Part shown: positions 1 through 58,633 of the stretch, one piece after another
Position numbering within the stretch: the first letter of the stretch is position 1
How the letters are laid out: every line of letters begins with the position of its first letter
Source of the DNA: Elusimicrobium minutum
GTDB taxonomy: Bacteria > Elusimicrobiota > Elusimicrobia > Elusimicrobiales > UBA9959
DNA length: 58,633 nt
Direction of reading: 5' to 3'
Assembly: GCA_020723765.1 (NCBI GenBank)
Contig: DYIF01000012.1
Location: forward strand, 1 to 58,633
Program-made: the position numbers and the translations under genes
Notes under the pieces: model-generated
What the model was told of the DNA's origin: nothing
The model's database searches: none
What the model saw: the letters and a program-made list of their open reading frames with translations, nothing else

Positions 1-76
1 AAAAATACTCAGGTTCTTTTAATCAAATTTACACACATCTATTGACATGACCAAAATTATGATTAATTTTCCGAAA

Positions 77-1141
77 CTATTTAATAATTTTTTTCTCAGA
101 TTTTACAATTATCGGCTGGTATATTGACGGGTTCATATATATTATATATGAATGTTTTTTTGTGTAAAAAATTTCTTTTGCGGAGTAATAAAGTTTACCT
201 TCGCCGATTAAATCTTTTATTTCGCGCTTATTAAGGTTCCGGGCAAAATCTTCTATTTTAATAGCCTCGGATTGTTTTAATTTAAGAGATGAGTCGAGAT
301 AGGTTATTCTAAACTTTTTTTCGTATTCGTCATAGACTATGGAAGCCTCCCCGTTTACATTTTCTATTATTTCATTCGGCTCTTTTATCCATTTTCCGGA
401 ATTGGAGAGAAATTCGTATTTTTTTATATTTTCAATATCCTTGGTTTTTACCCTTCCTATAAACATGGAGGAATATATATTGTTTTTGCTTTTGGAAAAT
501 CTTCCGAGGAAAAATAAATACTTTCCTTTTATAATCGCCGAGTCTCCGATTATCGTATCTTCGGCATAAAATCTGGTTCTTTTGAAATTAAACGAATTTA
601 TATCCGGTTTTGACGGAACTTCGGCTTTTACGAGTCCGGTTCCTTTAATGAAAAAGTTGCCCGCCGTTTTCGAATCGACCTCTATATCCATATAATATAC
701 GTAGAGGGTGTTTTTTATTTGTATGCCGTCGTTTGCCCATAATCTTTTAATAAAAGGATTTTCGTCTTCTTCGTATTTTATGAACTGAGAAGGAGTTTGG
801 TTTGAGTCTTTTAGAAAATCGACATCTAGTTCTTTTATGTTTTTTTCGTTTATCGGTTCGGTCATCGAAAGGGTATTAGGCGGCATCGAGGTTATATCGG
901 ATAGAGAACTAAAATCAAGAGTGGCGGTCGTTACCACAGGGCCTTTAAATTTTCCAAGCAATGTGTCTCCGTAAGTCCATAATATTTTTCTTTCTTTGTT
1001 GCCAAATTTTACTTCTATCGGAGTCGAGCCGTCCTGACCTAAAACGTAATTAAGTCTTTTTGGAATAAATATCCCCAGATTTTCGTATTCCGCTTGAAGA
1101 TTTAAAACGAATATAGAGATTAATATAAATATTTTATTCAT
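77..1141 (-). CDS. secreted DUF4185-like beta-propeller protein
   Basis: 354 residues. Residues 1-17 form a short charged-then-hydrophobic signal peptide ending near Ala17, so the product is probably exported. The body has blade-like repeats: WTYGDTLLG at 55-63, WANDG at 135-139, GDSAII near 199-204 and GEASIVYD near 264-271. These resemble the five-bladed propeller families DUF4185/DUF5005, which are related to glycoside-active proteins; I recognise the fold type, not a substrate. The gene is alone on this strand and divergent from the lipoprotein gene at 1190. Its ATG has no Shine-Dalgarno sequence, and a TAAAAT box lies six bases upstream, suggesting a leaderless mRNA. The family call is moderate and the function unknown. 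Confidence 0.6.
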   Translation of the reverse strand: MNKIFILISIFVLNLQAEYENLGIFIPKRLNYVLGQDGSTPIEVKFGNKERKILWTYGDTLLGKFKGPVVTTATLDFSSLSDITSMPPNTLSMTEPINEKNIKELDVDFLKDSNQTPSQFIKYEEDENPFIKRLWANDGIQIKNTLYVYYMDIEVDSKTAGNFFIKGTGLVKAEVPSKPDINSFNFKRTRFYAEDTIIGDSAIIKGKYLFFLGRFSKSKNNIYSSMFIGRVKTKDIENIKKYEFLSNSGKWIKEPNEIIENVNGEASIVYDEYEKKFRITYLDSSLKLKQSEAIKIEDFARNLNKREIKDLIGEGKLYYSAKEIFYTKKHSYIIYMNPSIYQPIIVKSEKKIIK

Positions 1142-1169
1142 ATGAATATTTTAACAAATTAGATATAAT
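1142..1169. promoter_or_regulatory. divergent promoter pair between the DUF4185-like gene and the lipoprotein gene
   Basis: On the minus strand a TAAAAT box at 1148-1153 sits six bases before the ATG at 1141. On the plus strand TATAAT at 1164-1169 precedes the lipoprotein gene, whose GGAGG ribosome site lies at 1181-1185. No convincing -35 hexamer is visible on either strand in this very AT-rich stretch. The minus transcript would have almost no leader, the plus transcript a leader of roughly 15 bases. Confidence 0.45.
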
Positions 1170-1189
1170 TTATTTATTATGGAGGTGTT

Positions 1190-1495
1190 ATGAGAGCGGT
1201 TTGCTTGTGTGCTTTGTTTTTTACGGCGTCCTGTTCCACCAGCGTTCAGTATAGAATTATAAAATTCGATAAAACTCCGGAAAATACATCCGCATTTAGA
1301 GAATGCCAGAGAACCTTCGCCGTGGCCACGGGGTACGATTCTTACGGATTTGAAAATCTTAAAATAAGATGCCTTTCCACTCTCGACGCCACTACCTCTT
1401 ATTACTTAAACGATTATCCACCTTCGGTTATAGACGGATGCTCCAACGTGGAGTCCGCAGGGTATACTAAATATTATATGTGTCCGATTAAATAA
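1190..1495 (+). CDS. small cysteine-rich lipoprotein, unknown function
   Basis: 101 residues. The N-terminus is a short hydrophobic signal ending in TASC, a loose lipobox with the lipidated cysteine at residue 15. The mature part (about 86 residues) has four cysteines, at 39, 61, 84 and 98, which could form two disulfides in the periplasm or outer membrane. GGAGG eight to nine bases before the ATG fixes the start. It is the first gene of a run with recO-glyQ-glyS and ends two bases before the recO start, so it is likely co-transcribed. I do not recognise the family. The lipobox lacks the usual Leu/Val/Ile at -3, so lipidation is likely but not certain. Confidence 0.6.
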   Translation: MRAVCLCALFFTASCSTSVQYRIIKFDKTPENTSAFRECQRTFAVATGYDSYGFENLKIRCLSTLDATTSYYLNDYPPSVIDGCSNVESAGYTKYYMCPIK

Positions 1496-1497
1496 CT

Positions 1498-2142
1498 ATG
1501 TATTACTGCGATAAAGGAGTAGTTTTGAGGCATAGGGATATAAACGAGGCGGATAGACTCGTTACGATATTTACAAAAGAGCGGGGAAGGATAGAGGTTA
1601 ATTTTAAAAGCGTTAGAAAATCGGAAGCCAAACTTAGAGGAATTTCGGAGCTTTTTACTTACGGCGATTATAGATTTTATTCGAAAAAACACGGTTCTGT
1701 TCCTTTATGCGTAGGCGGATCGATAATATCCTCTCATCCCCAAATCAGAGATAGTTTTGAAAAACTTATTATTCTTTCTTTTTTAAGCGATGCGGTAATA
1801 TCCTTAACTCCTTTGTATCAAAAATCGGAAGAAAAATTTAATCTTTTAATATCCGCATTGGATTATCTTTGCGAAAAAAAGTTTGTTTCGAGATGGTTTG
1901 TCCCGGTTTTCATAATGAATTTGCTTGAGTATTACGGGACCGGTTTTAAAAATACCAACTTGGGATACGATAGCGAATTCTGGTCGCTTATTCACGGGGA
2001 TTTTAATAATATGGAAAAACTTTCGAAATATGAAGATTTATATTACGACGCTATTGGTTTCGCTTTGGCTAAATTGAACGAGCATTCCGGTAAGAATTTT
2101 TCGGTTCCGGATTTTTATAATAATATCGAAAAAGTGGCGTAG
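1498..2142 (+). CDS. recO: DNA repair protein RecO
   Basis: 214 residues, a little shorter than typical RecO (about 240). The N-terminal OB fold is recognisable: GVVLRHRDINEADRLVTIFT at 7-26, then a strand-rich segment ending in YGDYRFY. The C-terminal helical domain is poorly conserved and lacks the CxxC zinc site that some RecO proteins carry. RecO works with RecR/RecF to load RecA onto gapped DNA and anneal strands. It starts two bases after the lipoprotein stop and ends 15 bases before glyQ, where GGAGG gives glyQ its own ribosome site. Co-transcription with glycyl-tRNA synthetase genes is a known arrangement. Confidence 0.9.
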   Translation: MYYCDKGVVLRHRDINEADRLVTIFTKERGRIEVNFKSVRKSEAKLRGISELFTYGDYRFYSKKHGSVPLCVGGSIISSHPQIRDSFEKLIILSFLSDAVISLTPLYQKSEEKFNLLISALDYLCEKKFVSRWFVPVFIMNLLEYYGTGFKNTNLGYDSEFWSLIHGDFNNMEKLSKYEDLYYDAIGFALAKLNEHSGKNFSVPDFYNNIEKVA

Positions 2143-2157
2143 TTTTCGGAGGAAGTT

Positions 2158-3015
2158 ATGCATTTTCAGGATCTTATAAACAAATTAAACGAGTACTGGA
2201 TAAAACAGGGTTGCGTAATGGTTCAACCTTACGATATAGAAAAAGGAGCCGGGACTTTTAATCCGGCGACTTTTTTCGGAGTTTTAACTTCAAAACCTTG
2301 GGCTGCCTGTTATGTAGAGCCTTCAAGAAGGCCGGGGGACGCGAGATTCGGGGCAAATCCGAATAGACTCGGAAAGTATTATCAATATCAAGTAATCATC
2401 AAGCCGCCTCATAAAGATATACAAAAAATTTATCTGAACTCACTAACCGCGATAGGAATCAATCTTACGGAACACGATATAAAATGGGTGGAAGACGATT
2501 GGGAATCACCTACTCTCGGAGCGAACGGAATAGGGTGGGAAGTATGGCTTGACGGTATGGAAATAACCCAGTTTACCTATTTTCAACAGATGGCTTCTTA
2601 CCAGCTTTTCCCCATAACGGTGGAGATAACTTACGGACTTGAAAGATTATGCATGTTTTCTCAGAAAAAAAACAATGTTTTCGACATTAAATGGAACGAA
2701 AAGATAACATACGGAGATGTCCATTCGGAAATGGAGAAGCAATTTTCGGCGTATAGCTTCGAGTTCAGCGATATACAGAGGATTAGAAACGAATTCGATT
2801 ATTACGAATCTCAGGTGGCTTTTTTAATAGATAAAAGCCTTTATTATCCGGCTTATGATATGGTTATGAAAGCTTCGCATAGCTTTAATCTTCTAATGGC
2901 GAGAGGCACTCTTTCCGTGGCCGAGAGGGCAAATCTTATAAAAAGAATAAGAGATATGGCTCGGCTTTGCGCAAAACTCTACATAGAAAAAAACGAGCCC
3001 GAGTTAAAAAAATAA
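2158..3015 (+). CDS. glyQ: glycyl-tRNA synthetase alpha subunit
   Basis: 285 residues, the usual length for the alpha chain of the bacterial alpha2beta2 class II glycyl-tRNA synthetase. It carries the aminoacylation core: YWIKQGCVMVQPYD at 13-26, the motif 2 region VEPSRRPGDARFGANPNR, and motif 3 ITYGLERL. It activates glycine with ATP and charges tRNA(Gly) together with GlyS. The start is fixed by GGAGG (2150-2154) before ATG. glyS follows after 18 bases with its own AAGGAG. The 15-base gap after recO leaves no room for a T-box, so regulation is probably at the operon promoter. Confidence 0.98.
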   Translation: MHFQDLINKLNEYWIKQGCVMVQPYDIEKGAGTFNPATFFGVLTSKPWAACYVEPSRRPGDARFGANPNRLGKYYQYQVIIKPPHKDIQKIYLNSLTAIGINLTEHDIKWVEDDWESPTLGANGIGWEVWLDGMEITQFTYFQQMASYQLFPITVEITYGLERLCMFSQKKNNVFDIKWNEKITYGDVHSEMEKQFSAYSFEFSDIQRIRNEFDYYESQVAFLIDKSLYYPAYDMVMKASHSFNLLMARGTLSVAERANLIKRIRDMARLCAKLYIEKNEPELKK

Positions 3016-3033
3016 AATTTAAGGAGAAAGTTT

Positions 3034-5118
3034 ATGAGTAAAAACGATGTGTTATTTGAACTTACCGTCGAAAATATCCCCCAAAGATTCGTCGTTGGGG
3101 CAAAGGAACAGCTTCTTAAAAAAGTTACGGAACTTATGAGTAAGTCGAGGTTGGAGTTTGGAGAAATCAAAGTTTACGCCACTTATAGAAGACTTACCGT
3201 GGTAATAAAAGATGTTTCTTCAAAAACCGAAAAAATAGTGGAAAAAATTTACGGACCTTCCGCAAGATTATTAAAAGACGAAAAAGGAAATTTTACCAAA
3301 GCCGCCGAAGGCTTTGCCAGATCTTGCGGAGTAAAAGTCGAGAGCTTAAAAATCGAAACCGTAGAAAAAAAAGGAGATGTTATTTGCGCCGAAAAAATAA
3401 TTAACGCCCAAAAAGCCGAAAAGGTTTTAGGTTCGGTTTTTGAACAAGCGGTTAAAGAGCTTGAGTTTCCCAAAAATATGATATGGGAAGATTCGAAATT
3501 CGTTTTTGCCAGACCCATAAGAAACATATTGGCAATTTATGGAAATAAAATAATACCTCTTAACATAGCCGGAGTTAAAAGTTCCAAAAACACTTTTACA
3601 TCTTATTTTACCGGTTTTAAGAGCATAAGCGTCAGAACGCCCCAGGATTATATGAAAACTTTGGAAAAAAATCATGTCATAGTCGACGATTTAAAAAGAA
3701 AAAATTCCATAATCAGAATAATAGAAGGGGTTGAAGCTTTTTCGAAATGCGTAGTAAACAGAGACGAGGATTTGATAGAAGAAAACCTTTACCTTTGCGA
3801 GCATCCAAGCGGCGTAGTCGTTAAATTTCCATCGGAGTTTTTAAAACTTCCTAAAGAACTTTTAAACCTGGTTATGAAAAAACAACTAAAATTTTTCTCC
3901 TGTTACGATAAAAAAGGAAATATGCTTCCGTTTTTCCTGGGCATAAGAGACGGCGTTTCAAAGGGACATAAAAACGTGGAAGAAGGTTTTCTAAATGTTT
4001 TTAAAGCAAGATGTTCCGACGCCATATTCTTCTACGATACCGATATGAAAACCGATATTTCCGTTTTTGAAGAAAAACTTAAAAAACTTCTATTCCAAAA
4101 AGAACTTGGAACGATGTACGATAAAACGCTGAGAGTCAAATCCGTATTGGAAGCGGTTATGAGAGAATTAAATATCGAAAAAAAGGAATTGTCGGATGCT
4201 TCTTCTTTTATATATTACGACCTTGTTTCAAGCGTGGTGAACGAGTTTAGCGAATTGGAAGGGATAATGAATTATTATTACGCTTCAAAGTACGGCGTAG
4301 CGGACGAAGAAATAAAAAAAGCGATAAGCGAAATATATCTTCCCAATAGTTCCGACTCAAAACTTCCATCGAATATTTATTCCGCCGTTCTCAGCCTTTC
4401 TCATAAAATAGACACTCTTGTCGGAGATTTTATAATAGGAGCAATCCCTTCCGGAAGCAACGATCCGCACGGGCTTAGAAGATACGCCGTAGGTATATTC
4501 AGGATAATAAAAGAAAACGATATTCCTCTAAGCCTTTTAAAATTAATAGAATTTTCATATAACTCATATCCGGAAGAAATAAAAAAGAAGAAAGATTTTA
4601 ATGTTTTAAAAGCGGAGCTTTTAGATTTTATATATCAAAGAATAGAAAGCATATTCGAAACCGACCGCGTATCTTCGGATATATTAAACTCCGTTAAAAA
4701 CATATTCATTAGAGAAGGAGATATAATAAGGATAATAAAGAGAATAAAAACGCTTGTCGAGATAAAAAATAAAGAGGATTTCAGAAATATTTCTCTTTTG
4801 TACAAAAGATTAAAAAATATTTGCAAGGATTTCGAAAAAACCGAAGTCCAAGAATCTCTCTTTGAAAAAGAAGAAGAAAAAATATTATATGATTATGCCT
4901 GTCGGATAGAACCTTCGGTTAATAAATTTTGCAAAGATATGGAATATCTAAAAGCGGTTAATGAAATAACCGGGCTAACCGAACCTCTTGAAAATTTTTT
5001 CAAGAACGTTATGGTAATGACCGAAAATGAAGATGTCAAAAAAAACAGGTTGGCTCTTTTAAAAAAAATATATAATTTATTTTCGGATATATCCGATATC
5101 AGTCAGATAGTTTATTAG
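3034..5118 (+). CDS. glyS: glycyl-tRNA synthetase beta subunit
   Basis: 694 residues, normal length for the beta chain. N-terminal FELTVENIPQRFV (8-20) matches the conserved FE-x-G-x-EE-x-P region in diverged form. SGSNDPHGLRRYAVGIFRII is the well-conserved HD-like/PxGLRR segment, and the C-terminal region is the anticodon-binding helical bundle. The subunit binds tRNA(Gly) and is needed for charging by GlyQ. AAGGAG stands before ATG 3034. A 9-base gap with GGGAGG leads into the next small gene. Confidence 0.97.
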   Translation: MSKNDVLFELTVENIPQRFVVGAKEQLLKKVTELMSKSRLEFGEIKVYATYRRLTVVIKDVSSKTEKIVEKIYGPSARLLKDEKGNFTKAAEGFARSCGVKVESLKIETVEKKGDVICAEKIINAQKAEKVLGSVFEQAVKELEFPKNMIWEDSKFVFARPIRNILAIYGNKIIPLNIAGVKSSKNTFTSYFTGFKSISVRTPQDYMKTLEKNHVIVDDLKRKNSIIRIIEGVEAFSKCVVNRDEDLIEENLYLCEHPSGVVVKFPSEFLKLPKELLNLVMKKQLKFFSCYDKKGNMLPFFLGIRDGVSKGHKNVEEGFLNVFKARCSDAIFFYDTDMKTDISVFEEKLKKLLFQKELGTMYDKTLRVKSVLEAVMRELNIEKKELSDASSFIYYDLVSSVVNEFSELEGIMNYYYASKYGVADEEIKKAISEIYLPNSSDSKLPSNIYSAVLSLSHKIDTLVGDFIIGAIPSGSNDPHGLRRYAVGIFRIIKENDIPLSLLKLIEFSYNSYPEEIKKKKDFNVLKAELLDFIYQRIESIFETDRVSSDILNSVKNIFIREGDIIRIIKRIKTLVEIKNKEDFRNISLLYKRLKNICKDFEKTEVQESLFEKEEEKILYDYACRIEPSVNKFCKDMEYLKAVNEITGLTEPLENFFKNVMVMTENEDVKKNRLALLKKIYNLFSDISDISQIVY

Positions 5119-5127
5119 GGAGGTGCT

Positions 5128-5433
5128 ATGAAAAAAACAAAAATAGTCGGAGGGGTTATTCTTGGGGCCGTAGCCGCTTTGGCGGTTTATTTCCTTACAA
5201 GCGATAAAACCAAGAAACAAAGAGAAAGTCTTTGTAAATGGGCGGTAGATATGAAAGCGGAGCTTATTAAAAAGATTAAAAATATGAAAGATATAAAAAA
5301 AGAAGATTACGAAAAATTGGTAGCCGAACTTTCAAAAAAATATTCCAAGCTTTCCAAAGTAAGCCAAAAAGAATTCGATAAGGTTGTCTCCGAAATAAAA
5401 GACGGGTGGAAGCATATTAAAAAAGCGATTTAA
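5128..5433 (+). CDS. small membrane-anchored lysine-rich protein (YtxH-like)
   Basis: 101 residues. One N-terminal membrane segment (about 6-24, glycine/alanine-rich) is followed by a cytoplasmic Lys/Glu-rich helix of about 75 residues that could form a coiled coil. The architecture resembles YtxH-type envelope or stress proteins, but similarity is at the level of composition only. GGAGG (5120-5124) precedes ATG, and the gene follows glyS by nine bases, so it is the last gene of that operon. Its last four bases overlap the end of the convergent barrel gene, and there is no hairpin terminator between the two. Confidence 0.6.
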   Translation: MKKTKIVGGVILGAVAALAVYFLTSDKTKKQRESLCKWAVDMKAELIKKIKNMKDIKKEDYEKLVAELSKKYSKLSKVSQKEFDKVVSEIKDGWKHIKKAI

Positions 5434-6779
5434 AAGGGGTAGTTTATCTTAACTATAGTGTTTAGACCTTCCGAACCGAAAGCGAAATCGGCCGTTCCGA
5501 CTATCTGAGGTCTTAAAACTATTCTTAAAGCGATACCCGGTCCGTATTTAAAATTTCCGGTGGATAGCTTAGATACTTTATTAGCTACGGTGGCGATATC
5601 AAGAAAAGGAGTAATCTCCAATTCAGTTAAAAATTTCATTACCGGCGCTTTTACCACGGTAAACCTTTGCTCCACATTTAGTAAAATTTTTGCTCTGTCT
5701 ACAAACCTTCCGTCTCCAGCCATCCTAAGTCCAGTAGATTCTCCCGCGGTAGGCATGGCATAGAATGGAATGTTTTCTCCGGTTTGCCACTGTAGCATAA
5801 ATCTCATCGCAGTTATGGATTTGTCTAAAAGTTTATAATTGTAATAATCCTTCATTTCTATGGTGTATAAGGAGTAATTGTAATCCGAAACAATGTTTTT
5901 TCTTGAAAAAGCCATTGAAAATATTATGTAGCTTCCTATCTTTGGAATAAAAGGGTGATCGGTGTTATCGAATAAAAACGAAAATCTGTTTGTAAAAATT
6001 TGTTTGTCTTTTGAGTATAAAGAGTATTCTATGGGATATAAGGACGAAAACTTCTCCTTTCCCACTATACCGTTTTCTATTCTATTTTCGTAGAAAGAAG
6101 GCGTATAGTCGAAGTATATATAATTTAAAATTGGAAAAGTTAAACTCGCCTCTCCTCCGTTTAAATAAAAAATATAATTTGCCTTGTCGGATTTTTTTGA
6201 ATTTGGACCGTATCCGTAGAAAGAGGATTTTGGGTTGTGCCAGGTTCTAAATTCCAGATTTAACCTCGCCTTCGTATTAAATATTTCCGGGTCGTAATAA
6301 TGCAAGAACAGCTCCTTTTGAGCCTGATCAGATAAAGAAGCTCTTAAAACAAAAAGAGATTTTTCCGTTGGAAATAAGTAATGTCTGTATGTATAAGTAT
6401 ACCCCAAATATTTGTTTTGGTTTATAGACGGAGCTATAACAGAAGACACATCGCCGTCTTTTTTCATATTCCTTATGGCCACAACGGGCATTATTCCGAA
6501 ATTAAGCCCCAGATCCTTGCTTGAGTCTGCTATGGGAAGTATTAAAAGAGGGTTTCCTTTTATGTCGAAAACAAGTTTGTCGGCTATTTTATTAAGTATT
6601 CCTTGAGGGGAAGGCTTGGTGGAAGTTATTATATTTACGACCTCGTCTCTGTCTTTTTCTTTTAAAAACTCTTTTTTATCGGCTTCTTTCAAATTTTTTA
6701 TCTCTTTTTTTTGGGTGGGAGTCGCAAAGAGATTTGCGCTTAAAACAAAAAATAAAAAGCATATAATTTTTTTGCGCAT
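5430..6779 (-). CDS. outer-membrane beta-barrel, Omp85/surface-antigen type without POTRA domains
   Basis: 449 residues. Residues 1-19 are a signal peptide ending at LFA. A charged Lys/Glu linker (about 22-50) leads into a domain of alternating amphipathic strands. Features of the bacterial surface antigen (D15/BamA barrel) family are FYGYGPNSKKSDKANYIFY, the DGRFVDRAKILLNVEQRF strand near the C-terminal third, and a final aromatic residue (KINYPF), the outer-membrane insertion signal. No POTRA repeats fit in the short N-terminal region, so this is probably a solitary barrel and not BamA itself. It has its own strong promoter (6787-6814), giving an almost leaderless mRNA. Substrate unknown. 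Confidence 0.75.
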   Translation of the reverse strand: MRKKIICFLFFVLSANLFATPTQKKEIKNLKEADKKEFLKEKDRDEVVNIITSTKPSPQGILNKIADKLVFDIKGNPLLILPIADSSKDLGLNFGIMPVVAIRNMKKDGDVSSVIAPSINQNKYLGYTYTYRHYLFPTEKSLFVLRASLSDQAQKELFLHYYDPEIFNTKARLNLEFRTWHNPKSSFYGYGPNSKKSDKANYIFYLNGGEASLTFPILNYIYFDYTPSFYENRIENGIVGKEKFSSLYPIEYSLYSKDKQIFTNRFSFLFDNTDHPFIPKIGSYIIFSMAFSRKNIVSDYNYSLYTIEMKDYYNYKLLDKSITAMRFMLQWQTGENIPFYAMPTAGESTGLRMAGDGRFVDRAKILLNVEQRFTVVKAPVMKFLTELEITPFLDIATVANKVSKLSTGNFKYGPGIALRIVLRPQIVGTADFAFGSEGLNTIVKINYPF

Positions 6780-6786
6780 AATAATT

Positions 6787-6814
6787 ATTATACCTTTTTA
6801 ATTATAAATGCCAA
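6787..6814 (-). promoter_or_regulatory. promoter of the barrel gene, TTGGCA-16-TATAAT, overlapping the end of nadE
   Basis: On the minus strand TTGGCA (6809-6814) and TATAAT (6787-6792) are separated by 16 bases. Only seven bases separate the -10 box from the ATG at 6779, and there is no ribosome binding site. The -35 hexamer lies within the last sense codons of nadE (Asn-Trp-His). Confidence 0.7.
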
Positions 6815-8418
6815 TTTTCCGATTTGACTATCGGCATCTTTCTTCCGGTTCCGAAAGATTTTTTGCTAAGTTTTAAAATAAGAGGCATCTGTCTTCTTTT
6901 ATATTCGTTTTTTTCTATTCTGGTTATTATGTTTTTCAATAGTCTTTCGTCTTTTATTTTTTTCTTAATCTCTTCAAATTCCATCTGTTCTTCCAAATAA
7001 AGCCTTATTATTTCGTCTAAAATTTCGTAAGGAGGAAGGTCGTCTTGATCTTTTTGGCCAGGCTTCAATTCCGCGGTAGGAGGCCTTTGGATTATCGATT
7101 TAGGAATAATCTCCCATTTTCCGTTAATATAATCTGAAAGCTTATAAACATCGGTTTTTAAAAGGTCGCCTATAGGAGCTATGGCTCCGCAAGTATCTCC
7201 GTATAAAGTGGAATAACCGACGGATATTTCGGATTTATTTCCGGTTGTTACAACGAGGTATCCGTATTTGTTAGAATAGCTCATCAGTATATTTCCTCTT
7301 ATTCTCGATTGAAGGTTTTGAAGCGTTATGTCTATGGTCTTTTCGTCGAGTTTAAGAGTTTTTATGTATTGTTCGTATATATCTTTTATTTCGACGATAT
7401 GATAAGCTATTCCCAAGTTTTTTGAAAGTTTTATCGCGTCGTCTATGCTTTGTTTTGAAGTAAACTTGGAAGGCATTAAAACACCCAAAACATTTTTTCT
7501 TCCCAAAGCTTTTACGCAAAGATATGCCACTATCGCCGAGTCTATCCCCCCGCTCAAACCTATAACCGCTTTTTTAAAATTTTGTTTAATGAAATAATCT
7601 TTTATTCCGCCGATTATCGCAAGTTCGATCCAGGATATGTCTTCGTTAATTTCGTTAGCATCGAAATTTTCAATATCAAGGGTTTTGACGTTTTCCTCGA
7701 AAGGCGGAAACTGATAAATTTTCCCTTTTTGGTTTATTATCATCGATGAGCCGTCGAAAACCAGTTCGTCGTTTGCACCGCAGTTGTTTGCGTAAACTAT
7801 TATGCTTTTATTCCTTTTTGATATTGATGAAAGTATTTTTTTTCTCTGAGATTGCTTTCCGTAATGATAAGGGGATGCTGATATGTTTATTATAATATCG
7901 GTACGGTAATCTTTTATTATATTTTTCTTGTAAAGGTTTTTGTCAGGAAGAAGCTCGGTATCAGACCAGATATCCTCGCATATGGTTAAAAGTATCTTTT
8001 TATTCTTAAACTTAAATGTTTTATATCTTTCTCCTTCTTCGAAATATCTTTTCTCGTCGAATATGTCGTAAGTTGGAAGAAGGTTTTTATGGAAAACATT
8101 TTTTATTTCTCCTCTATGTATAAACGCGGCTGAGTTTAGAAGTTTTTTCCCTCTTCCTTTATTAAAATCCGCAAAGCCTACGACCGCGGCCGTTTCTTTT
8201 ACAGATTTGGAAAAGAGTTTTAAGGCGTTTAAGTTTTTATTTATAAACATTTTGCTTTCAAGGATATCCAAGGGCTGATATCCGGTAAAGGTAAGTTCCG
8301 GGAAAACTATAATATCCGAACCCTCTTTGACGGCTTTTTCGTATGCTTCTTTTATCTTTTTTAGATTTCCTTCTATATCTCCGACTTTTAAATTTATCTG
8401 AGCCAATGTTATCTTCAT
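6802..8418 (-). CDS. nadE: glutamine-dependent NAD+ synthetase
   Basis: 538 residues from the ATG at 8418. An upstream in-frame TTG at 8433 would overlap the promoter -10 box and is rejected. The N-terminal carbon-nitrogen hydrolase domain has the glutaminase triad Glu41 (FPELTFTGY), Lys111 and Cys147 (LTICEDIW). The C-terminal synthetase domain has the ATP-binding P-loop GLSGGIDS at 287-294. It makes NAD+ from deamido-NAD+, ATP and glutamine in the cytoplasm. The gene has TATAAT at 8425-8430, six bases before the ATG, and no Shine-Dalgarno, so the mRNA is probably leaderless. It is divergent from rpsB and followed by the barrel gene, which has its own promoter. Confidence 0.96.
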   Translation of the reverse strand: MKITLAQINLKVGDIEGNLKKIKEAYEKAVKEGSDIIVFPELTFTGYQPLDILESKMFINKNLNALKLFSKSVKETAAVVGFADFNKGRGKKLLNSAAFIHRGEIKNVFHKNLLPTYDIFDEKRYFEEGERYKTFKFKNKKILLTICEDIWSDTELLPDKNLYKKNIIKDYRTDIIINISASPYHYGKQSQRKKILSSISKRNKSIIVYANNCGANDELVFDGSSMIINQKGKIYQFPPFEENVKTLDIENFDANEINEDISWIELAIIGGIKDYFIKQNFKKAVIGLSGGIDSAIVAYLCVKALGRKNVLGVLMPSKFTSKQSIDDAIKLSKNLGIAYHIVEIKDIYEQYIKTLKLDEKTIDITLQNLQSRIRGNILMSYSNKYGYLVVTTGNKSEISVGYSTLYGDTCGAIAPIGDLLKTDVYKLSDYINGKWEIIPKSIIQRPPTAELKPGQKDQDDLPPYEILDEIIRLYLEEQMEFEEIKKKIKDERLLKNIITRIEKNEYKRRQMPLILKLSKKSFGTGRKMPIVKSENWHL

Positions 8419-8424
8419 AATTAA

Positions 8425-8430
8425 ATTATA
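8425..8430 (-). promoter_or_regulatory. -10 box of nadE directly before the start codon
   Basis: TATAAT on the minus strand is followed by six bases and then ATG. I see no good -35 hexamer 16-19 bases upstream. It lies in the 120-base divergent region shared with the rpsB promoter. Confidence 0.55.
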
Positions 8431-8454
8431 CAAAACAAATAGCCGGTATTCTTT

Positions 8455-8490
8455 TTGATTTTGTATAAAAATTTTGTATACTTATATTAT
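8455..8490 (+). promoter_or_regulatory. promoter(s) of the rpsB operon
   Basis: Two overlapping solutions are visible: TTGATT (8455-8460), 16 bases, TATACT (8477-8482); and TTGTAT (8461-8466), 18 bases, TATTAT (8485-8490). Either gives a leader of roughly 40-50 bases before the rpsB ATG at 8539, which has GGAGG at 8524-8528. No S2-binding leader structure is obvious by eye. Confidence 0.5.
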
Positions 8491-8538
8491 ATCCCTTGAA
8501 GAAGGGTTATTTTTTTGCTTAACGGAGGATGTAAAAAA

Positions 8539-9381
8539 ATGTTTAATGTAACAATGAAATCTATGTTAGAAGCTGGAGTTCACTTCGGTCATCAGACATA
8601 TAAGTGGAATCCCAAAATGTCCAAATATATATTCGGAGAAAGAAACGGAATACATATTCTCGATCTTCAGAAAACTTTGAGAGAGTTTAAAAAAGCTTAC
8701 CAGTTTATGGTTGACGCCGCAAAGGAAGGAAAAAGCTTTTTATTCGTAGGCACCAAAAAACAGGCGAAAGATATTTTAAAAGCGGAAGCCGAAAGAGCCG
8801 GAGTTTATTGCGTTTATGAAAAGTGGTTGGGCGGAATGCTTACCAACTTCGAAACGATAAAAATTTCGATAAGAAGACTCGATGAGCTTGAAAACATGGA
8901 AGAGAAAGGGTATTTTAAGGTAATGTCCAAGAAAGAAGTTTCCAGGCTTACCAAAGAAAAAAACAGACTTCAAAAATTATTATCCGGAATAAGAGATATG
9001 AAAGTTATTCCCGATGTTATGTTTGTAATAGACCCCGTAGAGGAACATAACGCGGTAAGCGAAGCCAAAAGATTGGGCATAACCGTTGTAGCTCTTTGCG
9101 ACACAAACGCCGATCCCGATACCGTGGATATGGTAATACCCGGAAACGACGATGCGGCCAGATCCGTAAAGCTTTTCTGCACCGCAATGGCCGACGCGGT
9201 AATAGAAGGAAAGACCTCCAACTCACCCGCCGAACAGAATATATCGGAAGAAAACGCATCCGAAGAACAAACCGAGGAACAGTCCCAATCTCCCCAAGAG
9301 GAAATGACCGAAAATATAACCGAGGAAAACGCGGAAAATTTACGTGAAACCGAAGAGGTTGCGGACGAAAAGGTTGAATAA
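8539..9381 (+). CDS. rpsB: 30S ribosomal protein S2
   Basis: 280 residues from the ATG at 8539. An earlier in-frame TTG at 8515 would read through the GGAGG ribosome site and is rejected. Conserved S2 sequence runs from [20 protein letters not shown] through [25 protein letters not shown] and [15 protein letters not shown] to DAVIEG. The last 55 or so residues are an acidic Glu/Ser/Asn/Gln-rich tail beyond the S2 fold. It is the first gene of rpsB-tsf, with tsf starting 17 bases after the stop. Confidence 0.98.
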
Positions 9382-9397
9382 AATAAAAGGAGCGAGT

Positions 9398-10246
9398 ATG
9401 TCATTAACGATTACAAACGATCAGATAATGAGCTTAAGAAATCAAACCGGAGCCGGAATAATGGATTGTAAGGCCGCTTTAAAAGAAGCCGAAGGAGATA
9501 TGCAAAAAGCGGTAGAAATACTCAGAAAAAAAGGATTAAGCGGTCTTGCCAAGAGGTCCGGAAGAGCGATGAAAGAAGGAATAGTGGTGGTTAAAAATAA
9601 CGGATCCAAGTATGTTATGCTGGAACTTAACTGCGAAACGGATTTCGTAGCCAAAAACGACGAGTTTGTAAAATTGGCAAACGAATTGTCCGATGAGATG
9701 CTTTCAAAGAACAATTTTAATCCGGCGGAGGATGCCGCTTCGAAGGAAAGGTTAAATTCTATAGCCATAAAAATAGGCGAAAACATGCAGATAAGAAGAG
9801 GGACCTCTTACGAAAAGGGTTCGAATTCGGTTGTCGGCTTTTATCTTCACGCCGATAACAAAAAAGCGGCTCTTGTAAAAATCTCTTTCGCATCCAATCC
9901 TTCGGATATCGGAAAAGCGGAGGAAGTAGCTAAGAATCTCGCGATGCAAGCGGTTGCGATGGGTGCCAAGTGGATAAAAAGAGAAGATGTGCCGCAGGAT
10001 GTTATAGAAAAGGAAAAAGAAATTTATAAAGCGAGTCCTCAGGCTCAGGGCAAAAGTGAGATAGCGCTTTCTAAAATGCTTGAAGGAAGAATAAATAAGT
10101 TTTACCAGGAGATGTGCCTTATAGAGCAGGCATATATAAGAGATTCAAAATCCACGGTTAAAAATTATCTGGACGCCATGTCCAAAGAACTCGGAACCGA
10201 ATTAAAAGTAGAGAGGTTTGATACTTTCATAGTGGGCGTTGAATGA
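9398..10246 (+). CDS. tsf: translation elongation factor Ts
   Basis: 282 residues from ATG 9398, preceded by AAGGAG; a longer reading from 9344 inside rpsB is rejected. The N-terminal UBA-like domain and [12 protein letters not shown] signature are followed by [16 protein letters not shown], the core that contacts EF-Tu. The C-terminal part has the usual dimerisation-module spacing. It exchanges GDP for GTP on EF-Tu. A strong hairpin terminator follows at 10270-10306, before pyrH. Confidence 0.98.
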
Positions 10247-10269
10247 GTATAGAAGAAATAGATCTATCG

Positions 10270-10306
10270 GCCGCTTTTCCTTTAAAGGGAAAGCGGCTTT
10301 TTTTTT
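10270..10306 (+). terminator. rho-independent terminator between tsf and pyrH
   Basis: An 11-bp stem (10270-10280 with 10287-10297, one G-U wobble) closes the six-base loop TTTAAA and is followed by nine T (10298-10306). It lies 23 bases after the tsf stop and only 20 bases before the pyrH ATG. No good promoter is visible between it and pyrH, so it probably acts as a partial terminator that sets the ratio of rpsB-tsf to downstream transcripts. Confidence 0.85.
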
Positions 10307-10325
10307 GACCTCGGGGAGGCTTAAT

Positions 10326-11036
10326 ATGAAAAGAGTGCTTTTAAAACTTTCCGGTGAAGCCTTAGCTTTAATGGGAGAGACAAAAGAACACGATGTCATA
10401 TCTCCCGATGCTCTTACTTTTATAGCTGAAGAGATAAAAAAAGCTTATCTTAAAAAAATTCAAATAGCTATCGTAATAGGCGGAGGCAATATATGGAGAG
10501 GGGCGAACAAAAATCATAACGGCATAGATAGGGTTACCTCCGATAAAATGGGAATGCTTGCCACCATAATAAACGCTATGGCGATGCAATCCGCGCTTGA
10601 GCATATAGGAGTGGTTACGAGGGTTCAAACCGCCATAGATATGAGCAAGATAGCCGAGCCTTTCATAGCCAGAAGAGCGGTAAGGCATCTGGAAAAAGGA
10701 AGAGTCGTAATATTTGCCGGAGGAACCGGAAATCCGTTTTTTACGACCGATACCGCCGCGGCTTTAAGAGCCAGCGAAATAAACGCGGACATAATATTGA
10801 AAGCCACTCAGGTAGATGGAGTTTATGATGACGACCCGAAGAAAAACCCGAATGCCAAAATGATAAAAGAAATAACTTATCTTGAAGCTATAAAAAAAGG
10901 TCTTAAATTTATGGACCAGGCGGCTTTAAGCCTGTCTATGGAAAACAAAATACCGATAAGAGTTTTCAATCTTCATAAAAAAGGGAATATATACAAGGCG
11001 ATAACGGGAGAAAATGTCGGAACTCTTATAAAATAA
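10326..11036 (+). CDS. pyrH: uridylate kinase
   Basis: 236 residues from ATG 10326 with GGGGAGG at 10313-10319; a longer reading from 10239 crosses the terminator and is rejected. Amino-acid-kinase fold: [11 protein letters not shown] at 3-13, [28 protein letters not shown], and the C-terminal [20 protein letters not shown]. It phosphorylates UMP to UDP for RNA, nucleotide-sugar and lipid precursor synthesis. gmhA follows after ten bases with CGGAG. Expression must come from read-through of the preceding terminator or a promoter hidden in tsf. Confidence 0.98.
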
Positions 11037-11046
11037 CGGAGTCTTT

Positions 11047-11592
11047 ATGGATATTTTCGATAGGGTTTTGGAAGAACATCAAAAATCTTTGGAAGAATTT
11101 AAGCGAAAAAAAGAGCAAATATTTAAGATATATAAAATTTTAAATAAAGCGTTGTCTAGAGGCAATAAAATACTTATATGCGGGAACGGCGGAAGCGCGG
11201 CTGACGCTTCTCACATGGCGGCGGAGTTGGTCGGAAGATTTGTCAAGGAAAGGAAAGGTCTTTGCGCGATATCTCTTTCGACTGACACCTCCATTTTAAC
11301 TTCTGTTTCTAACGATTATTCTTTTGAGCTTGTTTTTGCAAGGCAGGTTGAGGCCATAGGGAAGGAAGGAGACGTTCTCGTCGGGTTTTCCACTTCCGGA
11401 AAAAGCAAGAATGTAATAAAAGCTTTTGAGAAAGCTAAGAGTATGGGGATAAAAACAGTCGGGATACTCGGTAATCCGGGTTTTATAGAAAAAATTTCGG
11501 ACGCTTCTTTTACTATAAACGGAACTACCGCAAGGGTTCAGGAAATACATTCCATACTTATCCATATGTTATGCGAAATGCTCGAAGAATAA
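11047..11592 (+). CDS. gmhA: phosphoheptose isomerase
   Basis: 181 residues, a single SIS domain. ICGNGGSAADASHMAAELVG and the serine-rich phosphate loop VGFSTSGKSKNV are the GmhA signatures. It converts sedoheptulose 7-phosphate to D-glycero-manno-heptose 7-phosphate, the first step of ADP-heptose synthesis for LPS core or S-layer glycans. It sits ten bases after pyrH. The other heptose genes (hldE, gmhB) are not in this window. A 157-base gap with a new promoter separates it from frr. Confidence 0.92.
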   Translation: MDIFDRVLEEHQKSLEEFKRKKEQIFKIYKILNKALSRGNKILICGNGGSAADASHMAAELVGRFVKERKGLCAISLSTDTSILTSVSNDYSFELVFARQVEAIGKEGDVLVGFSTSGKSKNVIKAFEKAKSMGIKTVGILGNPGFIEKISDASFTINGTTARVQEIHSILIHMLCEMLEE

Positions 11593-11749
11593 AAAAACTT
11601 TCAAATTTGACTTGTTATATATAATGGGTATTTTGCTTTGGGGATTTCTGGTTATTGAGCGTTAATAAACGGTTTTTATATTTGGTATAATTATTTATAG
11701 ATATATTTAAAACATACGATTTATAAATTTGTTTAACGGAGGTGTTTTT
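11593..11749 (+). promoter_or_regulatory. frr upstream region with a candidate promoter
   Basis: The gap holds TATAAT at 11686-11691 with a weak TTAATA 18 bases upstream (11662-11667), and a second possible TTGACT (11607-11612) with TATTTT (11629-11634). No terminator hairpin is visible after gmhA. GGAGGTG lies seven bases before the frr ATG, so this transcript has a leader of about 50 bases or more. Confidence 0.45.
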
Positions 11750-12310
11750 ATGGCGGTTTCCGATCTTATAAATCAGTGCGAAAAGGATATGAGTTTAAAG
11801 ATAGAAAAACTAAAAACAGAATTTAATTCCCTTAGAACTGGGAGAGCAAATCCGCAGTTATTGGACAGTGTTTACGTCGATTATTACGGTTCCAAAGTGC
11901 CTTTAAAACAAATCGCCGCCATAAGCGTACCGGACGCAAGAACTTTGGAAATAAAGCCGTGGGACAAAACGGCTTTGGATGAGATAGAAGTAGAGCTCAA
12001 AAAAATAGATCTCGGAAGCATTCCCCAAAAACAGGGTGACATTATAAGAGTCAATCTTCCCCCCATGAACGAAGAGCAAAGGAAAAAGTTGGTTAAAGTC
12101 GTGGCTCAAATAGCGGAAGATATAAGGGTGGAAATAAGAAATATAAGAAGAGATTATATCGAAAAAATAAAAAAAGCTCAGAAAAACTCCGAGATTTCGG
12201 AAGATGATTTGAAAAGACACGAGCAGAATATACAGAAACTTACGGACAAATATATAGAAAACGTAAATCAAATTTCTCAGGCCAAGGAAAAGGAACTGCT
12301 TACCATATAA
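11750..12310 (+). CDS. frr: ribosome recycling factor
   Basis: 186 residues from ATG 11750 (GGAGGTG upstream; the in-frame TTG at 11729 precedes the ribosome site and is rejected). Classic RRF sequence: LRTGRANPQLLD, YYGSKVPLKQIAAISVPDAR, PPMNEEQRKKLVK and the C-terminal helix DDLKRHEQNIQKLTDKYI. With EF-G it splits post-termination ribosomes. The uppS ATG starts on the base after the frr stop, so the two are translationally linked. It is the first gene of a long operon to the nitrilase at 19644. Confidence 0.98.
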   Translation: MAVSDLINQCEKDMSLKIEKLKTEFNSLRTGRANPQLLDSVYVDYYGSKVPLKQIAAISVPDARTLEIKPWDKTALDEIEVELKKIDLGSIPQKQGDIIRVNLPPMNEEQRKKLVKVVAQIAEDIRVEIRNIRRDYIEKIKKAQKNSEISEDDLKRHEQNIQKLTDKYIENVNQISQAKEKELLTI

Positions 12311-13018
12311 ATGATAGATCTTATTAGAAAAATTCCAAAAGAAAAGTTTCCTCAGCATATAGCCATTATAATGGATGGAAACAGAAGATGGGCCGTAGAA
12401 AAAGGATACCCCAAATTTTACGGACATAAAAAAGGTATAGATACGGTTAAAACCGTGGTTAAAGCGGCAAAAAAAATAGGGGTGAAATATCTCACTTTAT
12501 ACGCATTTTCAACCGAAAACTGGAAAAGGTCTTTGAAAGAAGTTTCGACTCTTATGGCTCTTTTAAAACAAGCGATAAAAACCTATACTCCGGAGCTTTT
12601 GGAAAACGACGTTTCGCTTAAAATAAGCGGGAGGGTTCAAGAGTTTTCTTCGGAATTAAAAAAAGAAATAGATAAGAGCGTTTTAAAACTTTCCAACTGT
12701 TCTTCTATGGTTTTGAATTTAGCTTTGAACTACGGAGGGAGAGCGGAAATAGTGGATGCTGTTAACAAGTGTTTGAAAAACGGTTTAACCGAAATTACCG
12801 AAAAAGATATAAACGATAATTTATATACTCATCCTCTTCCTGATCCCGATTTGATAATAAGAACAAGCGGAGAAATGAGAATATCGAATTTTCTAATATG
12901 GCAGTCGGCTTATTCTGAGTTTTTCGTTACGTCGAAATACTGGCCGGATTTTGATGAAAAAGATTTATTTGAAGCCGTGATAAATTATTCTAAAAGAGAA
13001 AGGAGAATGGGAAGATAA
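12311..13018 (+). CDS. uppS: undecaprenyl diphosphate synthase
   Basis: 235 residues, normal length. The cis-prenyltransferase P-loop IAIIMDGNRRWA at 17-28 contains the catalytic Asp; FSTENW and the C-terminal LIRTSGEMRISNFLIWQSAYSEF are diagnostic. It condenses isopentenyl diphosphate with farnesyl diphosphate to give the C55 carrier for peptidoglycan and LPS. It abuts frr with little ribosome site of its own, and its stop overlaps the cdsA ATG by one base (TAATG). The Dxr and IspG genes in the same operon supply its precursors. Confidence 0.97.
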   Translation: MIDLIRKIPKEKFPQHIAIIMDGNRRWAVEKGYPKFYGHKKGIDTVKTVVKAAKKIGVKYLTLYAFSTENWKRSLKEVSTLMALLKQAIKTYTPELLENDVSLKISGRVQEFSSELKKEIDKSVLKLSNCSSMVLNLALNYGGRAEIVDAVNKCLKNGLTEITEKDINDNLYTHPLPDPDLIIRTSGEMRISNFLIWQSAYSEFFVTSKYWPDFDEKDLFEAVINYSKRERRMGR

Positions 13019-13821
13019 TGCTTCTGCCCAGAGTACTGACAGCGATAATCGGAATACCTCTTGTTTTTATAGTAATATACGCGGGAGGTCTTCCTTTTTA
13101 TTTGTTTATCAGTTTTGTAATAGCTATGAGTTTAATAGAATATTCTACGATGCTTAAATACAACCTTAGACCGGTAGACGAGCTTTCTTTGATGTTAATG
13201 GGCATGGTATTCCCCTTGGTTTTTTATCTGAACGGCGCGGGATATTCCGATATATATAATTTCCTTCCTTTTTTCATATCTTTAGGATTTATAATTCCTT
13301 TCGCTTTTGAGCTTTTTAGAAAGGAAAAATATCTGGAAAGAGTAAGCTATACCGTAGTCGGAATATTCTTTATATCTTACAACATATCTCATCTTATATC
13401 GTTGAGAGAAATAAAACCTTACGGCATGAAGTTATTGATTCTTATACTGGTATGCGTCTGGGTAATGGATAGCGTAGCTTATTTTATAGGATCTAAGTTC
13501 GGTAAAAATAAATTAAACGATATAAGTCCCAAAAAAACCGTCGAGGGCTTTGTTGCGGCGGTTATTTCGGCGGTTTTGTTTTTTTATCTGGCTTCTAAAT
13601 TTTTCGATTTTTTAAACCTAAAAAGCTTTTTAACGCTCGGCATAATCATATCCATATCTGGGCAGCTATCGGATCTTGCCGAATCTTTAATTAAAAGGGC
13701 ATGCGGAGTAAAAGACTCTTCCAATCTTTTGCCCGGTCACGGGGGTTTTTTCGATAGATTCGATTCTTACATATTCGTCGCTCCCATAGTTTATTATTGG
13801 GTAATATTTGTAAATCGATAG
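13018..13821 (+). CDS. cdsA: phosphatidate cytidylyltransferase
   Basis: 267 residues with about eight hydrophobic helices. The C-terminal family signature is complete: SLIKRACGVKDSSNLLPGHG followed by GFFDR. It makes CDP-diacylglycerol from phosphatidate and CTP at the inner membrane, feeding all phospholipid synthesis. It overlaps uppS by one base and is followed by dxr after three bases, a standard uppS-cdsA-dxr-rseP order. Confidence 0.97.
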   Translation: MLLPRVLTAIIGIPLVFIVIYAGGLPFYLFISFVIAMSLIEYSTMLKYNLRPVDELSLMLMGMVFPLVFYLNGAGYSDIYNFLPFFISLGFIIPFAFELFRKEKYLERVSYTVVGIFFISYNISHLISLREIKPYGMKLLILILVCVWVMDSVAYFIGSKFGKNKLNDISPKKTVEGFVAAVISAVLFFYLASKFFDFLNLKSFLTLGIIISISGQLSDLAESLIKRACGVKDSSNLLPGHGGFFDRFDSYIFVAPIVYYWVIFVNR

Positions 13822-13824
13822 CAT

Positions 13825-14985
13825 ATGAAAACCATCAGTTTATTAGGTTCTACCGGTTCGATAGGAAAAAGCGCGCTCGATGTGATTTCTAAAAATCCCA
13901 AACTTTTTAAAATTAACTCTTTATGCGCAAACTCCGATATTAAAACGTTAATATCTCAAATTTATAGATTTAAACCGAAATATGTGGCGGTTTTCGACGA
14001 ATCAAAAAGACGAGAAATAAAAAAAATCATCCCCGGAAACGTTAAACTTCTATCCTCCGGGGTGGAAGGTCTGGTGGATATAGTAAAATACTCGGATTCC
14101 GACATAACCATAGCCGCCGTTACCGGTTCGGTAGGACTTCTTCCAATACTTGCTGCCGCTCAAAAAAACAAAAGAGTATGCGTGGCAAACAAAGAGCCTA
14201 TGGTTATGGCCGGAGAATTGATAATGAATAGCGCTAAAAAAAATAAAGCCGAAGTTATTCCGATAGATTCCGAACCTTCGGCCATATTTCAATCTTTAAA
14301 AGGATTCGACACATCAAACGTTAAAAAATTTATACTTACCGCTTCCGGAGGCCCTTTTTATAATTATACCGGAGATTTTTCTGGCATAACTCCGAAAATG
14401 GCCGTAAAACATCCTAAATGGAAAATGGGACCTAAAATTTCGGTAGATAGCGCCACTCTTATGAATAAAGGACTTGAAGCCATAGAGATAAAAAATCTTT
14501 TCGGCATGGACATATCTTCGATAGAAGTTTTAATACACCCTCAGTCGATAGTTCATTCCGCGGTAGAGTTTATAGACGGTTCGGTTATAGCTCAGATGTC
14601 CAATCCCGACATGAGAATACCGATACAATACTCTTTAACTTATCCGGATAGAATAAATTCGAGCGTAAAGAAACTTTCTCTAACCGATGTTTCCAGATTG
14701 GATTTTTATAAGCCGGACGAAAAAAAGTTTAAAGCGCTTAAGCTTGCCAAAGAGTCGGCTAAAAAGGGAGGAGTATATCCGGCGATATTAAACGCTTCCA
14801 ACGAGAAAGCGGTTCAAATGTTTTTATCGGGCATGATAAAATTTACGGACATCGTAAAAGCCGTGGAATTCGCTTTGGAAAGCTGGAGCGGTAAGAATAC
14901 AAACCCGGACATAGCGGATATAACCGAGGCGGACGATTGGGCCAGGAGAAAAACGGAAGATTTTTTAAAATCTAAAAGGAGTTAA
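13825..14985 (+). CDS. dxr: 1-deoxy-D-xylulose 5-phosphate reductoisomerase
   Basis: 386 residues. NADPH-binding GSTGSIGKSALDVI (8-21), ANKEPMVMAGELI, the metal and substrate site PIDSEPSAIFQ, and VDSATLMNKGLE are all present. It makes 2-C-methyl-D-erythritol 4-phosphate, the committed step of the MEP isoprenoid pathway. No clear ribosome site separates it from cdsA, so it probably depends on coupled translation. Its partner IspG is encoded two genes downstream. Confidence 0.98.
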   Translation: MKTISLLGSTGSIGKSALDVISKNPKLFKINSLCANSDIKTLISQIYRFKPKYVAVFDESKRREIKKIIPGNVKLLSSGVEGLVDIVKYSDSDITIAAVTGSVGLLPILAAAQKNKRVCVANKEPMVMAGELIMNSAKKNKAEVIPIDSEPSAIFQSLKGFDTSNVKKFILTASGGPFYNYTGDFSGITPKMAVKHPKWKMGPKISVDSATLMNKGLEAIEIKNLFGMDISSIEVLIHPQSIVHSAVEFIDGSVIAQMSNPDMRIPIQYSLTYPDRINSSVKKLSLTDVSRLDFYKPDEKKFKALKLAKESAKKGGVYPAILNASNEKAVQMFLSGMIKFTDIVKAVEFALESWSGKNTNPDIADITEADDWARRKTEDFLKSKRS

Positions 14986-14987
14986 AT

Positions 14988-16061
14988 ATGATATTATCCA
15001 TACTTGCCGTAATATTCACTTTCGGTATAGTTATATTCATCCATGAGTTTGGACATTTTATAGTCTGCAAACTCGTGGGAGTTTTTGTCGAAGAATTTTC
15101 GTTCGGTTTCGGAAAGCCCTTGTTTTCAAAGAACATAAACGGAACTTTATATGCCGTAAGAGCCGTTCCTTTGGGCGGATATGTAAAACCCAAAGGAGAG
15201 GATATAAACGAACATAAAGGAGACTCGGACGAGTATTTTTCAAAAAAATGGTATCAGAGAATATTTATAGTCCTGGCCGGTCCTTTTATGAATTATTTTT
15301 TAAGTTTTATCATTTTTTTCGGAGTAATATATTTTGTGGGAAAACCGGTACCTTCTCAAACTACTCTTATAGGGGATGTAGCGACAAATTACCCGGCATA
15401 TAACGCGGGGCTTAGAGAAGGAGACAGAATAATTTCCATAAATTCGAAAAAAGTTTCCAGCTGGAAGGAAATGACCGAGCAGATATATCCGAATATAGAA
15501 AAAGAGATCAGCATAGATTACGAAAGAGATTCTAAAATTTACTCTGTTAAGCTTAAAACCGCAAAAGATTCCGCTATGGGAAGAGGGATAATAGGAATAG
15601 CGCCCAAAACCGATTATGAGAAAATAGGGATATTGAAATCCGCGAATTATTCTTTATACCAATTATGGTACTGGACCAATATGACGATAACGACATTGGC
15701 TTCAAACATAATCAAAATGGAAAAGCCCGATGTGGCCGGTCCGATAGGCATAATAACGATAGTTTCAAAAGCCGCCCACTCCGACCTTGCGGATTTTCTA
15801 TTTCTTGTTGGGCTTATATCCATAGCCGTCGGTTTTTTTAATCTTCTTCCCCTCCCTTTACTGGACGGCGGACATTTTGTTATGTATTTGTTTGAAGGAA
15901 TATTAAGAAAAAAAATTACTCCGAAAGTTATGAGATATGTCCAGAGCACCGGTATAGCCATACTTGTTTCCATACTGATTTTCGCCACATATAACGACGT
16001 TATGAGAATATATAACGCAAAGAAAGAGAAAGCCAATGCCGAACAAAAATTACAAAAATAA
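14988..16061 (+). CDS. rseP: RseP-type site-2 zinc metalloprotease
   Basis: 357 residues. Zinc motif HEFGH at 19-23 in the first membrane helix, one PDZ domain in the middle (NAGLREGDRIISINSKKV), and the C-terminal LPLPLLDGGHF motif with the third zinc ligand. Two-PDZ RseP of E. coli is about 450 residues; this is the one-PDZ form common elsewhere. It cuts transmembrane segments of anti-sigma factors or signal-peptide remnants. AGGAG stands before ATG. The 3' end overlaps ispG. Confidence 0.95.
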   Translation: MILSILAVIFTFGIVIFIHEFGHFIVCKLVGVFVEEFSFGFGKPLFSKNINGTLYAVRAVPLGGYVKPKGEDINEHKGDSDEYFSKKWYQRIFIVLAGPFMNYFLSFIIFFGVIYFVGKPVPSQTTLIGDVATNYPAYNAGLREGDRIISINSKKVSSWKEMTEQIYPNIEKEISIDYERDSKIYSVKLKTAKDSAMGRGIIGIAPKTDYEKIGILKSANYSLYQLWYWTNMTITTLASNIIKMEKPDVAGPIGIITIVSKAAHSDLADFLFLVGLISIAVGFFNLLPLPLLDGGHFVMYLFEGILRKKITPKVMRYVQSTGIAILVSILIFATYNDVMRIYNAKKEKANAEQKLQK

Positions 16062-17136
16062 TATGAGAAAAACGAGAAAAGTAAGAGTAGGAAATATATT
16101 TATAGGCGGAGGACACCCGATTACCGTTCAGTCTATGACTTCCACCTTTACTTCGGATATCAAGTCCACCATAAATCAAATAAAAAAGTTGGAAGAAGTC
16201 GGTTGCGAAATAGTAAGACTCGCCGTTCCGGACATGGAAAGCGCAAAGGTTATCGGGAAAATAAAAAAAGCGGTGGACATACCCGTAGTCGCGGATATCC
16301 ATTTCGATTATAGACTCGCGGTAGAAGCCGCAAAACAAGGAGTCGATAAAATAAGGATTAACCCCGGGAATATAGGGGATAAAGATAAAGTCAGAGAAGT
16401 TGTTAAAGCTTGCAAAGATAATAAGATACCTATAAGAATAGGAGTAAACGCGGGATCCGTTAAAGCCGTTAAAAAAGATAATTTTAAAAAATGGGATAAA
16501 AAGAGATGGGCTTTGGAAATGGTAAAAGAGGCGATGGAAGAAGTAAAAATACTTGAGGATATGGACTTTAAAGACATAATCGTTTCTTTAAAAGCGGACG
16601 ATATAGAAAGAACCGCGATAGCCAACGAGATATTCGCTTCAAAAACGGACATACCTCTTCATTTAGGAGTTACCGAAGCGGGTACGATGATCGGCGGAAT
16701 AATTAAATCTTCGATACTCATTTCAAATCTTATTTCCAGAGGCATAGGGGACACAATAAGAGTTTCTCTTACCGAGGATCCGGTTAAGGAAGTAAGAGTC
16801 GGATTTGAGATACTTAAAGCTTTGAAGCTTAGAAAATACGGCCCGGAAATCATATCCTGTCCCACATGCGGAAGAACACAAATAAATCTTATAGATTTGG
16901 TCCATAAACTTGAGGATGAGATCTATTCCAACTCGGATATAAGAAAAAAAGCGGAAGGTTTAAAAATAGCCGTTATGGGGTGCGTGGTAAACGGGCCGGG
17001 AGAGGCGAAAGACGCTGATTTTGGAATATGCGGGGGCAAGGGAAAAGGAATATGGATAGAAAACGGAAAGCAAGCCAAAGTTATAAAGGAAAGCGAATGG
17101 ATTAATCAGATTATAAAAAAGATAAGGTCTTATTAA
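16036..17136 (+). CDS. ispG: 4-hydroxy-3-methylbut-2-enyl diphosphate synthase
   Basis: 366 residues. The TIM-barrel part starts VRVGNIFIGGGHPITVQSMT. The [4Fe-4S] domain has ligands in ISCPTCGRTQINL and VMGCVVNGPGEAKDADFG. It reduces methylerythritol cyclodiphosphate to HMBPP, the penultimate MEP step. The ATG at 16036 overlaps rseP by 26 bases; an alternative ATG at 16063 (residue 10) just after the rseP stop would also keep the whole domain. Neither has a strong ribosome site. proS follows with AAGGAG. Confidence 0.96.
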   Translation: MPNKNYKNNMRKTRKVRVGNIFIGGGHPITVQSMTSTFTSDIKSTINQIKKLEEVGCEIVRLAVPDMESAKVIGKIKKAVDIPVVADIHFDYRLAVEAAKQGVDKIRINPGNIGDKDKVREVVKACKDNKIPIRIGVNAGSVKAVKKDNFKKWDKKRWALEMVKEAMEEVKILEDMDFKDIIVSLKADDIERTAIANEIFASKTDIPLHLGVTEAGTMIGGIIKSSILISNLISRGIGDTIRVSLTEDPVKEVRVGFEILKALKLRKYGPEIISCPTCGRTQINLIDLVHKLEDEIYSNSDIRKKAEGLKIAVMGCVVNGPGEAKDADFGICGGKGKGIWIENGKQAKVIKESEWINQIIKKIRSY

Positions 17137-17147
17137 AAGGAGAAAAG

Positions 17148-18884
17148 ATGAGGCGAACAAGATATTTTTTAAACACTATCAGAGAAACCCCCTCGGATGC
17201 CGATAACATATCCGCGAAACTGATGATTAAATCGGGGATGATAAGAAAATTGGCAAGCGGCATATACGAATGGTTGCCTTTGGGATTTAGAGTTTTAAAG
17301 AAAGTGGAAAATATAATAAGAGAAGAAATGGATAAGGCAGGTGGAGTAGAGGTGTGGCTTCCGGTTATACAGCCTAAGGAATTATGGTTAAAAACCGGAA
17401 GATGGAACGTATACGGAAAAGAACTTTTAAGGATAAAAGATAGAAAAGATCAGGAGTATTGTTTTGCGCCGACCGCCGAAGAGGTTATAACGGATCTTGT
17501 CAGAAAAGAGACCAACTCTCACAGACAACTTCCAATTTTGTTGTATCAGTTCGGGCTTAAGTTTAGAGACGAGATAAGGCCGAGATTCGGCGTTATGCGC
17601 TCCAGAGAGTTTTACATGAAAGACGCTTATTCGTTCCATACCGACGAAAAAAACTGTCTTGAGTGGTATTGGAAGTTATACGATTGCTATAACTTGATAT
17701 TTAAAAGATGCGGCCTGAATTTTAGGGCGGTTGAGGCGGTCACCGGTGCCATAGGCGGCAATTATTCTCACGAGTTTATGGTCCTCGCAAACACGGGAGA
17801 GGCGGAGATTGCGGTCTGCGAATGCGGTTACGCCGCAAACACAGAAAAAGCGGAAATTTTAGAGTTTAAAGAGAATACAAACGAAAAAGATTTTTTAGAA
17901 ATGAAGGATATCCCCACACCGAATAAGTTTACGGTCGATGAGGTTTCCGATTTACTCAAAATCCCCTCCGACAGATTTATAAAAACGATGTTTTATAAAG
18001 CCGACGAATCGAAAATAATTCTCGCTCTAATAAGAGGAGACCATCAGTTTAACGAAGATAAGATAATAAAGAACATAAAAGCGGAAAGAATAGAAAAGAT
18101 AAGCGAAGAAGAATACTCTAAAATAGTAGGGACAAAGGTAGGATATGCCGGTCCCGTAGGTATTAAAGAAATAGCCGCAAAAAACGGACATAAAATAGAT
18201 TTGATAATAGCCGACCATCATCTCAAAGGCGTTTTAAACGGCGTTTCCGGAGCCAATAAAGACGACGCTCATACGATTAATATAAATTATCCGAGGGACT
18301 ACTCGCCGGATATATGGGCCGACATAAAAATAGCTTCCGAAGGGGACAGATGTTTGAAATGCGGCAAAAAACTAACTTTTGCCAGAGGTATAGAGGTGGG
18401 ACAGGTTTTTAAATTGGGAACCAAATATTCCGCTAAGCTTGAATGTTTCTTTTTGGACGATAAACAAGAGAAAAAACCTATGGAGATGGGATGTTACGGA
18501 ATAGGTGTTTCAAGAACCGTAGCCGCAGCCATAGAGCAGTATAACGACGAAAAAGGAATAATATGGCCCATACAAATAGCTCCTTTTCACGTATATATGG
18601 TTAGCGTAGAAACCGAGGACGAAAACGTGATGAAAATATCCGGGGATATATACGATCTTTTAACGAAAAATAATATAGAAGTTTTATGGGACGATAGGGA
18701 CGAAAGGGCAGGAGTTAAGTTTAACGACGCGGACCTTATAGGAATTCCTTACAGAATAGTGATAAGCAAAAAAACGATATCTTCAAACGAAATTGAAATA
18801 AAAAAGAGAAAGGATAATTCCATGAGCAGAATTAAGATATCGGATATCGACAAATTTATATCTACCGTCAAATCGGAGATATGA
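17148..18884 (+). CDS. proS: prolyl-tRNA synthetase, bacterial type
   Basis: 578 residues. Class II core: RETPSDADNISAKLMIKSGM at the N-terminus, RDEIRPRFGVMRSREFYMKD as motif 2, GCYGIGVSRTVAAAIEQ as motif 3. Between motifs 2 and 3 lies the editing insertion (about residues 230-390, LLKIP...KTMFYKAD...GPVG) that clears Ala-tRNA(Pro). The C-terminal anticodon domain ends near residue 578. The 11-base gap after ispG carries AAAAGGAG and no room for a T-box. Confidence 0.98.
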   Translation: MRRTRYFLNTIRETPSDADNISAKLMIKSGMIRKLASGIYEWLPLGFRVLKKVENIIREEMDKAGGVEVWLPVIQPKELWLKTGRWNVYGKELLRIKDRKDQEYCFAPTAEEVITDLVRKETNSHRQLPILLYQFGLKFRDEIRPRFGVMRSREFYMKDAYSFHTDEKNCLEWYWKLYDCYNLIFKRCGLNFRAVEAVTGAIGGNYSHEFMVLANTGEAEIAVCECGYAANTEKAEILEFKENTNEKDFLEMKDIPTPNKFTVDEVSDLLKIPSDRFIKTMFYKADESKIILALIRGDHQFNEDKIIKNIKAERIEKISEEEYSKIVGTKVGYAGPVGIKEIAAKNGHKIDLIIADHHLKGVLNGVSGANKDDAHTININYPRDYSPDIWADIKIASEGDRCLKCGKKLTFARGIEVGQVFKLGTKYSAKLECFFLDDKQEKKPMEMGCYGIGVSRTVAAAIEQYNDEKGIIWPIQIAPFHVYMVSVETEDENVMKISGDIYDLLTKNNIEVLWDDRDERAGVKFNDADLIGIPYRIVISKKTISSNEIEIKKRKDNSMSRIKISDIDKFISTVKSEI

Positions 18885-18903
18885 TCGGGGAGGGTTTTAA
18901 AAT

Positions 18904-19644
18904 ATGAAGATAGGACTTTTTCAATATAAAATAAAATGGGAAGACAAAAAATATAACAAATCTAAAATACTTAAGTTAATACAAACTTCCGATATAAGAG
19001 GCGTGGATTGGATAATATTTCCCGAGATGACTCTTTCCGGCTTTACAAACAACATAAAAAATTCTTCTCTTTCCGAAGACGATTTGAATTTTTTTAGCGC
19101 GATGGCCAAAAGATATCATACCAACATATCCTTCGGAGGAGTGGAAAACAAACAAAACAAGTTTATAACCCTGAACAGAAACGGAGAGAGGATAAACGAA
19201 TATTCCAAAATAAATCTTTTTTCCCCCGGAAAAGAAAATAAATTTTATAAAAAAGGCAAAAAAACTTCCAATTTCGATATGGAAGGATTCAGGGTTACTC
19301 CTTTTATTTGTTTCGATTTAAGATTCCCCGTAATATTCTGGAAAAACTCAAAAATAACTTCTTTATATGTCGTAATAGCCGCATGGCCTTATCAAAGAAT
19401 AAACCACTGGACTTCCCTTTTACAGGCGAGAGCCATAGAAAACCAGGCTTACGCCATAGGGGTCAATTCCATAGGAGAAGACGATAAGGGCAACGAGTAT
19501 AAAGGCTATTCCGTTTGCTTTTCTCCTTCCGGCGAGCTTCTTTTGGATTGTCAATCGAGAGAAGGGCTTGGGGTAGTGGATATAAATCCGGAAGAAGTGG
19601 ATAAATTAAGAAAAAGCTTTGTAATAGAATCTTTGGGAAGATAG
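18904..19644 (+). CDS. carbon-nitrogen hydrolase (omega-amidase/nitrilase family)
   Basis: 246 residues. The catalytic triad is visible: Glu41 in FPEMTLSGF, Lys102 in YSKINLFSPGKE and Cys136 in TPFICFDLRFP. The size and FDLRFP context fit the omega-amidase/Nit2 branch that deaminates alpha-ketoglutaramate or alpha-ketosuccinamate; other amide substrates are possible. GGGGAGG precedes ATG, 19 bases after proS, so it is probably the last gene of the frr operon. Confidence 0.85.
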   Translation: MKIGLFQYKIKWEDKKYNKSKILKLIQTSDIRGVDWIIFPEMTLSGFTNNIKNSSLSEDDLNFFSAMAKRYHTNISFGGVENKQNKFITLNRNGERINEYSKINLFSPGKENKFYKKGKKTSNFDMEGFRVTPFICFDLRFPVIFWKNSKITSLYVVIAAWPYQRINHWTSLLQARAIENQAYAIGVNSIGEDDKGNEYKGYSVCFSPSGELLLDCQSREGLGVVDINPEEVDKLRKSFVIESLGR

Positions 19645-19649
19645 TTTTC

Positions 19650-19687
19650 TTGTTTTTTCTATTCCTTTTATGCTATCATATTATTAT
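19650..19687 (+). promoter_or_regulatory. candidate promoter of the rimP-nusA-infB operon
   Basis: TTGTTT (19650-19655), 18 bases, TATCAT (19674-19679); a second -10 candidate TATTAT lies at 19682-19687. Transcripts would begin near 19690 and pass through a GGGC/GCCC pairing (19689-19714) and the terminator hairpin at 19724-19749 before rimP. Confidence 0.45.
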
Positions 19688-19723
19688 AGGGCGATTGACT
19701 CTATTATTAGCCCCTAATTATTT

Positions 19724-19750
19724 AAAAAGTGGCTTTAATGCCACTTTTTT
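19724..19750 (+). terminator. terminator/attenuator hairpin just before rimP
   Basis: A 10-bp perfect stem (19724-19733 with 19740-19749) closes the loop TTTAAT; the 3' arm itself ends in a run of six T (19745-19750). It lies 16 bases before the rimP ATG and downstream of the best promoter in the gap, so it may end the proS-nitrilase transcript and also attenuate the rimP operon. Confidence 0.75.
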
Positions 19751-19765
19751 ATTATAGAGGAGTTT

Positions 19766-20230
19766 ATGGACTCGACCGAATTGGAAAAAAAGCTCGAACC
19801 TATATTTAAAGATACGGGGTTCGATATAGCGGATATAAAAATTTATAGGGCAAAATCTTTAGTCGTTCAGATTTTTATAGATAAAATGGAAGGAAATGTA
19901 ACTTTAAAAGATTGCGAGGAGTGGTCGGATAAGATAGGTTCTTATATAGATATGAATTCGGTCATAACCACTTCTTATGTTCTGGAGGTTTCTTCTCCGG
20001 GAGTGGATAGGATTATAAAAAAACCTTCGGATTTTATCAGATTTAAAGGAAAAGACGTTAAGATAACTCTTAAAAAGCCTTTTGACGGCTCGAGAGTTTA
20101 TTATTCGAAGATTGTCGATTTTAAAGAGAATACGGCGTATTTTGAAGATAATCTTAAGTTTAGTATGGATGAGATACAGGAAGTAAGGCTTAATCCGGAC
20201 GACACGGAACTATTTAAAAAAATTAATTAA
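19766..20230 (+). CDS. rimP: ribosome maturation factor RimP
   Basis: 154 residues. N-terminal alpha/beta domain with FIDKMEGNVTLKDCEEWSDK, then YVLEVSSPGVDRIIKKPSDF at about 71-90, the family signature. It assists 30S subunit maturation. GAGGAG precedes ATG. It is the first gene of the conserved rimP-nusA-infB-rbfA-truB operon, with nusA starting 12 bases later after AAGGAG. Confidence 0.95.
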   Translation: MDSTELEKKLEPIFKDTGFDIADIKIYRAKSLVVQIFIDKMEGNVTLKDCEEWSDKIGSYIDMNSVITTSYVLEVSSPGVDRIIKKPSDFIRFKGKDVKITLKKPFDGSRVYYSKIVDFKENTAYFEDNLKFSMDEIQEVRLNPDDTELFKKIN

Positions 20231-20242
20231 GAAGGAGATCTT

Positions 20243-21532
20243 ATGGATAAGTTATTTAAAAGCAGAAGCGAATTCATGGCCATAATAGAGCAGCTTGAAA
20301 AAGATAAAAACATAAAAAAGGAAGAGATATTTAAAACCATAAGCGAGTCCATAGTTACCGCGCTTAGAAAGTACTATGGAAAGGTCGTACAGATAGAAGC
20401 GGAAGTAGACCCCAATACCGCTGAGATGAAAGCTTATTTTGTCAAAGATGTGGTTGAAGATTCCCCTATGGAAGAGCTTGAAATTACCTTAGAGGACGCA
20501 AAAAAATATAACCCGGAGGCCAAGGTCGGAGAAAAGGTAAAGATTCCGGTGGATGTGGACGAGTTTTCAAGAATAGCGTCTCAAATAGCGAAACAAACGC
20601 TTCTCCAGAAAATAAGGATTTCGGAAAGAGATAAAACTTATAACGAATTTGCTCCGAGAATTGGAGAAATAGTTACCGGGCTTGTGACACATATAAACAA
20701 TAGAGACATACTTGTAAATTTGGGAAAAGCCGAAGCGATGCTTCCGTTTTCAGAACAGATAAGAAGAGAAAAATACTCCGTAAACGACAGAGTAAAAGCC
20801 ATAATACAAAGAGTGGAAAAAAACAAAACCCCTCAGGTGATTCTTTCGCGTTCGTCGGTAGAGTTTATGAAAGCGATACTTCAAAACGAAATACCGGAGA
20901 TATACGACGGGATAGTGGAGGTAGTAAAAATAGTCAGAGAGGCGGGAGTAAGGTCTAAAATTATAGTTAAAAGCAACTCTCCCAAAATAGATCCGGTCGG
21001 AGCCTGCGTAGGGGTCAAGGGATCGAGAATAAAAGCCATAATGGCCGAACTTGCAAACGAAAAAATAGACCTTATACCTTTTTCAGACGACATAGTTCAG
21101 GTTATAGCCAAAGCTTTTTCCCCCGCAAAAGTTTCTTCCGTTTCTATAGACAAAGCCAATAAAATGGCAATAATAGTGGTGCCTGACGATCAGGTTGAGA
21201 TAGCTTACGGGAGAGACGGAATAAACAAATCTCTTGTGGAAAGATTGACCGAATATACATTTGAAATAAAATCCGAATCGGATAAACAAAAAGAATCGAG
21301 CGAGTCATTCAAAAAACAGGTTAAAAAATTGACCGAAATAGAAGGAATCACTCAAAAAGTCGCCGAAACACTCGTTAAGATGGGATATAACGATCCAGAA
21401 AAACTTGCTCAGATGAAAATAGAGGACCTTTCCAGCCTTTCCGGAATAGGCGAAAAAACGGCTCAGAAAATAATAGAATCTGTTACAAAATATCTCGAAA
21501 AAAAGTCCGAAGAAGAAAAAGATAAGGAATAA
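20243..21532 (+). CDS. nusA: transcription termination/antitermination factor NusA
   Basis: 429 residues. The N-terminal RNA-polymerase-binding domain (about 1-125) is followed by an S1 domain (about 130-200, IGEIVTGLVTHINNRDILVNLG) and two KH domains (VGACVGVKGSRIKAIMAEL and the AYGRDGINKSLVERLTEYTF region). It ends in one helix-hairpin-helix unit (LSSLSGIGEKTAQKII). E. coli NusA has two acidic C-terminal repeats; this has a single HhH unit. AAGGAG supports the start at 20243. It modulates pausing and termination, possibly including its own leader hairpin. Confidence 0.97.
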   Translation: MDKLFKSRSEFMAIIEQLEKDKNIKKEEIFKTISESIVTALRKYYGKVVQIEAEVDPNTAEMKAYFVKDVVEDSPMEELEITLEDAKKYNPEAKVGEKVKIPVDVDEFSRIASQIAKQTLLQKIRISERDKTYNEFAPRIGEIVTGLVTHINNRDILVNLGKAEAMLPFSEQIRREKYSVNDRVKAIIQRVEKNKTPQVILSRSSVEFMKAILQNEIPEIYDGIVEVVKIVREAGVRSKIIVKSNSPKIDPVGACVGVKGSRIKAIMAELANEKIDLIPFSDDIVQVIAKAFSPAKVSSVSIDKANKMAIIVVPDDQVEIAYGRDGINKSLVERLTEYTFEIKSESDKQKESSESFKKQVKKLTEIEGITQKVAETLVKMGYNDPEKLAQMKIEDLSSLSGIGEKTAQKIIESVTKYLEKKSEEEKDKE

Positions 21533-21567
21533 TTAGATTTTTCTTATCTATATAAAAGGAGTATCAA

Positions 21568-23961
21568 ATGGAAGGAAAAGACGAAAAAACGATAAAAAAA
21601 ATTTCTATAGATAAAATAACCGGAAGAAAAAAAGAAGTAAAGGTCGATAAGGATAAATTAAAAGCTTTTTTGGCTAAAAAGAAGCAGAAAGAAGAAGAGG
21701 TTAAAAAACAAGAAAAAGCCGAAGAGAAAACGACCGAAAAAGATAGCGAACAAAAGATTGAACCCGTTAAGGAAGAAACAAAGACCGCAAAAAAAACCAC
21801 CTCAGATAAGCAAATTAAACAAACTCAAAAAACTTCTGCGGTTCATAAAACAAAACAACAGGAACCCTCTTTGAAAGAACCTGAGGTTATAAAACAGAAA
21901 GATAAAGATATAGAAAATAAAAAAACCGAAGAACATAAGACTAAAGTTAAAGATACTCAGACCAAAGTCGAAGAACGGCATGTAAAATCAGAAGAGATAG
22001 AGCAGAAAACCGAAGAAGCCAATTTCGTGACGTATGAAATAAAAGAAACCAAATCGGCAAAACATCAAGATAAGAAGAAGGAAGATAAAACCAAAAAAGA
22101 AGAAAAAACCGAAGAAAAGCCCAAAACCCAGCAAAAATCGGAAGAACCCAAAAAAGAAGAAAAAATAAAGATAGAAAAAAAGGAAGGAGTCGAGTATAAA
22201 AAACTTAAAGTATCGACCACTCTTACGGTTAGAGATCTGGCCGAGAAATTGGGTATAAAGGCCGTAGATTTGATAAAAAAACTTATGAGCATGGGAATAT
22301 TCGCTTCCATAACTCAAAAATTGGAAGAAGATGTGGCGGCAGTCGTAAGTTTAGATTACGGTTACGAACTTGAATTTATTCCGGCTTTCGAAGATACGGT
22401 TATAGCCGACGAAGATGAAAAAGACGATCCGTCAAAATTAAAACCGCGATCCCCCGTAATAACTATAATGGGGCATGTGGATCACGGAAAAACGACGCTT
22501 CTCGACGCTTTAAGGCAATCCAATGTCGTAGATACCGAGGCGGGGCAGATAACTCAACATATAGGCGCATACATGATAAGGACTCCGAAAGGAAACATAA
22601 CCGTTTTAGATACCCCGGGCCACGAAGCTTTTACCGCGATGAGAGCCCAGGGAGTAAAAATAACCGATATCGTAATACTTGTGGTATCCGCGGTTGACGG
22701 AGTTATGCCTCAAACCATAGAAGCCATAAATCACGCGAAAGCCGCAAACGTTCCGATAATCGTAGCCATAAACAAAATAGACCTTCCGCAGGCAAATCCC
22801 AATAACATAAAACAGCAGCTTTCCGCCCATGATTTGATCCCGGAGGACTGGGGCGGTAAAGTTCCTATGGTGGAGATATCGGCGAAGAAAAAAACCAATA
22901 TAGACAAATTGCTGGAAATAGTTTTATTGCAGGCGGAGATAATGGAGCTTAAGGCGAACTATGAGGCGAAGGGGTTGGGCGTAATAGTAGAAGCGAAAAA
23001 AGACTCCAAGAGAGGAATAGTTTCCACCGTTATCTGTACGAAAGGCACCATAAAAATCGGAGACAGTTTCGTGGTAGGAACAACCTTCGGTAAAGTAAAA
23101 GCGCTTGTGGACGATAGAGGCCAGAGGCTTAAAGAATTGCTTCCTTCAATGCCCGCAGAACTTTTGGGAATAAACGAGGAAATACCGGTTCCCGGAGACG
23201 TTTTAAAAATAGTGGAAAGCGAAAAGAAAGCGAGAGAAATAGCCGAGAACAGAAAACAGATAAGAAAAGATAACATACTTCACCAAAAAAACATATCTTT
23301 GCTTTCATTAAAATCTCAGATAGAACAGAATCTTATCAAAAAATTAAACATAATATTAAAGACTGACGTTTACGGTTCTCTTCAGGCCATAAGAGATAGC
23401 CTTGAGAAATTCGCAAACTCCGAGGTAGCCATACATATACTTCATACCGGAATAGGAGACGTAAACGAATCCGATATAGCTCTGGCAAAGGCTTCAAACG
23501 GAATAATATTCGGTTTTAATATAAAAGCTTCGGATGAGATAAAAGAGAGAGCCAAAGAAAACGGCGTAGAAATAAGGATATACAGGATAATATACGAACT
23601 CTTCGAGGATATGAAAGCGGCTTTGAACGGAATGCTGGAACCGGAGATTGTGGAAGTGGAGATAGGCAAAGCGGAGATTAAGAAGATATTCGATATATCC
23701 GTCGGTAAGGTGGCCGGATCCATGGTCATAGAAGGAAAAGTCGCTCGTAACTCCATGGTAAAAATAATAAGAAACGGCGAAGTCGTCGGGGAAGGAAAGA
23801 TTTCCGGACTAAAAAAAGTAAAGGAAGACGTAAAGGAAATGGAAAAAGGGCATGAATGCGGGATATTAATCGAAGGGTTTAAAAATTTCCAGGAAGGAGA
23901 CATTATAGCCGCTTACGTAAAAGAAGAAAGAATAAGGAGAATAAATGAATTGGAGAGATGA
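21568..23961 (+). CDS. infB: translation initiation factor IF-2
   Basis: 797 residues. The first 210 or so residues are low-complexity Lys/Glu/Thr/Gln sequence, expected to be unstructured or coiled. A short IF2-N domain follows ([20 protein letters not shown]), then the GTPase: G1 GHVDHGKT at 302-309, G3 DTPGHEAF, G4 NKID. Domains II-IV complete the protein, including the C-terminal fMet-tRNA-binding barrel ([15 protein letters not shown]). AAAGGAG precedes ATG. The 3' end overlaps rbfA by 17 bases. Confidence 0.98.
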
Positions 23962-24334
23962 CAGGCTTAAATCGGTATTTTTAAACGAAATAAATATGGC
24001 ATTGGCAAACAGAGAAGACATAAAAGAAATAGCTTTTTTTACCATAACGGATACCGAACTTTTAGACGAAGGAAAAATCCTTAACGTATATTTCTCCATA
24101 TTCGAAAGCGACGAGAAATCTAAGGAAAAAAAAATAAATCTTCTTCTGGAAAAACTAAATTCTTTATCTTTTGAAATAAAATCCATAATAAGAAAAAGAA
24201 TAAAAACAAAATATGTTCCGAACATATACTTTAAATTCGACTCCACCCCGCAAAAAGCCCAAAAGATAGAAGAGATACTTAAAAAAATTTCTTCGGAGAA
24301 AAAAGATGAAACTTCCGGCGAAGGAAATAAATAA
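23945..24334 (+). CDS. rbfA: ribosome-binding factor A
   Basis: 129 residues, KH-like fold. [17 protein letters not shown] at the N-terminus and RIKTKYVPNIYFKFDSTPQK near 92-111 match the family (usual R-x-VP-x-L-x-F-x-x-D). It binds 16S rRNA near helix 1 during late 30S maturation. AAGGAG within the end of infB gives its ribosome site. It overlaps infB by 17 bases and nrnA by 29, so the three are translationally coupled. Confidence 0.93.
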   Translation: MNWRDDRLKSVFLNEINMALANREDIKEIAFFTITDTELLDEGKILNVYFSIFESDEKSKEKKINLLLEKLNSLSFEIKSIIRKRIKTKYVPNIYFKFDSTPQKAQKIEEILKKISSEKKDETSGEGNK

Positions 24335-25274
24335 ATTCAACAAAATCGTAAATCGAAGCAAAACTTTCTTCCTTACCATACATTTAAACCCCGATGCGGA
24401 CGCCGTCGGAAGCATGCTCTCTATTTATTCTTATCTTAAGAAATTGAAAAAACGGGTTTATCTTTATTCTCACGATAAACTTCCCCAAAACCTTTCCGTA
24501 CTTCCTTATAGCGAGAAAATAAAAAACAAAATAACCGAAAGAAAATACGATACGGCCATTTTTTTTGAGTGTTCCACCCCGGATAGGGCGGGGTCCGAAG
24601 TTACTAAAATAGAATTTAAAAATAAAATCAGCATAGATCATCATAGAACCGCCAAAAGGTATGCGGATCTTAATATACTGGATTTTAAATCTCCGTCGAC
24701 TTCGGAAATAATATTCAGATTATTTAAACAATTAAATTTTAAGATAGACAAAAACATAGCGATGCTTTTATACTCGGGAATAGTGACCGATACCGGAAGA
24801 TTTCATTATCCTCAAACAAACGATAAAACGCATCTAATAGTCTCTGAACTTTTAAAACATAAATTTAATTTTTCCAAGCTAAACGATAACTTCTTTTTAA
24901 AAGCCACATATCAGAACATAAAGCTATTGGGAAGAGCTTTGGAAAATATGGAAATTTTTCCGGGGAAAGTGGCGTTAATGGTATTATCGCAGGCGGATTT
25001 TAAAGAATTTAAGGCTGGTTTCGAGCATACCGAAAGCATAGTCAATTATCCGATGATGATAGAGGACATAAAGGTTTCGATACTTTTAAAAGAAGACGAT
25101 GAAAAATACAGCGTAACATTCCGTTCTAAAGGTAAAATCGACGTTTCCAAAGTGGCTTCGGCATTCGGCGGGGGCGGGCATAAGAACGCAAGCGGTTTCA
25201 AGATTTCCAAACAAAAAACGGATATAAAAGAGCTTAAAAAAAGAATTTTAGACGAGATCGAAAAATATTTATGA
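24306..25274 (+). CDS. nrnA: DHH-family oligoribonuclease / pAp phosphatase (NrnA-like)
   Basis: 322 residues. DHH domain with HLNPDADAVGS at 26-36 and the DHH motif at 111-113, GIVTDTGRF near 156-164, and the DHHA1 domain ending with GGGGHKNASG at 288-297. NrnA proteins degrade 2-5 nt RNA and dephosphorylate 3'-phosphoadenosine 5'-phosphate in the cytoplasm with Mn2+. Position between rbfA and truB is a conserved one for this family. The start has CGGAGA upstream. The stop overlaps the truB start (ATGA). Confidence 0.93.
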   Translation: MKLPAKEINKFNKIVNRSKTFFLTIHLNPDADAVGSMLSIYSYLKKLKKRVYLYSHDKLPQNLSVLPYSEKIKNKITERKYDTAIFFECSTPDRAGSEVTKIEFKNKISIDHHRTAKRYADLNILDFKSPSTSEIIFRLFKQLNFKIDKNIAMLLYSGIVTDTGRFHYPQTNDKTHLIVSELLKHKFNFSKLNDNFFLKATYQNIKLLGRALENMEIFPGKVALMVLSQADFKEFKAGFEHTESIVNYPMMIEDIKVSILLKEDDEKYSVTFRSKGKIDVSKVASAFGGGGHKNASGFKISKQKTDIKELKKRILDEIEKYL

Positions 25275-25960
25275 TAAAAAATCTTCGCGCGGAACCTTAC
25301 GGAGTATTGTTTATAGACAAATCCCCTAAGTTGACTTCTCACGATGTGGTGGATATAATAAGAAAAAAACTTAAAATAAAAAGAGTGGGACATACCGGGA
25401 CATTGGATCCTTTAGCCACCGGTCTTTTGATAATACTTGTAGGCAAGTCCACTAAAATGCAGGATAAATTTCAAAAACTGGACAAGGTATACGAAGGGAA
25501 CATAAAATTCGGAACGGAAACCGATACATGGGATACTGACGGAAAGATATTGAAACAAATAAAAGTCGAAATAATGGAAAAATCGGTAAAATCCGCAATA
25601 GATTTGTTAAGCGGGAATATAATTCAGCAAGTTCCCCCCTATTCGGCCGTGAAATATAAAGGACAGACTTTGTACAAGCTGGCAAGACAAAACAAATCCG
25701 TTCCTTCTATTAACAGGGTCGTAAATGTCAACTGGTTAGATTGGAGGATTCGAGGAGAGAATTTGGGTTTTAAAATAAAATGTTCAAGCGGTACTTATAT
25801 AAGATCCATAGCTCATCAGATGGGAGTTTTGTTGGGATGCGGCGGAACTCTTTCGGAGTTGAGAAGGCTTAATATCGGAGAATATTCGGTAAAAGACGCC
25901 GTAAAAGACAAAGATATAGAAAAGATGGAGTACTCCGCAATTATAAAATTGCTAAAATGA
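25271..25960 (+). CDS. truB: tRNA pseudouridine-55 synthase
   Basis: 229 residues, somewhat short (E. coli 314) because the C-terminal PUA domain is missing. Core motifs: GVLFIDKSPKLTSHDVV at 10-26 and GHTGTLDPLATGLL with the catalytic Asp near residue 44, plus SSGTYIRSIAHQMG. It makes pseudouridine 55 in the T-loop of tRNA. It overlaps nrnA and ribF by four bases each. Confidence 0.96.
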   Translation: MIKNLRAEPYGVLFIDKSPKLTSHDVVDIIRKKLKIKRVGHTGTLDPLATGLLIILVGKSTKMQDKFQKLDKVYEGNIKFGTETDTWDTDGKILKQIKVEIMEKSVKSAIDLLSGNIIQQVPPYSAVKYKGQTLYKLARQNKSVPSINRVVNVNWLDWRIRGENLGFKIKCSSGTYIRSIAHQMGVLLGCGGTLSELRRLNIGEYSVKDAVKDKDIEKMEYSAIIKLLK

Positions 25961-26871
25961 AATGCGCTGTTACTATAGGAAGTTACGACGGAGTTCATTT
26001 AGGGCATCAAAAGATAATCAAAGAATTGACGGGTTATTGCCTTAAAAACGATTTAAAATCCGTGGTAATATATTTCCCAATCCCCCCCAAACTTTATATT
26101 CATAAAAATTGGAAAGACAATATTATTACTACCCCTAAAGAAAGAGAAAAAATTTTAAAATCTTTAGGAGTGGAGGAAGTAGTAAAACTTAATTTTAACG
26201 AGAAACTTTCACAAAAAACCGCTCTTGAATTTTTTGCGGATTTCATAATAAAAAAATACGACCCTAAATTTATAGTCGTAGGCAAAGATTTTTCGATAGG
26301 CAAAAACAGGGAAGCCAATTACGCCTGGCTTAGAGAAATATCTAAAATAAACGGTCTTAAATGCAAAGTACTTCAATTCGTAAAATACAAACATCATAAA
26401 ATTTCGTCTTCTTTGATAAGGCAGTTCCTTCACTTGGGAAGGATAAAAGAAGCCAACTTTTGCTTGGGCAGAAACTATTCGATATCCGGGGTTGTAATAA
26501 AAGGCGCCGGCATAGGCAGGAAAATGGGATATCCCACGGCAAATTTAGAAGTCAATCCCATAAAAATTCTTCCGAAAGGCATATTCGCCGTAATCGTTAA
26601 AATTGAAAATAAATATTATAAAGCCGTAGCGAGCATAGGGGTAAGGCCGACTTTAAAGACGCTTGGAATGAGGCTTATGGCCGAAGTTCATATATTAAAT
26701 TTCGATAGGGATATATACGGAGAAACACTGGAAGTTTTTTTTGTCGAAAAGATTAGAAACGAAATGAAATTTTTAGACATGAAAGCGTTAATAAAACAAA
26801 TCGAGACGGATATCGCCAAAGCGGAAAAAATTTTTTCAAAAAATCGAGAGCTTTACAATAAAGTTTTTTAA
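25957..26871 (+). CDS. ribF: bifunctional riboflavin kinase / FAD synthetase
   Basis: 304 residues. The N-terminal nucleotidyltransferase has GSYDGVHLGHQKII at 8-21 and a KYDPKFIVVGKDFSIGK region; the C-terminal riboflavin kinase has GRKMGYPTANLEVNP and a VEFF-like strand (LEVFFVEKIRNEMKF). It converts riboflavin to FMN and then FAD, using the product of the rib operon at 40510-43864 and supplying complex I and the Etf proteins encoded here. It overlaps truB by four bases (ATGA) and ends the rimP operon. Confidence 0.96.
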   Translation: MKCAVTIGSYDGVHLGHQKIIKELTGYCLKNDLKSVVIYFPIPPKLYIHKNWKDNIITTPKEREKILKSLGVEEVVKLNFNEKLSQKTALEFFADFIIKKYDPKFIVVGKDFSIGKNREANYAWLREISKINGLKCKVLQFVKYKHHKISSSLIRQFLHLGRIKEANFCLGRNYSISGVVIKGAGIGRKMGYPTANLEVNPIKILPKGIFAVIVKIENKYYKAVASIGVRPTLKTLGMRLMAEVHILNFDRDIYGETLEVFFVEKIRNEMKFLDMKALIKQIETDIAKAEKIFSKNRELYNKVF

Positions 26872-26882
26872 TTTTGTAAAAT
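26852..26882 (+). promoter_or_regulatory. promoter of the 66-residue membrane peptide gene, TTTACA-19-TAAAAT
   Basis: TTTACA (26852-26857) lies in the last ribF codons and TAAAAT (26877-26882) after the ribF stop. Six bases separate the -10 box from the ATG at 26889, with no ribosome site, so this fits the leaderless pattern seen at several other sites in the window. Confidence 0.5.
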
Positions 26883-26888
26883 CTTATT

Positions 26889-27089
26889 ATGATAGGTTTT
26901 ACGGTAAAAGTTATTTTTTTATCTTTCTGGCTTTGCGCCATAGGTTTTTCGGTTTATTTTTTTAATAGAACCGTAAAAACGGTTACAACCTTGCAGGAAC
27001 TCTGGGGTTTTATAGTTCTTTATTCCTTTGTGGTTATCTCCGCTACTATAGTAAGTTTTTCCGTATTGTTTTCCAGTAAAGAAAAGTGA
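26889..27089 (+). CDS. small two-helix membrane protein, unknown
   Basis: 66 residues with two hydrophobic helices (about 4-25 and 39-60) joined by a short polar loop, with Lys at the end. I do not recognise a family. No Shine-Dalgarno precedes the ATG. Its TGA overlaps the GTG start of the amidohydrolase gene (GTGA), so the two are coupled. The arrangement suggests an accessory or membrane peptide of the downstream enzyme's unit, which is inference. Confidence 0.55.
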   Translation: MIGFTVKVIFLSFWLCAIGFSVYFFNRTVKTVTTLQELWGFIVLYSFVVISATIVSFSVLFSSKEK

Positions 27090-28441
27090 AAAAGATATTA
27101 TTAAAAAACCTAAGAATTTTAGATTTAAAATCTCAAAAAACCGTTAAGTCTTCCATTTTAATAAAAAACGAAATAATAGAAGAAATTTTTCATCCCGGCT
27201 CCGAGCCTAAAATTGAAGCTCAAACGATGGATTTTAAAGGGCTTACCGCTTTTCCCGGTCTTATAGATTCCCATACTCATTTTAAGCTTAAGTTAGGAAA
27301 CGGGAAATATAACTCGGACGATTTCGTTTCCGGTTCAAAAGCCTGTATAGCCGGAGGCATAACTACATTTATAGATTTTACTAACGGAGAAGAAAAAAAT
27401 CCGATAAAAGATATAGACTCCAGAATAAAAGAAGCCGAAAATTCTTTATGCGATTATAGCCTTCACGCCGTTTTAAAGGGATTCGAAAATTTCGAGGATT
27501 TGGAAACAAGGCTTTTAAAAATAAAAGAGAAAGGAATAAATTCCGTAAAGATATTCACCACATACAAAAATCGCGGTCTTATGAGCCCCGAAGAAAAGAT
27601 AGCTCATATACTGGATATCGCGGCAAAAAACGATATCGTGGTTTGCGTTCACGCCGAAGACGATTCTTTGATAAACTATAACATTGTTAAAAATAAAAAA
27701 AATTATAAAAAAATAGAATTTCACAACGTAATAAGAGACGAATTTTCGGAAAATTATGCGGTTTCAAAGATTCTAAAATTAAACGAAAAATTTAACGCAA
27801 AGATTTATTTCGTTCATGTCTCTTCGGCGAAATCCTTAAATACGATAATGGAATATAAAAATAAAGGTTTTGAGGTCTATGCCGAAACCTGCCCTCAGTA
27901 TCTGGGATTAAACGAAGAGATTTATAAAAAAAAGGACAACTTTTTGTATACATTTACTCCTCCAGTAAGAAGCCGCAAAAACCAAAAAAATATGCTTTCC
28001 GAAATATCGCAGTTCGACGTTTTTGCGACCGACTCCTGCGCTTTTAATATTAGCGATAAAATAATCAATAAAAAAGATGTTACCAGAATACCGATGGGCG
28101 TAGCGTCCTCCCAGATAATGTTTCCTTTCCTCTATACTTTAGGGGTTAAAAAAGGAAAGCTAAGTTTATTCCGTCTTATGGAATTAACCGCTTTTAATCC
28201 GGCGAAAATATTTTCGATTTCCAAAAAAGGAGAGATAAAAAAAGGATACTATGCGGATATCTTTGTTTTCGATCCCGATGAAAGTTTTATGGTGAGAGCC
28301 GAAGAGCTTTTTCATAAATCGGATTATTCAGTATTTGAAGGATTAAAGCTTTACGGCAAGACAAAAGCGGTTTTTTTGAGAGGAGCTTTGGCTTATTTAA
28401 ACGGAAACCTCTTTGAAAATAATGGAAAATTTTTGGGATAG
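27086..28441 (+). CDS. hydantoinase/dihydropyrimidinase-like amidohydrolase
   Basis: 451 residues from a GTG start. All metal ligands of the cyclic amidohydrolase family are present: His63 and His65 (DSHTHF), carboxylated Lys155 (VKIF), His189 (VHAEDD), His244 (VHVSS) and Asp316 (ATDSCAF). ETCPQYL at 267-273 and the overall spacing favour the D-hydantoinase/dihydropyrimidinase branch over PyrC dihydroorotase, although the true ring substrate cannot be read from sequence. No pyrimidine genes adjoin it apart from the distant pyrH. It ends five bases before the convergent aspartate kinase gene. Confidence 0.8.
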   Translation: MKKILLKNLRILDLKSQKTVKSSILIKNEIIEEIFHPGSEPKIEAQTMDFKGLTAFPGLIDSHTHFKLKLGNGKYNSDDFVSGSKACIAGGITTFIDFTNGEEKNPIKDIDSRIKEAENSLCDYSLHAVLKGFENFEDLETRLLKIKEKGINSVKIFTTYKNRGLMSPEEKIAHILDIAAKNDIVVCVHAEDDSLINYNIVKNKKNYKKIEFHNVIRDEFSENYAVSKILKLNEKFNAKIYFVHVSSAKSLNTIMEYKNKGFEVYAETCPQYLGLNEEIYKKKDNFLYTFTPPVRSRKNQKNMLSEISQFDVFATDSCAFNISDKIINKKDVTRIPMGVASSQIMFPFLYTLGVKKGKLSLFRLMELTAFNPAKIFSISKKGEIKKGYYADIFVFDPDESFMVRAEELFHKSDYSVFEGLKLYGKTKAVFLRGALAYLNGNLFENNGKFLG

Positions 28442-28446
28442 TTTTT

Positions 28447-29403
28447 TTATTTTAGGATGAAATCTTTATAAAGTTTTTTTATCAAGTCTTTTTCGTCGCA
28501 TTTTTGAAATAAAAGAGTTATTTTGTTTCGGTTTAAAAATATTTTTTTAAATGGATATTTTTTAGTCTTATTTATCAAATCCTTTCTCAATATTATTTTT
28601 TCTCCTATCATGGATATTTTTATGTCGTTTTCGTTTCGAGCCAAAGAAATATATTTGATTTCCGGTTTAAAATTTTGAGTATAGTTTCTTATTAACGTGG
28701 GTTTTGCGTTTTCCATGCTCGAGCCTAAATAGAGCCTTACGTTTTGCTTCATGGCGTATCGTATGGCTTTTGTTTGTCTAATTTCAAAGTCCACTTTTGA
28801 AATCTCAAAGAGTTCTTTATACGATATTTCTTTTAATTTTTTTGCGTACTCTATTTTTGAAGGGTTTGAAGAATAAACCCCTTTTATATCGCTTAAAAGA
28901 TAACAAGGAGAATCGAATATTGTCGAAATATAAACCGCGGTATAATCCGAACCTCCCCTTCCGAGCGTGGTTATGTTTAAATTTTTGTCTATTCCCACAA
29001 AACCCGGAAGTATTATAACATCGTATATTTTTAAAAGGCCGATAATTTTTTTCTTGTTTACGGATAATATTTTTGAATTGCCGTGGGTTGGGGTTGTTTT
29101 TATTTCGGCCTGGTATTGATTTAAAGCTATGGATTTTAAATTGTTTGCGTTTAACGCCATATTCATAAGAGATATGCTTATGTTTTCGCCCGAGGATAAA
29201 AGCATATCTAAGCTTCTGGGGTCGGACGAAAATTTTTTAGATATTTTCAAAAGATCGTCCGTTATATCGGCCGGAGCGGAAAGCACGACTATCAGTTTTT
29301 TGTATTTACTTAAAAAAGATTTTATTCTATTTGAAACGAAACTGATTTTGTCGGAATTGGAAACTGAAGAGCCTCCGAATTTTAAAATAGCCAGATTTTT
29401 CAT
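28447..29403 (-). CDS. aspartate kinase catalytic domain without tandem ACT domains
   Basis: 318 residues, against about 400-450 for usual aspartokinases. Kinase motifs are intact: KFGGSS at 8-13, LSSGENISISLM, TLGRGGSDYTAVY and SDIKGVYSSNP. The C-terminal 80 residues do not show two clear ACT domains, so lysine or threonine feedback sites may be missing. It phosphorylates aspartate for lysine, methionine, threonine or diaminopimelate synthesis. It follows pilB by 19 bases, without a clear ribosome site, at the end of the tRNA-greA-pilB unit. Confidence 0.85.
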   Translation of the reverse strand: MKNLAILKFGGSSVSNSDKISFVSNRIKSFLSKYKKLIVVLSAPADITDDLLKISKKFSSDPRSLDMLLSSGENISISLMNMALNANNLKSIALNQYQAEIKTTPTHGNSKILSVNKKKIIGLLKIYDVIILPGFVGIDKNLNITTLGRGGSDYTAVYISTIFDSPCYLLSDIKGVYSSNPSKIEYAKKLKEISYKELFEISKVDFEIRQTKAIRYAMKQNVRLYLGSSMENAKPTLIRNYTQNFKPEIKYISLARNENDIKISMIGEKIILRKDLINKTKKYPFKKIFLNRNKITLLFQKCDEKDLIKKLYKDFILK

Positions 29404-29422
29404 TATTTGCGTTAGAAAAAAC

Positions 29423-30793
29423 TTAAACCATAGTAGCCGTGACTCTTATCACTTCCGCAAGCGTGGTATGGCCGGCTCTCGCTTTATGTATGCCGTCCAT
29501 CAAAAGCGTTCTCATCTTGCCGCTTTGTATGGCGGCTTTTTTAATAACGTCGGTGGGAGAATGGTTTAAAACTTCTTTTCTTATGTCTTCATTCATAAGC
29601 ATAAGCTCGAATATGCCCGTTCTTCCCATATACCCCGTTCCTCTGCATTCGGGGCATCCCCCTTCGTTTGCGACTCTATAATCGGCGTTGGGTTGAAGGA
29701 GAAGGTCTTTGACTATTTTACCTTCAAACGGATCCATATTCTTTATGAATTCGTTTACGCTCGCCTCGCTTGGGGCCGCGGCTTTTTTGGAGCATTTGGG
29801 ACATACCTTTCTAACAAGCCTTTGAGACATCGCCCCTATCATGGATGAAGCCATTAAAAAAGGAGGAATTCCCATTTCAAAAAGCCTTTCTATAGTGCTT
29901 GGTGCGTTTATGGTATGTATGGTTGTAAACAACAAATGGCCGGTTAAAGCGGCTCTTAACGATATCTCCGCCGTTTCATAGTCTCTTATCTCTCCTATCA
30001 TTATTACATCAGGGTCTTGCCTCAATATCGTTCTAAGCCCTTCGGACCATGTAAACCCCGATTTTACGTTTATCTGAGATTGGTTTATTCCTTCAAGCCT
30101 GTATTCCACCGGGTCTTCCAGAGTTATTATGTTTATGGAAGGCGCGTTTATGTTTTTAAGCATTGCATAAAGGGTTGTAGTTTTTCCGGAACCTGTTGCG
30201 CCGGTTACAAAAAAGATACCGTACGGATTTCTTATTATCTTTTTAATCAAGGATATGGTATCCGCGTCCATGCCCAATTGTTCTATATCCAGACCCAACT
30301 GTCCTTTATCTAAAACTCTAAGCACCAATTTTTCGCCGTTTATCGTAGGAAAAGAAGATACTCTAACCTGAATGGCTCTGTTGTTTATTATTTTTTGGAA
30401 TCTGCCTTCCTCGTTTCTATAAGAAGATGGCGGTTCCGGATCAAATCCCGCAAGGACCCTTATTCTTTGAGTCAACGGAAGCTGCGGGTTTTTTTGAACG
30501 TTTAACACGTCGTGAAGTATTCCGTCTATTCTAAATCTTACCCTCAGGTTTTGACCCTGGCCTTCTATATGTATGTCGCTGGCTCTTTCTTTTATGGCAT
30601 ATTCTAAAATCATATCGCTCATTTTAATCGCAAGGTCTATGGCCGGAGATTTAAGCTTAGAATTTAAAAGTTCGTTATATGCCTCTTCCAGAGAGTTATA
30701 TTTGGAAATGTTATTTTGAGAAATCGGTTGTTGGTTTTGGGATTGTTGAGGTTGTTGAGGATTTTTATCGTCTTTTTGTCCCCAGAAAGCCAT
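29423..30793 (-). CDS. pilB: type IV pilus / type II secretion assembly ATPase (PilB/GspE family)
   Basis: 456 residues. ASDIHIE (71-77), Walker A GATGSGKTTT (198-207), Asp box ITLEDPVE (223-230), Walker B VIMIGEIRD (263-271) and zinc cysteines 331/334 and 380/383 define the PilB/GspE group and exclude PilT. The N-terminal MshEN/T2SSE-N domain is absent; in its place are about 30 Gln/Asn-rich residues. It would power pilus or pseudopilus polymerisation at the inner membrane. AAGGAGG precedes ATG. No other pilus genes are adjacent, so pilB versus gspE cannot be settled from here. Confidence 0.9.
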   Translation of the reverse strand: MAFWGQKDDKNPQQPQQSQNQQPISQNNISKYNSLEEAYNELLNSKLKSPAIDLAIKMSDMILEYAIKERASDIHIEGQGQNLRVRFRIDGILHDVLNVQKNPQLPLTQRIRVLAGFDPEPPSSYRNEEGRFQKIINNRAIQVRVSSFPTINGEKLVLRVLDKGQLGLDIEQLGMDADTISLIKKIIRNPYGIFFVTGATGSGKTTTLYAMLKNINAPSINIITLEDPVEYRLEGINQSQINVKSGFTWSEGLRTILRQDPDVIMIGEIRDYETAEISLRAALTGHLLFTTIHTINAPSTIERLFEMGIPPFLMASSMIGAMSQRLVRKVCPKCSKKAAAPSEASVNEFIKNMDPFEGKIVKDLLLQPNADYRVANEGGCPECRGTGYMGRTGIFELMLMNEDIRKEVLNHSPTDVIKKAAIQSGKMRTLLMDGIHKARAGHTTLAEVIRVTATMV

Positions 30794-30806
30794 CTTTTCC
30801 TCCTTA

Positions 30807-31274
30807 TCAGTACTCTATACTTAATATTTTAAATTCTTTTTCGCCGTTTGGCAAGCTTATTTTTCTTATCTCATCTATTTTAGCTCCTAACAACCCTTGA
30901 GCCAGAGGAGAGTTTATTGAAATTTTTCCATTTAACGGGTCCGATTCGGCCACCGAAACTATGCAATAATTTTTTTCGTCTCCCGATTTTAAATCCATTA
31001 TTTTTATCTTTGCTCCCATTCTTATTTCGTCTTTGTTTATTTCGTTTTCGTTTACTATTCTGGCTTTTCTTATCATCGTTTCAAGTTCCGATATTCTTCT
31101 TAATATCTTTAGCTGTTTTTCTTTGGCGTACTGATATCCGGCGTTTTCTCTCAAGTCTCCCTGTTCTCTCGTTTCTTGAATCTCCTGATTTATCTCTTGT
31201 TTTTCTTTATATAAATTGTTTAATTCTTCTTGTATTTTTTGATAACCTTCTTTCGTTAAAAAAACATCGTTCAT
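30807..31274 (-). CDS. greA: transcript cleavage factor GreA
   Basis: 155 residues. N-terminal coiled coil with LTKEGYQKIQEELNNLYKEK and the acidic-tip region REQGDLRENAGYQYAKEKQ. The C-terminal FKBP-like domain has INSPLAQGLLGAKI. It stimulates cleavage of backtracked RNA by RNA polymerase. GAGAGG precedes ATG. It lies 40 bases after the tRNA gene on the same strand and probably shares its promoter. Confidence 0.95.
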   Translation of the reverse strand: MNDVFLTKEGYQKIQEELNNLYKEKQEINQEIQETREQGDLRENAGYQYAKEKQLKILRRISELETMIRKARIVNENEINKDEIRMGAKIKIMDLKSGDEKNYCIVSVAESDPLNGKISINSPLAQGLLGAKIDEIRKISLPNGEKEFKILSIEY

Positions 31275-31314
31275 CTTAAACCTCTCGGATTTTTATTTTC
31301 CCCTTAAGATTTTA

Positions 31315-31388
31315 TGGCACCGGGAGGGATCGAACCTCCGACCTGACGCTTATGAAACGCCCGCTCTAACCAACTGAGCTACGGTGCC
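31315..31388 (-). tRNA. tRNA with CAU anticodon, most likely elongator tRNA-Met
   Basis: A 74-base cloverleaf on the minus strand. The acceptor GGCACCG pairs with CGGTGCC, followed by discriminator A; the D-arm is GCTC/GAGC; the anticodon loop TTCATAA gives CAU; the T-arm is GGAGG-TTCGATC-CCTCC. A paired 1-72 position excludes initiator tRNA. CCA is not encoded. The anticodon stem has two G-U pairs. tRNA-Ile2 (CAU read after lysidine modification) is the alternative I cannot fully exclude. Confidence 0.88.
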
Positions 31389-31396
31389 ATATCTAT

Positions 31397-31425
31397 ATTA
31401 TACAAAAAAATGAGGTCTATTTAAA
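31397..31425 (-). promoter_or_regulatory. promoter of the tRNA(CAU)-greA unit
   Basis: TATAAT (31397-31402, minus strand) with TTTAAA 17 bases upstream (31420-31425) overlapping the end of the malic enzyme gene. The -10 box is eight bases from the first tRNA base, so transcription would start at or just before the mature 5' end. Confidence 0.55.
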
Positions 31426-32787
31426 TTTGGATATTATCCCTTTTTCCATCCTCATTTTTGTGTCTTTTATGGCTCTGAATATTTTTTCTTCCGCGGATTT
31501 TCTCAACTGTTTTTCGGTGAGTTTAACTCTGGCTATGCCCTGTTCTATTGCTTTGAGTCCAACCGCGACCGCTTCCTGAACATAAACCTCCGGCTCGCTC
31601 ATAAGCGGGATTATGTAGTCTTCGTTTATTCCCTTTTTCTCGGCGTATTTAGCCAAAGCCTCCGCCGCGGCTATGCACATCTCGTCGGTTATGGTTTTGG
31701 CATGAACGTCCAGAGCTCCTCTGAATATTCCGGGAAATCCCAAAGAGTTGTTAACCTGATTGGGAAAATCGCTTCTGCCCGTAGCGACCACTTTTGCTCC
31801 GGCTTCTTTGGCGTCCCACGGCCACATCTCGGGTATGGGGTTGGCGGTAACGAAAACTATCGCGTTTTTATTCATTGCGCTTACCCATTCTTTTTTTACC
31901 ACATCGGGTCCCGGTGTGGAAGCCGCGCTTAAAACATCCGCTCCGACAAGCGCTTCTTTAAGTCCGCCGGTTATCTGGTCTTTGTTGGTTATCTGGCACA
32001 TATGCCATTTTTCCTTATGGTTTTGCAAATCTGTTCTTCCTTTATGGAGTATTCCCTTGGAATCTACGTATATTAGGTTTCCGGGTTTGGCTCCGTATTT
32101 CATATACAAAATTCCTATTCTTATGTTTGCCGCTCCCGCTCCTAAAAGAACTATTTTAACATCCGATATTTTTTTGCCGGCTATTTTTAAAGCGTTTATA
32201 AGACCGGCTAAACAGACTGTGGCGGTACCCTGCTGGTCGTCGTGCCATACGGGTATTTTCATCCTTTTCCTGAGCTCATCGAGTATATAAAAACACTTGG
32301 GTTGTTCAATGTCCTCTAAATTTATTCCGCCAAAACACGGCTCCAAGTAAGATACGGTTTTTATTATTTCGTCAGGGTCTTTTGTATTTAAGCATATGGA
32401 AACGGCGTCCACTCCCCCAAGATACTTAAAAAGCATCGCTTTTCCTTCCATAACGGGCATACCGGCTTCGGGGCCGATGTCTCCCAAACCTAAAATCCTT
32501 GTCCCGTCGGTTACCACGGCGACGGTATTTCCTTTGTTTGTATGTTCGAATACTTTTTCCGGGTTTTTGTGTATGTCTTTGCATACCGCCGCAACCCCGG
32601 GAGTATACCATATGGCGAAATCGTCGTATGTTCTTATGCATGCTTTAGGCGTCACTTCTATCTTTCCTTTGTAAAAGGGATGCATTTTCATCGCATCTTC
32701 CGCCGGTTTGTTGGCTTTTTTAATAAGCTCTTCTTTAGAAACCTTTTTTAATGTGTTTTTTTTGTTTTTTGTAGATGTTTTAGGCAT
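31417..32787 (-). CDS. NAD(P)-dependent malic enzyme, single-domain type
   Basis: 456 residues. Malic N-domain with IWYTPGVAAVCKDI, then GLGDIGPEAGMPVMEGKAMLFK, the catalytic Lys/Asp region, and the Rossmann domain with VLLGAGAANIRIG. No phosphotransacetylase domain follows, so it is the short form (MaeA/YtsJ-like), not the fused MaeB. It oxidatively decarboxylates malate to pyruvate, providing NAD(P)H and linking to complex I. The N-terminal 20 residues are Lys/Thr-rich. GGAG precedes ATG, with a -10 box at 32836-32841. Confidence 0.95.
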   Translation of the reverse strand: MPKTSTKNKKNTLKKVSKEELIKKANKPAEDAMKMHPFYKGKIEVTPKACIRTYDDFAIWYTPGVAAVCKDIHKNPEKVFEHTNKGNTVAVVTDGTRILGLGDIGPEAGMPVMEGKAMLFKYLGGVDAVSICLNTKDPDEIIKTVSYLEPCFGGINLEDIEQPKCFYILDELRKRMKIPVWHDDQQGTATVCLAGLINALKIAGKKISDVKIVLLGAGAANIRIGILYMKYGAKPGNLIYVDSKGILHKGRTDLQNHKEKWHMCQITNKDQITGGLKEALVGADVLSAASTPGPDVVKKEWVSAMNKNAIVFVTANPIPEMWPWDAKEAGAKVVATGRSDFPNQVNNSLGFPGIFRGALDVHAKTITDEMCIAAAEALAKYAEKKGINEDYIIPLMSEPEVYVQEAVAVGLKAIEQGIARVKLTEKQLRKSAEEKIFRAIKDTKMRMEKGIISKFK

Positions 32788-32835
32788 AAACTCTCCTTTT
32801 TAAGGGGCAAATTTATTCTCTAAACCCCTCAGATT

Positions 32836-32841
32836 ATTATA
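32836..32841 (-). promoter_or_regulatory. -10 box upstream of the malic enzyme gene
   Basis: TATAAT on the minus strand, 48 bases before the ATG at 32787, giving a leader with a GGAG site. The -35 is weak. The 74-base gap after etfA shows a loose GGGG/CCCC pairing but no T-tract on this strand. Confidence 0.4.
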
Positions 32842-32861
32842 CAAAAAAATTAGTATTATAT

Positions 32862-33758
32862 TTACTTTTCGGTTAATATTTTTTGAAGAAAATTTTTATA
32901 ATCCAAACATATAAAATAATCCGATATCTTTTTTATAGGAGCGTTGGGATCGGTGTTTACGGATATTATGGTTTTCGCTTTTTCTATCCCTTTTATGTGA
33001 TACTCTTTCCCGGATATCCCTATTGCGATGTATAACTTGGGAGAAATTATTTTCCCCGTTATTCCTATCTGGTAATCGTGATTTGCCACCCCTTCGTGTA
33101 TTAAGGGTCTGGTATATCCGACGGCGGCTTTTATGGATGAAGCGAATTTTTTTATTAACGAAATATCCTCGGCTCTAACTCCCCTTCCTACGCCTATTAC
33201 TTTGTCCGATTTGTCCGGCGTTAGCTCCGATTCTTTTTTTTCTTTCGATATCGTTTCGATTTTTGAGCTTTTTGCGACTAAAATCTCTTTGAATTTTTTT
33301 TCTATTAGTTCGTTAGAAGAATTATCGGAAGCATTTATCGTTATTATTTTAGTCTCGGATAAGGATATAAGTCTTGCGGATATGTCTCCGCCGTAGGCGT
33401 ATTTTTCCGCGTATAGATTTCCGTTTTCCAATATTAAACTATGACAGTCGGTAAGTATTCCGGATTTTAGTTCTATGGCAATCTGAGCCATTAGATTCTT
33501 TATTTCGTTAGAAGAAGAAGAGATTATTATTTGAGGCCCGATTTCGGCTATTATTTTTAACAACTCAGACGTTATGTTTTCATTGAAAAAGTTGTCCGAT
33601 TTTAATAAGAAATCTTTGTTTTTTATTTCCGTTCCCTTTTCGGAGATAGATATAACGACGGTTTTACGCTCCGATACAAATTGGTCGAGCAGGTTTAATA
33701 TTCGATTAAGTTCTTTTTCCTCGTTTTCTTTTATTATTATCAAAGCTTTTTTATTCAT
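32862..33758 (-). CDS. etfA: electron transfer flavoprotein alpha subunit
   Basis: 298 residues. The C-terminal FAD domain is clear: VIGVGRGVRAED, AVGYTRPLIHEG, QIGITGKIISPKLYIAIGIS and VNTDPNAPIKKISDY. The N-terminal half is diverged. With EtfB it carries electrons from acyl-CoA or other dehydrogenases. No dehydrogenase, EtfQO or FixCX partner gene is in the window. Its ATG lies inside the end of etfB (overlap of eight bases). Confidence 0.93.
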   Translation of the reverse strand: MNKKALIIIKENEEKELNRILNLLDQFVSERKTVVISISEKGTEIKNKDFLLKSDNFFNENITSELLKIIAEIGPQIIISSSSNEIKNLMAQIAIELKSGILTDCHSLILENGNLYAEKYAYGGDISARLISLSETKIITINASDNSSNELIEKKFKEILVAKSSKIETISKEKKESELTPDKSDKVIGVGRGVRAEDISLIKKFASSIKAAVGYTRPLIHEGVANHDYQIGITGKIISPKLYIAIGISGKEYHIKGIEKAKTIISVNTDPNAPIKKISDYFICLDYKNFLQKILTEK

Positions 33759-34524
33759 ATATTATTTTTTTAATTTTTTCGATATCCTCCGGATTTTCCA
33801 ATTTTAATTCCTCAAAATTTCTTTGAGAGTTTGTTTGGACCTCTTTTAAATCTAAAACTTTTGTCGGGCTATCTTTTATACCGTCTATTTCGAGGTTTAA
33901 GTCAGAAAGAGAAAACTTTGGAACGATAAAGTTTTTGGATTTTATTTTGTTTTTTATGGACACCACTCTAAACTTGATTTTTGACAAATCGAAGGATAGG
34001 CAACACGGTTTTTGAATTTTTAGTTTAACGGTTTCAAAAGACAAAAGTTGAGTTGCAAAAAAACAATTTTCGAAAAAATCTATTTCAGAGACCCCGCATA
34101 CAACCGGTATTTTCAAAAACCTGGAAACCTCGGAGGCCACCACCCCCGTTTCTCCGTCTCCCGACTTTAATCCGAAAAATACCGCATAATCTTCTTCTTT
34201 TTTTATTTTTTCTATCGCTTTCGATATTACCATAGAGGTTATAAAAGCGTCCGAACCTTTTAGTTTGGGATCGGTTATCAGATATCCTTCGTCGACTCCT
34301 TTTGATATCGCGTATCTTATTATTTCTTCGGCGGATGTCGGGCCCATGGTAATAGCGGTTACTTTAAAACCGTATTTATCTTTTAATATTAAAGCGTTTT
34401 CAAGCGCGTATTCGTCGTATATGTTATTTATGAGCTTTATGTTTTCTCTTATCAGATTTCCATTGGAGTCGAATTTTATTGATTCTTCCGAAGGTATTTG
34501 TTTTAAACAAACTATTAGGTTCAT
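33751..34524 (-). CDS. etfB: electron transfer flavoprotein beta subunit
   Basis: 257 residues. LIVCLKQIP at 3-11, NNIYDEYALENAL, the TMGP adenine-nucleotide loop, and FGLKSGDGETGVVASEVSRF in place of the common AIDGDTAQV segment. The substitution of AID by SGD in this loop is a diverged form, so partner and nucleotide specificity are open. It overlaps the end of purA by four bases and etfA by eight, so the flavoprotein genes are translated from the purB-purA transcript. Confidence 0.93.
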   Translation of the reverse strand: MNLIVCLKQIPSEESIKFDSNGNLIRENIKLINNIYDEYALENALILKDKYGFKVTAITMGPTSAEEIIRYAISKGVDEGYLITDPKLKGSDAFITSMVISKAIEKIKKEEDYAVFFGLKSGDGETGVVASEVSRFLKIPVVCGVSEIDFFENCFFATQLLSFETVKLKIQKPCCLSFDLSKIKFRVVSIKNKIKSKNFIVPKFSLSDLNLEIDGIKDSPTKVLDLKEVQTNSQRNFEELKLENPEDIEKIKKIIYE

Positions 34525-35537
34525 TTTCTTAAATCTATTATATCCTCGGTATTGGGGCCTTGAGATATAAGAGCCAATTTGGGATAAGGGTAAACTTTCG
34601 ATAGTTTATTTAAAATTTTTAAAAAATTAATAGCTTTTTTTTCTTTTACCTCCAAAATCTTTTTTATCCTGGGGGATAAAAGGTCGAAATGAGTTACCGC
34701 TATTTTTGTCGCCGAATTTATCATAATCGCTTTTTTTGCGGTTTCGTACTCGAACTCTCCTATTCGTCTAAGTCTTTTGCTGACGCTTCCGACCTCTCTT
34801 CCCTGAGTGTGATATTTTTCAAGCTCTTTTTCGTCGGTTATTTCTTTCTCAAGCGGTCCCGGACCGACTCTTGAAACATAAGGCTTTAAAATCGCGTAAA
34901 TATCGCCTACGTATTTAGGTCCGAGTCCCACCTCGGCAAGGAAAGTGGATGCGGTTGTGTCTCTGGATGTGACAAAAGGGTATTCTCCGTGCAATAAAGA
35001 AAGTTTAAATCCCTGGGTTCCTTCTATAAGGATTTTTTTGCTCCTGGATATTTCTTTGTTTAAAAGCTCCGGCACGGATTTAATAAAACAAGACAATTCT
35101 TTTACGTCTTTTGCAAATAAGATCTTCTTTCTTTCTATTCTGTCCTTTATCGCCATGCCAAGCCCGGTTCCCACGCTTCCTATCGTGTTCATTAGATGAG
35201 GATTTTTCCTTTCCGCATTTCTTTGTTCTTCCGTTATTACGACGCAATTAGGATCTATTATTATCCTGTTTTCTGTTTGAGTTTCTTTTATTTCGTTTAA
35301 AAGCCATTCGAGTATGACATAACTTCCCGCGGCGAGTATAAGCTTGGTTTTAGGATTTACAAATCCCGCGGGGATGGATTTTAAAGGATAAATCTTTCCG
35401 TTTAAAAAGACCGTGTGTCCGGCGTTCGGTCCGCCCACTTTAACGCAGTAATCGGCTTTGTCTTTTAATGCCAGATATGCCGCGATCTTGCCTTTTCCCT
35501 CATCCCCCCCTTGAGCTCCTACGATAATATCAACCAT
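34521..35537 (-). CDS. purA: adenylosuccinate synthetase, short archaeal-type form
   Basis: 338 residues from the ATG at 35537, preceded by CGGAGG; an upstream in-frame codon at 35561 is rejected. GTP-binding GAQGGDEGKGK (7-17) and GPNAGHTVFLNG are intact. Most bacterial PurA are about 430 residues. This one has the compact layout of thermococcal PurA: LIEGTQGFKLSLLHGEYPFV, TSRDTTASTFLAEVGLGP, SRVGPGPL, and a C-terminal QGPNTEDIIDLRK. It joins IMP and aspartate with GTP to adenylosuccinate. The start overlaps the purB stop by one base (TAATG). Confidence 0.95.
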   Translation of the reverse strand: MVDIIVGAQGGDEGKGKIAAYLALKDKADYCVKVGGPNAGHTVFLNGKIYPLKSIPAGFVNPKTKLILAAGSYVILEWLLNEIKETQTENRIIIDPNCVVITEEQRNAERKNPHLMNTIGSVGTGLGMAIKDRIERKKILFAKDVKELSCFIKSVPELLNKEISRSKKILIEGTQGFKLSLLHGEYPFVTSRDTTASTFLAEVGLGPKYVGDIYAILKPYVSRVGPGPLEKEITDEKELEKYHTQGREVGSVSKRLRRIGEFEYETAKKAIMINSATKIAVTHFDLLSPRIKKILEVKEKKAINFLKILNKLSKVYPYPKLALISQGPNTEDIIDLRK

Positions 35538-36943
35538 TATTCCTCCGATTTGGATTTGCAAAGCTTATCCGCAATTCCTATATAAGGTTTGGATAAGACG
35601 GTCTTAATTTCTTTCTTTATTTTTTGAGTTAAATCGGAATTTTCGATAAAATTTTCCATGTCTTTTTCGCTTACCCTGTTGCCTCTGGTGAGTTTTTTTA
35701 ATCGCTCATACGCCTCTTTTACCTGATGTTTTCTAAGTATGGTTTGTATGGCTTCGGCATATACCTCGGGATGTTCTTTTATCATTTTTAAAGCTCTGGA
35801 CTCATTGAGCGTTATTTTGTTAATTCCTTCCATTAAAGATCTTAAACCTATCAAAGAGTGAGCGAAAGCCACTCCTATGTTTCTTTCAACGGTGGAATCG
35901 GTAAGATCTCGTTGCATCCTTGAGATTGGAAATTTCGAAGAAAAAAACTCCAATATGGCGTTTGCAAATTGCAAATTGCCTTCCGCATTTTCAAAGTTTA
36001 TGGGGTTTACTTTGTGAGGCATGGTCGAAGAACCCACTTCTCCTTCTACGGGTTTTAATATCAAAAGGTCGTCGCTTATGTATCTCCAGATATCCTGAGA
36101 AAAGCCTATCAGTATGTTGTTTATCAGTTTTACCCTGTCGAAAATGGCGACCCAGGAGTCGTGATTTTCTATTTGGGTGGTATGGAGATTGGGTTTTAAA
36201 GAAAGTTTTATAAAAGCGTTTAAGTGGTTTGTAAATTTTTTTGTAAAATCTATCCAGTTTATATCCGGATATGCCGCCACAAAAGCGTTATAATTCCCTA
36301 CCGCGCCGTTTAATTTGATTTTTATCTCGCATTTTTGAATTTCTTTTTTCTGGTTGTTTATTCTCTCGCAAAAATTTTTTATTTCTTTTCCGAATGTGGT
36401 AGGGGAGGCGATCTGGCCGTGAGTTCTTGCCGGAAAAGGAGTTTTAGAGTATTTGAATACGAAAAAATTAAGAGATTTGAGTAGCCGGTTTATCTCTTTT
36501 ATATAAATATCTCTAAGGAAAGAGGATATCATTATGGAATATGAAATATTGTTAACATCCTCGGATGTGAGTCCGAAGTGTATAAGTTCCAGATTATTTT
36601 TTACTTTTTTCGATAGAGTTTTTTTAAGATAGTATTCCACGGCTTTTACGTCGTGATTTGTCGGTTTTATGTTTTTATCTCCCGAGAACTCTATTTTCTT
36701 TACCTCAAAAGCGTTTTTGTCTTTTAAAAGATATATTTCTCTTATTTCTTTTATCTCTTTGCCCGTCAATTTCTTTACGGCTTTCTTTTTGGAATTTAGA
36801 TAAGATGTAAGGAAAATAAAATACTCGCATTCCACCATTATCCTATGGTTTATAAGGGCCGATTCGGAAAAATAATCTCTCAGGTCGTCGACCTTGGAGT
36901 GGTATCTTCCGTCAAGCGGAGATATTGAGTAAAGCTTTTCCAT
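35537..36943 (-). CDS. purB: adenylosuccinate lyase
   Basis: 468 residues, the E. coli-type layout beginning YSISPLDGRYHSKVDDL. Catalytic motifs are THGQIASPTTFGKE and GSSTMPHKVNPINFENAEG. It cleaves adenylosuccinate and SAICAR to fumarate plus AMP or AICAR. It is the first gene of purB-purA-etfB-etfA. TATCAT lies eight bases before its ATG and there is no ribosome site, so its mRNA is probably near-leaderless. The IS element ends about 50 bases upstream and leaves the promoter intact. Confidence 0.97.
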   Translation of the reverse strand: MEKLYSISPLDGRYHSKVDDLRDYFSESALINHRIMVECEYFIFLTSYLNSKKKAVKKLTGKEIKEIREIYLLKDKNAFEVKKIEFSGDKNIKPTNHDVKAVEYYLKKTLSKKVKNNLELIHFGLTSEDVNNISYSIMISSFLRDIYIKEINRLLKSLNFFVFKYSKTPFPARTHGQIASPTTFGKEIKNFCERINNQKKEIQKCEIKIKLNGAVGNYNAFVAAYPDINWIDFTKKFTNHLNAFIKLSLKPNLHTTQIENHDSWVAIFDRVKLINNILIGFSQDIWRYISDDLLILKPVEGEVGSSTMPHKVNPINFENAEGNLQFANAILEFFSSKFPISRMQRDLTDSTVERNIGVAFAHSLIGLRSLMEGINKITLNESRALKMIKEHPEVYAEAIQTILRKHQVKEAYERLKKLTRGNRVSEKDMENFIENSDLTQKIKKEIKTVLSKPYIGIADKLCKSKSEE

Positions 36944-36951
36944 ACTTTTAT

Positions 36952-36982
36952 ATGATACAAAAAAAATTACTATCTATTGCAA
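36952..36982 (-). promoter_or_regulatory. purB promoter, TTGCAA-19-TATCAT
   Basis: Minus-strand TTGCAA (36977-36982) and TATCAT (36952-36957) with a 19-base spacer, eight bases before the ATG. The left IS end begins only about eight bases upstream of the -35 hexamer, so the insertion changed everything beyond it but not the core promoter. Confidence 0.55.
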
Positions 36983-36989
36983 ATTGCCC

Positions 36990-37018
36990 GTGTAGGTGGG
37001 TATATAGATCGCGAACAG
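36990..37018 (+). repeat. left terminal inverted repeat of the IS
   Basis: The inner part ATCGCGAACAG (37008-37018) is an exact inverted copy of 38231-38241. The outer part from GTGTAGGTGG (36990) matches the other end only imperfectly. Confidence 0.75.
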
Positions 37019-37019
37019 A

Positions 37020-37049
37020 TTGAATTAAGGCTGGTCAAAATAATAAAAT
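37020..37049 (+). promoter_or_regulatory. candidate transposase promoter inside the IS, TTGAAT-18-TAAAAT
   Basis: TTGAAT (37020-37025) and TAAAAT (37044-37049). A transcript would start near 37056, after the first arm of the leader inverted repeats but before the second, so only read-through RNA from outside carries the first arm. Confidence 0.45.
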
Positions 37050-37120
37050 TGGTCCTGACCAGCGTATTTGATATTCAGAGGCTAAACTTTTCTAAATTTA
37101 GCCAACTAAAACCGCTGGCC
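37031..37120 (+). promoter_or_regulatory. three-arm alternative hairpin in the transposase leader
   Basis: Arm 1 CTGGTCA (37031-37037) pairs with TGACCAG (37056-37062). The overlapping arm GACCAGCG (37057-37064) can instead pair with CGCTGGCC (37113-37120), which ends directly before AGGAGG (37121-37126). A separate hairpin GGCTAAA/TTTAGCC (37080-37086 with 37097-37103) is nested inside the second pairing. The two large pairings are mutually exclusive. Confidence 0.6.
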
Positions 37121-37134
37121 AGGAGGTGTCTTAG

Positions 37135-38343
37135 ATGGTATCTGTAGTTACCTATTATGAATTATACCAAATTAACCCTATTAAAGCCCGTATGAAATTA
37201 AAAGAATTGTTTTCAAAAACACAAAACGTTAGACAAATAGCAAGAATATTGTCTTGCTCTACTTCAACAGTATCTAAATGGGTTAAACGGGATAGTCTAT
37301 CTAATCTTTCTAAATCACCTAAAAAAACTAAAAGAAAAATACCCAATGATATTATTGATTTAATCAAATCAGAAAGAATTAAAACAAACTATGGCAGGAA
37401 AAGGCTTCAAAGGCATTTAAAAGATAAATATAACATCCTTATATCATCTGAAACCATAAAATATTACCTTAGGAAATTTAAACTTTCTAAACCAATTAAA
37501 CAAAGGTCAAGATATAAAGGGGTTAGTTATTATAACCATTCTGACCTTTTGCCTTTAGAGCATTTCCAGATAGATACCAAAGAAATCCTTGACTCAAAAA
37601 CGCTTCCAAGAGATATCTATAAATCAATCTTATTTAAAAAACTGCCCTTATACCAATACACCGCCATAGATGTTAAAACAAGAATAAAGTTTTTGGCATA
37701 TGCCTATAACAATAATAGAACTAATGCCTTAGCATTTATGAGAATACTTAATATGCACTTAAGACTTCATGACATAAAACATAGGTTATATTTTCAAACC
37801 GACTGGGGTGTGGAATATGGAGGATCTTCAAGTTTAACATGGTTAAAGCTTCAAAATAGCTTCTTTGAGCCTATGAATATAACCTTGCTTAAGATAAGAA
37901 AAAGGAAATGGACAGATAACGCTTATGTGGAAAGAACACATAGAACTGACGATGAAGAATTTTACATCCCTAAAATACCTCAGATGAACGATTTAAAAGA
38001 CTTTCTAAGACTGGCTTACGGATATGCGGTTTATTTTAACACAAAAAGAGCTCATTATGGTAAGCATATAAATGAAAGAACGCCTTTTCAAATGTTAAGG
38101 ATATTCCGGTCGGATATAAAGGAGAGTATTTGTTATCTGCCGCCGATATTATTGGATTATGTATCAAGCGATAATACCATGATTTCTGAAGAGTTGTTTA
38201 ATGAGATTTGTTATAATTTAAATATGAAAACTGTTCGCGATGTTACTACCACTTACTCCCGGAGAAAGAACTTCAAAAAGATAATCCGGCTCCGGTTTTG
38301 TTTTTGTTTCCGTTATTTTATAAAGAACGGATTTTTCCGCTAA
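37135..38343 (+). CDS. IS transposase, rve integrase core, C-terminus running into host DNA
   Basis: 402 residues. The N-terminal helix-turn-helix (about 32-52, VRQIARILSCSTSTVSKWV) and a second DNA-binding segment (86-118) precede the integrase core. The catalytic residues are Asp147 (HFQIDTKE), Asp223 (FQTDWGVEYGG) and Glu266 (NAYVERTH). AGGAGG eight bases before ATG 37135 sets the start. The frame passes through the right inverted repeat without a stop and ends in flanking DNA, so about 27 C-terminal residues (from 38259 on) are probably host-derived. All catalytic residues are intact, so it may be active. Confidence 0.88.
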   Translation: MVSVVTYYELYQINPIKARMKLKELFSKTQNVRQIARILSCSTSTVSKWVKRDSLSNLSKSPKKTKRKIPNDIIDLIKSERIKTNYGRKRLQRHLKDKYNILISSETIKYYLRKFKLSKPIKQRSRYKGVSYYNHSDLLPLEHFQIDTKEILDSKTLPRDIYKSILFKKLPLYQYTAIDVKTRIKFLAYAYNNNRTNALAFMRILNMHLRLHDIKHRLYFQTDWGVEYGGSSSLTWLKLQNSFFEPMNITLLKIRKRKWTDNAYVERTHRTDDEEFYIPKIPQMNDLKDFLRLAYGYAVYFNTKRAHYGKHINERTPFQMLRIFRSDIKESICYLPPILLDYVSSDNTMISEELFNEICYNLNMKTVRDVTTTYSRRKNFKKIIRLRFCFCFRYFIKNGFFR

Positions 38344-40410
38344 TTTGTTTTCTATTATTCTTTCGTGTTCTTTTTCGGTTTGAAGATGTTTTGAAAAAAA
38401 AGAGTGATATTTTTTAAGGTCTTTTTCGCTCCAGTAGAATAAATTATATCCTCTGGATATTCTTATCGCCTCGGCTATGTTTATAAGTATATGGGTAAAT
38501 CCCATTTTTTTCAACTCATCGTATATCTCTTTTTCGTTTTGAGATTTCATGGTTATGTCCACCAAGGGATTTCGGTCGAAAACCGAGCTTGCCTCAAACT
38601 TTTTTTTGATATAAAAACTTTTCGGCTCCGCGACAAAAAGAACTTTTGAGTTTTCGTCCAGATTCTCGTTTATGTATTTAATAAGAGAATAGGAGGGATT
38701 GGGGTATCGAGGATGAGAGACCGAAAGATAATCTTCTTTTTTTATTTCTCCTAAAACGACTCTGTATCTTTCTTCCGTTTTCATAAGATAAATTATCCAG
38801 TTAATGGAAAATATTACGGTTATAAACAGAAAAGTTTTAAGAACGCTTTTGAACCAACCCTCGAAGGCCTCGTTTATATAGTAAGCCGCGAGAATAGAAA
38901 TTAAAAAATAAGCCGAAAAAAGGTGTCTTATGGTGGTTGAAGAAAAGGACCAGCTGATGTATGAAAAGATAAAAACGATCCAGAGGTTTCTTACCTCTTT
39001 TTTGCCGGATTTTACAAAAAAAGCAAGCGGGAGTATAGTTAAAAAAAGAGGCGTAAAGAACTCCGAGTTTATTATCTGGCCCGTGGATATTAAAAAGGGA
39101 AGTTTTAACCATGTGGCAAAATCGAATTTAGAAAATTGCCTTATTTCGTTTAAGAGTCCTTCTATTTTCGACGCGTCTATGGAAGAAATATCTTTATTAA
39201 ATATTTTATATGCGAAAGGAAACAGCGGATTTGAGTAGTTTATATAATTTTTGACAAGCCATGGCATAGAGAAAACCGAAAATCCTAAAGAAAAAAGGAG
39301 TAAGCTTTTAAAAATTTCGGATATGTTAGATTTTTCTTCCTTTAATTTTTGATATATAAATAACAGGAGTATGGCTATTATTATGAACGCAGTGTTGTAT
39401 TTGGTTCCAAACGAAAATCCAGAGAATAACCCCGATAGACAGATCCATATCCATTTTTTTTCTTCCATCGCTTTATTGGCGGAATAATAAGCGGCTATAA
39501 CAAATGCCGCCGCGATTATGTCGCTTGCCGCGGATTGCGAGGACTGGGCCACATGGAATATGGAATAAAATATTAATCCGGCCATAAAAGTCGTTCTTTT
39601 TGAAAAATATTTTTCAAAGAAAAAGACAATCCCCAAAAAGCAAAATACCGAAGTTATATAATTTAGAAGAAGGGTATTTTGTTCTCCAAACGCCGTCAAA
39701 GAAAACAGATATAGAACCGAGTGGTTTAAGCTTAGTTTGGAGTATATGTTATAGCCAAGATCGGCTATCTTATCGTTTATAAGCCAGTAATTGGGTATTC
39801 CCAAGTGATAAACCAAAGTATCGTAGAATATTTCCGGGGCTAAAGATTGTATTAGATTTACGATTAAAACGGGAAGGAGCAAAACAAAATATAATTTATT
39901 TTCTTTGATTTGGTTTTTTATGTCTAATCCCATTTTATATCCCGAGAGGTAGAAGAAATAAAGCCAGAGCGAAAAACCGATTGCGGCAAATGAAAGGTAT
40001 AAATATTTGTTTATCAAAGAAACATACCCCGTTATTAAACTAAACAAGGCTATAACGCAAAGCCCCAGAAAATAAGAAAGAATGAAAAAAACGTTCCCAT
40101 TTTCTTCTACCCCGGCCGATTTTAAAACAAACTTTCCAAATCCTACCGATGAAAAGGTAAAAAATAAAATCTTAATAATTTCAAAAATTATAAAAAATAG
40201 GTTTCCCCCCACTTTTGGAGTCGGGTATTGGAAAGGGTTAATCATTTCAAGAAAATTGGCAAGATCGAATGGAAACTTTGAGAGGTAAGCGTTTAAAACG
40301 AAATAAGATATCGTAAAAAATATCGCCGCGGAAATATAATATTTTACTCCATTCGTTTTTTCTTTCGTTTCTTCCGCTTTATATTTTTTTTCTTTATTTT
40401 TTTTAGACAT
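38218..40410 (-). CDS. polytopic GT-C-like glycosyltransferase, C-terminus altered by the IS
   Basis: 730 residues. A Lys/Glu-rich cytoplasmic start is followed by about 12-14 membrane helices and a C-terminal soluble part (about 590-715). The first extracytoplasmic loop region has APEIFYDTLVYHLGIPNYW, typical of lipid-carrier-dependent (GT39/ArnT-like) transferases with an acidic catalytic residue. The donor and acceptor are unknown. The last 12-13 residues (after LFEVLSPG) are encoded by the IS right end and stop at 38218, so the native C-terminus was replaced. TATAAT six bases before the ATG and no ribosome site suggest a leaderless mRNA. Confidence 0.7.
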   Translation of the reverse strand: MSKKNKEKKYKAEETKEKTNGVKYYISAAIFFTISYFVLNAYLSKFPFDLANFLEMINPFQYPTPKVGGNLFFIIFEIIKILFFTFSSVGFGKFVLKSAGVEENGNVFFILSYFLGLCVIALFSLITGYVSLINKYLYLSFAAIGFSLWLYFFYLSGYKMGLDIKNQIKENKLYFVLLLPVLIVNLIQSLAPEIFYDTLVYHLGIPNYWLINDKIADLGYNIYSKLSLNHSVLYLFSLTAFGEQNTLLLNYITSVFCFLGIVFFFEKYFSKRTTFMAGLIFYSIFHVAQSSQSAASDIIAAAFVIAAYYSANKAMEEKKWIWICLSGLFSGFSFGTKYNTAFIIIAILLLFIYQKLKEEKSNISEIFKSLLLFSLGFSVFSMPWLVKNYINYSNPLFPFAYKIFNKDISSIDASKIEGLLNEIRQFSKFDFATWLKLPFLISTGQIINSEFFTPLFLTILPLAFFVKSGKKEVRNLWIVFIFSYISWSFSSTTIRHLFSAYFLISILAAYYINEAFEGWFKSVLKTFLFITVIFSINWIIYLMKTEERYRVVLGEIKKEDYLSVSHPRYPNPSYSLIKYINENLDENSKVLFVAEPKSFYIKKKFEASSVFDRNPLVDITMKSQNEKEIYDELKKMGFTHILINIAEAIRISRGYNLFYWSEKDLKKYHSFFSKHLQTEKEHERIIENKLAEKSVLYKITETKTKPEPDYLFEVLSPGVSGSNIANSFHI
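38231..38258 (-). repeat. right terminal inverted repeat of the IS
   Basis: CTGTTCGCGAT (38231-38241) is the exact complement of the left inner repeat; the outer part to about 38258 matches imperfectly. It lies inside both the transposase frame and the opposing membrane-protein frame, whose codons are in register. Confidence 0.75.
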
Positions 40411-40416
40411 AAAAAA

Positions 40417-40447
40417 ATTATATCAAAAAAGCCAATATAACTGTTAA
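40417..40447 (-). promoter_or_regulatory. promoter of the membrane glycosyltransferase gene, TTAACA-19-TATAAT
   Basis: Minus-strand TATAAT (40417-40422) stands six bases before the ATG at 40410; TTAACA (40442-40447) is 19 bases upstream. The spacer between box and start codon is all T, without a ribosome site. It lies in the 99-base divergent gap shared with ribBA. Confidence 0.6.
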
Positions 40448-40492
40448 AATCATTTAAAAACAAAATTAAAAATGTTTTTTAAGTTTAAAAAA

Positions 40493-40508
40493 TAAAATAA
40501 AATATAAT
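40493..40508 (+). promoter_or_regulatory. -10 boxes of the riboflavin operon directly before ribBA
   Basis: Overlapping candidates: TAAAAT (40493-40498), TAAAAT (40498-40503, six bases before the ATG) and TATAAT (40503-40508, one base before it). No Shine-Dalgarno and no clear -35. The 99-base gap is too short and too AT-rich for an FMN riboswitch, so the rib operon appears not to use one. Confidence 0.5.
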
Positions 40509-40509
40509 T

Positions 40510-41709
40510 ATGAATAAAAACTTCGACTCCGTCGAGGACATAATAAAAGATATTAAAAAAGGCAAGTGCGTAATAGTCGTAGACGACGAAAACAGAGAAA
40601 ACGAAGGGGATATAATACTTGCCGCGAGATTTGCCGACGAGAAAAACATTAATTTTATCGCCAAATACGCAAGGGGTTTGATATGCGTTCCGGTCGGTTC
40701 GGATGTGGCTAAAAGGTTAAACCTCTATCCGATGGATAAATCAAATTCCGATCCATACAAAACCAACTGGCTTATAAGCGTGGACGCCAAAAAAGGAATA
40801 ACCACCGGGATATCTGCCTACGACAGGGCTAAAACCATAAAAGCGCTTTCCAATCCTTATTCAAAACCCGAGGATTTTACAAGGCCCGGCCACATATTTC
40901 CGCTACTTTCTCGAGACGGGGGCGTTCTTGTAAGAGCCGGTCATACCGAGGCGGCCACAGATCTGATGAAACTGGCCGGTTTTGAGCCTGTGGGCGTAAT
41001 ATGCGAAATAATGAAGGACGACGGCAGGATGGCCAGACTCAACGACCTTGTAGATTTTGCTCGAAAACATAAAATAAAGATAACTTCAATAGAAAAAATA
41101 ATAGAATACAAAAGAAAAAAAGAGGTTCTGGTGGAGATGGTATCTCAGGCGTCTCTACCCACAAACTACGGAGAGTTTGAGATAAGAGTATACAGAGAAA
41201 AACTTACCGGGATAGAGCATACCGCTTTGATAAAGGGAGATGTAAAAAGATCAAAAGAAACGATAGTAAGGGTTCACTCGGAATGCCTTACGGGAGACGT
41301 TTTTTCTTCGCTTAGATGCGACTGCGGTCCGCAGCTTGAAAAATCGCTTGAAATAATATCCAGGGCCGATTCCGGAGTTCTTTTATATATGAGACAGGAA
41401 GGAAGAGGTATAGGGCTTGGAAATAAAATAAAAGCGTATCACTTGCAGGAAAAAGGGTACGATACCGTTGAAGCCAACGAAAAATTGGGCTTTAAAGCGG
41501 ATTTGAGAGATTACGGGATAGGAGCTCAGATTTTAAGCGACATAGGCGTTAAAAAAATGGTGATTTTAACCAATAACCCCAAAAAAATAATAGGGCTTAA
41601 AGCTTACGGAATAGACATAATAAAAAGAATGCCTATTAAAATAAACCCGAACTTTTACAACAAAAATTATCTCAAAACCAAAAAAATGAAATTGGGACAT
41701 ATGATATAA
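40510..41709 (+). CDS. ribBA: bifunctional DHBP synthase / GTP cyclohydrolase II
   Basis: 399 residues. N-terminal DHBP synthase (about 1-200) has DDENRENEGDIILAA and the GHIFPLLSRDGGVLVRAGHT region. C-terminal GTP cyclohydrolase II has the zinc site HSECLTGDVFSSLRCDCGPQ and RQEGRGIGLGNKIKAY. It starts both branches of riboflavin synthesis, from ribulose 5-phosphate and from GTP. It heads ribBA-ribH-ribD-ribE. The ATG has no ribosome site and lies against AT-rich promoter boxes. ribH follows after 12 bases with GGAGG. Confidence 0.97.
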   Translation: MNKNFDSVEDIIKDIKKGKCVIVVDDENRENEGDIILAARFADEKNINFIAKYARGLICVPVGSDVAKRLNLYPMDKSNSDPYKTNWLISVDAKKGITTGISAYDRAKTIKALSNPYSKPEDFTRPGHIFPLLSRDGGVLVRAGHTEAATDLMKLAGFEPVGVICEIMKDDGRMARLNDLVDFARKHKIKITSIEKIIEYKRKKEVLVEMVSQASLPTNYGEFEIRVYREKLTGIEHTALIKGDVKRSKETIVRVHSECLTGDVFSSLRCDCGPQLEKSLEIISRADSGVLLYMRQEGRGIGLGNKIKAYHLQEKGYDTVEANEKLGFKADLRDYGIGAQILSDIGVKKMVILTNNPKKIIGLKAYGIDIIKRMPIKINPNFYNKNYLKTKKMKLGHMI

Positions 41710-41721
41710 AACGGAGGTATT

Positions 41722-42183
41722 ATGAAAATAAAAGAAGGCAAACTTTCGGCTAAAGGCCTCAAAATAGCCGTGGTCGTTTCAAGGTTTAACGGCTTTTTGT
41801 CCGATAAGCTTTTGGAAGGGGCGGTGGATTGTCTTATAAGACATGAGATAAACGAAAACGATATAGAAGTATTTAAAGTTCCCGGGTCTTTTGAGATTCC
41901 GGTTGCGGTTAAGAAATTATCTTCCAAAAAATACGACGGAATAGTGGCGCTTGGGGTTTTAATAAAGGGCGATACTCCTCATTTCGATTATATAGCTTCG
42001 GAAACCGCAAAAGGAATAGCTCAGATATCTCTCGAAAGCGAAATACCGGTTTCTTTCGGAGTTGTTACCGCGGACAACTTAGAACAAGCCATAGAAAGAT
42101 GCGGAACCAAACAGGGAAACAAGGGTTTTGACGCCGCGATAAGCGTTATAGAGATGGCGAATCTTTTTAAAGAAATAAAATAA
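41722..42183 (+). CDS. ribH: 6,7-dimethyl-8-ribityllumazine synthase
   Basis: 153 residues, the normal size. [17 protein letters not shown] near the N-terminus, [28 protein letters not shown] and [15 protein letters not shown] mark the active-site elements. It joins DHBP with the amino-ribitylaminouracil from RibD, and usually assembles as pentamers or 60-mers. GGAGG precedes ATG. Confidence 0.98.
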
Positions 42184-42185
42184 TA

Positions 42186-43262
42186 ATGGACGAGAACGAT
42201 AAGTTTCTTGAGATAGCTATAAAAGAAGCTTTAAAGGGCGGGGTATTCGTAAGACCAAACCCAATGGTAGGTTGCGTAATAGTTAAAAACGGAAAAATAT
42301 TGGCCTCGGGTTATCATAAGGTATTCGGAGGTCCTCACGCAGAAGTAAACGCCATAAGAAAACTCGACTCTAAAAAACTAAAAAATTCTTCCATGTATGT
42401 CACGTTGGAACCCTGTTCCACATACGGCAAAACCCCCCCATGCACCGATTTGATAATAAAATCCGGGATAAAAAAAGTCGTTATAGGATCCATAGACCCA
42501 AACCCTCTGCATAGAGGCAGAGGAGCGGATATTTTAAGAAAAAATAAAATAACCGTCGAGTTCGGTTCAAAAGAAATAGAAAAAAAATGCGAAGATATTA
42601 ACTCTTATTTTTTCAAAAACATGAAGGAGAAAATGCCTTATGTCGTTTTAAAATTGGCCGGCTCTCTCGACGGCAAAATAGCCAATGGCAAATACCTTTC
42701 CAAATGGATAAGCTCTGAAAAGTCGAGGCTATACGCCCATAAACTTAGGGCCGAAAGCGATTTGATAATAGTAGGCTCAAATACCGTATTAAAAGATAAT
42801 CCTTATTTAAACGTAAGGGATATAAAAACGAGAAAACAGCCTTCGGTTTGCGTAATCGATTTGAAATTGAAAACTTGTCAAAAATCCAACATTTTTTCAA
42901 TCAAAGACAGAAAGGTTTTTGTGATAAGCGATAAAACTAAAGATTTAGGCAAAAATGTCGAATTTATAAAACCGATTTTCAAAAATAACGAACTGGACTT
43001 AAAAAAGATTTTAAAAAGGTTTTACGATTTGGGAATAAGAACGGTTTTGGTGGAAGGCGGCGGAATAACCGTAGCCAACTTCGTAAAACAAAACCTGTTC
43101 GATAAAATATACTGGTTTGTTTCCCCGATAATAATAGGAGCCGACGGCATATCTTCCATAGGTTTGCCGTTAGAACTCAAAAATGGAGAAATAGGAATGA
43201 GGCTCAAAATTAAAAAAGTTTCAAAACTGGATTGCGATATTCTAATGGAGCTTGAAAGGTAA
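42186..43262 (+). CDS. ribD: riboflavin-specific deaminase/reductase
   Basis: 358 residues. N-terminal cytidine-deaminase-like domain with zinc ligands in GPHAEVNAI and EPCSTYGKTPPC; C-terminal NADPH reductase domain from about residue 150 with VVLKLAGSLDGKIA, SDLIIVGSNTVLKDNP and VLVEGGGITVANF. It carries out the second and third steps of the GTP branch. It starts two bases after the ribH stop. Confidence 0.97.
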   Translation: MDENDKFLEIAIKEALKGGVFVRPNPMVGCVIVKNGKILASGYHKVFGGPHAEVNAIRKLDSKKLKNSSMYVTLEPCSTYGKTPPCTDLIIKSGIKKVVIGSIDPNPLHRGRGADILRKNKITVEFGSKEIEKKCEDINSYFFKNMKEKMPYVVLKLAGSLDGKIANGKYLSKWISSEKSRLYAHKLRAESDLIIVGSNTVLKDNPYLNVRDIKTRKQPSVCVIDLKLKTCQKSNIFSIKDRKVFVISDKTKDLGKNVEFIKPIFKNNELDLKKILKRFYDLGIRTVLVEGGGITVANFVKQNLFDKIYWFVSPIIIGADGISSIGLPLELKNGEIGMRLKIKKVSKLDCDILMELER

Positions 43263-43264
43263 TT

Positions 43265-43864
43265 ATGTTTAGCGGAATAATAGAAAAAACGGCTAAAATT
43301 TTAGATTTATCCGATAAAAACATCGCGATAGAAAACAGGTTTGAAGATCTTATAATAGGAGAAAGCATCGCCGTAAACGGGGTTTGCCTTACTCTTAGAA
43401 AATACGATTTTAAGAAGACGGTTTTCGATATAAGCGAAGAAACATATTCGGTTACCAACTTTAAATATTTAAAAAAAGGCGATATCGCCAACTTAGAAAG
43501 AGCGCTTAAGCTCGGAGACAGGCTCGGAGGGCATATAGTCAGCGGGCATATAGACGAAGTAGGAAAACTTTTAAGAGTTAAAAAAACGGCCGAGTCTTAT
43601 TTTTTTAAATTTCAAGTTAAAAATACCGAATTTATGGCGGAAAAGGGCAGCGTTTGCGTTAACGGAATAAGCCTTACTTGTTTTGAAATTATCGAAAAAA
43701 CATTTACGGTAGCCGTTATACCTCATACATATGAAAATACCAACTTAAAATTCCTATCGCCGGGCTCTTATGTAAATATAGAATACGATATTCTGTCTAA
43801 ATATTTGAACAATAAAAAGAGCGGGATAACAAGAGAGTTTTTAAAGGAAAACGGTTTTCTATAA
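43265..43864 (+). CDS. ribE: riboflavin synthase alpha chain
   Basis: 199 residues with the usual internal duplication of the lumazine-binding domain: MFSGIIE and SIAVNGVCLTL in the first half, SVCVNGISLTC in the second. It dismutates two lumazines to riboflavin. It starts two bases after ribD, with GAAAGG upstream, and ends two bases before the convergent nuoN stop. No terminator hairpin is visible in that gap. The gene is also called ribC in some species. Confidence 0.97.
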   Translation: MFSGIIEKTAKILDLSDKNIAIENRFEDLIIGESIAVNGVCLTLRKYDFKKTVFDISEETYSVTNFKYLKKGDIANLERALKLGDRLGGHIVSGHIDEVGKLLRVKKTAESYFFKFQVKNTEFMAEKGSVCVNGISLTCFEIIEKTFTVAVIPHTYENTNLKFLSPGSYVNIEYDILSKYLNNKKSGITREFLKENGFL

Positions 43865-43866
43865 AT

Positions 43867-45264
43867 TTAAATAGTCTTTTTAATCAATTCTATTATCGGA
43901 TTTGAGAATATTCCCATCAAAACGGTTATTATAGCGGTAAAATATATTATGGCGATATTGTTCCTGGAAAATTCCAGAGTTGTTTCCTCTTCCGGCTTTG
44001 AAAAGAAAATCGGTATGAGTATTTTAAGATAATAGTATAAAGATATGGCGCTTGCCAAAGCGGATATTAAAACAAGGTCTTTATACCCCCCTATTGCCGC
44101 GTTATAAAAAGAGTAAAATTTGGCGAAAAAACCCGATAAGGGAGGAACGCCCGCAAATGAAAACAAAAAAACCGATAAAGACAGAGCCACGCCCGGATTT
44201 TTATGGTAAAGACCTTTAATATTTGAGTATTCGATGTTTTTATAATTTTTCTCAAGGAAGGATACCGCCGAAAAGATTCCCACCGCCGATATGGAATAAA
44301 CAAGGGCGTAAAAATACGCCTGCCATTTTTCCGGTCCCATAAAAGAAAGGGTTATGTACCCCGCATGCGAGATACTTGAATAAATCATAATCTTTTTTAT
44401 GTTTTGAGTAAAAAGAGCGGAAAGATTCGGTATTACCGCCGTCATTATTATAAATACATAAAAAGCTTTCGATATGGCGAATGAGCTATAAGAAGAAAAT
44501 ATTTTATATACCGCGGTTATTACGCTTAATTTTACAAAACCTACCATTAATATGACGACGTTTGTCTCGGCCCCGCAGTAAACGTCTAAACTCCAGGAAT
44601 GCGCCGGCACTATGGCTAACTTAAACAAAACACCCGCTAAGAAAAACATTAAAGATATGTTTATCAAATCGGAGTTCGGGTTTAAATGGTAAAATTTGGT
44701 TATGGCCGAAAGATTAACCGACTCGGTTTGAATATATATAAAAAAAAGTCCTATTATCATAAAAACGGAAGCGAAAGAACCCAATATAAAATATTTTAAA
44801 GAGGATTCTATGTTTTCGTTTTGTTTGGTTAAACCTATAATTCCGTATAACGACATGGATATGAGTTCTATCGAGATAAATATGTTTAGAAGATTTTGAG
44901 TGTTTATTAAAAGAACCGAGCCTATAAGCGAAGTAAAAAGAAGAAAATAATATTCTCCGTATTTTATTTTTTCTCTCATCATATCTTTTGAAGAAATTAC
45001 GGATATCAACGCGAGAGAAACCGAAAAAGCCGTAAGCAGGTTATTGAATATGGTCGAAGAATAACCGCTCGATACGTCGCCGTAAAACATAGAATGAGAA
45101 AAAGAAAGCGCCAGAGCGAAAGACAACAATACCAATACTATATTTGCGGTTTTGTCGTAGTTTTTCTTCGAAAACATCCAATAAAAAAGAACGAATATCG
45201 CCGAAAATGTAAGAAATGAAACGGTGGCGAAAAGATTGTAGTATATAAAAGTTTTAGGCAACAT
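43867..45264 (-). CDS. nuoN: NADH-quinone oxidoreductase subunit N
   Basis: 465 residues, about 14 membrane helices of the antiporter-like Mrp fold. LFKLAIVPAHSWSLDVYCGA contains the proton-channel lysine, and YSSISHAGYITLSF is the conserved helix region. It forms one of the proton-pumping modules of complex I in the inner membrane. It is the last gene of the nuo operon, with AGGAG before ATG and two bases after the nuoM stop. Confidence 0.97.
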   Translation of the reverse strand: MLPKTFIYYNLFATVSFLTFSAIFVLFYWMFSKKNYDKTANIVLVLLSFALALSFSHSMFYGDVSSGYSSTIFNNLLTAFSVSLALISVISSKDMMREKIKYGEYYFLLFTSLIGSVLLINTQNLLNIFISIELISMSLYGIIGLTKQNENIESSLKYFILGSFASVFMIIGLFFIYIQTESVNLSAITKFYHLNPNSDLINISLMFFLAGVLFKLAIVPAHSWSLDVYCGAETNVVILMVGFVKLSVITAVYKIFSSYSSFAISKAFYVFIIMTAVIPNLSALFTQNIKKIMIYSSISHAGYITLSFMGPEKWQAYFYALVYSISAVGIFSAVSFLEKNYKNIEYSNIKGLYHKNPGVALSLSVFLFSFAGVPPLSGFFAKFYSFYNAAIGGYKDLVLISALASAISLYYYLKILIPIFFSKPEEETTLEFSRNNIAIIYFTAIITVLMGIFSNPIIELIKKTI

Positions 45265-45266
45265 TT

Positions 45267-46724
45267 TTAACTCCTAATAAAAGGATAAGTTCTTATAAAA
45301 TCGTCTATCAGTTTTATTAAGGGATTTGGAAATAACCCTATGGCAAAAATCAATAAGGCTATTACGCTCATATAAATCCATTCTCTATTGTTAAGGTCGG
45401 GTATGTTTGAGTTTTCTTTTTTAATCTCTCCGAAAAACATTTTTTCATAAGCGCCGAGCATATAAACCGCTCCGAGTATTACCCCGGAAACCGAGATAAT
45501 CGTAAGGATTGGATATTTTTTGAAAGAGCCCAGTAAAATCGTTATTTCGCCTATGAAACCGTTTGTGGAAGGAACGGCTATTGAAGATAAAGTCACTATC
45601 ATAAAAAAACTGGATATAAAAGGAACCGTTTTAAATATTCCGCCGTAGTTTTCCATAATTCTGGTATGGGTTCTTTCATAAAGTATTCCTATCATTAAAA
45701 ACAATCCCCCGGTGGATATCCCGTGATTTATCATTTGTAATATGGCGCCGTTTACCGCTTTAGGTTCAAAAGAAAAAATACCCAATACAATTAAGCCCAT
45801 ATGGGCCACCGAAGAGTAAGCCACAAGTTTTTTTATATCTTTCTGAACCCATGCCATAAGAGAAGCGTATATTACTCCAAAAACTCCTACCGCGGCCATA
45901 TAAGGCGCTATCGCGTAAGAGAGATTTGGAAACATCGGAATCATAAACCTCAAGTATCCGTATACTCCCATTTTAAGCAACACCCCGGCAAGTATTACGC
46001 TTGCCGCCGTAGGGGCTTCGACATGAGCGTCCGGAAGCCAGGTGTGGAAAGGGAAAATGGGTATTTTTACCGCAAAAGCGATTAAAAAGGAAATAAAGAC
46101 GAATATCTGGGTTTTTCCCATAAGAGTATTTTTGTAAAAATCCAATATTTCAAAAGAGTTGATGCCGTTGTTTTTCAAATTAATGTATGTGAATATTATT
46201 CCGACAAGCATTATTAAGCTTGCTCCCATGGTGTAAATAAAGAACTTAACCGTGGCGTAAATTCTATTCTCCCCGCCCCAGATTCCGATAAGAAAATACA
46301 TCGGTATCAACATCGCTTCCCAAAATAGATAAAACAAAAACGCGTCTAAAGAAACAAAAACTCCTATTATGGAAGAGGATAAAACCAAAAGCCACGCGTA
46401 ATATTTTTTTATATCCTTCTTTATGCAGTTAAAGGAAGAAAGAACCGAGACGGAAACGGTTAAGTTTGTAAGCAAAACCATAAGTAAAGAAAGCATATCC
46501 ACGCCTACATGATAATGTATGTTAAAATAACTTATCCATAAAAATTTTTCTTCAAAATTTATTATGCCGTATTGGAAATCCGACAACATAAGAACGGATA
46601 TTATAAGATTTGCGACAGAAACCGAGAAAGAAAGATATTTGACAAATTTTTCGTTTTTTATAAAAGGGAAAAGAATCGCGGTTATTAGAGGAATTAAAAG
46701 CATTAAACTGATCGGTTGATTCAT
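45267..46724 (-). CDS. nuoM: NADH-quinone oxidoreductase subunit M
   Basis: 485 residues, about 14 helices. FWEAMLIPMYFLIGIWGG holds the channel glutamate; AFAVKIPIFPFHTWLPDAHV and VAYSSVAHMGL are signatures. Antiporter-like proton module of complex I. The start overlaps the nuoL stop by one base (TAATG), with GGAG upstream. Confidence 0.98.
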   Translation of the reverse strand: MNQPISLMLLIPLITAILFPFIKNEKFVKYLSFSVSVANLIISVLMLSDFQYGIINFEEKFLWISYFNIHYHVGVDMLSLLMVLLTNLTVSVSVLSSFNCIKKDIKKYYAWLLVLSSSIIGVFVSLDAFLFYLFWEAMLIPMYFLIGIWGGENRIYATVKFFIYTMGASLIMLVGIIFTYINLKNNGINSFEILDFYKNTLMGKTQIFVFISFLIAFAVKIPIFPFHTWLPDAHVEAPTAASVILAGVLLKMGVYGYLRFMIPMFPNLSYAIAPYMAAVGVFGVIYASLMAWVQKDIKKLVAYSSVAHMGLIVLGIFSFEPKAVNGAILQMINHGISTGGLFLMIGILYERTHTRIMENYGGIFKTVPFISSFFMIVTLSSIAVPSTNGFIGEITILLGSFKKYPILTIISVSGVILGAVYMLGAYEKMFFGEIKKENSNIPDLNNREWIYMSVIALLIFAIGLFPNPLIKLIDDFIRTYPFIRS

Positions 46725-48601
46725 TAACTGCTCCTTAAAAATATTATTAACATTATGACGACGGCGGAAAGTATATATGCGGCGTAATTTCTAAGATTAT
46801 AATTGTCTATTTTCGAACTTAACTTGCCCGCGTTGTAGCAGGAGTTTGCCGTTCCTTCCACCATGGCTTTGTCTATAAGCTTTCTGTCTATAAACTTAAA
46901 AACAATTTCCGAAATTTTTGAAAGCGGAGTAATTATTATGAAATCGTAAATTTCATCCACATAAAACTTATCCGAAACCAATTTGTGTATTTTTTTAAAT
47001 TTATTTTCAAGCATATCGGATATGTTTTCTCTCGTAAGAACAAATCCTAAAAATATTCCCAAAAAGGAAGCTATTAAAGGAATTTCCTTTACGATAAAGG
47101 ATATTTCATGCTCTTTTATCTCGACTCCAGTAAATGACAGAAAAGGTTTTAAAAAATAACCTGCCGATATTGACAAAACCGCAAGCGCAAACAATGGATA
47201 TGTCATAATTTTTGAGGGTTTATGTATATGAAGCTCTTTTTTCGGTTTATTTAGAAAAGCTATAGAGAAAAGCCTTGTCATATAAAAAGCGGTTAAAAAA
47301 GCGGTTAAAACGGATAAAAACCATACATTGTTACGGCCGGATAAGTATAAGTTTTCTATTATGAAATCTTTGCTGAAATAACCGCTCAAGAATGGAAAAC
47401 CAGTTATGCTGAGCCATCCGACCAGCGTAACTATAAAAACGTCTTTTATTTTATCTTTAAGCCCGCCCATATTAAATATGTCCTGTTCCCCGGCCAGAGA
47501 ATGTATTACCGCCCCCGCGGACAAAAACAAAAGCGCCTTAAAAAAAGCGTGAGTTACAAGGTGAAAAACGCCGGAAGCGTAAACTCCGCTTACGGCTCCC
47601 ATAAACATATAACCTAACTGGCTTATCGTAGAATAAGCTAAAATCTTTTTTATGTCTCTCTGGGTTACGGCTATTACCGCAGAAAACAATGCGGTAAAAG
47701 ACGCAACATAAAGTATTATATTGGAAACCGTATGAGAAATTTGGTAGAGAGGGTTTAGTCTGGCTACGAGATAAACTCCGGCCGTTACCATTGTCGCCGC
47801 GTGAATTAAAGCGGAAACCGGGGTGGGACCGGCCATGGCGTCCGGAAGCCAGACATAAAGCGGAAACTGAGCGGATTTCCCGGTGGCTCCCATAAAAAAC
47901 AAGAAGGTTATGATGGAAAGAACCGAGAAACCGAATAAAGATGTGTTATAAAAGAGCAAAGCGCTTGAGTTTAAATTTGAAAAACTCAAATCGAATATTC
48001 CGTTAGAGGATAGAACGTAATAAGTTATCAGTATGCCGGCTATAAAGAAAGCGTCGCCGACCCTGTTTGTTATAAACGCTTTTTTTGCGGCTTTTGAGTT
48101 ATTTATGTTTTCGTACCAGAAACCTATCAAAAGATAAGAACAAAGCCCGACACCTTCCCATCCCACAAACATAAGAATTATGTTGTCGGAAAGAACCAGA
48201 ATAAGCATGAAAAACACAAAAAGGTTAAGATATGAAAAAAATCGCTTAAAATCTTTATCCTCATCCATATATCCTATCGAATATATATGAATTAGAAGGC
48301 TAACCCCGCTTACCACAAGCGCCATAACCGAAGAAAGCGGATCTAAAAAGAACTTTACCGCGACGTTTAAATCGTAAAAGGTTATCCAGTTAAAAAACAA
48401 ATCGGATATCCCCACTCCTTGCGGAAGAGATCTTAATTTTGAAAATAACATTAAAGAAAAAACGAAGGAAAATCCCACGCCCAAACAGGCCAGAATAGCG
48501 GAAATTCTTTTTGTTAAAAATCTTGAAAAAAGGAAGTTTATTAGAAAAGTAATCAACGGCGAAATAATAACCCATCTTATAAGATTGGAATCTATGCTCA
48601 T
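46724..48601 (-). CDS. nuoL: NADH-quinone oxidoreductase subunit L
   Basis: 625 residues, the largest antiporter-like subunit, with 14 core helices plus the long C-terminal lateral helix. LMFVGWEGVGLCSYLLIGFW, FLFFMGATGKSAQFPLYVWL and LPDAMAGPTPVSALIHAATM are diagnostic. The lateral helix is in the usual place (about 530-600). It overlaps nuoK by four bases. Confidence 0.98.
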   Translation of the reverse strand: MSIDSNLIRWVIISPLITFLINFLFSRFLTKRISAILACLGVGFSFVFSLMLFSKLRSLPQGVGISDLFFNWITFYDLNVAVKFFLDPLSSVMALVVSGVSLLIHIYSIGYMDEDKDFKRFFSYLNLFVFFMLILVLSDNIILMFVGWEGVGLCSYLLIGFWYENINNSKAAKKAFITNRVGDAFFIAGILITYYVLSSNGIFDLSFSNLNSSALLFYNTSLFGFSVLSIITFLFFMGATGKSAQFPLYVWLPDAMAGPTPVSALIHAATMVTAGVYLVARLNPLYQISHTVSNIILYVASFTALFSAVIAVTQRDIKKILAYSTISQLGYMFMGAVSGVYASGVFHLVTHAFFKALLFLSAGAVIHSLAGEQDIFNMGGLKDKIKDVFIVTLVGWLSITGFPFLSGYFSKDFIIENLYLSGRNNVWFLSVLTAFLTAFYMTRLFSIAFLNKPKKELHIHKPSKIMTYPLFALAVLSISAGYFLKPFLSFTGVEIKEHEISFIVKEIPLIASFLGIFLGFVLTRENISDMLENKFKKIHKLVSDKFYVDEIYDFIIITPLSKISEIVFKFIDRKLIDKAMVEGTANSCYNAGKLSSKIDNYNLRNYAAYILSAVVIMLIIFLRSS

Positions 48602-48903
48602 TTATACCTCTCTCTTATATAAGAAAAAAAATCGGTATCTATGGTTTTCATTTTTTTCGCCATAAGTATTATTATCGAAAGCCCTATGGCGGCTTCGGCT
48701 GCGGTTATTCCGAAAATCAATATTATCCAGACATAGGGTATAGCCGAGTATTTAAAAAAAGAAAGGTTTGCTATTGCGATATTCAATGAGTTTAGCATCA
48801 GTTCTATCGAAATAAGAACGATTATAAGATTTTTGGAAGAGAAAAAAATTATCATGGATAGACAAAAAAGGATGAAGGAAAGGATTAAAAATTCATAATT
48901 CAT
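48598..48903 (-). CDS. nuoK: NADH-quinone oxidoreductase subunit K
   Basis: 101 residues, three helices, with the conserved membrane glutamates in LISIELMLNSLNIAI and GITAAEAAIGLSII. MrpC-like subunit at the core of the membrane arm. It overlaps nuoJ by 11 bases and nuoL by four. Confidence 0.97.
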   Translation of the reverse strand: MNYEFLILSFILFCLSMIIFFSSKNLIIVLISIELMLNSLNIAIANLSFFKYSAIPYVWIILIFGITAAEAAIGLSIIILMAKKMKTIDTDFFSYIRERYK

Positions 48904-49390
48904 TTTCTTCTCCCTTAAGAAACGAATAAACTATGACCGCGGCCACGAAAAGAATCAAGGAAACGACCTCTATCTGTATGGGGTAATCGTTGAAAAGTTT
49001 TTTGGAAACTTCCATGAAAGAAACCGATTGGGGATATGAGAAGTTTAAAGAATATATCGTTTTCTTAAAAGCTTTCCACGATAAAAAAACAAACAAAACG
49101 GAAATAAAAAGAGAAAATAAAATCGAAATATGTTTCGTTTTGTATGATTTTTTAGTTTCTGGTATCGAGTTCATGGCCGTTATAAAAAGAACCATTATCG
49201 CCCCGGCGTATATTATTAATTGAAATACGCCCAAAAAAGCAAACCCCATTAAAAAGTATATAACCGCCGTGGATAGAAAGACCAAAAATACGGCTATAAA
49301 GCTTTTAAACATATCTTTTGAAAATATTACATATACGGTTGAAGATACGGCTATCAAAGAAACAAAATAAAATATGAGTTTTTCAATCAT
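48893..49390 (-). CDS. nuoJ: NADH-quinone oxidoreductase subunit J
   Basis: 165 residues, five helices. The GVFQLIIYAGAIMVLFITAM segment is the conserved helix 3 with its pi-bulge. It overlaps the end of nuoI by eight bases and has GGAGAAAGAA before its ATG. Confidence 0.96.
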   Translation of the reverse strand: MIEKLIFYFVSLIAVSSTVYVIFSKDMFKSFIAVFLVFLSTAVIYFLMGFAFLGVFQLIIYAGAIMVLFITAMNSIPETKKSYKTKHISILFSLFISVLFVFLSWKAFKKTIYSLNFSYPQSVSFMEVSKKLFNDYPIQIEVVSLILFVAAVIVYSFLKGEENEL

Positions 49391-49955
49391 TTCTTTCTCC
49401 GTATTCGTTTTCTAATCTATTTGCCGCTCCCAATTTCGAAATTTTTTCGTCTTTGAGTTTGATAAAAAGTTCGTTTTTCGTAAGAAACAGTCCGTCCTTT
49501 TGAAAATTTGAAAATCTCGAATAGGCCCCGCCCGCTATTTCGTTTGTATCCATCGATATCGCGTCCTCGGGACAGGCCTCCACGCAAAGGCCGCACATAA
49601 CGCATTTGGAAATGTCTATATTAAAAACCTTCGGGTATTTTTCTACCGGGGTTTCCGTTTCCGCAGCTTCTATATGTATGCAATCGGCCGGGCAAATAGT
49701 CGAGCACATCATGCAGGCTACGCATTTAGGCGTACCATCGGATCTTAACTTTATTCTATGTCTGGATTTTAATTTCGCGTTTCCGGGCAGTAGGACCTTT
49801 TCTTCCGGATAGGATATGGTCGGAATCTTTGAGGGAAAGAAAAGGTTTATAAAAAAATGTTTTAAGGTTACGGAAAACCCTCTTATTACTTCTATAATAT
49901 ATATTTTTTCGAAAAAATTAAGAGGTTTCGATTCTATTTTTTTGGTTCTTATCAT
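49383..49955 (-). CDS. nuoI: NADH-quinone oxidoreductase subunit I
   Basis: 190 residues from ATG 49955; a longer frame from 50069 lies inside nuoH and is rejected. It has an amphipathic N-terminal helix and two [4Fe-4S] motifs, CVACMMCSTICPADC and CVMCGLCVEACP, binding clusters N6a and N6b. It connects the peripheral arm to the quinone site. The start overlaps the nuoH stop (ATGA). Confidence 0.98.
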   Translation of the reverse strand: MIRTKKIESKPLNFFEKIYIIEVIRGFSVTLKHFFINLFFPSKIPTISYPEEKVLLPGNAKLKSRHRIKLRSDGTPKCVACMMCSTICPADCIHIEAAETETPVEKYPKVFNIDISKCVMCGLCVEACPEDAISMDTNEIAGGAYSRFSNFQKDGLFLTKNELFIKLKDEKISKLGAANRLENEYGERND

Positions 49956-51109
49956 TTTATCCCTCTTATTATTAAAGCGGTTAGTAAAAGGTTTAATACG
50001 CTTATCGGAAGAAGATTCGCCCAACAAAGTCTCATTATCTGGTCGAACCTGAATCTTGGCAGCGTCCATCTTATCATTATCACTAAAACCGAAAAAAATA
50101 CTGTTTTTAAGGCAAAGGAAGCAAGTTGCATTAATACTATGAGATAATGATTAATCGGAATAAAAAAAGAGCCCAAATTAAACCCCTGGTCGTTTAGATA
50201 AGGAACCTGCCAGCCTCCAAAAAAGAAAATAGATGCTAACATCGAAAAAAGTATTATCTCTACGTACTCGGCGAACATAAAAGCAGCAAATCTCATGGAA
50301 CCGTGTTCTATGAAGTATCCTATTATTTCGCTTTCCCCTTCCACCACATCGAAAGGCGTTCTTTTGTTTTCTGCCAAAGCCGCCGTAAAAAAAATCAGAA
50401 AAGAAACTGGCTGAACGAATATCCCCCAGTTGGGTATTATTCCCAATATTGTTCCGGATTGCTTTAATGTCAAATCGGAAAGAGAGGATGCGGAGTATAT
50501 CATTATTACAGGAAGAACCGAAAGAACCACCACAACCTCGTAAGATATCATCTGAGCCTGAGCTCTTATCGCTCCTAAAATTCCCCAGTTATTTCCCGAT
50601 GAAAATCCTCCGAGAAATGTTCCGTATATGGCAAGAGAGGATATCGCTATTAAAAGGAAAAAGGAAAGGTCCGAGTCTAAAATTATAAAGTTTATTTTAT
50701 AAAATCCTAAGTCCAGATAATTGCCGAAGGGTATAAAAGCGAAAACCACAAGAACCGGGACCATGGATATTACGGGCGCTATAGTAAATAATATCTTGGA
50801 AGCGTTTTTGGGTATAAAATCTTCTTTCATTATCATTTTTATGCCGTCGGCCATCGGATGAAAAAGTCCCCATAATGTAAATTTGAAAATATTGGCTCTG
50901 TTCGGCCCTATCCTATCCTGCATTAACGCGCTAATCTTCCTCTCGCCTATGGTCAACAAACCCGCAAGAGACATTATCCCGCCGTAAAAGGCGGCTATTT
51001 TTAAAACGGTTTCAATTATTAAATAAATATCGTTTTTGTGGTTTAATAAAATATTTGAGAGTGTTAAATTAATATATTCCGGCGAAAGTATTTTTATAAA
51101 TTCTTCCAT
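49952..51109 (-). CDS. nuoH: NADH-quinone oxidoreductase subunit H
   Basis: 385 residues, eight to nine helices. LTIGERKISALMQDRIGPNR, the loop FIPFGNYLDLG, and AENKRTPFDVVEGESEIIGY form the quinone chamber. It starts two bases before the nuoG stop region and runs into nuoI with a four-base overlap. Confidence 0.98.
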   Translation of the reverse strand: MEEFIKILSPEYINLTLSNILLNHKNDIYLIIETVLKIAAFYGGIMSLAGLLTIGERKISALMQDRIGPNRANIFKFTLWGLFHPMADGIKMIMKEDFIPKNASKILFTIAPVISMVPVLVVFAFIPFGNYLDLGFYKINFIILDSDLSFFLLIAISSLAIYGTFLGGFSSGNNWGILGAIRAQAQMISYEVVVVLSVLPVIMIYSASSLSDLTLKQSGTILGIIPNWGIFVQPVSFLIFFTAALAENKRTPFDVVEGESEIIGYFIEHGSMRFAAFMFAEYVEIILFSMLASIFFFGGWQVPYLNDQGFNLGSFFIPINHYLIVLMQLASFALKTVFFSVLVIMIRWTLPRFRFDQIMRLCWANLLPISVLNLLLTALIIRGIK

Positions 51110-51111
51110 AA

Positions 51112-52566
51112 TCAGTCTTCCGTTTTATATTTCAATTCATTAAATATTTTATTTAGTTCTTTTTCTTTTGGGTAATAACCGAATAACTCGGAAATTTTCA
51201 AACATAGATCATATACGCTTATAGTATCCGTCGGAGCCGAAACGGAGGGAGCCGTTTTTCTAAGAAAATACTGCCAGTTTATGAAACTTCCCTCGGTTTC
51301 AAAATATGTTTTTATGGCTATTAAATTATCGTATTCCTTATCCGCCTTATAAGATAAAGCTACGGATTTGTTTTTAGGTATGTTAAGTTTTTCAATGTCA
51401 TCGTAAAATCCGATAAGTAAATCGCAATCTTTTAAATCTTCGTATTTTTTTATTCCGTATAATTTGGATATCTGAGATACCGCGTTTGAATTCGGAGTCT
51501 TATCTTTGTTTATAAGAATCCCGTCTTCTATTTTTTGTTCTTTTTCTTTGGAAGCGTAAATCAAATCGGTTTTTAAAATTTCAAAACCCAAATAATATAA
51601 AGCGAAATTATCCTCTATCGATAGATAATCCGACAATAAAATCGCTATCTTTAAATTTTTTTCTTTAGCTTCTTTTAAAATATCGAAAAGTTTTATTATA
51701 GCCTTGTTTAAATGATGTTCTTCGGATTTGATTATAGATTTTGTAAGCCTGTCTGGACCTGCGGTTATTTTATAACTCATCCTTCCGTTATCGCATATCC
51801 ATGTATTTGTATATATGTTCGGGTCTGGGAGAATTCTGTAAATTTTTCCGTTATTATGCTGGACTTTTATTTTGCATCCCGTAGCGCATGAAAGGCATAT
51901 TGAGCTTGTGGATGATAGACGATAGACTCTTTCTTTGAATCTAAAATCTTTGGAGGTAAAAGCCCCCACCGGACAGATGTCCGCTATGTTAAGCGAGTAA
52001 TCGTTATCCAATTTTTCTTCCGTTTTTATGTCTATAAAAGAATGGTCGCCTCTTGAGTTTATAAAAAGCTCGGATGTTTTGGTTACTTCTTCGCAAAACC
52101 TTACGCATCTTGTGCAAAGTATGCACCTTTCATTATCTAAAATAAGATGTTTCCCGATGTCTCGCCTTTTGGGTTTTCTGTTTTTGTCTTTCAAATCTAT
52201 TCTGCTTTTTTTAAGCCCGTATTCCATATAATAATCCTGGAGATAACACTCACCAACCTGGTCGCATATCGGGCAGTCTAAGGGATGGTTTAAAAGCAAG
52301 AACTCTAAAACATCTTGCCTTGCTTTTTTTACTTTTTCCGTTTGAGTATGTATTACCATCCCGTCGGTTACTGTAGTGGCGCAGGCGATCTGGAGTTTCG
52401 GCATTTTTTCTATTTCTACAAGGCACATTCTGCAGTTTCCCGCTATGGAAAGGGCCGGGTGATAGCAATACCTGGGTATATATATGCCGTTTCTCTCGGC
52501 TACGTTTAACACTGTTTCGTTTTCTTTCGCTATAAACTCTTTCCCGTCTATTATTACTTTAGGCAT
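51112..52566 (-). CDS. nuoG: NADH-quinone oxidoreductase subunit G, short form with N7 ligands
   Basis: 484 residues from ATG 52566; a TTG 15 bases upstream lies inside nuoF and is unlikely. Iron-sulfur ligands: Cys34/45/48/62 (N1b), His94 with Cys98/101/107 (N3), Cys148/151/154 with Cys198 (N4), and Cys224/227/231/258 (C-x2-C-x3-C-x26-C), the N7 pattern found only in some bacteria. The molybdopterin-like C-terminal domain is cut to about 225 residues against 650 in E. coli. It conducts electrons from FMN in NuoF to NuoI. Confidence 0.95.
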   Translation of the reverse strand: MPKVIIDGKEFIAKENETVLNVAERNGIYIPRYCYHPALSIAGNCRMCLVEIEKMPKLQIACATTVTDGMVIHTQTEKVKKARQDVLEFLLLNHPLDCPICDQVGECYLQDYYMEYGLKKSRIDLKDKNRKPKRRDIGKHLILDNERCILCTRCVRFCEEVTKTSELFINSRGDHSFIDIKTEEKLDNDYSLNIADICPVGAFTSKDFRFKERVYRLSSTSSICLSCATGCKIKVQHNNGKIYRILPDPNIYTNTWICDNGRMSYKITAGPDRLTKSIIKSEEHHLNKAIIKLFDILKEAKEKNLKIAILLSDYLSIEDNFALYYLGFEILKTDLIYASKEKEQKIEDGILINKDKTPNSNAVSQISKLYGIKKYEDLKDCDLLIGFYDDIEKLNIPKNKSVALSYKADKEYDNLIAIKTYFETEGSFINWQYFLRKTAPSVSAPTDTISVYDLCLKISELFGYYPKEKELNKIFNELKYKTED

Positions 52567-52568
52567 AT

Positions 52569-53813
52569 TTATTTCCCGCAAATCTTACAATTCCCTTCAA
52601 TATGAGACTCAAACTCTTCTCTAAATTTTTGAACAAAACTTATAACCGGCATTGCCAGAGCGTCGGCAAGCGGACATATGGTTCTGCCCATCATATTATT
52701 GGATATATCGACTATTAAATCCAAATCTTGTTTTTTCGCTTTATAGTTTAAAATTTTATTTAAAGTTTTCTCTATCCAACCGCTCCCCTCTCTACACGGC
52801 GTACACTGGCCGCAGGACTCGTGATGATAAAACCTGGCAAGGACATAGAGAAGTTCCACCATGCACTGGCTTTTCGGTATTATTATCATACCTCCGGAGC
52901 CTAACATCGTTCCTATTTTTTGCAAAGACTCATAGTCCAATTTAGTATTCATAGCTTCTTCCGCGGTTATCACGGGAACCGATGAGCCGCCGGGTATTAC
53001 GGCCTTTAACTCTTCTCCTTCCTTCATGCCTCCAAGCCAATCGTAAAAAAAAGTTTTAAAAGAAAGGCCTAAGGGTATTTCATAAACACCCGGTTTTTTT
53101 ACCGGTCCGCTTACCGAAAAAAGTTTCGTCCCGGAACTTTTTTCAACTCCTATCTTAGAGTAATTTTCTCCCCCGTAAATTACTATATAAGGAACCGAAG
53201 CTAATGTTTCGACGTTGTTTATTACCGTGGGACAGCCGTATAATCCTTTTACCGCCGGAAAAGGAGGTTTTATTCTCGGTTTTCCCTGTTTTCCCTCTAT
53301 AGATTCCAAAAGAGCCGTTTCTTCCCCGCATATGTAAGCTCCGGCCCCTCTTACAACGACTATATCGAAATCAAAACCGGATTTAAGTATGTTTTTGCCC
53401 AAATAACCGGCTTCTTTAGCCTCATATATGGACTTTTCCATTATTCTGGCTTCTCTTGCAAACTCGCCTCTTATATAGAAATATCCTTTGCTCGCTCCTA
53501 TGGCATAACCGGCTATTATCATTCCCTCAATTATTGAATGAGGATTTTTGTGTATTATCTCCCTATCCTTAAAAGTTCCAGGTTCGCTTTCGTCTGAGTT
53601 GCAGACTATATATTTTTGAGTTTTGGTTTTGGGTATAAAAGACCATTTTAATCCTGTAGGAAATCCGGCTCCTCCTCTTCCTCTCAGTCCCGATTTTTTT
53701 ACTTCTTCTATTATCTCTTCGGGTTTTAAAGTAAAAGATTTTTTCAAAGCGTTATATCCGCCGTTTGTTATATATGTCTTTAAATCGAAATTATCGTTTA
53801 AAAGAATATTCAT
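52569..53813 (-). CDS. nuoF: NADH-quinone oxidoreductase subunit F
   Basis: 414 residues. FMN/NADH site GLRGRGGAGFPTGLKWSF, NADH loop YICGEETALLESIEG, and the N3 ligands SCGQCTPCREG plus a distal Cys (GRTICPLADA). It oxidises NADH and passes hydride to FMN supplied through RibF. It overlaps nuoE by four bases. Two extra cysteines close the C-terminus (CKICGK). Confidence 0.98.
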   Translation of the reverse strand: MNILLNDNFDLKTYITNGGYNALKKSFTLKPEEIIEEVKKSGLRGRGGAGFPTGLKWSFIPKTKTQKYIVCNSDESEPGTFKDREIIHKNPHSIIEGMIIAGYAIGASKGYFYIRGEFAREARIMEKSIYEAKEAGYLGKNILKSGFDFDIVVVRGAGAYICGEETALLESIEGKQGKPRIKPPFPAVKGLYGCPTVINNVETLASVPYIVIYGGENYSKIGVEKSSGTKLFSVSGPVKKPGVYEIPLGLSFKTFFYDWLGGMKEGEELKAVIPGGSSVPVITAEEAMNTKLDYESLQKIGTMLGSGGMIIIPKSQCMVELLYVLARFYHHESCGQCTPCREGSGWIEKTLNKILNYKAKKQDLDLIVDISNNMMGRTICPLADALAMPVISFVQKFREEFESHIEGNCKICGK

Positions 53814-54283
53814 TTCGCTACCTTTAGTTTTTCTATTATTTCGTCTATTTTTTTCTCATCCACATTTTCATAATAGGTTTCGTTTATCATTATAACGGGC
53901 GCGGTTCCGCATGAACCCAAACACTCTACCGTCGAATAGCTAAAAAGCAAATCTTTTGTCACTTCCCCTTCTCTTATCCCCAATTTTTCGGATATATATT
54001 TTTCTATCTTTTTAGCTCCGGCCATATGACAGGATATGTTTCTGCATATTTGTATATGATACTTTCCGACTTTTTTCGAATTAAACATGGTATAAAAAGT
54101 TAAAACCGCTTTTATTTTAGAATAAGGCAGTTCCGTAAGTTTCGCCAATTCCGATATGTCCGAATCTTCTATGTAGTTTTTTTCTTTTTGTATTTCATGC
54201 AAAATGCTGATTATCGCGGACTCTTTTTTCTCGTATTTGGATATTATATTTTTTAAATTTTGTTTTATCTTTTCGCTTAACAT
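53810..54283 (-). CDS. nuoE: NADH-quinone oxidoreductase subunit E
   Basis: 157 residues from ATG 54283, with GAGAGG upstream; the reading that begins at 54394 lies within nuoD and is rejected. Thioredoxin-like fold with the [2Fe-2S] N1a ligands in ICRNISCHMAGA and VECLGSCGTAP. Its start overlaps the nuoD stop by one base (TAATG). Confidence 0.97.
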   Translation of the reverse strand: MLSEKIKQNLKNIISKYEKKESAIISILHEIQKEKNYIEDSDISELAKLTELPYSKIKAVLTFYTMFNSKKVGKYHIQICRNISCHMAGAKKIEKYISEKLGIREGEVTKDLLFSYSTVECLGSCGTAPVIMINETYYENVDEKKIDEIIEKLKVAK

Positions 54284-55506
54284 TACCTCTCCAGCTCTCC
54301 GCCTATCATATTTATCTGACCGAATGTCGCTATTATGTCGGCTATATAACCGCCTTTTATCAATCTTGGTATTGCCGATGTTATGGAAAAACAAGGGGGC
54401 CTTACCCTTACTCTCCAGGGTTTATGAGTCCCGTCGCTTACTATGTAATAACCCAATTCCCCGTTTCCACCTTCTACGGCGAAATAAATTTCGCCTTTAG
54501 GCGTTTTCGGGCCTTCAAAGGTCAATTTAAAATGAGATATCAGGCCTTCTATGGAATTATATACCTCTTCTTTGGGCGGAAGCGATACCGAATAATCGTC
54601 GGAGGAAATGGGGCCGTTTGGTATCTGCTCCATAGCCTGTTCTATTATCTTTTTGCTCTGTTCTATTTCTTCCATTCTTATAAGATATCTCGAATAGTTG
54701 TCTCCGTCAAAACAGACGGGAATTTCAAAATCGAATCTTTCATAAACAAGATAAGGATTATATTTTCTAACGTCGTAATCAACTCCGACCGACCTTATCA
54801 TCGGCCCGGTAAATCCCCAGTTTATCGCTTCTTCTTTCGTTATCTTTCCCGTATCTTTTAACCTATCGTAGAATATCCTGTTTCTTTCTATCAGTTTTTT
54901 AGCGTCCGAAATGTTTTTGTCGAGTTCTTTTAAAGCGTTTCTTGTAAATTCGAAAAAATCCGGAGAAAGATCAAAGCTTGTTCCTCCCACCCTAAAATAG
55001 TTAGGAGTAACTCTTCCTCCGCTTACCATATCTCCGGCTTGATACAAAAGCTCCCTTGAGTTGATAAGATAGAAATAAGGAGTAAAAGCTCCAAGTTCCA
55101 TCGCGTTTGCGGCTACGCAGGTTAGATGGTCGGTGATTCTGGCTATCTCGCTCATTATAACCCTTATATATTTCGCTCTTTCGGGTATCTCCACCCCCAT
55201 CATCTTTTCCACCGCCATTACAAACCCGACCTCGTTTATAAAAGGAGAGACATAGTTCAATCTGTCGGTATAAGGTATTATCTGGTTATAGTTTATGTTC
55301 TCGCAAGTTTTTTCAAAACCTCTGTGTAAATACCCTATCTCGACTTCGGCGTCTTTTACCCTTTCCCCTTCGACCGTCAATAATATTCTTACTATTCCAT
55401 GCATCGCGGGATGCGAAGGCCCCATATTAAGAACAAGCCTTCCGTCGTCTAATTTTTCAACCTTGTTTTTGCCGACAATCTTTTCTATTTTTTCTAAAAT
55501 TTCCAT
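54283..55506 (-). CDS. nuoD: NADH-quinone oxidoreductase subunit D
   Basis: 407 residues, separate from nuoC (not the E. coli NuoCD fusion). LNMGPSHPAMHGIVR near 27-41 and EVEIGYLHRGFEKTCENI carry the quinone-site histidine. Related to NiFe-hydrogenase large subunits but without their metal cysteines. It is seven bases after nuoC with no strong ribosome site. Confidence 0.98.
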   Translation of the reverse strand: MEILEKIEKIVGKNKVEKLDDGRLVLNMGPSHPAMHGIVRILLTVEGERVKDAEVEIGYLHRGFEKTCENINYNQIIPYTDRLNYVSPFINEVGFVMAVEKMMGVEIPERAKYIRVIMSEIARITDHLTCVAANAMELGAFTPYFYLINSRELLYQAGDMVSGGRVTPNYFRVGGTSFDLSPDFFEFTRNALKELDKNISDAKKLIERNRIFYDRLKDTGKITKEEAINWGFTGPMIRSVGVDYDVRKYNPYLVYERFDFEIPVCFDGDNYSRYLIRMEEIEQSKKIIEQAMEQIPNGPISSDDYSVSLPPKEEVYNSIEGLISHFKLTFEGPKTPKGEIYFAVEGGNGELGYYIVSDGTHKPWRVRVRPPCFSITSAIPRLIKGGYIADIIATFGQINMIGGELER

Positions 55507-55513
55507 TTAATAC

Positions 55514-55987
55514 CTACTTTAAATCTATCCTCGGTTGCCTTTTCTTTAAAGGATAATCTTTTCTCAAAGGATGCCCCTGAAACTCTTCATACATCAAAAT
55601 TCTTTTTAAATTGGGATGACCGTTAAATACAATTCCATACATATCGTAAGCCTCTCTCTCGTACCAATCCGCGGACGAATAAAAAGACACTATGGAATCG
55701 ACCGAAGGATTTTCCTCGGTTACCGGCACCTTTAATATTAACCTTTTGTTGTTTTCAAAAGAGTAAAGATTATAAACGATCTCGTATCTATGCTCAAATT
55801 TTTTATCAGGATATCCTAAATAATCTATCGCAAAAAGATCCATTAAAAAATCGAATTTTTCTTCATTTTTTAAAAAGCTAATCATTTGAATTAAAGCTTC
55901 TTTTTTCGCTACCAAAGTGTCTATATCGTAATTTTTGACATAATCGATTATTTTATTTCCGAATATATGTTTTAAATTTTCAATCAT
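55514..55987 (-). CDS. nuoC: NADH-quinone oxidoreductase subunit C
   Basis: 157 residues from ATG 55987, whose ATGA overlaps the nuoB stop; the longer frame from 56062 is rejected. YNLYSFENNKRLILKVPV and the signature DWYEREAYDMYGIVFNGHPN followed by LKRILMYEEFQGHPLRKDYP identify it. It is a peripheral-arm subunit without cofactors. Confidence 0.97.
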   Translation of the reverse strand: MIENLKHIFGNKIIDYVKNYDIDTLVAKKEALIQMISFLKNEEKFDFLMDLFAIDYLGYPDKKFEHRYEIVYNLYSFENNKRLILKVPVTEENPSVDSIVSFYSSADWYEREAYDMYGIVFNGHPNLKRILMYEEFQGHPLRKDYPLKKRQPRIDLK

Positions 55988-56454
55988 ACAAGCTTTTCTT
56001 TTTGAACCTTTTGTTGAAGTTTTACTAAAGCGTCCAAAACCGCCTGGGGTCTCGGAGGACATCCCGGTATATAAACATCCACAGGTATTATTTTGTCTAT
56101 TCCGTCCACAACAGCGTAATTATCGTAAAATCCGCCGCTTGTGGCGCATACTCCGAAAGACACCACCCATTTCGGCTCTATCATCTGTTCGTAAACCCTT
56201 TTTAAAACCGGAGCCATTTTTTGGTTTACCGTTCCAACCACAAACAAAACATCCGCCTGTCTTGGCGAAAAACGAGGAAACTCCGCTCCGAATCTGGCTA
56301 TATCGTATGTGGAAGCGAAAGTGCTCATAAACTCCATTCCGCAACAGGCGGTCACGAAAGGATAGTTAAAAAAAGAAAACTTCCTCGCCCAGTTTATAGC
56401 AAATTCCATTTTGGAAGTAACCCAGCTTTCCCCGAAAGCCTTCTCTAATCCCAT
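55984..56454 (-). CDS. nuoB: NADH-quinone oxidoreductase subunit B
   Basis: 156 residues. Cluster N2 ligands lie in TACCGMEF (two adjacent Cys), CATSGG and PGCPPRP. N2 is the terminal [4Fe-4S] centre that reduces quinone. It overlaps nuoA by ten bases and nuoC by four. Confidence 0.98.
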   Translation of the reverse strand: MGLEKAFGESWVTSKMEFAINWARKFSFFNYPFVTACCGMEFMSTFASTYDIARFGAEFPRFSPRQADVLFVVGTVNQKMAPVLKRVYEQMIEPKWVVSFGVCATSGGFYDNYAVVDGIDKIIPVDVYIPGCPPRPQAVLDALVKLQQKVQKEKLV

Positions 56455-56795
56455 TTTAAAGCTCCTCTTTTAATGGCGTAGAAAAGAGTAATAATTAACA
56501 TAAATATAAAAACTACTCCGCTTAAAAAACCGAAAAAAGAAATTTCTTTCAGATAAACAGACCAGGGATATAAGAAAATTATTTCTATGTCGAATATCAA
56601 AAAAAGAACGGCAACCACATAAAAATTTGTTTTAACGGCTTTCTTGGGTTTATCCGCCTGAGGCATACCGCATTCGAAGTTTTCTTCCTTTAAGCCGTTT
56701 TTCTTTTTGGGTCCGAAAAGATAAGAAAACAAAATCATTCCCGCGGCAACCGATACCGAGACCAAAAGCGCCAGTATGAAAATAAAAACTTTCAT
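56445..56795 (-). CDS. nuoA: NADH-quinone oxidoreductase subunit A
   Basis: 116 residues, three helices. ENFECGMPQ (the conserved E-x-ECG) and FLIFDIEIIFLYPW are signatures. It is the first of 14 genes nuoA-N in canonical order. No Shine-Dalgarno: a TATAAT box lies seven bases upstream of ATG, with TTGGCA 18 bases before that, so the operon mRNA is probably leaderless at its 5' end. The later genes rely on coupled starts. Confidence 0.97.
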   Translation of the reverse strand: MKVFIFILALLVSVSVAAGMILFSYLFGPKKKNGLKEENFECGMPQADKPKKAVKTNFYVVAVLFLIFDIEIIFLYPWSVYLKEISFFGFLSGVVFIFMLIITLFYAIKRGALKWD

Positions 56796-56802
56796 AAAAA
56801 TA

Positions 56803-56832
56803 ATTATATCAAAATAAGTATTTGAATGCCAA
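56803..56832 (-). promoter_or_regulatory. promoter of the nuo operon, TTGGCA-18-TATAAT
   Basis: Minus-strand TTGGCA (56827-56832) and TATAAT (56803-56808); seven bases then lead to the nuoA ATG at 56795. This and the barrel-gene promoter share the identical TTGGCA hexamer and near-leaderless spacing. The 61-base gap shows no terminator for the gene upstream. Confidence 0.7.
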
Positions 56833-56856
56833 ATTTTGTTTTGTTAGATAAAGTAT

Positions 56857-57921
56857 TTATTTGAAAAATTGTTTGTATTTCTCGGGTATATATGGATTAT
56901 GTTCTTTTTTGTAATCGTTCCATACTTCTTCGCCAAACGACTTTATTAGCCAGTTTATGTCGGTAGTGATTATTTCTAAGGCTTCGTCGGTTATATATCT
57001 TTTGCAGGTTTTCTTGTATTTGTGGTATTCGTCTTTGTCCCATTCAGAAAAAAAGTCTTTAAACTCGGCGTCTTTACGGTATTTGTTGTCAAACCCTTTA
57101 AAAACCTCATCCTCATCGCATTCTGGTTTTGTCTTACATCTTGGTTTGCATTCTTTCGGATTATCACATAGTTTATTTATCACTTCAAGCCGTTTCATCA
57201 TCATTCGAACTGTCGCTACCACGGGACGATAGCATAACTTCCTTTTATCTATATCTTTCTTGTCATTTGATTTATTGTTTAAAACCTGACATTTGTTATA
57301 GTATTTTTCGGCTATGTTTAGCATCCTTATTAAACTATCTTTAAACTTTTCATCACCTATCTGATTTAGTTTATATGCCACTTCTATGTCTTCTTTGAGG
57401 GTTTGAAAGGTGACTATTTTGGTTAATACCGGCGGGGGTGCTCCGGGCGTGGGGTCAAGATAAAATTTACTTTCACTTATCGAAGTAGTTGAAATATAAG
57501 ACCCCAAAAAATAAGGCTCAAAAAGATTATGATTAAAATCATATAAATTAACTTCATATATATATTTAGTATTTTCTATCCCAAACATAATTAAAGTATA
57601 GGTCCCTTTTAAAACCGGACTAAGGGTGAATTCAATGCTTTCATTATCTAACTCTATGTTTCCACTTTCATCTTCACTTGCCAAACGATTAGTAGAATAA
57701 GTAGCCCCAGGTATTTCATTAATATTAGATATTGTAGGAAAAATTGTAAAAGAAGATATAAAAGGATTATAACCAGATCTCCTATGAAAAGGATCTTCAA
57801 TTATAAAATGAACTTTCACATCTTTACTATCAGTTCCTGCAAATATATTTAGTGCACTCAAATTTCCAGCAAATAAATCATTACCCCTAATAAACAATAA
57901 TAAAATAATTATTCGCTTCAT
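56857..57921 (-). CDS. secreted protein with FIMAH-like helical domain, unknown function
   Basis: 354 residues. A short signal peptide (1-18, ending LFAG) is followed by a beta-rich domain (about 20-155) and a proline-rich linker PTPGAPPP (157-164). A helical segment at about 170-255 (LKEDIEVAYKLNQIGDEKFK onward) resembles FIMAH/FIVAR-like cell-surface helical repeats. The C-terminal 100 residues are highly charged with six to seven cysteines. It overlaps the preceding peptidase gene by four bases, so the two form a unit. Both are CpG-poor in comparison with the nuo genes, suggesting transfer. The fold assignment is tentative. Confidence 0.55.
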   Translation of the reverse strand: MKRIIILLLFIRGNDLFAGNLSALNIFAGTDSKDVKVHFIIEDPFHRRSGYNPFISSFTIFPTISNINEIPGATYSTNRLASEDESGNIELDNESIEFTLSPVLKGTYTLIMFGIENTKYIYEVNLYDFNHNLFEPYFLGSYISTTSISESKFYLDPTPGAPPPVLTKIVTFQTLKEDIEVAYKLNQIGDEKFKDSLIRMLNIAEKYYNKCQVLNNKSNDKKDIDKRKLCYRPVVATVRMMMKRLEVINKLCDNPKECKPRCKTKPECDEDEVFKGFDNKYRKDAEFKDFFSEWDKDEYHKYKKTCKRYITDEALEIITTDINWLIKSFGEEVWNDYKKEHNPYIPEKYKQFFK

Positions 57922-58633
57922 TTTATTTTAAACCTCCTAATGCCATTTACAGGACCAAAGGTATTTTTATTAATTTCATTAATAATGATTGATTTTTTGA
58001 TATCTAACAAAAATCTCTTATTTGTACCAGGATCAGAGATAATATACTTATCTCCACACTTACCTATTATGACTACAAAATGATTCCATTCTTCCTTCAT
58101 GTTTGTAACTGGATTTATCCAACTTCTATATACACGCACAATTACAGGCAATTTATCTTGTAAATCGCTATCAATAAGATTTTTTATTTCACTTTCAGTT
58201 ATTGAATTTAGCGGAATAGTATAATTATATACACCATTTGTGATTAATTTATTATTTGAAACTATATCAACAGATTCAAATTTGACATCATGTGTTATAG
58301 AATAACCTTTATTTTTCTTTAAAATTTCATTCAAAACCTCCGGATCTGTTATAGAAATTCTTAACTCAGGATATTGTTTAGCATAATAATTTATCAACGT
58401 AGCTAACGAAGTTAAAGCGCAACCACGCCAACCAATAGTTGCTTTAGGAGTAATTTCACAGTCGTTGTTAGCATAACAAAACGAACTCCAGGGCTGATTG
58501 CTCTGTGAAAAATGGTCATTAGGCAACTTCCCGCAACAGACAAACCTTACGCTGTTTTGTTCACTCACGCAATCCCAGCATTTAGCAGTTAGATAGTATT
58601 CTAATGGATTATCGCCTATCTTTATTCGGTTCG
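57918..58633 (-). CDS. C39-like papain-fold cysteine peptidase, 5' end beyond the window
   Basis: At least 238 residues. The frame stays open to the window edge; an internal GTG at 58568 is only one possible start, and the residues before it (LEYYLTAKCWDC) read as ordinary coding sequence. The C-terminal domain has FSQSNQPWSS, then the catalytic Cys in GWRGCALTSLATLINYY, His in NHFVVIIG and Asp in ISDPG, the C39-like peptidase pattern (also seen in bacteriocin-processing and surface enzymes). Several extra cysteines lie before the active site. Substrate and export signal cannot be seen here. Coupled to the FIMAH-like gene. Confidence 0.7.
   Translation of the reverse strand, partial: NRIKIGDNPLEYYLTAKCWDCVSEQNSVRFVCCGKLPNDHFSQSNQPWSSFCYANNDCEITPKATIGWRGCALTSLATLINYYAKQYPELRISITDPEVLNEILKKNKGYSITHDVKFESVDIVSNNKLITNGVYNYTIPLNSITESEIKNLIDSDLQDKLPVIVRVYRSWINPVTNMKEEWNHFVVIIGKCGDKYIISDPGTNKRFLLDIKKSIIINEINKNTFGPVNGIRRFKIK

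What the first reader, a model, noticed from the sequence alone, without database searches (positions are those of the whole stretch)
56857..58633. Coupled C39-like peptidase and FIMAH-like secreted protein in CpG-poor DNA
Two overlapping genes encode a papain-fold C39-like peptidase (N-terminus off the window) and a signal-peptide protein with a proline linker, a FIMAH-like helical domain and a Cys-rich charged tail. I count 12 CpG in 57961-58560, against about five or six per 60-base line in infB (22441-22560). The composition break, the unknown families and the tight coupling suggest an acquired surface or effector system. This is the best candidate in the window for an undescribed system.
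Basis: partly seen in the sequence, partly recalled or inferred. Interest (0 to 1): 0.6.

Follow-up and report, generated by a model that had tools for sequence, protein, structure and literature searches.

The report
Swappable split surface peptidase in Elusimicrobiota
At the edge of this Elusimicrobiota contig lies one copy of a secreted two-protein peptidase system, in which the catalytic domain of one gene and the matching front half of the next gene have been exchanged together between paralogues and genera while the surrounding parts stayed put, suggesting a surface enzyme whose working end is repeatedly replaced.

Summary
At 56857-58633 (- strand) two genes overlap by 4 nt (ATGA): A, the C-terminal part of a C39-like peptidase with Q/C/H/D intact, and B, a secreted beta-sandwich plus FIMAH-like helical protein. 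12 CpG in 57961-58560 is confirmed (window mean 28.8 per 600). But the composition break lies inside both genes, not around them.

The genome has three A-B copies, each at a contig end. Flanks are mostly 92-100% identical between the two closest copies, while a 1.05-kb core (C39 domain plus B's signal peptide and beta-sandwich) is only about 50%. Over 16 pairs in the family, C39 distances track B's N-terminal half (r=0.82) but not B's C-terminal half (r=0.08). AU tests reject a common history in both directions. Cores are poorer in GC3 in 15 of 16 pairs.

In other Elusimicrobiota families C39 and B's N-terminal domain are fused in one chain (6 cases). Relatives encode a sorting-tail protein and a PorV-like barrel next to A-B.

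Best reading: a two-chain surface-displayed cysteine peptidase with an exchangeable catalytic/partner cassette. Whether B's domain completes, targets or inhibits the peptidase is open; enzymatic activity is inferred.

The parts
57918..58633 (-). Gene A, 3' part (237 codons, open at the contig edge): end of an Ig-like/Big_1-type domain followed by the C39-like papain-fold peptidase domain
   Evidence: ORF; Pfam C39_2; full-length homologues of 646-800 aa with signal peptide, beta-propeller (some also fn3) and Big_1 upstream of C39
58525..58633 (-). Conserved upstream flank of the exchangeable core (end of A's stalk); 96% and 92% identical to the other two genomic copies
57470..58525 (-). Exchangeable core: C39 domain of A, gene junction, signal peptide and beta-sandwich of B; about 50% DNA identity between paralogues, low GC3 and CpG
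58419..58421 (-). Catalytic Cys codon (GCALT motif, residue 71 of the fragment); Q43, H184 and D200 complete the site
   Evidence: invariant in 16 sequences; alignments
57918..57921 (-). ATGA overlap of A's stop and B's start (likely translational coupling)
56857..57921 (-). Gene B, 354 aa secreted protein: signal peptide, beta-sandwich, DPTPGAPPP linker, FIMAH-like helical domain with a Cys-rich charged insertion
56857..57465 (-). Conserved downstream flank (B linker and FIMAH-like half): mostly 95-100% DNA identity to copy C11 (80-88% in a few blocks), lower to C30; similarity ends at B's stop codon
56445..56795 (-). nuoA, the native downstream neighbour; in G001 and G013 the acyl-CoA dehydrogenase gene directly precedes nuoA (empty site)

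Best explanation
A and B encode the two chains of one exported, probably outer-surface, C39-like cysteine peptidase. A carries a stalk (beta-propeller and Ig/fn3 in relatives) with the catalytic C39 domain at its tip. B is the detached C-terminal half of the ancestral enzyme: a beta-sandwich that packs on or next to the C39 domain to complete it or set its specificity, then a FIMAH-like helical module. In relatives a Por_Secre_tail protein and a PorV-like barrel from the same operon probably export or anchor the complex. The C39 domain plus B's N-terminal domain form a cassette. Homologous recombination in the conserved flanks replaces it as a unit between paralogous operons and genera, changing the working end while keeping the stalk and the FIMAH half. 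Shown: gene structure, conserved catalytic residues, domain fusions, mosaic boundaries, linked history, composition. Inferred: peptidase activity, physical A-B complex, surface location, homologous recombination as the route, and the role of the exchange (changed specificity or escape from phage, predators or competitors).
For: C39-BN adjacency as a single chain with a 14-44 aa linker in six proteins from five families, and as coupled A|B genes in families f1 and f15. One fused protein also carries the Por_Secre_tail/g1 region. Catalytic Q/C/H/D invariant in the 16 aligned family sequences, with C/H/D kept in distant copies. Distances: C39 vs B-N r=0.82, p=0.0002; C39 vs B-C r=0.08, ns. The link holds inside class 1 (0.79) and class 2 (0.95). 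AU tests: B-C rejects the class-2 clade (p=1.5e-66); the core rejects grouping the G000 copies (p=0.002) or the G006 copies (p=1.5e-35). Sharp mosaic in the three G000 copies and in G004 A. GC3 lower in the core in 15 of 16 pairs. Models with pLDDT 84 and 86; best PDB match of the A fragment is staphopain in the staphopain-staphostatin complex, then C39-like 3erv. PorV and sorting-tail genes beside A-B.
Against: No direct evidence of proteolysis, complex formation or localisation. A's N-terminal part and its operon partners are missing from this genome's assembly at this locus. One B (G024) follows an M23 peptidase gene without A. Some distant loci have stand-alone B-N proteins beside fused ones, which fits an inhibitor as well. 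Structural matches are weak (TM about 0.4). AT-rich variable cores could partly reflect fast evolution rather than import.
Confidence: 0.5

Rival explanations
1. Peptidase with cognate inhibitor: B's beta-sandwich blocks the C39 active site during export, as staphostatin, Spi or the Bacteroides Bfi/Bti proteins do for their papain-like proteases; core exchange keeps enzyme and inhibitor matched.
For: Closest structural match is the staphopain-staphostatin complex. Bacterial papain-like proteases are often co-transcribed with a small specific inhibitor gene (PMC3462683). Linked evolution. Stand-alone B-N genes near fused ones.
Against: In five families the domain is fused C-terminal to C39 in one chain, unusual for a dedicated inhibitor. 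B carries a large extra conserved FIMAH-like half and a conserved Cys-rich insertion, not needed for inhibition.
Confidence: 0.22
2. Polymorphic toxin with immunity: the C39 tip of A is an antibacterial toxin domain delivered by the stalk; B is an exported immunity protein protecting against it.
For: Modular constant stalk/variable tip, exchange of the tip with the next gene's start, and multiple copies per genome resemble polymorphic toxins; Tox-PL-C39 domains are described in such systems (PMC3482391). The A fragment's fourth PDB match is a T6SS effector-immunity complex (9jdd).
Against: Immunity genes are normally replaced whole; here only B's N-terminal half moves and its C-terminal half is genome-constant. 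C39 and B-N are fused in cis in other families. No stand-alone toxin cassettes and no Rhs or WXG regions found.
Confidence: 0.15
3. Maturation pair: A's C39 domain cleaves B (for example at the DPTPGAPPP linker) to release its N- or C-terminal half; the variable parts co-evolve as enzyme and substrate.
For: C39 peptidases classically process partner proteins (established knowledge); B's proline linker lies exactly at the exchange boundary.
Against: No double-glycine-type motif at the linker; the linker itself lies in the constant part; fused forms would need cis cleavage.
Confidence: 0.1

Closest known systems
Staphopain-staphostatin, SpeB-Spi and Bacteroides C10 protease/Bfi-Bti operons
   Same: Papain-fold secreted peptidase next to a co-transcribed gene for a specific partner (PMC3462683); staphopain is the top PDB match
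   Different: Here the peptidase is C39-like on a long stalk; the partner has an extra FIMAH-like half; partner domain and peptidase are fused in relatives; only the partner's first half is exchanged together with the peptidase domain
Polymorphic toxin systems, including Tox-PL-C39 (PMC3482391)
   Same: Constant N-terminal stalk, variable C-terminal catalytic tip, recombination between paralogues
   Different: The neighbouring gene is mosaic with a constant C-terminal half, is secreted, and is fused to the catalytic domain elsewhere; no toxin or immunity activity known
Type IX secretion (PorV, Por_Secre_tail cargo)
   Same: Relatives' operons contain a PorV-like barrel and a sorting-tail protein; one fused C39 protein has a sorting-tail region (sub-threshold in Pfam, 23.3 of 27 bits)
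   Different: A and B of the window lack a detectable sorting tail; SprA-like translocon matches in Elusimicrobiota are below the curated cut-off
Pfam Peptidase_C39_2 (PF13529) secreted proteins
   Same: Fold, catalytic residues, hit above cut-off
   Different: Linked partner gene and cassette exchange are not part of that family's description

Membership tests
Peptidase_C39_2 (PF13529) | Pfam score above the gathering threshold | tested here: met
   28.2 bits vs cut-off 24
Peptidase_C39_2 (PF13529) | Catalytic Gln, Cys, His, Asp present | tested here: met
   Q43, C71, H184, D200 invariant
Peptidase_C39_2 (PF13529) | Peptidase activity | not testable with these tools
   needs a bench assay
FIMAH (PF22888), gene B | Pfam score above the gathering threshold | tested here: not met
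   no FIMAH hit for any of 18 family B proteins; distant B in L152 scores 23.5 of 24.8
FIMAH (PF22888), gene B | Homology of the helical half to an accepted FIMAH domain | tested here: inconclusive
   aligns with the FIMAH part of fused P0001, prob 89 vs reversed control 0.2; FIMAH-like with an insertion
Polymorphic toxin system | Variable C-terminal catalytic domain on a constant stalk, exchanged by recombination | tested here: met
Polymorphic toxin system | Separate immunity gene replaced together with the toxin | tested here: not met
   only the N-terminal half of B is replaced; it is fused to C39 in other families
Polymorphic toxin system | Toxicity and immunity phenotype | not testable with these tools
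   bench assay needed
Staphopain/staphostatin-type protease-inhibitor pair | Adjacent coupled genes | tested here: met
   ATGA overlap; conserved A-B order
Staphopain/staphostatin-type protease-inhibitor pair | Partner has the staphostatin fold | tested here: not met
   Foldseek of the B model does not return staphostatin among the top 50 listed; no match at E<=0.001
Type IX secretion cargo | Por_Secre_tail/CHU_C C-terminal domain on A or B | tested here: not met
   no such hit on A or B; found on the neighbouring gene and, sub-threshold, on one fused homologue

The most novel reading that the evidence does not exclude
An undescribed polymorphic surface-peptidase system of Elusimicrobiota. A split enzyme's catalytic domain and its partner domain, encoded on either side of a stop/start junction, are replaced together as a cassette between operon copies and between genera, on a constant T9SS-like display apparatus, diversifying the tip much as tips of polymorphic toxins or surface receptors are diversified.
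Probability: 0.5. Interest if true: 0.75.

Novelty: new variant of a known kind. Interest (0 to 1): 0.6.

Why it matters
It shows domain-level cassette exchange that spans a gene boundary and keeps two matching domains together, a natural record of which domains work together. It points to a diversified surface peptidase apparatus in a little-studied phylum, linked to PorV-like and sorting-tail proteins, and gives testable predictions: A binds B, and cognate cores cannot be mixed.

Tried and rejected
(1) Gene pair wholly foreign: rejected, the flanks are native and genome-specific. (2) A-B as ordinary core genes: rejected, 16 of 101 relatives carry B and syntenic empty sites exist. (3) Correlation driven only by the two big classes: rejected, it holds within each. 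(4) C3 right end as the missing left part of this locus: not established. C3 has acdA, then a further gene, and ends in a multi-copy repeat motif found at many contig ends; A's stalk was not found anywhere in the assembly. (5) Pattern scan of genome contigs with the window protein alone found nothing; a family alignment found 12 named loci, all Elusimicrobia. (6) The whole-B Foldseek search gave no meaningful match. (7) A literature search for 'FIMAH' gave only two uropathogenic E. coli fimbria papers; the only paper with both Elusimicrobiota and type IX secretion names the phylum once.

Full report
WHAT IS THERE. The window is a complete contig (C5) of a 2.1-Mb, 98%-complete genome. Named loci of the same gene family all come from Elusimicrobia/Elusimicrobiales MAGs, so the genome belongs to the Elusimicrobiota by kinship. 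On the minus strand, gene A runs in from the contig edge and ends at 57918; its stop overlaps B's ATG (ATGA), and B ends at 56857, 61 bp before nuoA. A's visible part is a Peptidase_C39_2 domain above the Pfam cut-off. B has no Pfam or NCBIfam family.

FULL ARCHITECTURE FROM RELATIVES. Intact A genes are 646-800 aa: signal peptide, beta-propeller (SBBP), Ig-like Big_1 and/or fn3, then C39 at the end; the fused P0001 has LamG in place of the propeller. B follows directly. In several genomes two further genes precede A on the same strand (g1 then PorV): a small Por_Secre_tail protein (27.2-30.7 bits, cut-off 27) and a PorV/UPF0164 barrel. HMMs built from these find them beside A-B in G006, G012, G016, G030 and G044, the PorV and sorting-tail genes in another order in f15 G196, and the sorting-tail gene alone in both G004 loci and G022. 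In this genome the stalk of A is not in the assembly; 16 PorV-like matches occur elsewhere in it.

MOSAIC. The genome has three A-B copies, each at a contig end (C5, C11, C30), plus a 36-aa remnant of B on C23 that abuts a repeat motif found at many contig ends. Aligning the three copies shows 92-96% identity at the A edge and, for C5-C11, mostly 95-100% over B's last 600 bp. The 1.05 kb between them, 58520-57470, falls to about 50%. The boundaries are the CCGKL motif at the start of the C39 domain and the DPTPGAPPP linker between B's beta-sandwich and its helical half. In G004 the two paralogous A proteins share 43-74% identity over the propeller and drop to about 20% where the Ig/fn3 and C39 domains begin.

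LINKED HISTORY ACROSS THE GENE BOUNDARY. For 16 A-B pairs, pairwise distances of the C39 domain correlate with those of B's N-terminal half (r=0.82, Mantel p=0.0002). They do not correlate with B's C-terminal half (r=0.08, p=0.16), although the two halves of B are one polypeptide. The pattern holds within class 1 (0.79) and class 2 (0.95), and A's stalk correlates with none of the other parts. Paralogues in one genome share 62-93% of B's C-terminal half but only 18-44% of the core. Trees agree. B's C-terminal half groups the three G000 copies (100/97) and rejects a class-2 clade (p-AU 1.5e-66). The core unites class 2 (100/100), pairs G000C11 with G021 and G000C30 with G006C164, and rejects grouping the G000 copies (p 0.002) or the G006 copies (p 1.5e-35).

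COMPOSITION. In family f1, GC3 is lower in C39 than in B's C-terminal half in 15 of 16 pairs (p 0.0003), and in B's N-terminal half likewise (p 0.00015). Against A's stalk both are lower in 11 of 12 pairs (p 0.001). CpG o/e follows. Import, or long residence in AT-rich donors, is the simplest reading; fast evolution alone is not excluded.

FUSIONS. A profile search of 341 phylum genomes found B relatives in 27. Outside family f1, C39 and B-N occur in one chain in G173, G168, G239 (twice) and G235, and inside f1 in G005; they occur as adjacent genes in family f15. Linkers are 14-44 aa. P0001 of G005 reads LamG - Big_1-like - C39 - beta-sandwich - FIMAH (the Big_1-like part is by alignment to A, not a Pfam hit). 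Class-2 split cores nest with the fused proteins (99/96), and fused/split changes at least twice on the core tree. So fission/fusion happened more than once, or recombination moved cores into the split frame.

SITES. In G001 and G013 the acyl-CoA dehydrogenase gene directly precedes nuoA where A-B sits here. In G024 the response regulator-polA junction lacks the cassette present in G004. In G021 A-B lies between rplL and rpoB. The cassette is thus an accessory, scattered element.

STRUCTURE AND MECHANISM. AlphaFold models from family alignments are confident (B pLDDT 83.9, pTM 0.82; A fragment 85.6, 0.82). The A fragment resembles staphopain (1y4h), C39-like 3erv, a T6SS effector (9jdd) and the PCAT1 peptidase, all weakly (TM about 0.4). 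B's model has a beta-sandwich and a helical bundle with the Cys-rich insertion before the last long helices, with no confident solved relative. The fusion, coupling and linked-exchange evidence makes a physical partnership of C39 and B-N likely. I favour a two-chain enzyme over an inhibitor pair because the partner is fused in cis in five families. Activity, complex and surface display remain inferred.

VERDICT. Observation confirmed; interpretation partly supported. The unexpected result is a cassette exchange that crosses a gene boundary and keeps two domains matched.

Noticed in passing
G000:C6:7260-8684 and 60 of 61 genomes searched (L160, L161): A protein of about 1800 aa with sub-threshold matches to SprA (TIGR04189, up to 84.5 bits, cut-off 200) in nearly every Elusimicrobiota relative, with PorV-like paralogues and Por_Secre_tail proteins: a possible type IX-like translocon outside Bacteroidota.
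   Followed up: partly
window 37135-38343 (+): An rve-type transposase ORF overlapping the only other strongly CpG-poor patch of the window (about 36.8-37.7 kb), next to a purB-like gene. The assignment is by reading the translation; no family search was run.
   Followed up: no
G000 contigs C1, C9, C14, C16, C18, C25, C27, C31 (starts), C3 (end), C4 and C23 (inner): A 25-bp motif TTTA[GC]A[AC]ACTTTATTATACATAACC near many contig ends, probably the terminal repeat of a multi-copy insertion sequence that broke the assembly.
   Followed up: partly
L004 1501-1608 (C23) and L063 1311-1613 (G001): Remnants of B: 36 aa abutting the repeat motif, and a 101-aa C-terminal piece, suggesting turnover of A-B loci.
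   Followed up: partly
L058 14494-16414 (G024): A B gene without A, directly downstream of an M23/LysM peptidase gene; partner replacement or orphan.
   Followed up: no
L056 1-4738 (G006): Tandem arrangement: A-B followed on the same strand by a second sorting-tail gene, PorV and the start of another A.
   Followed up: no
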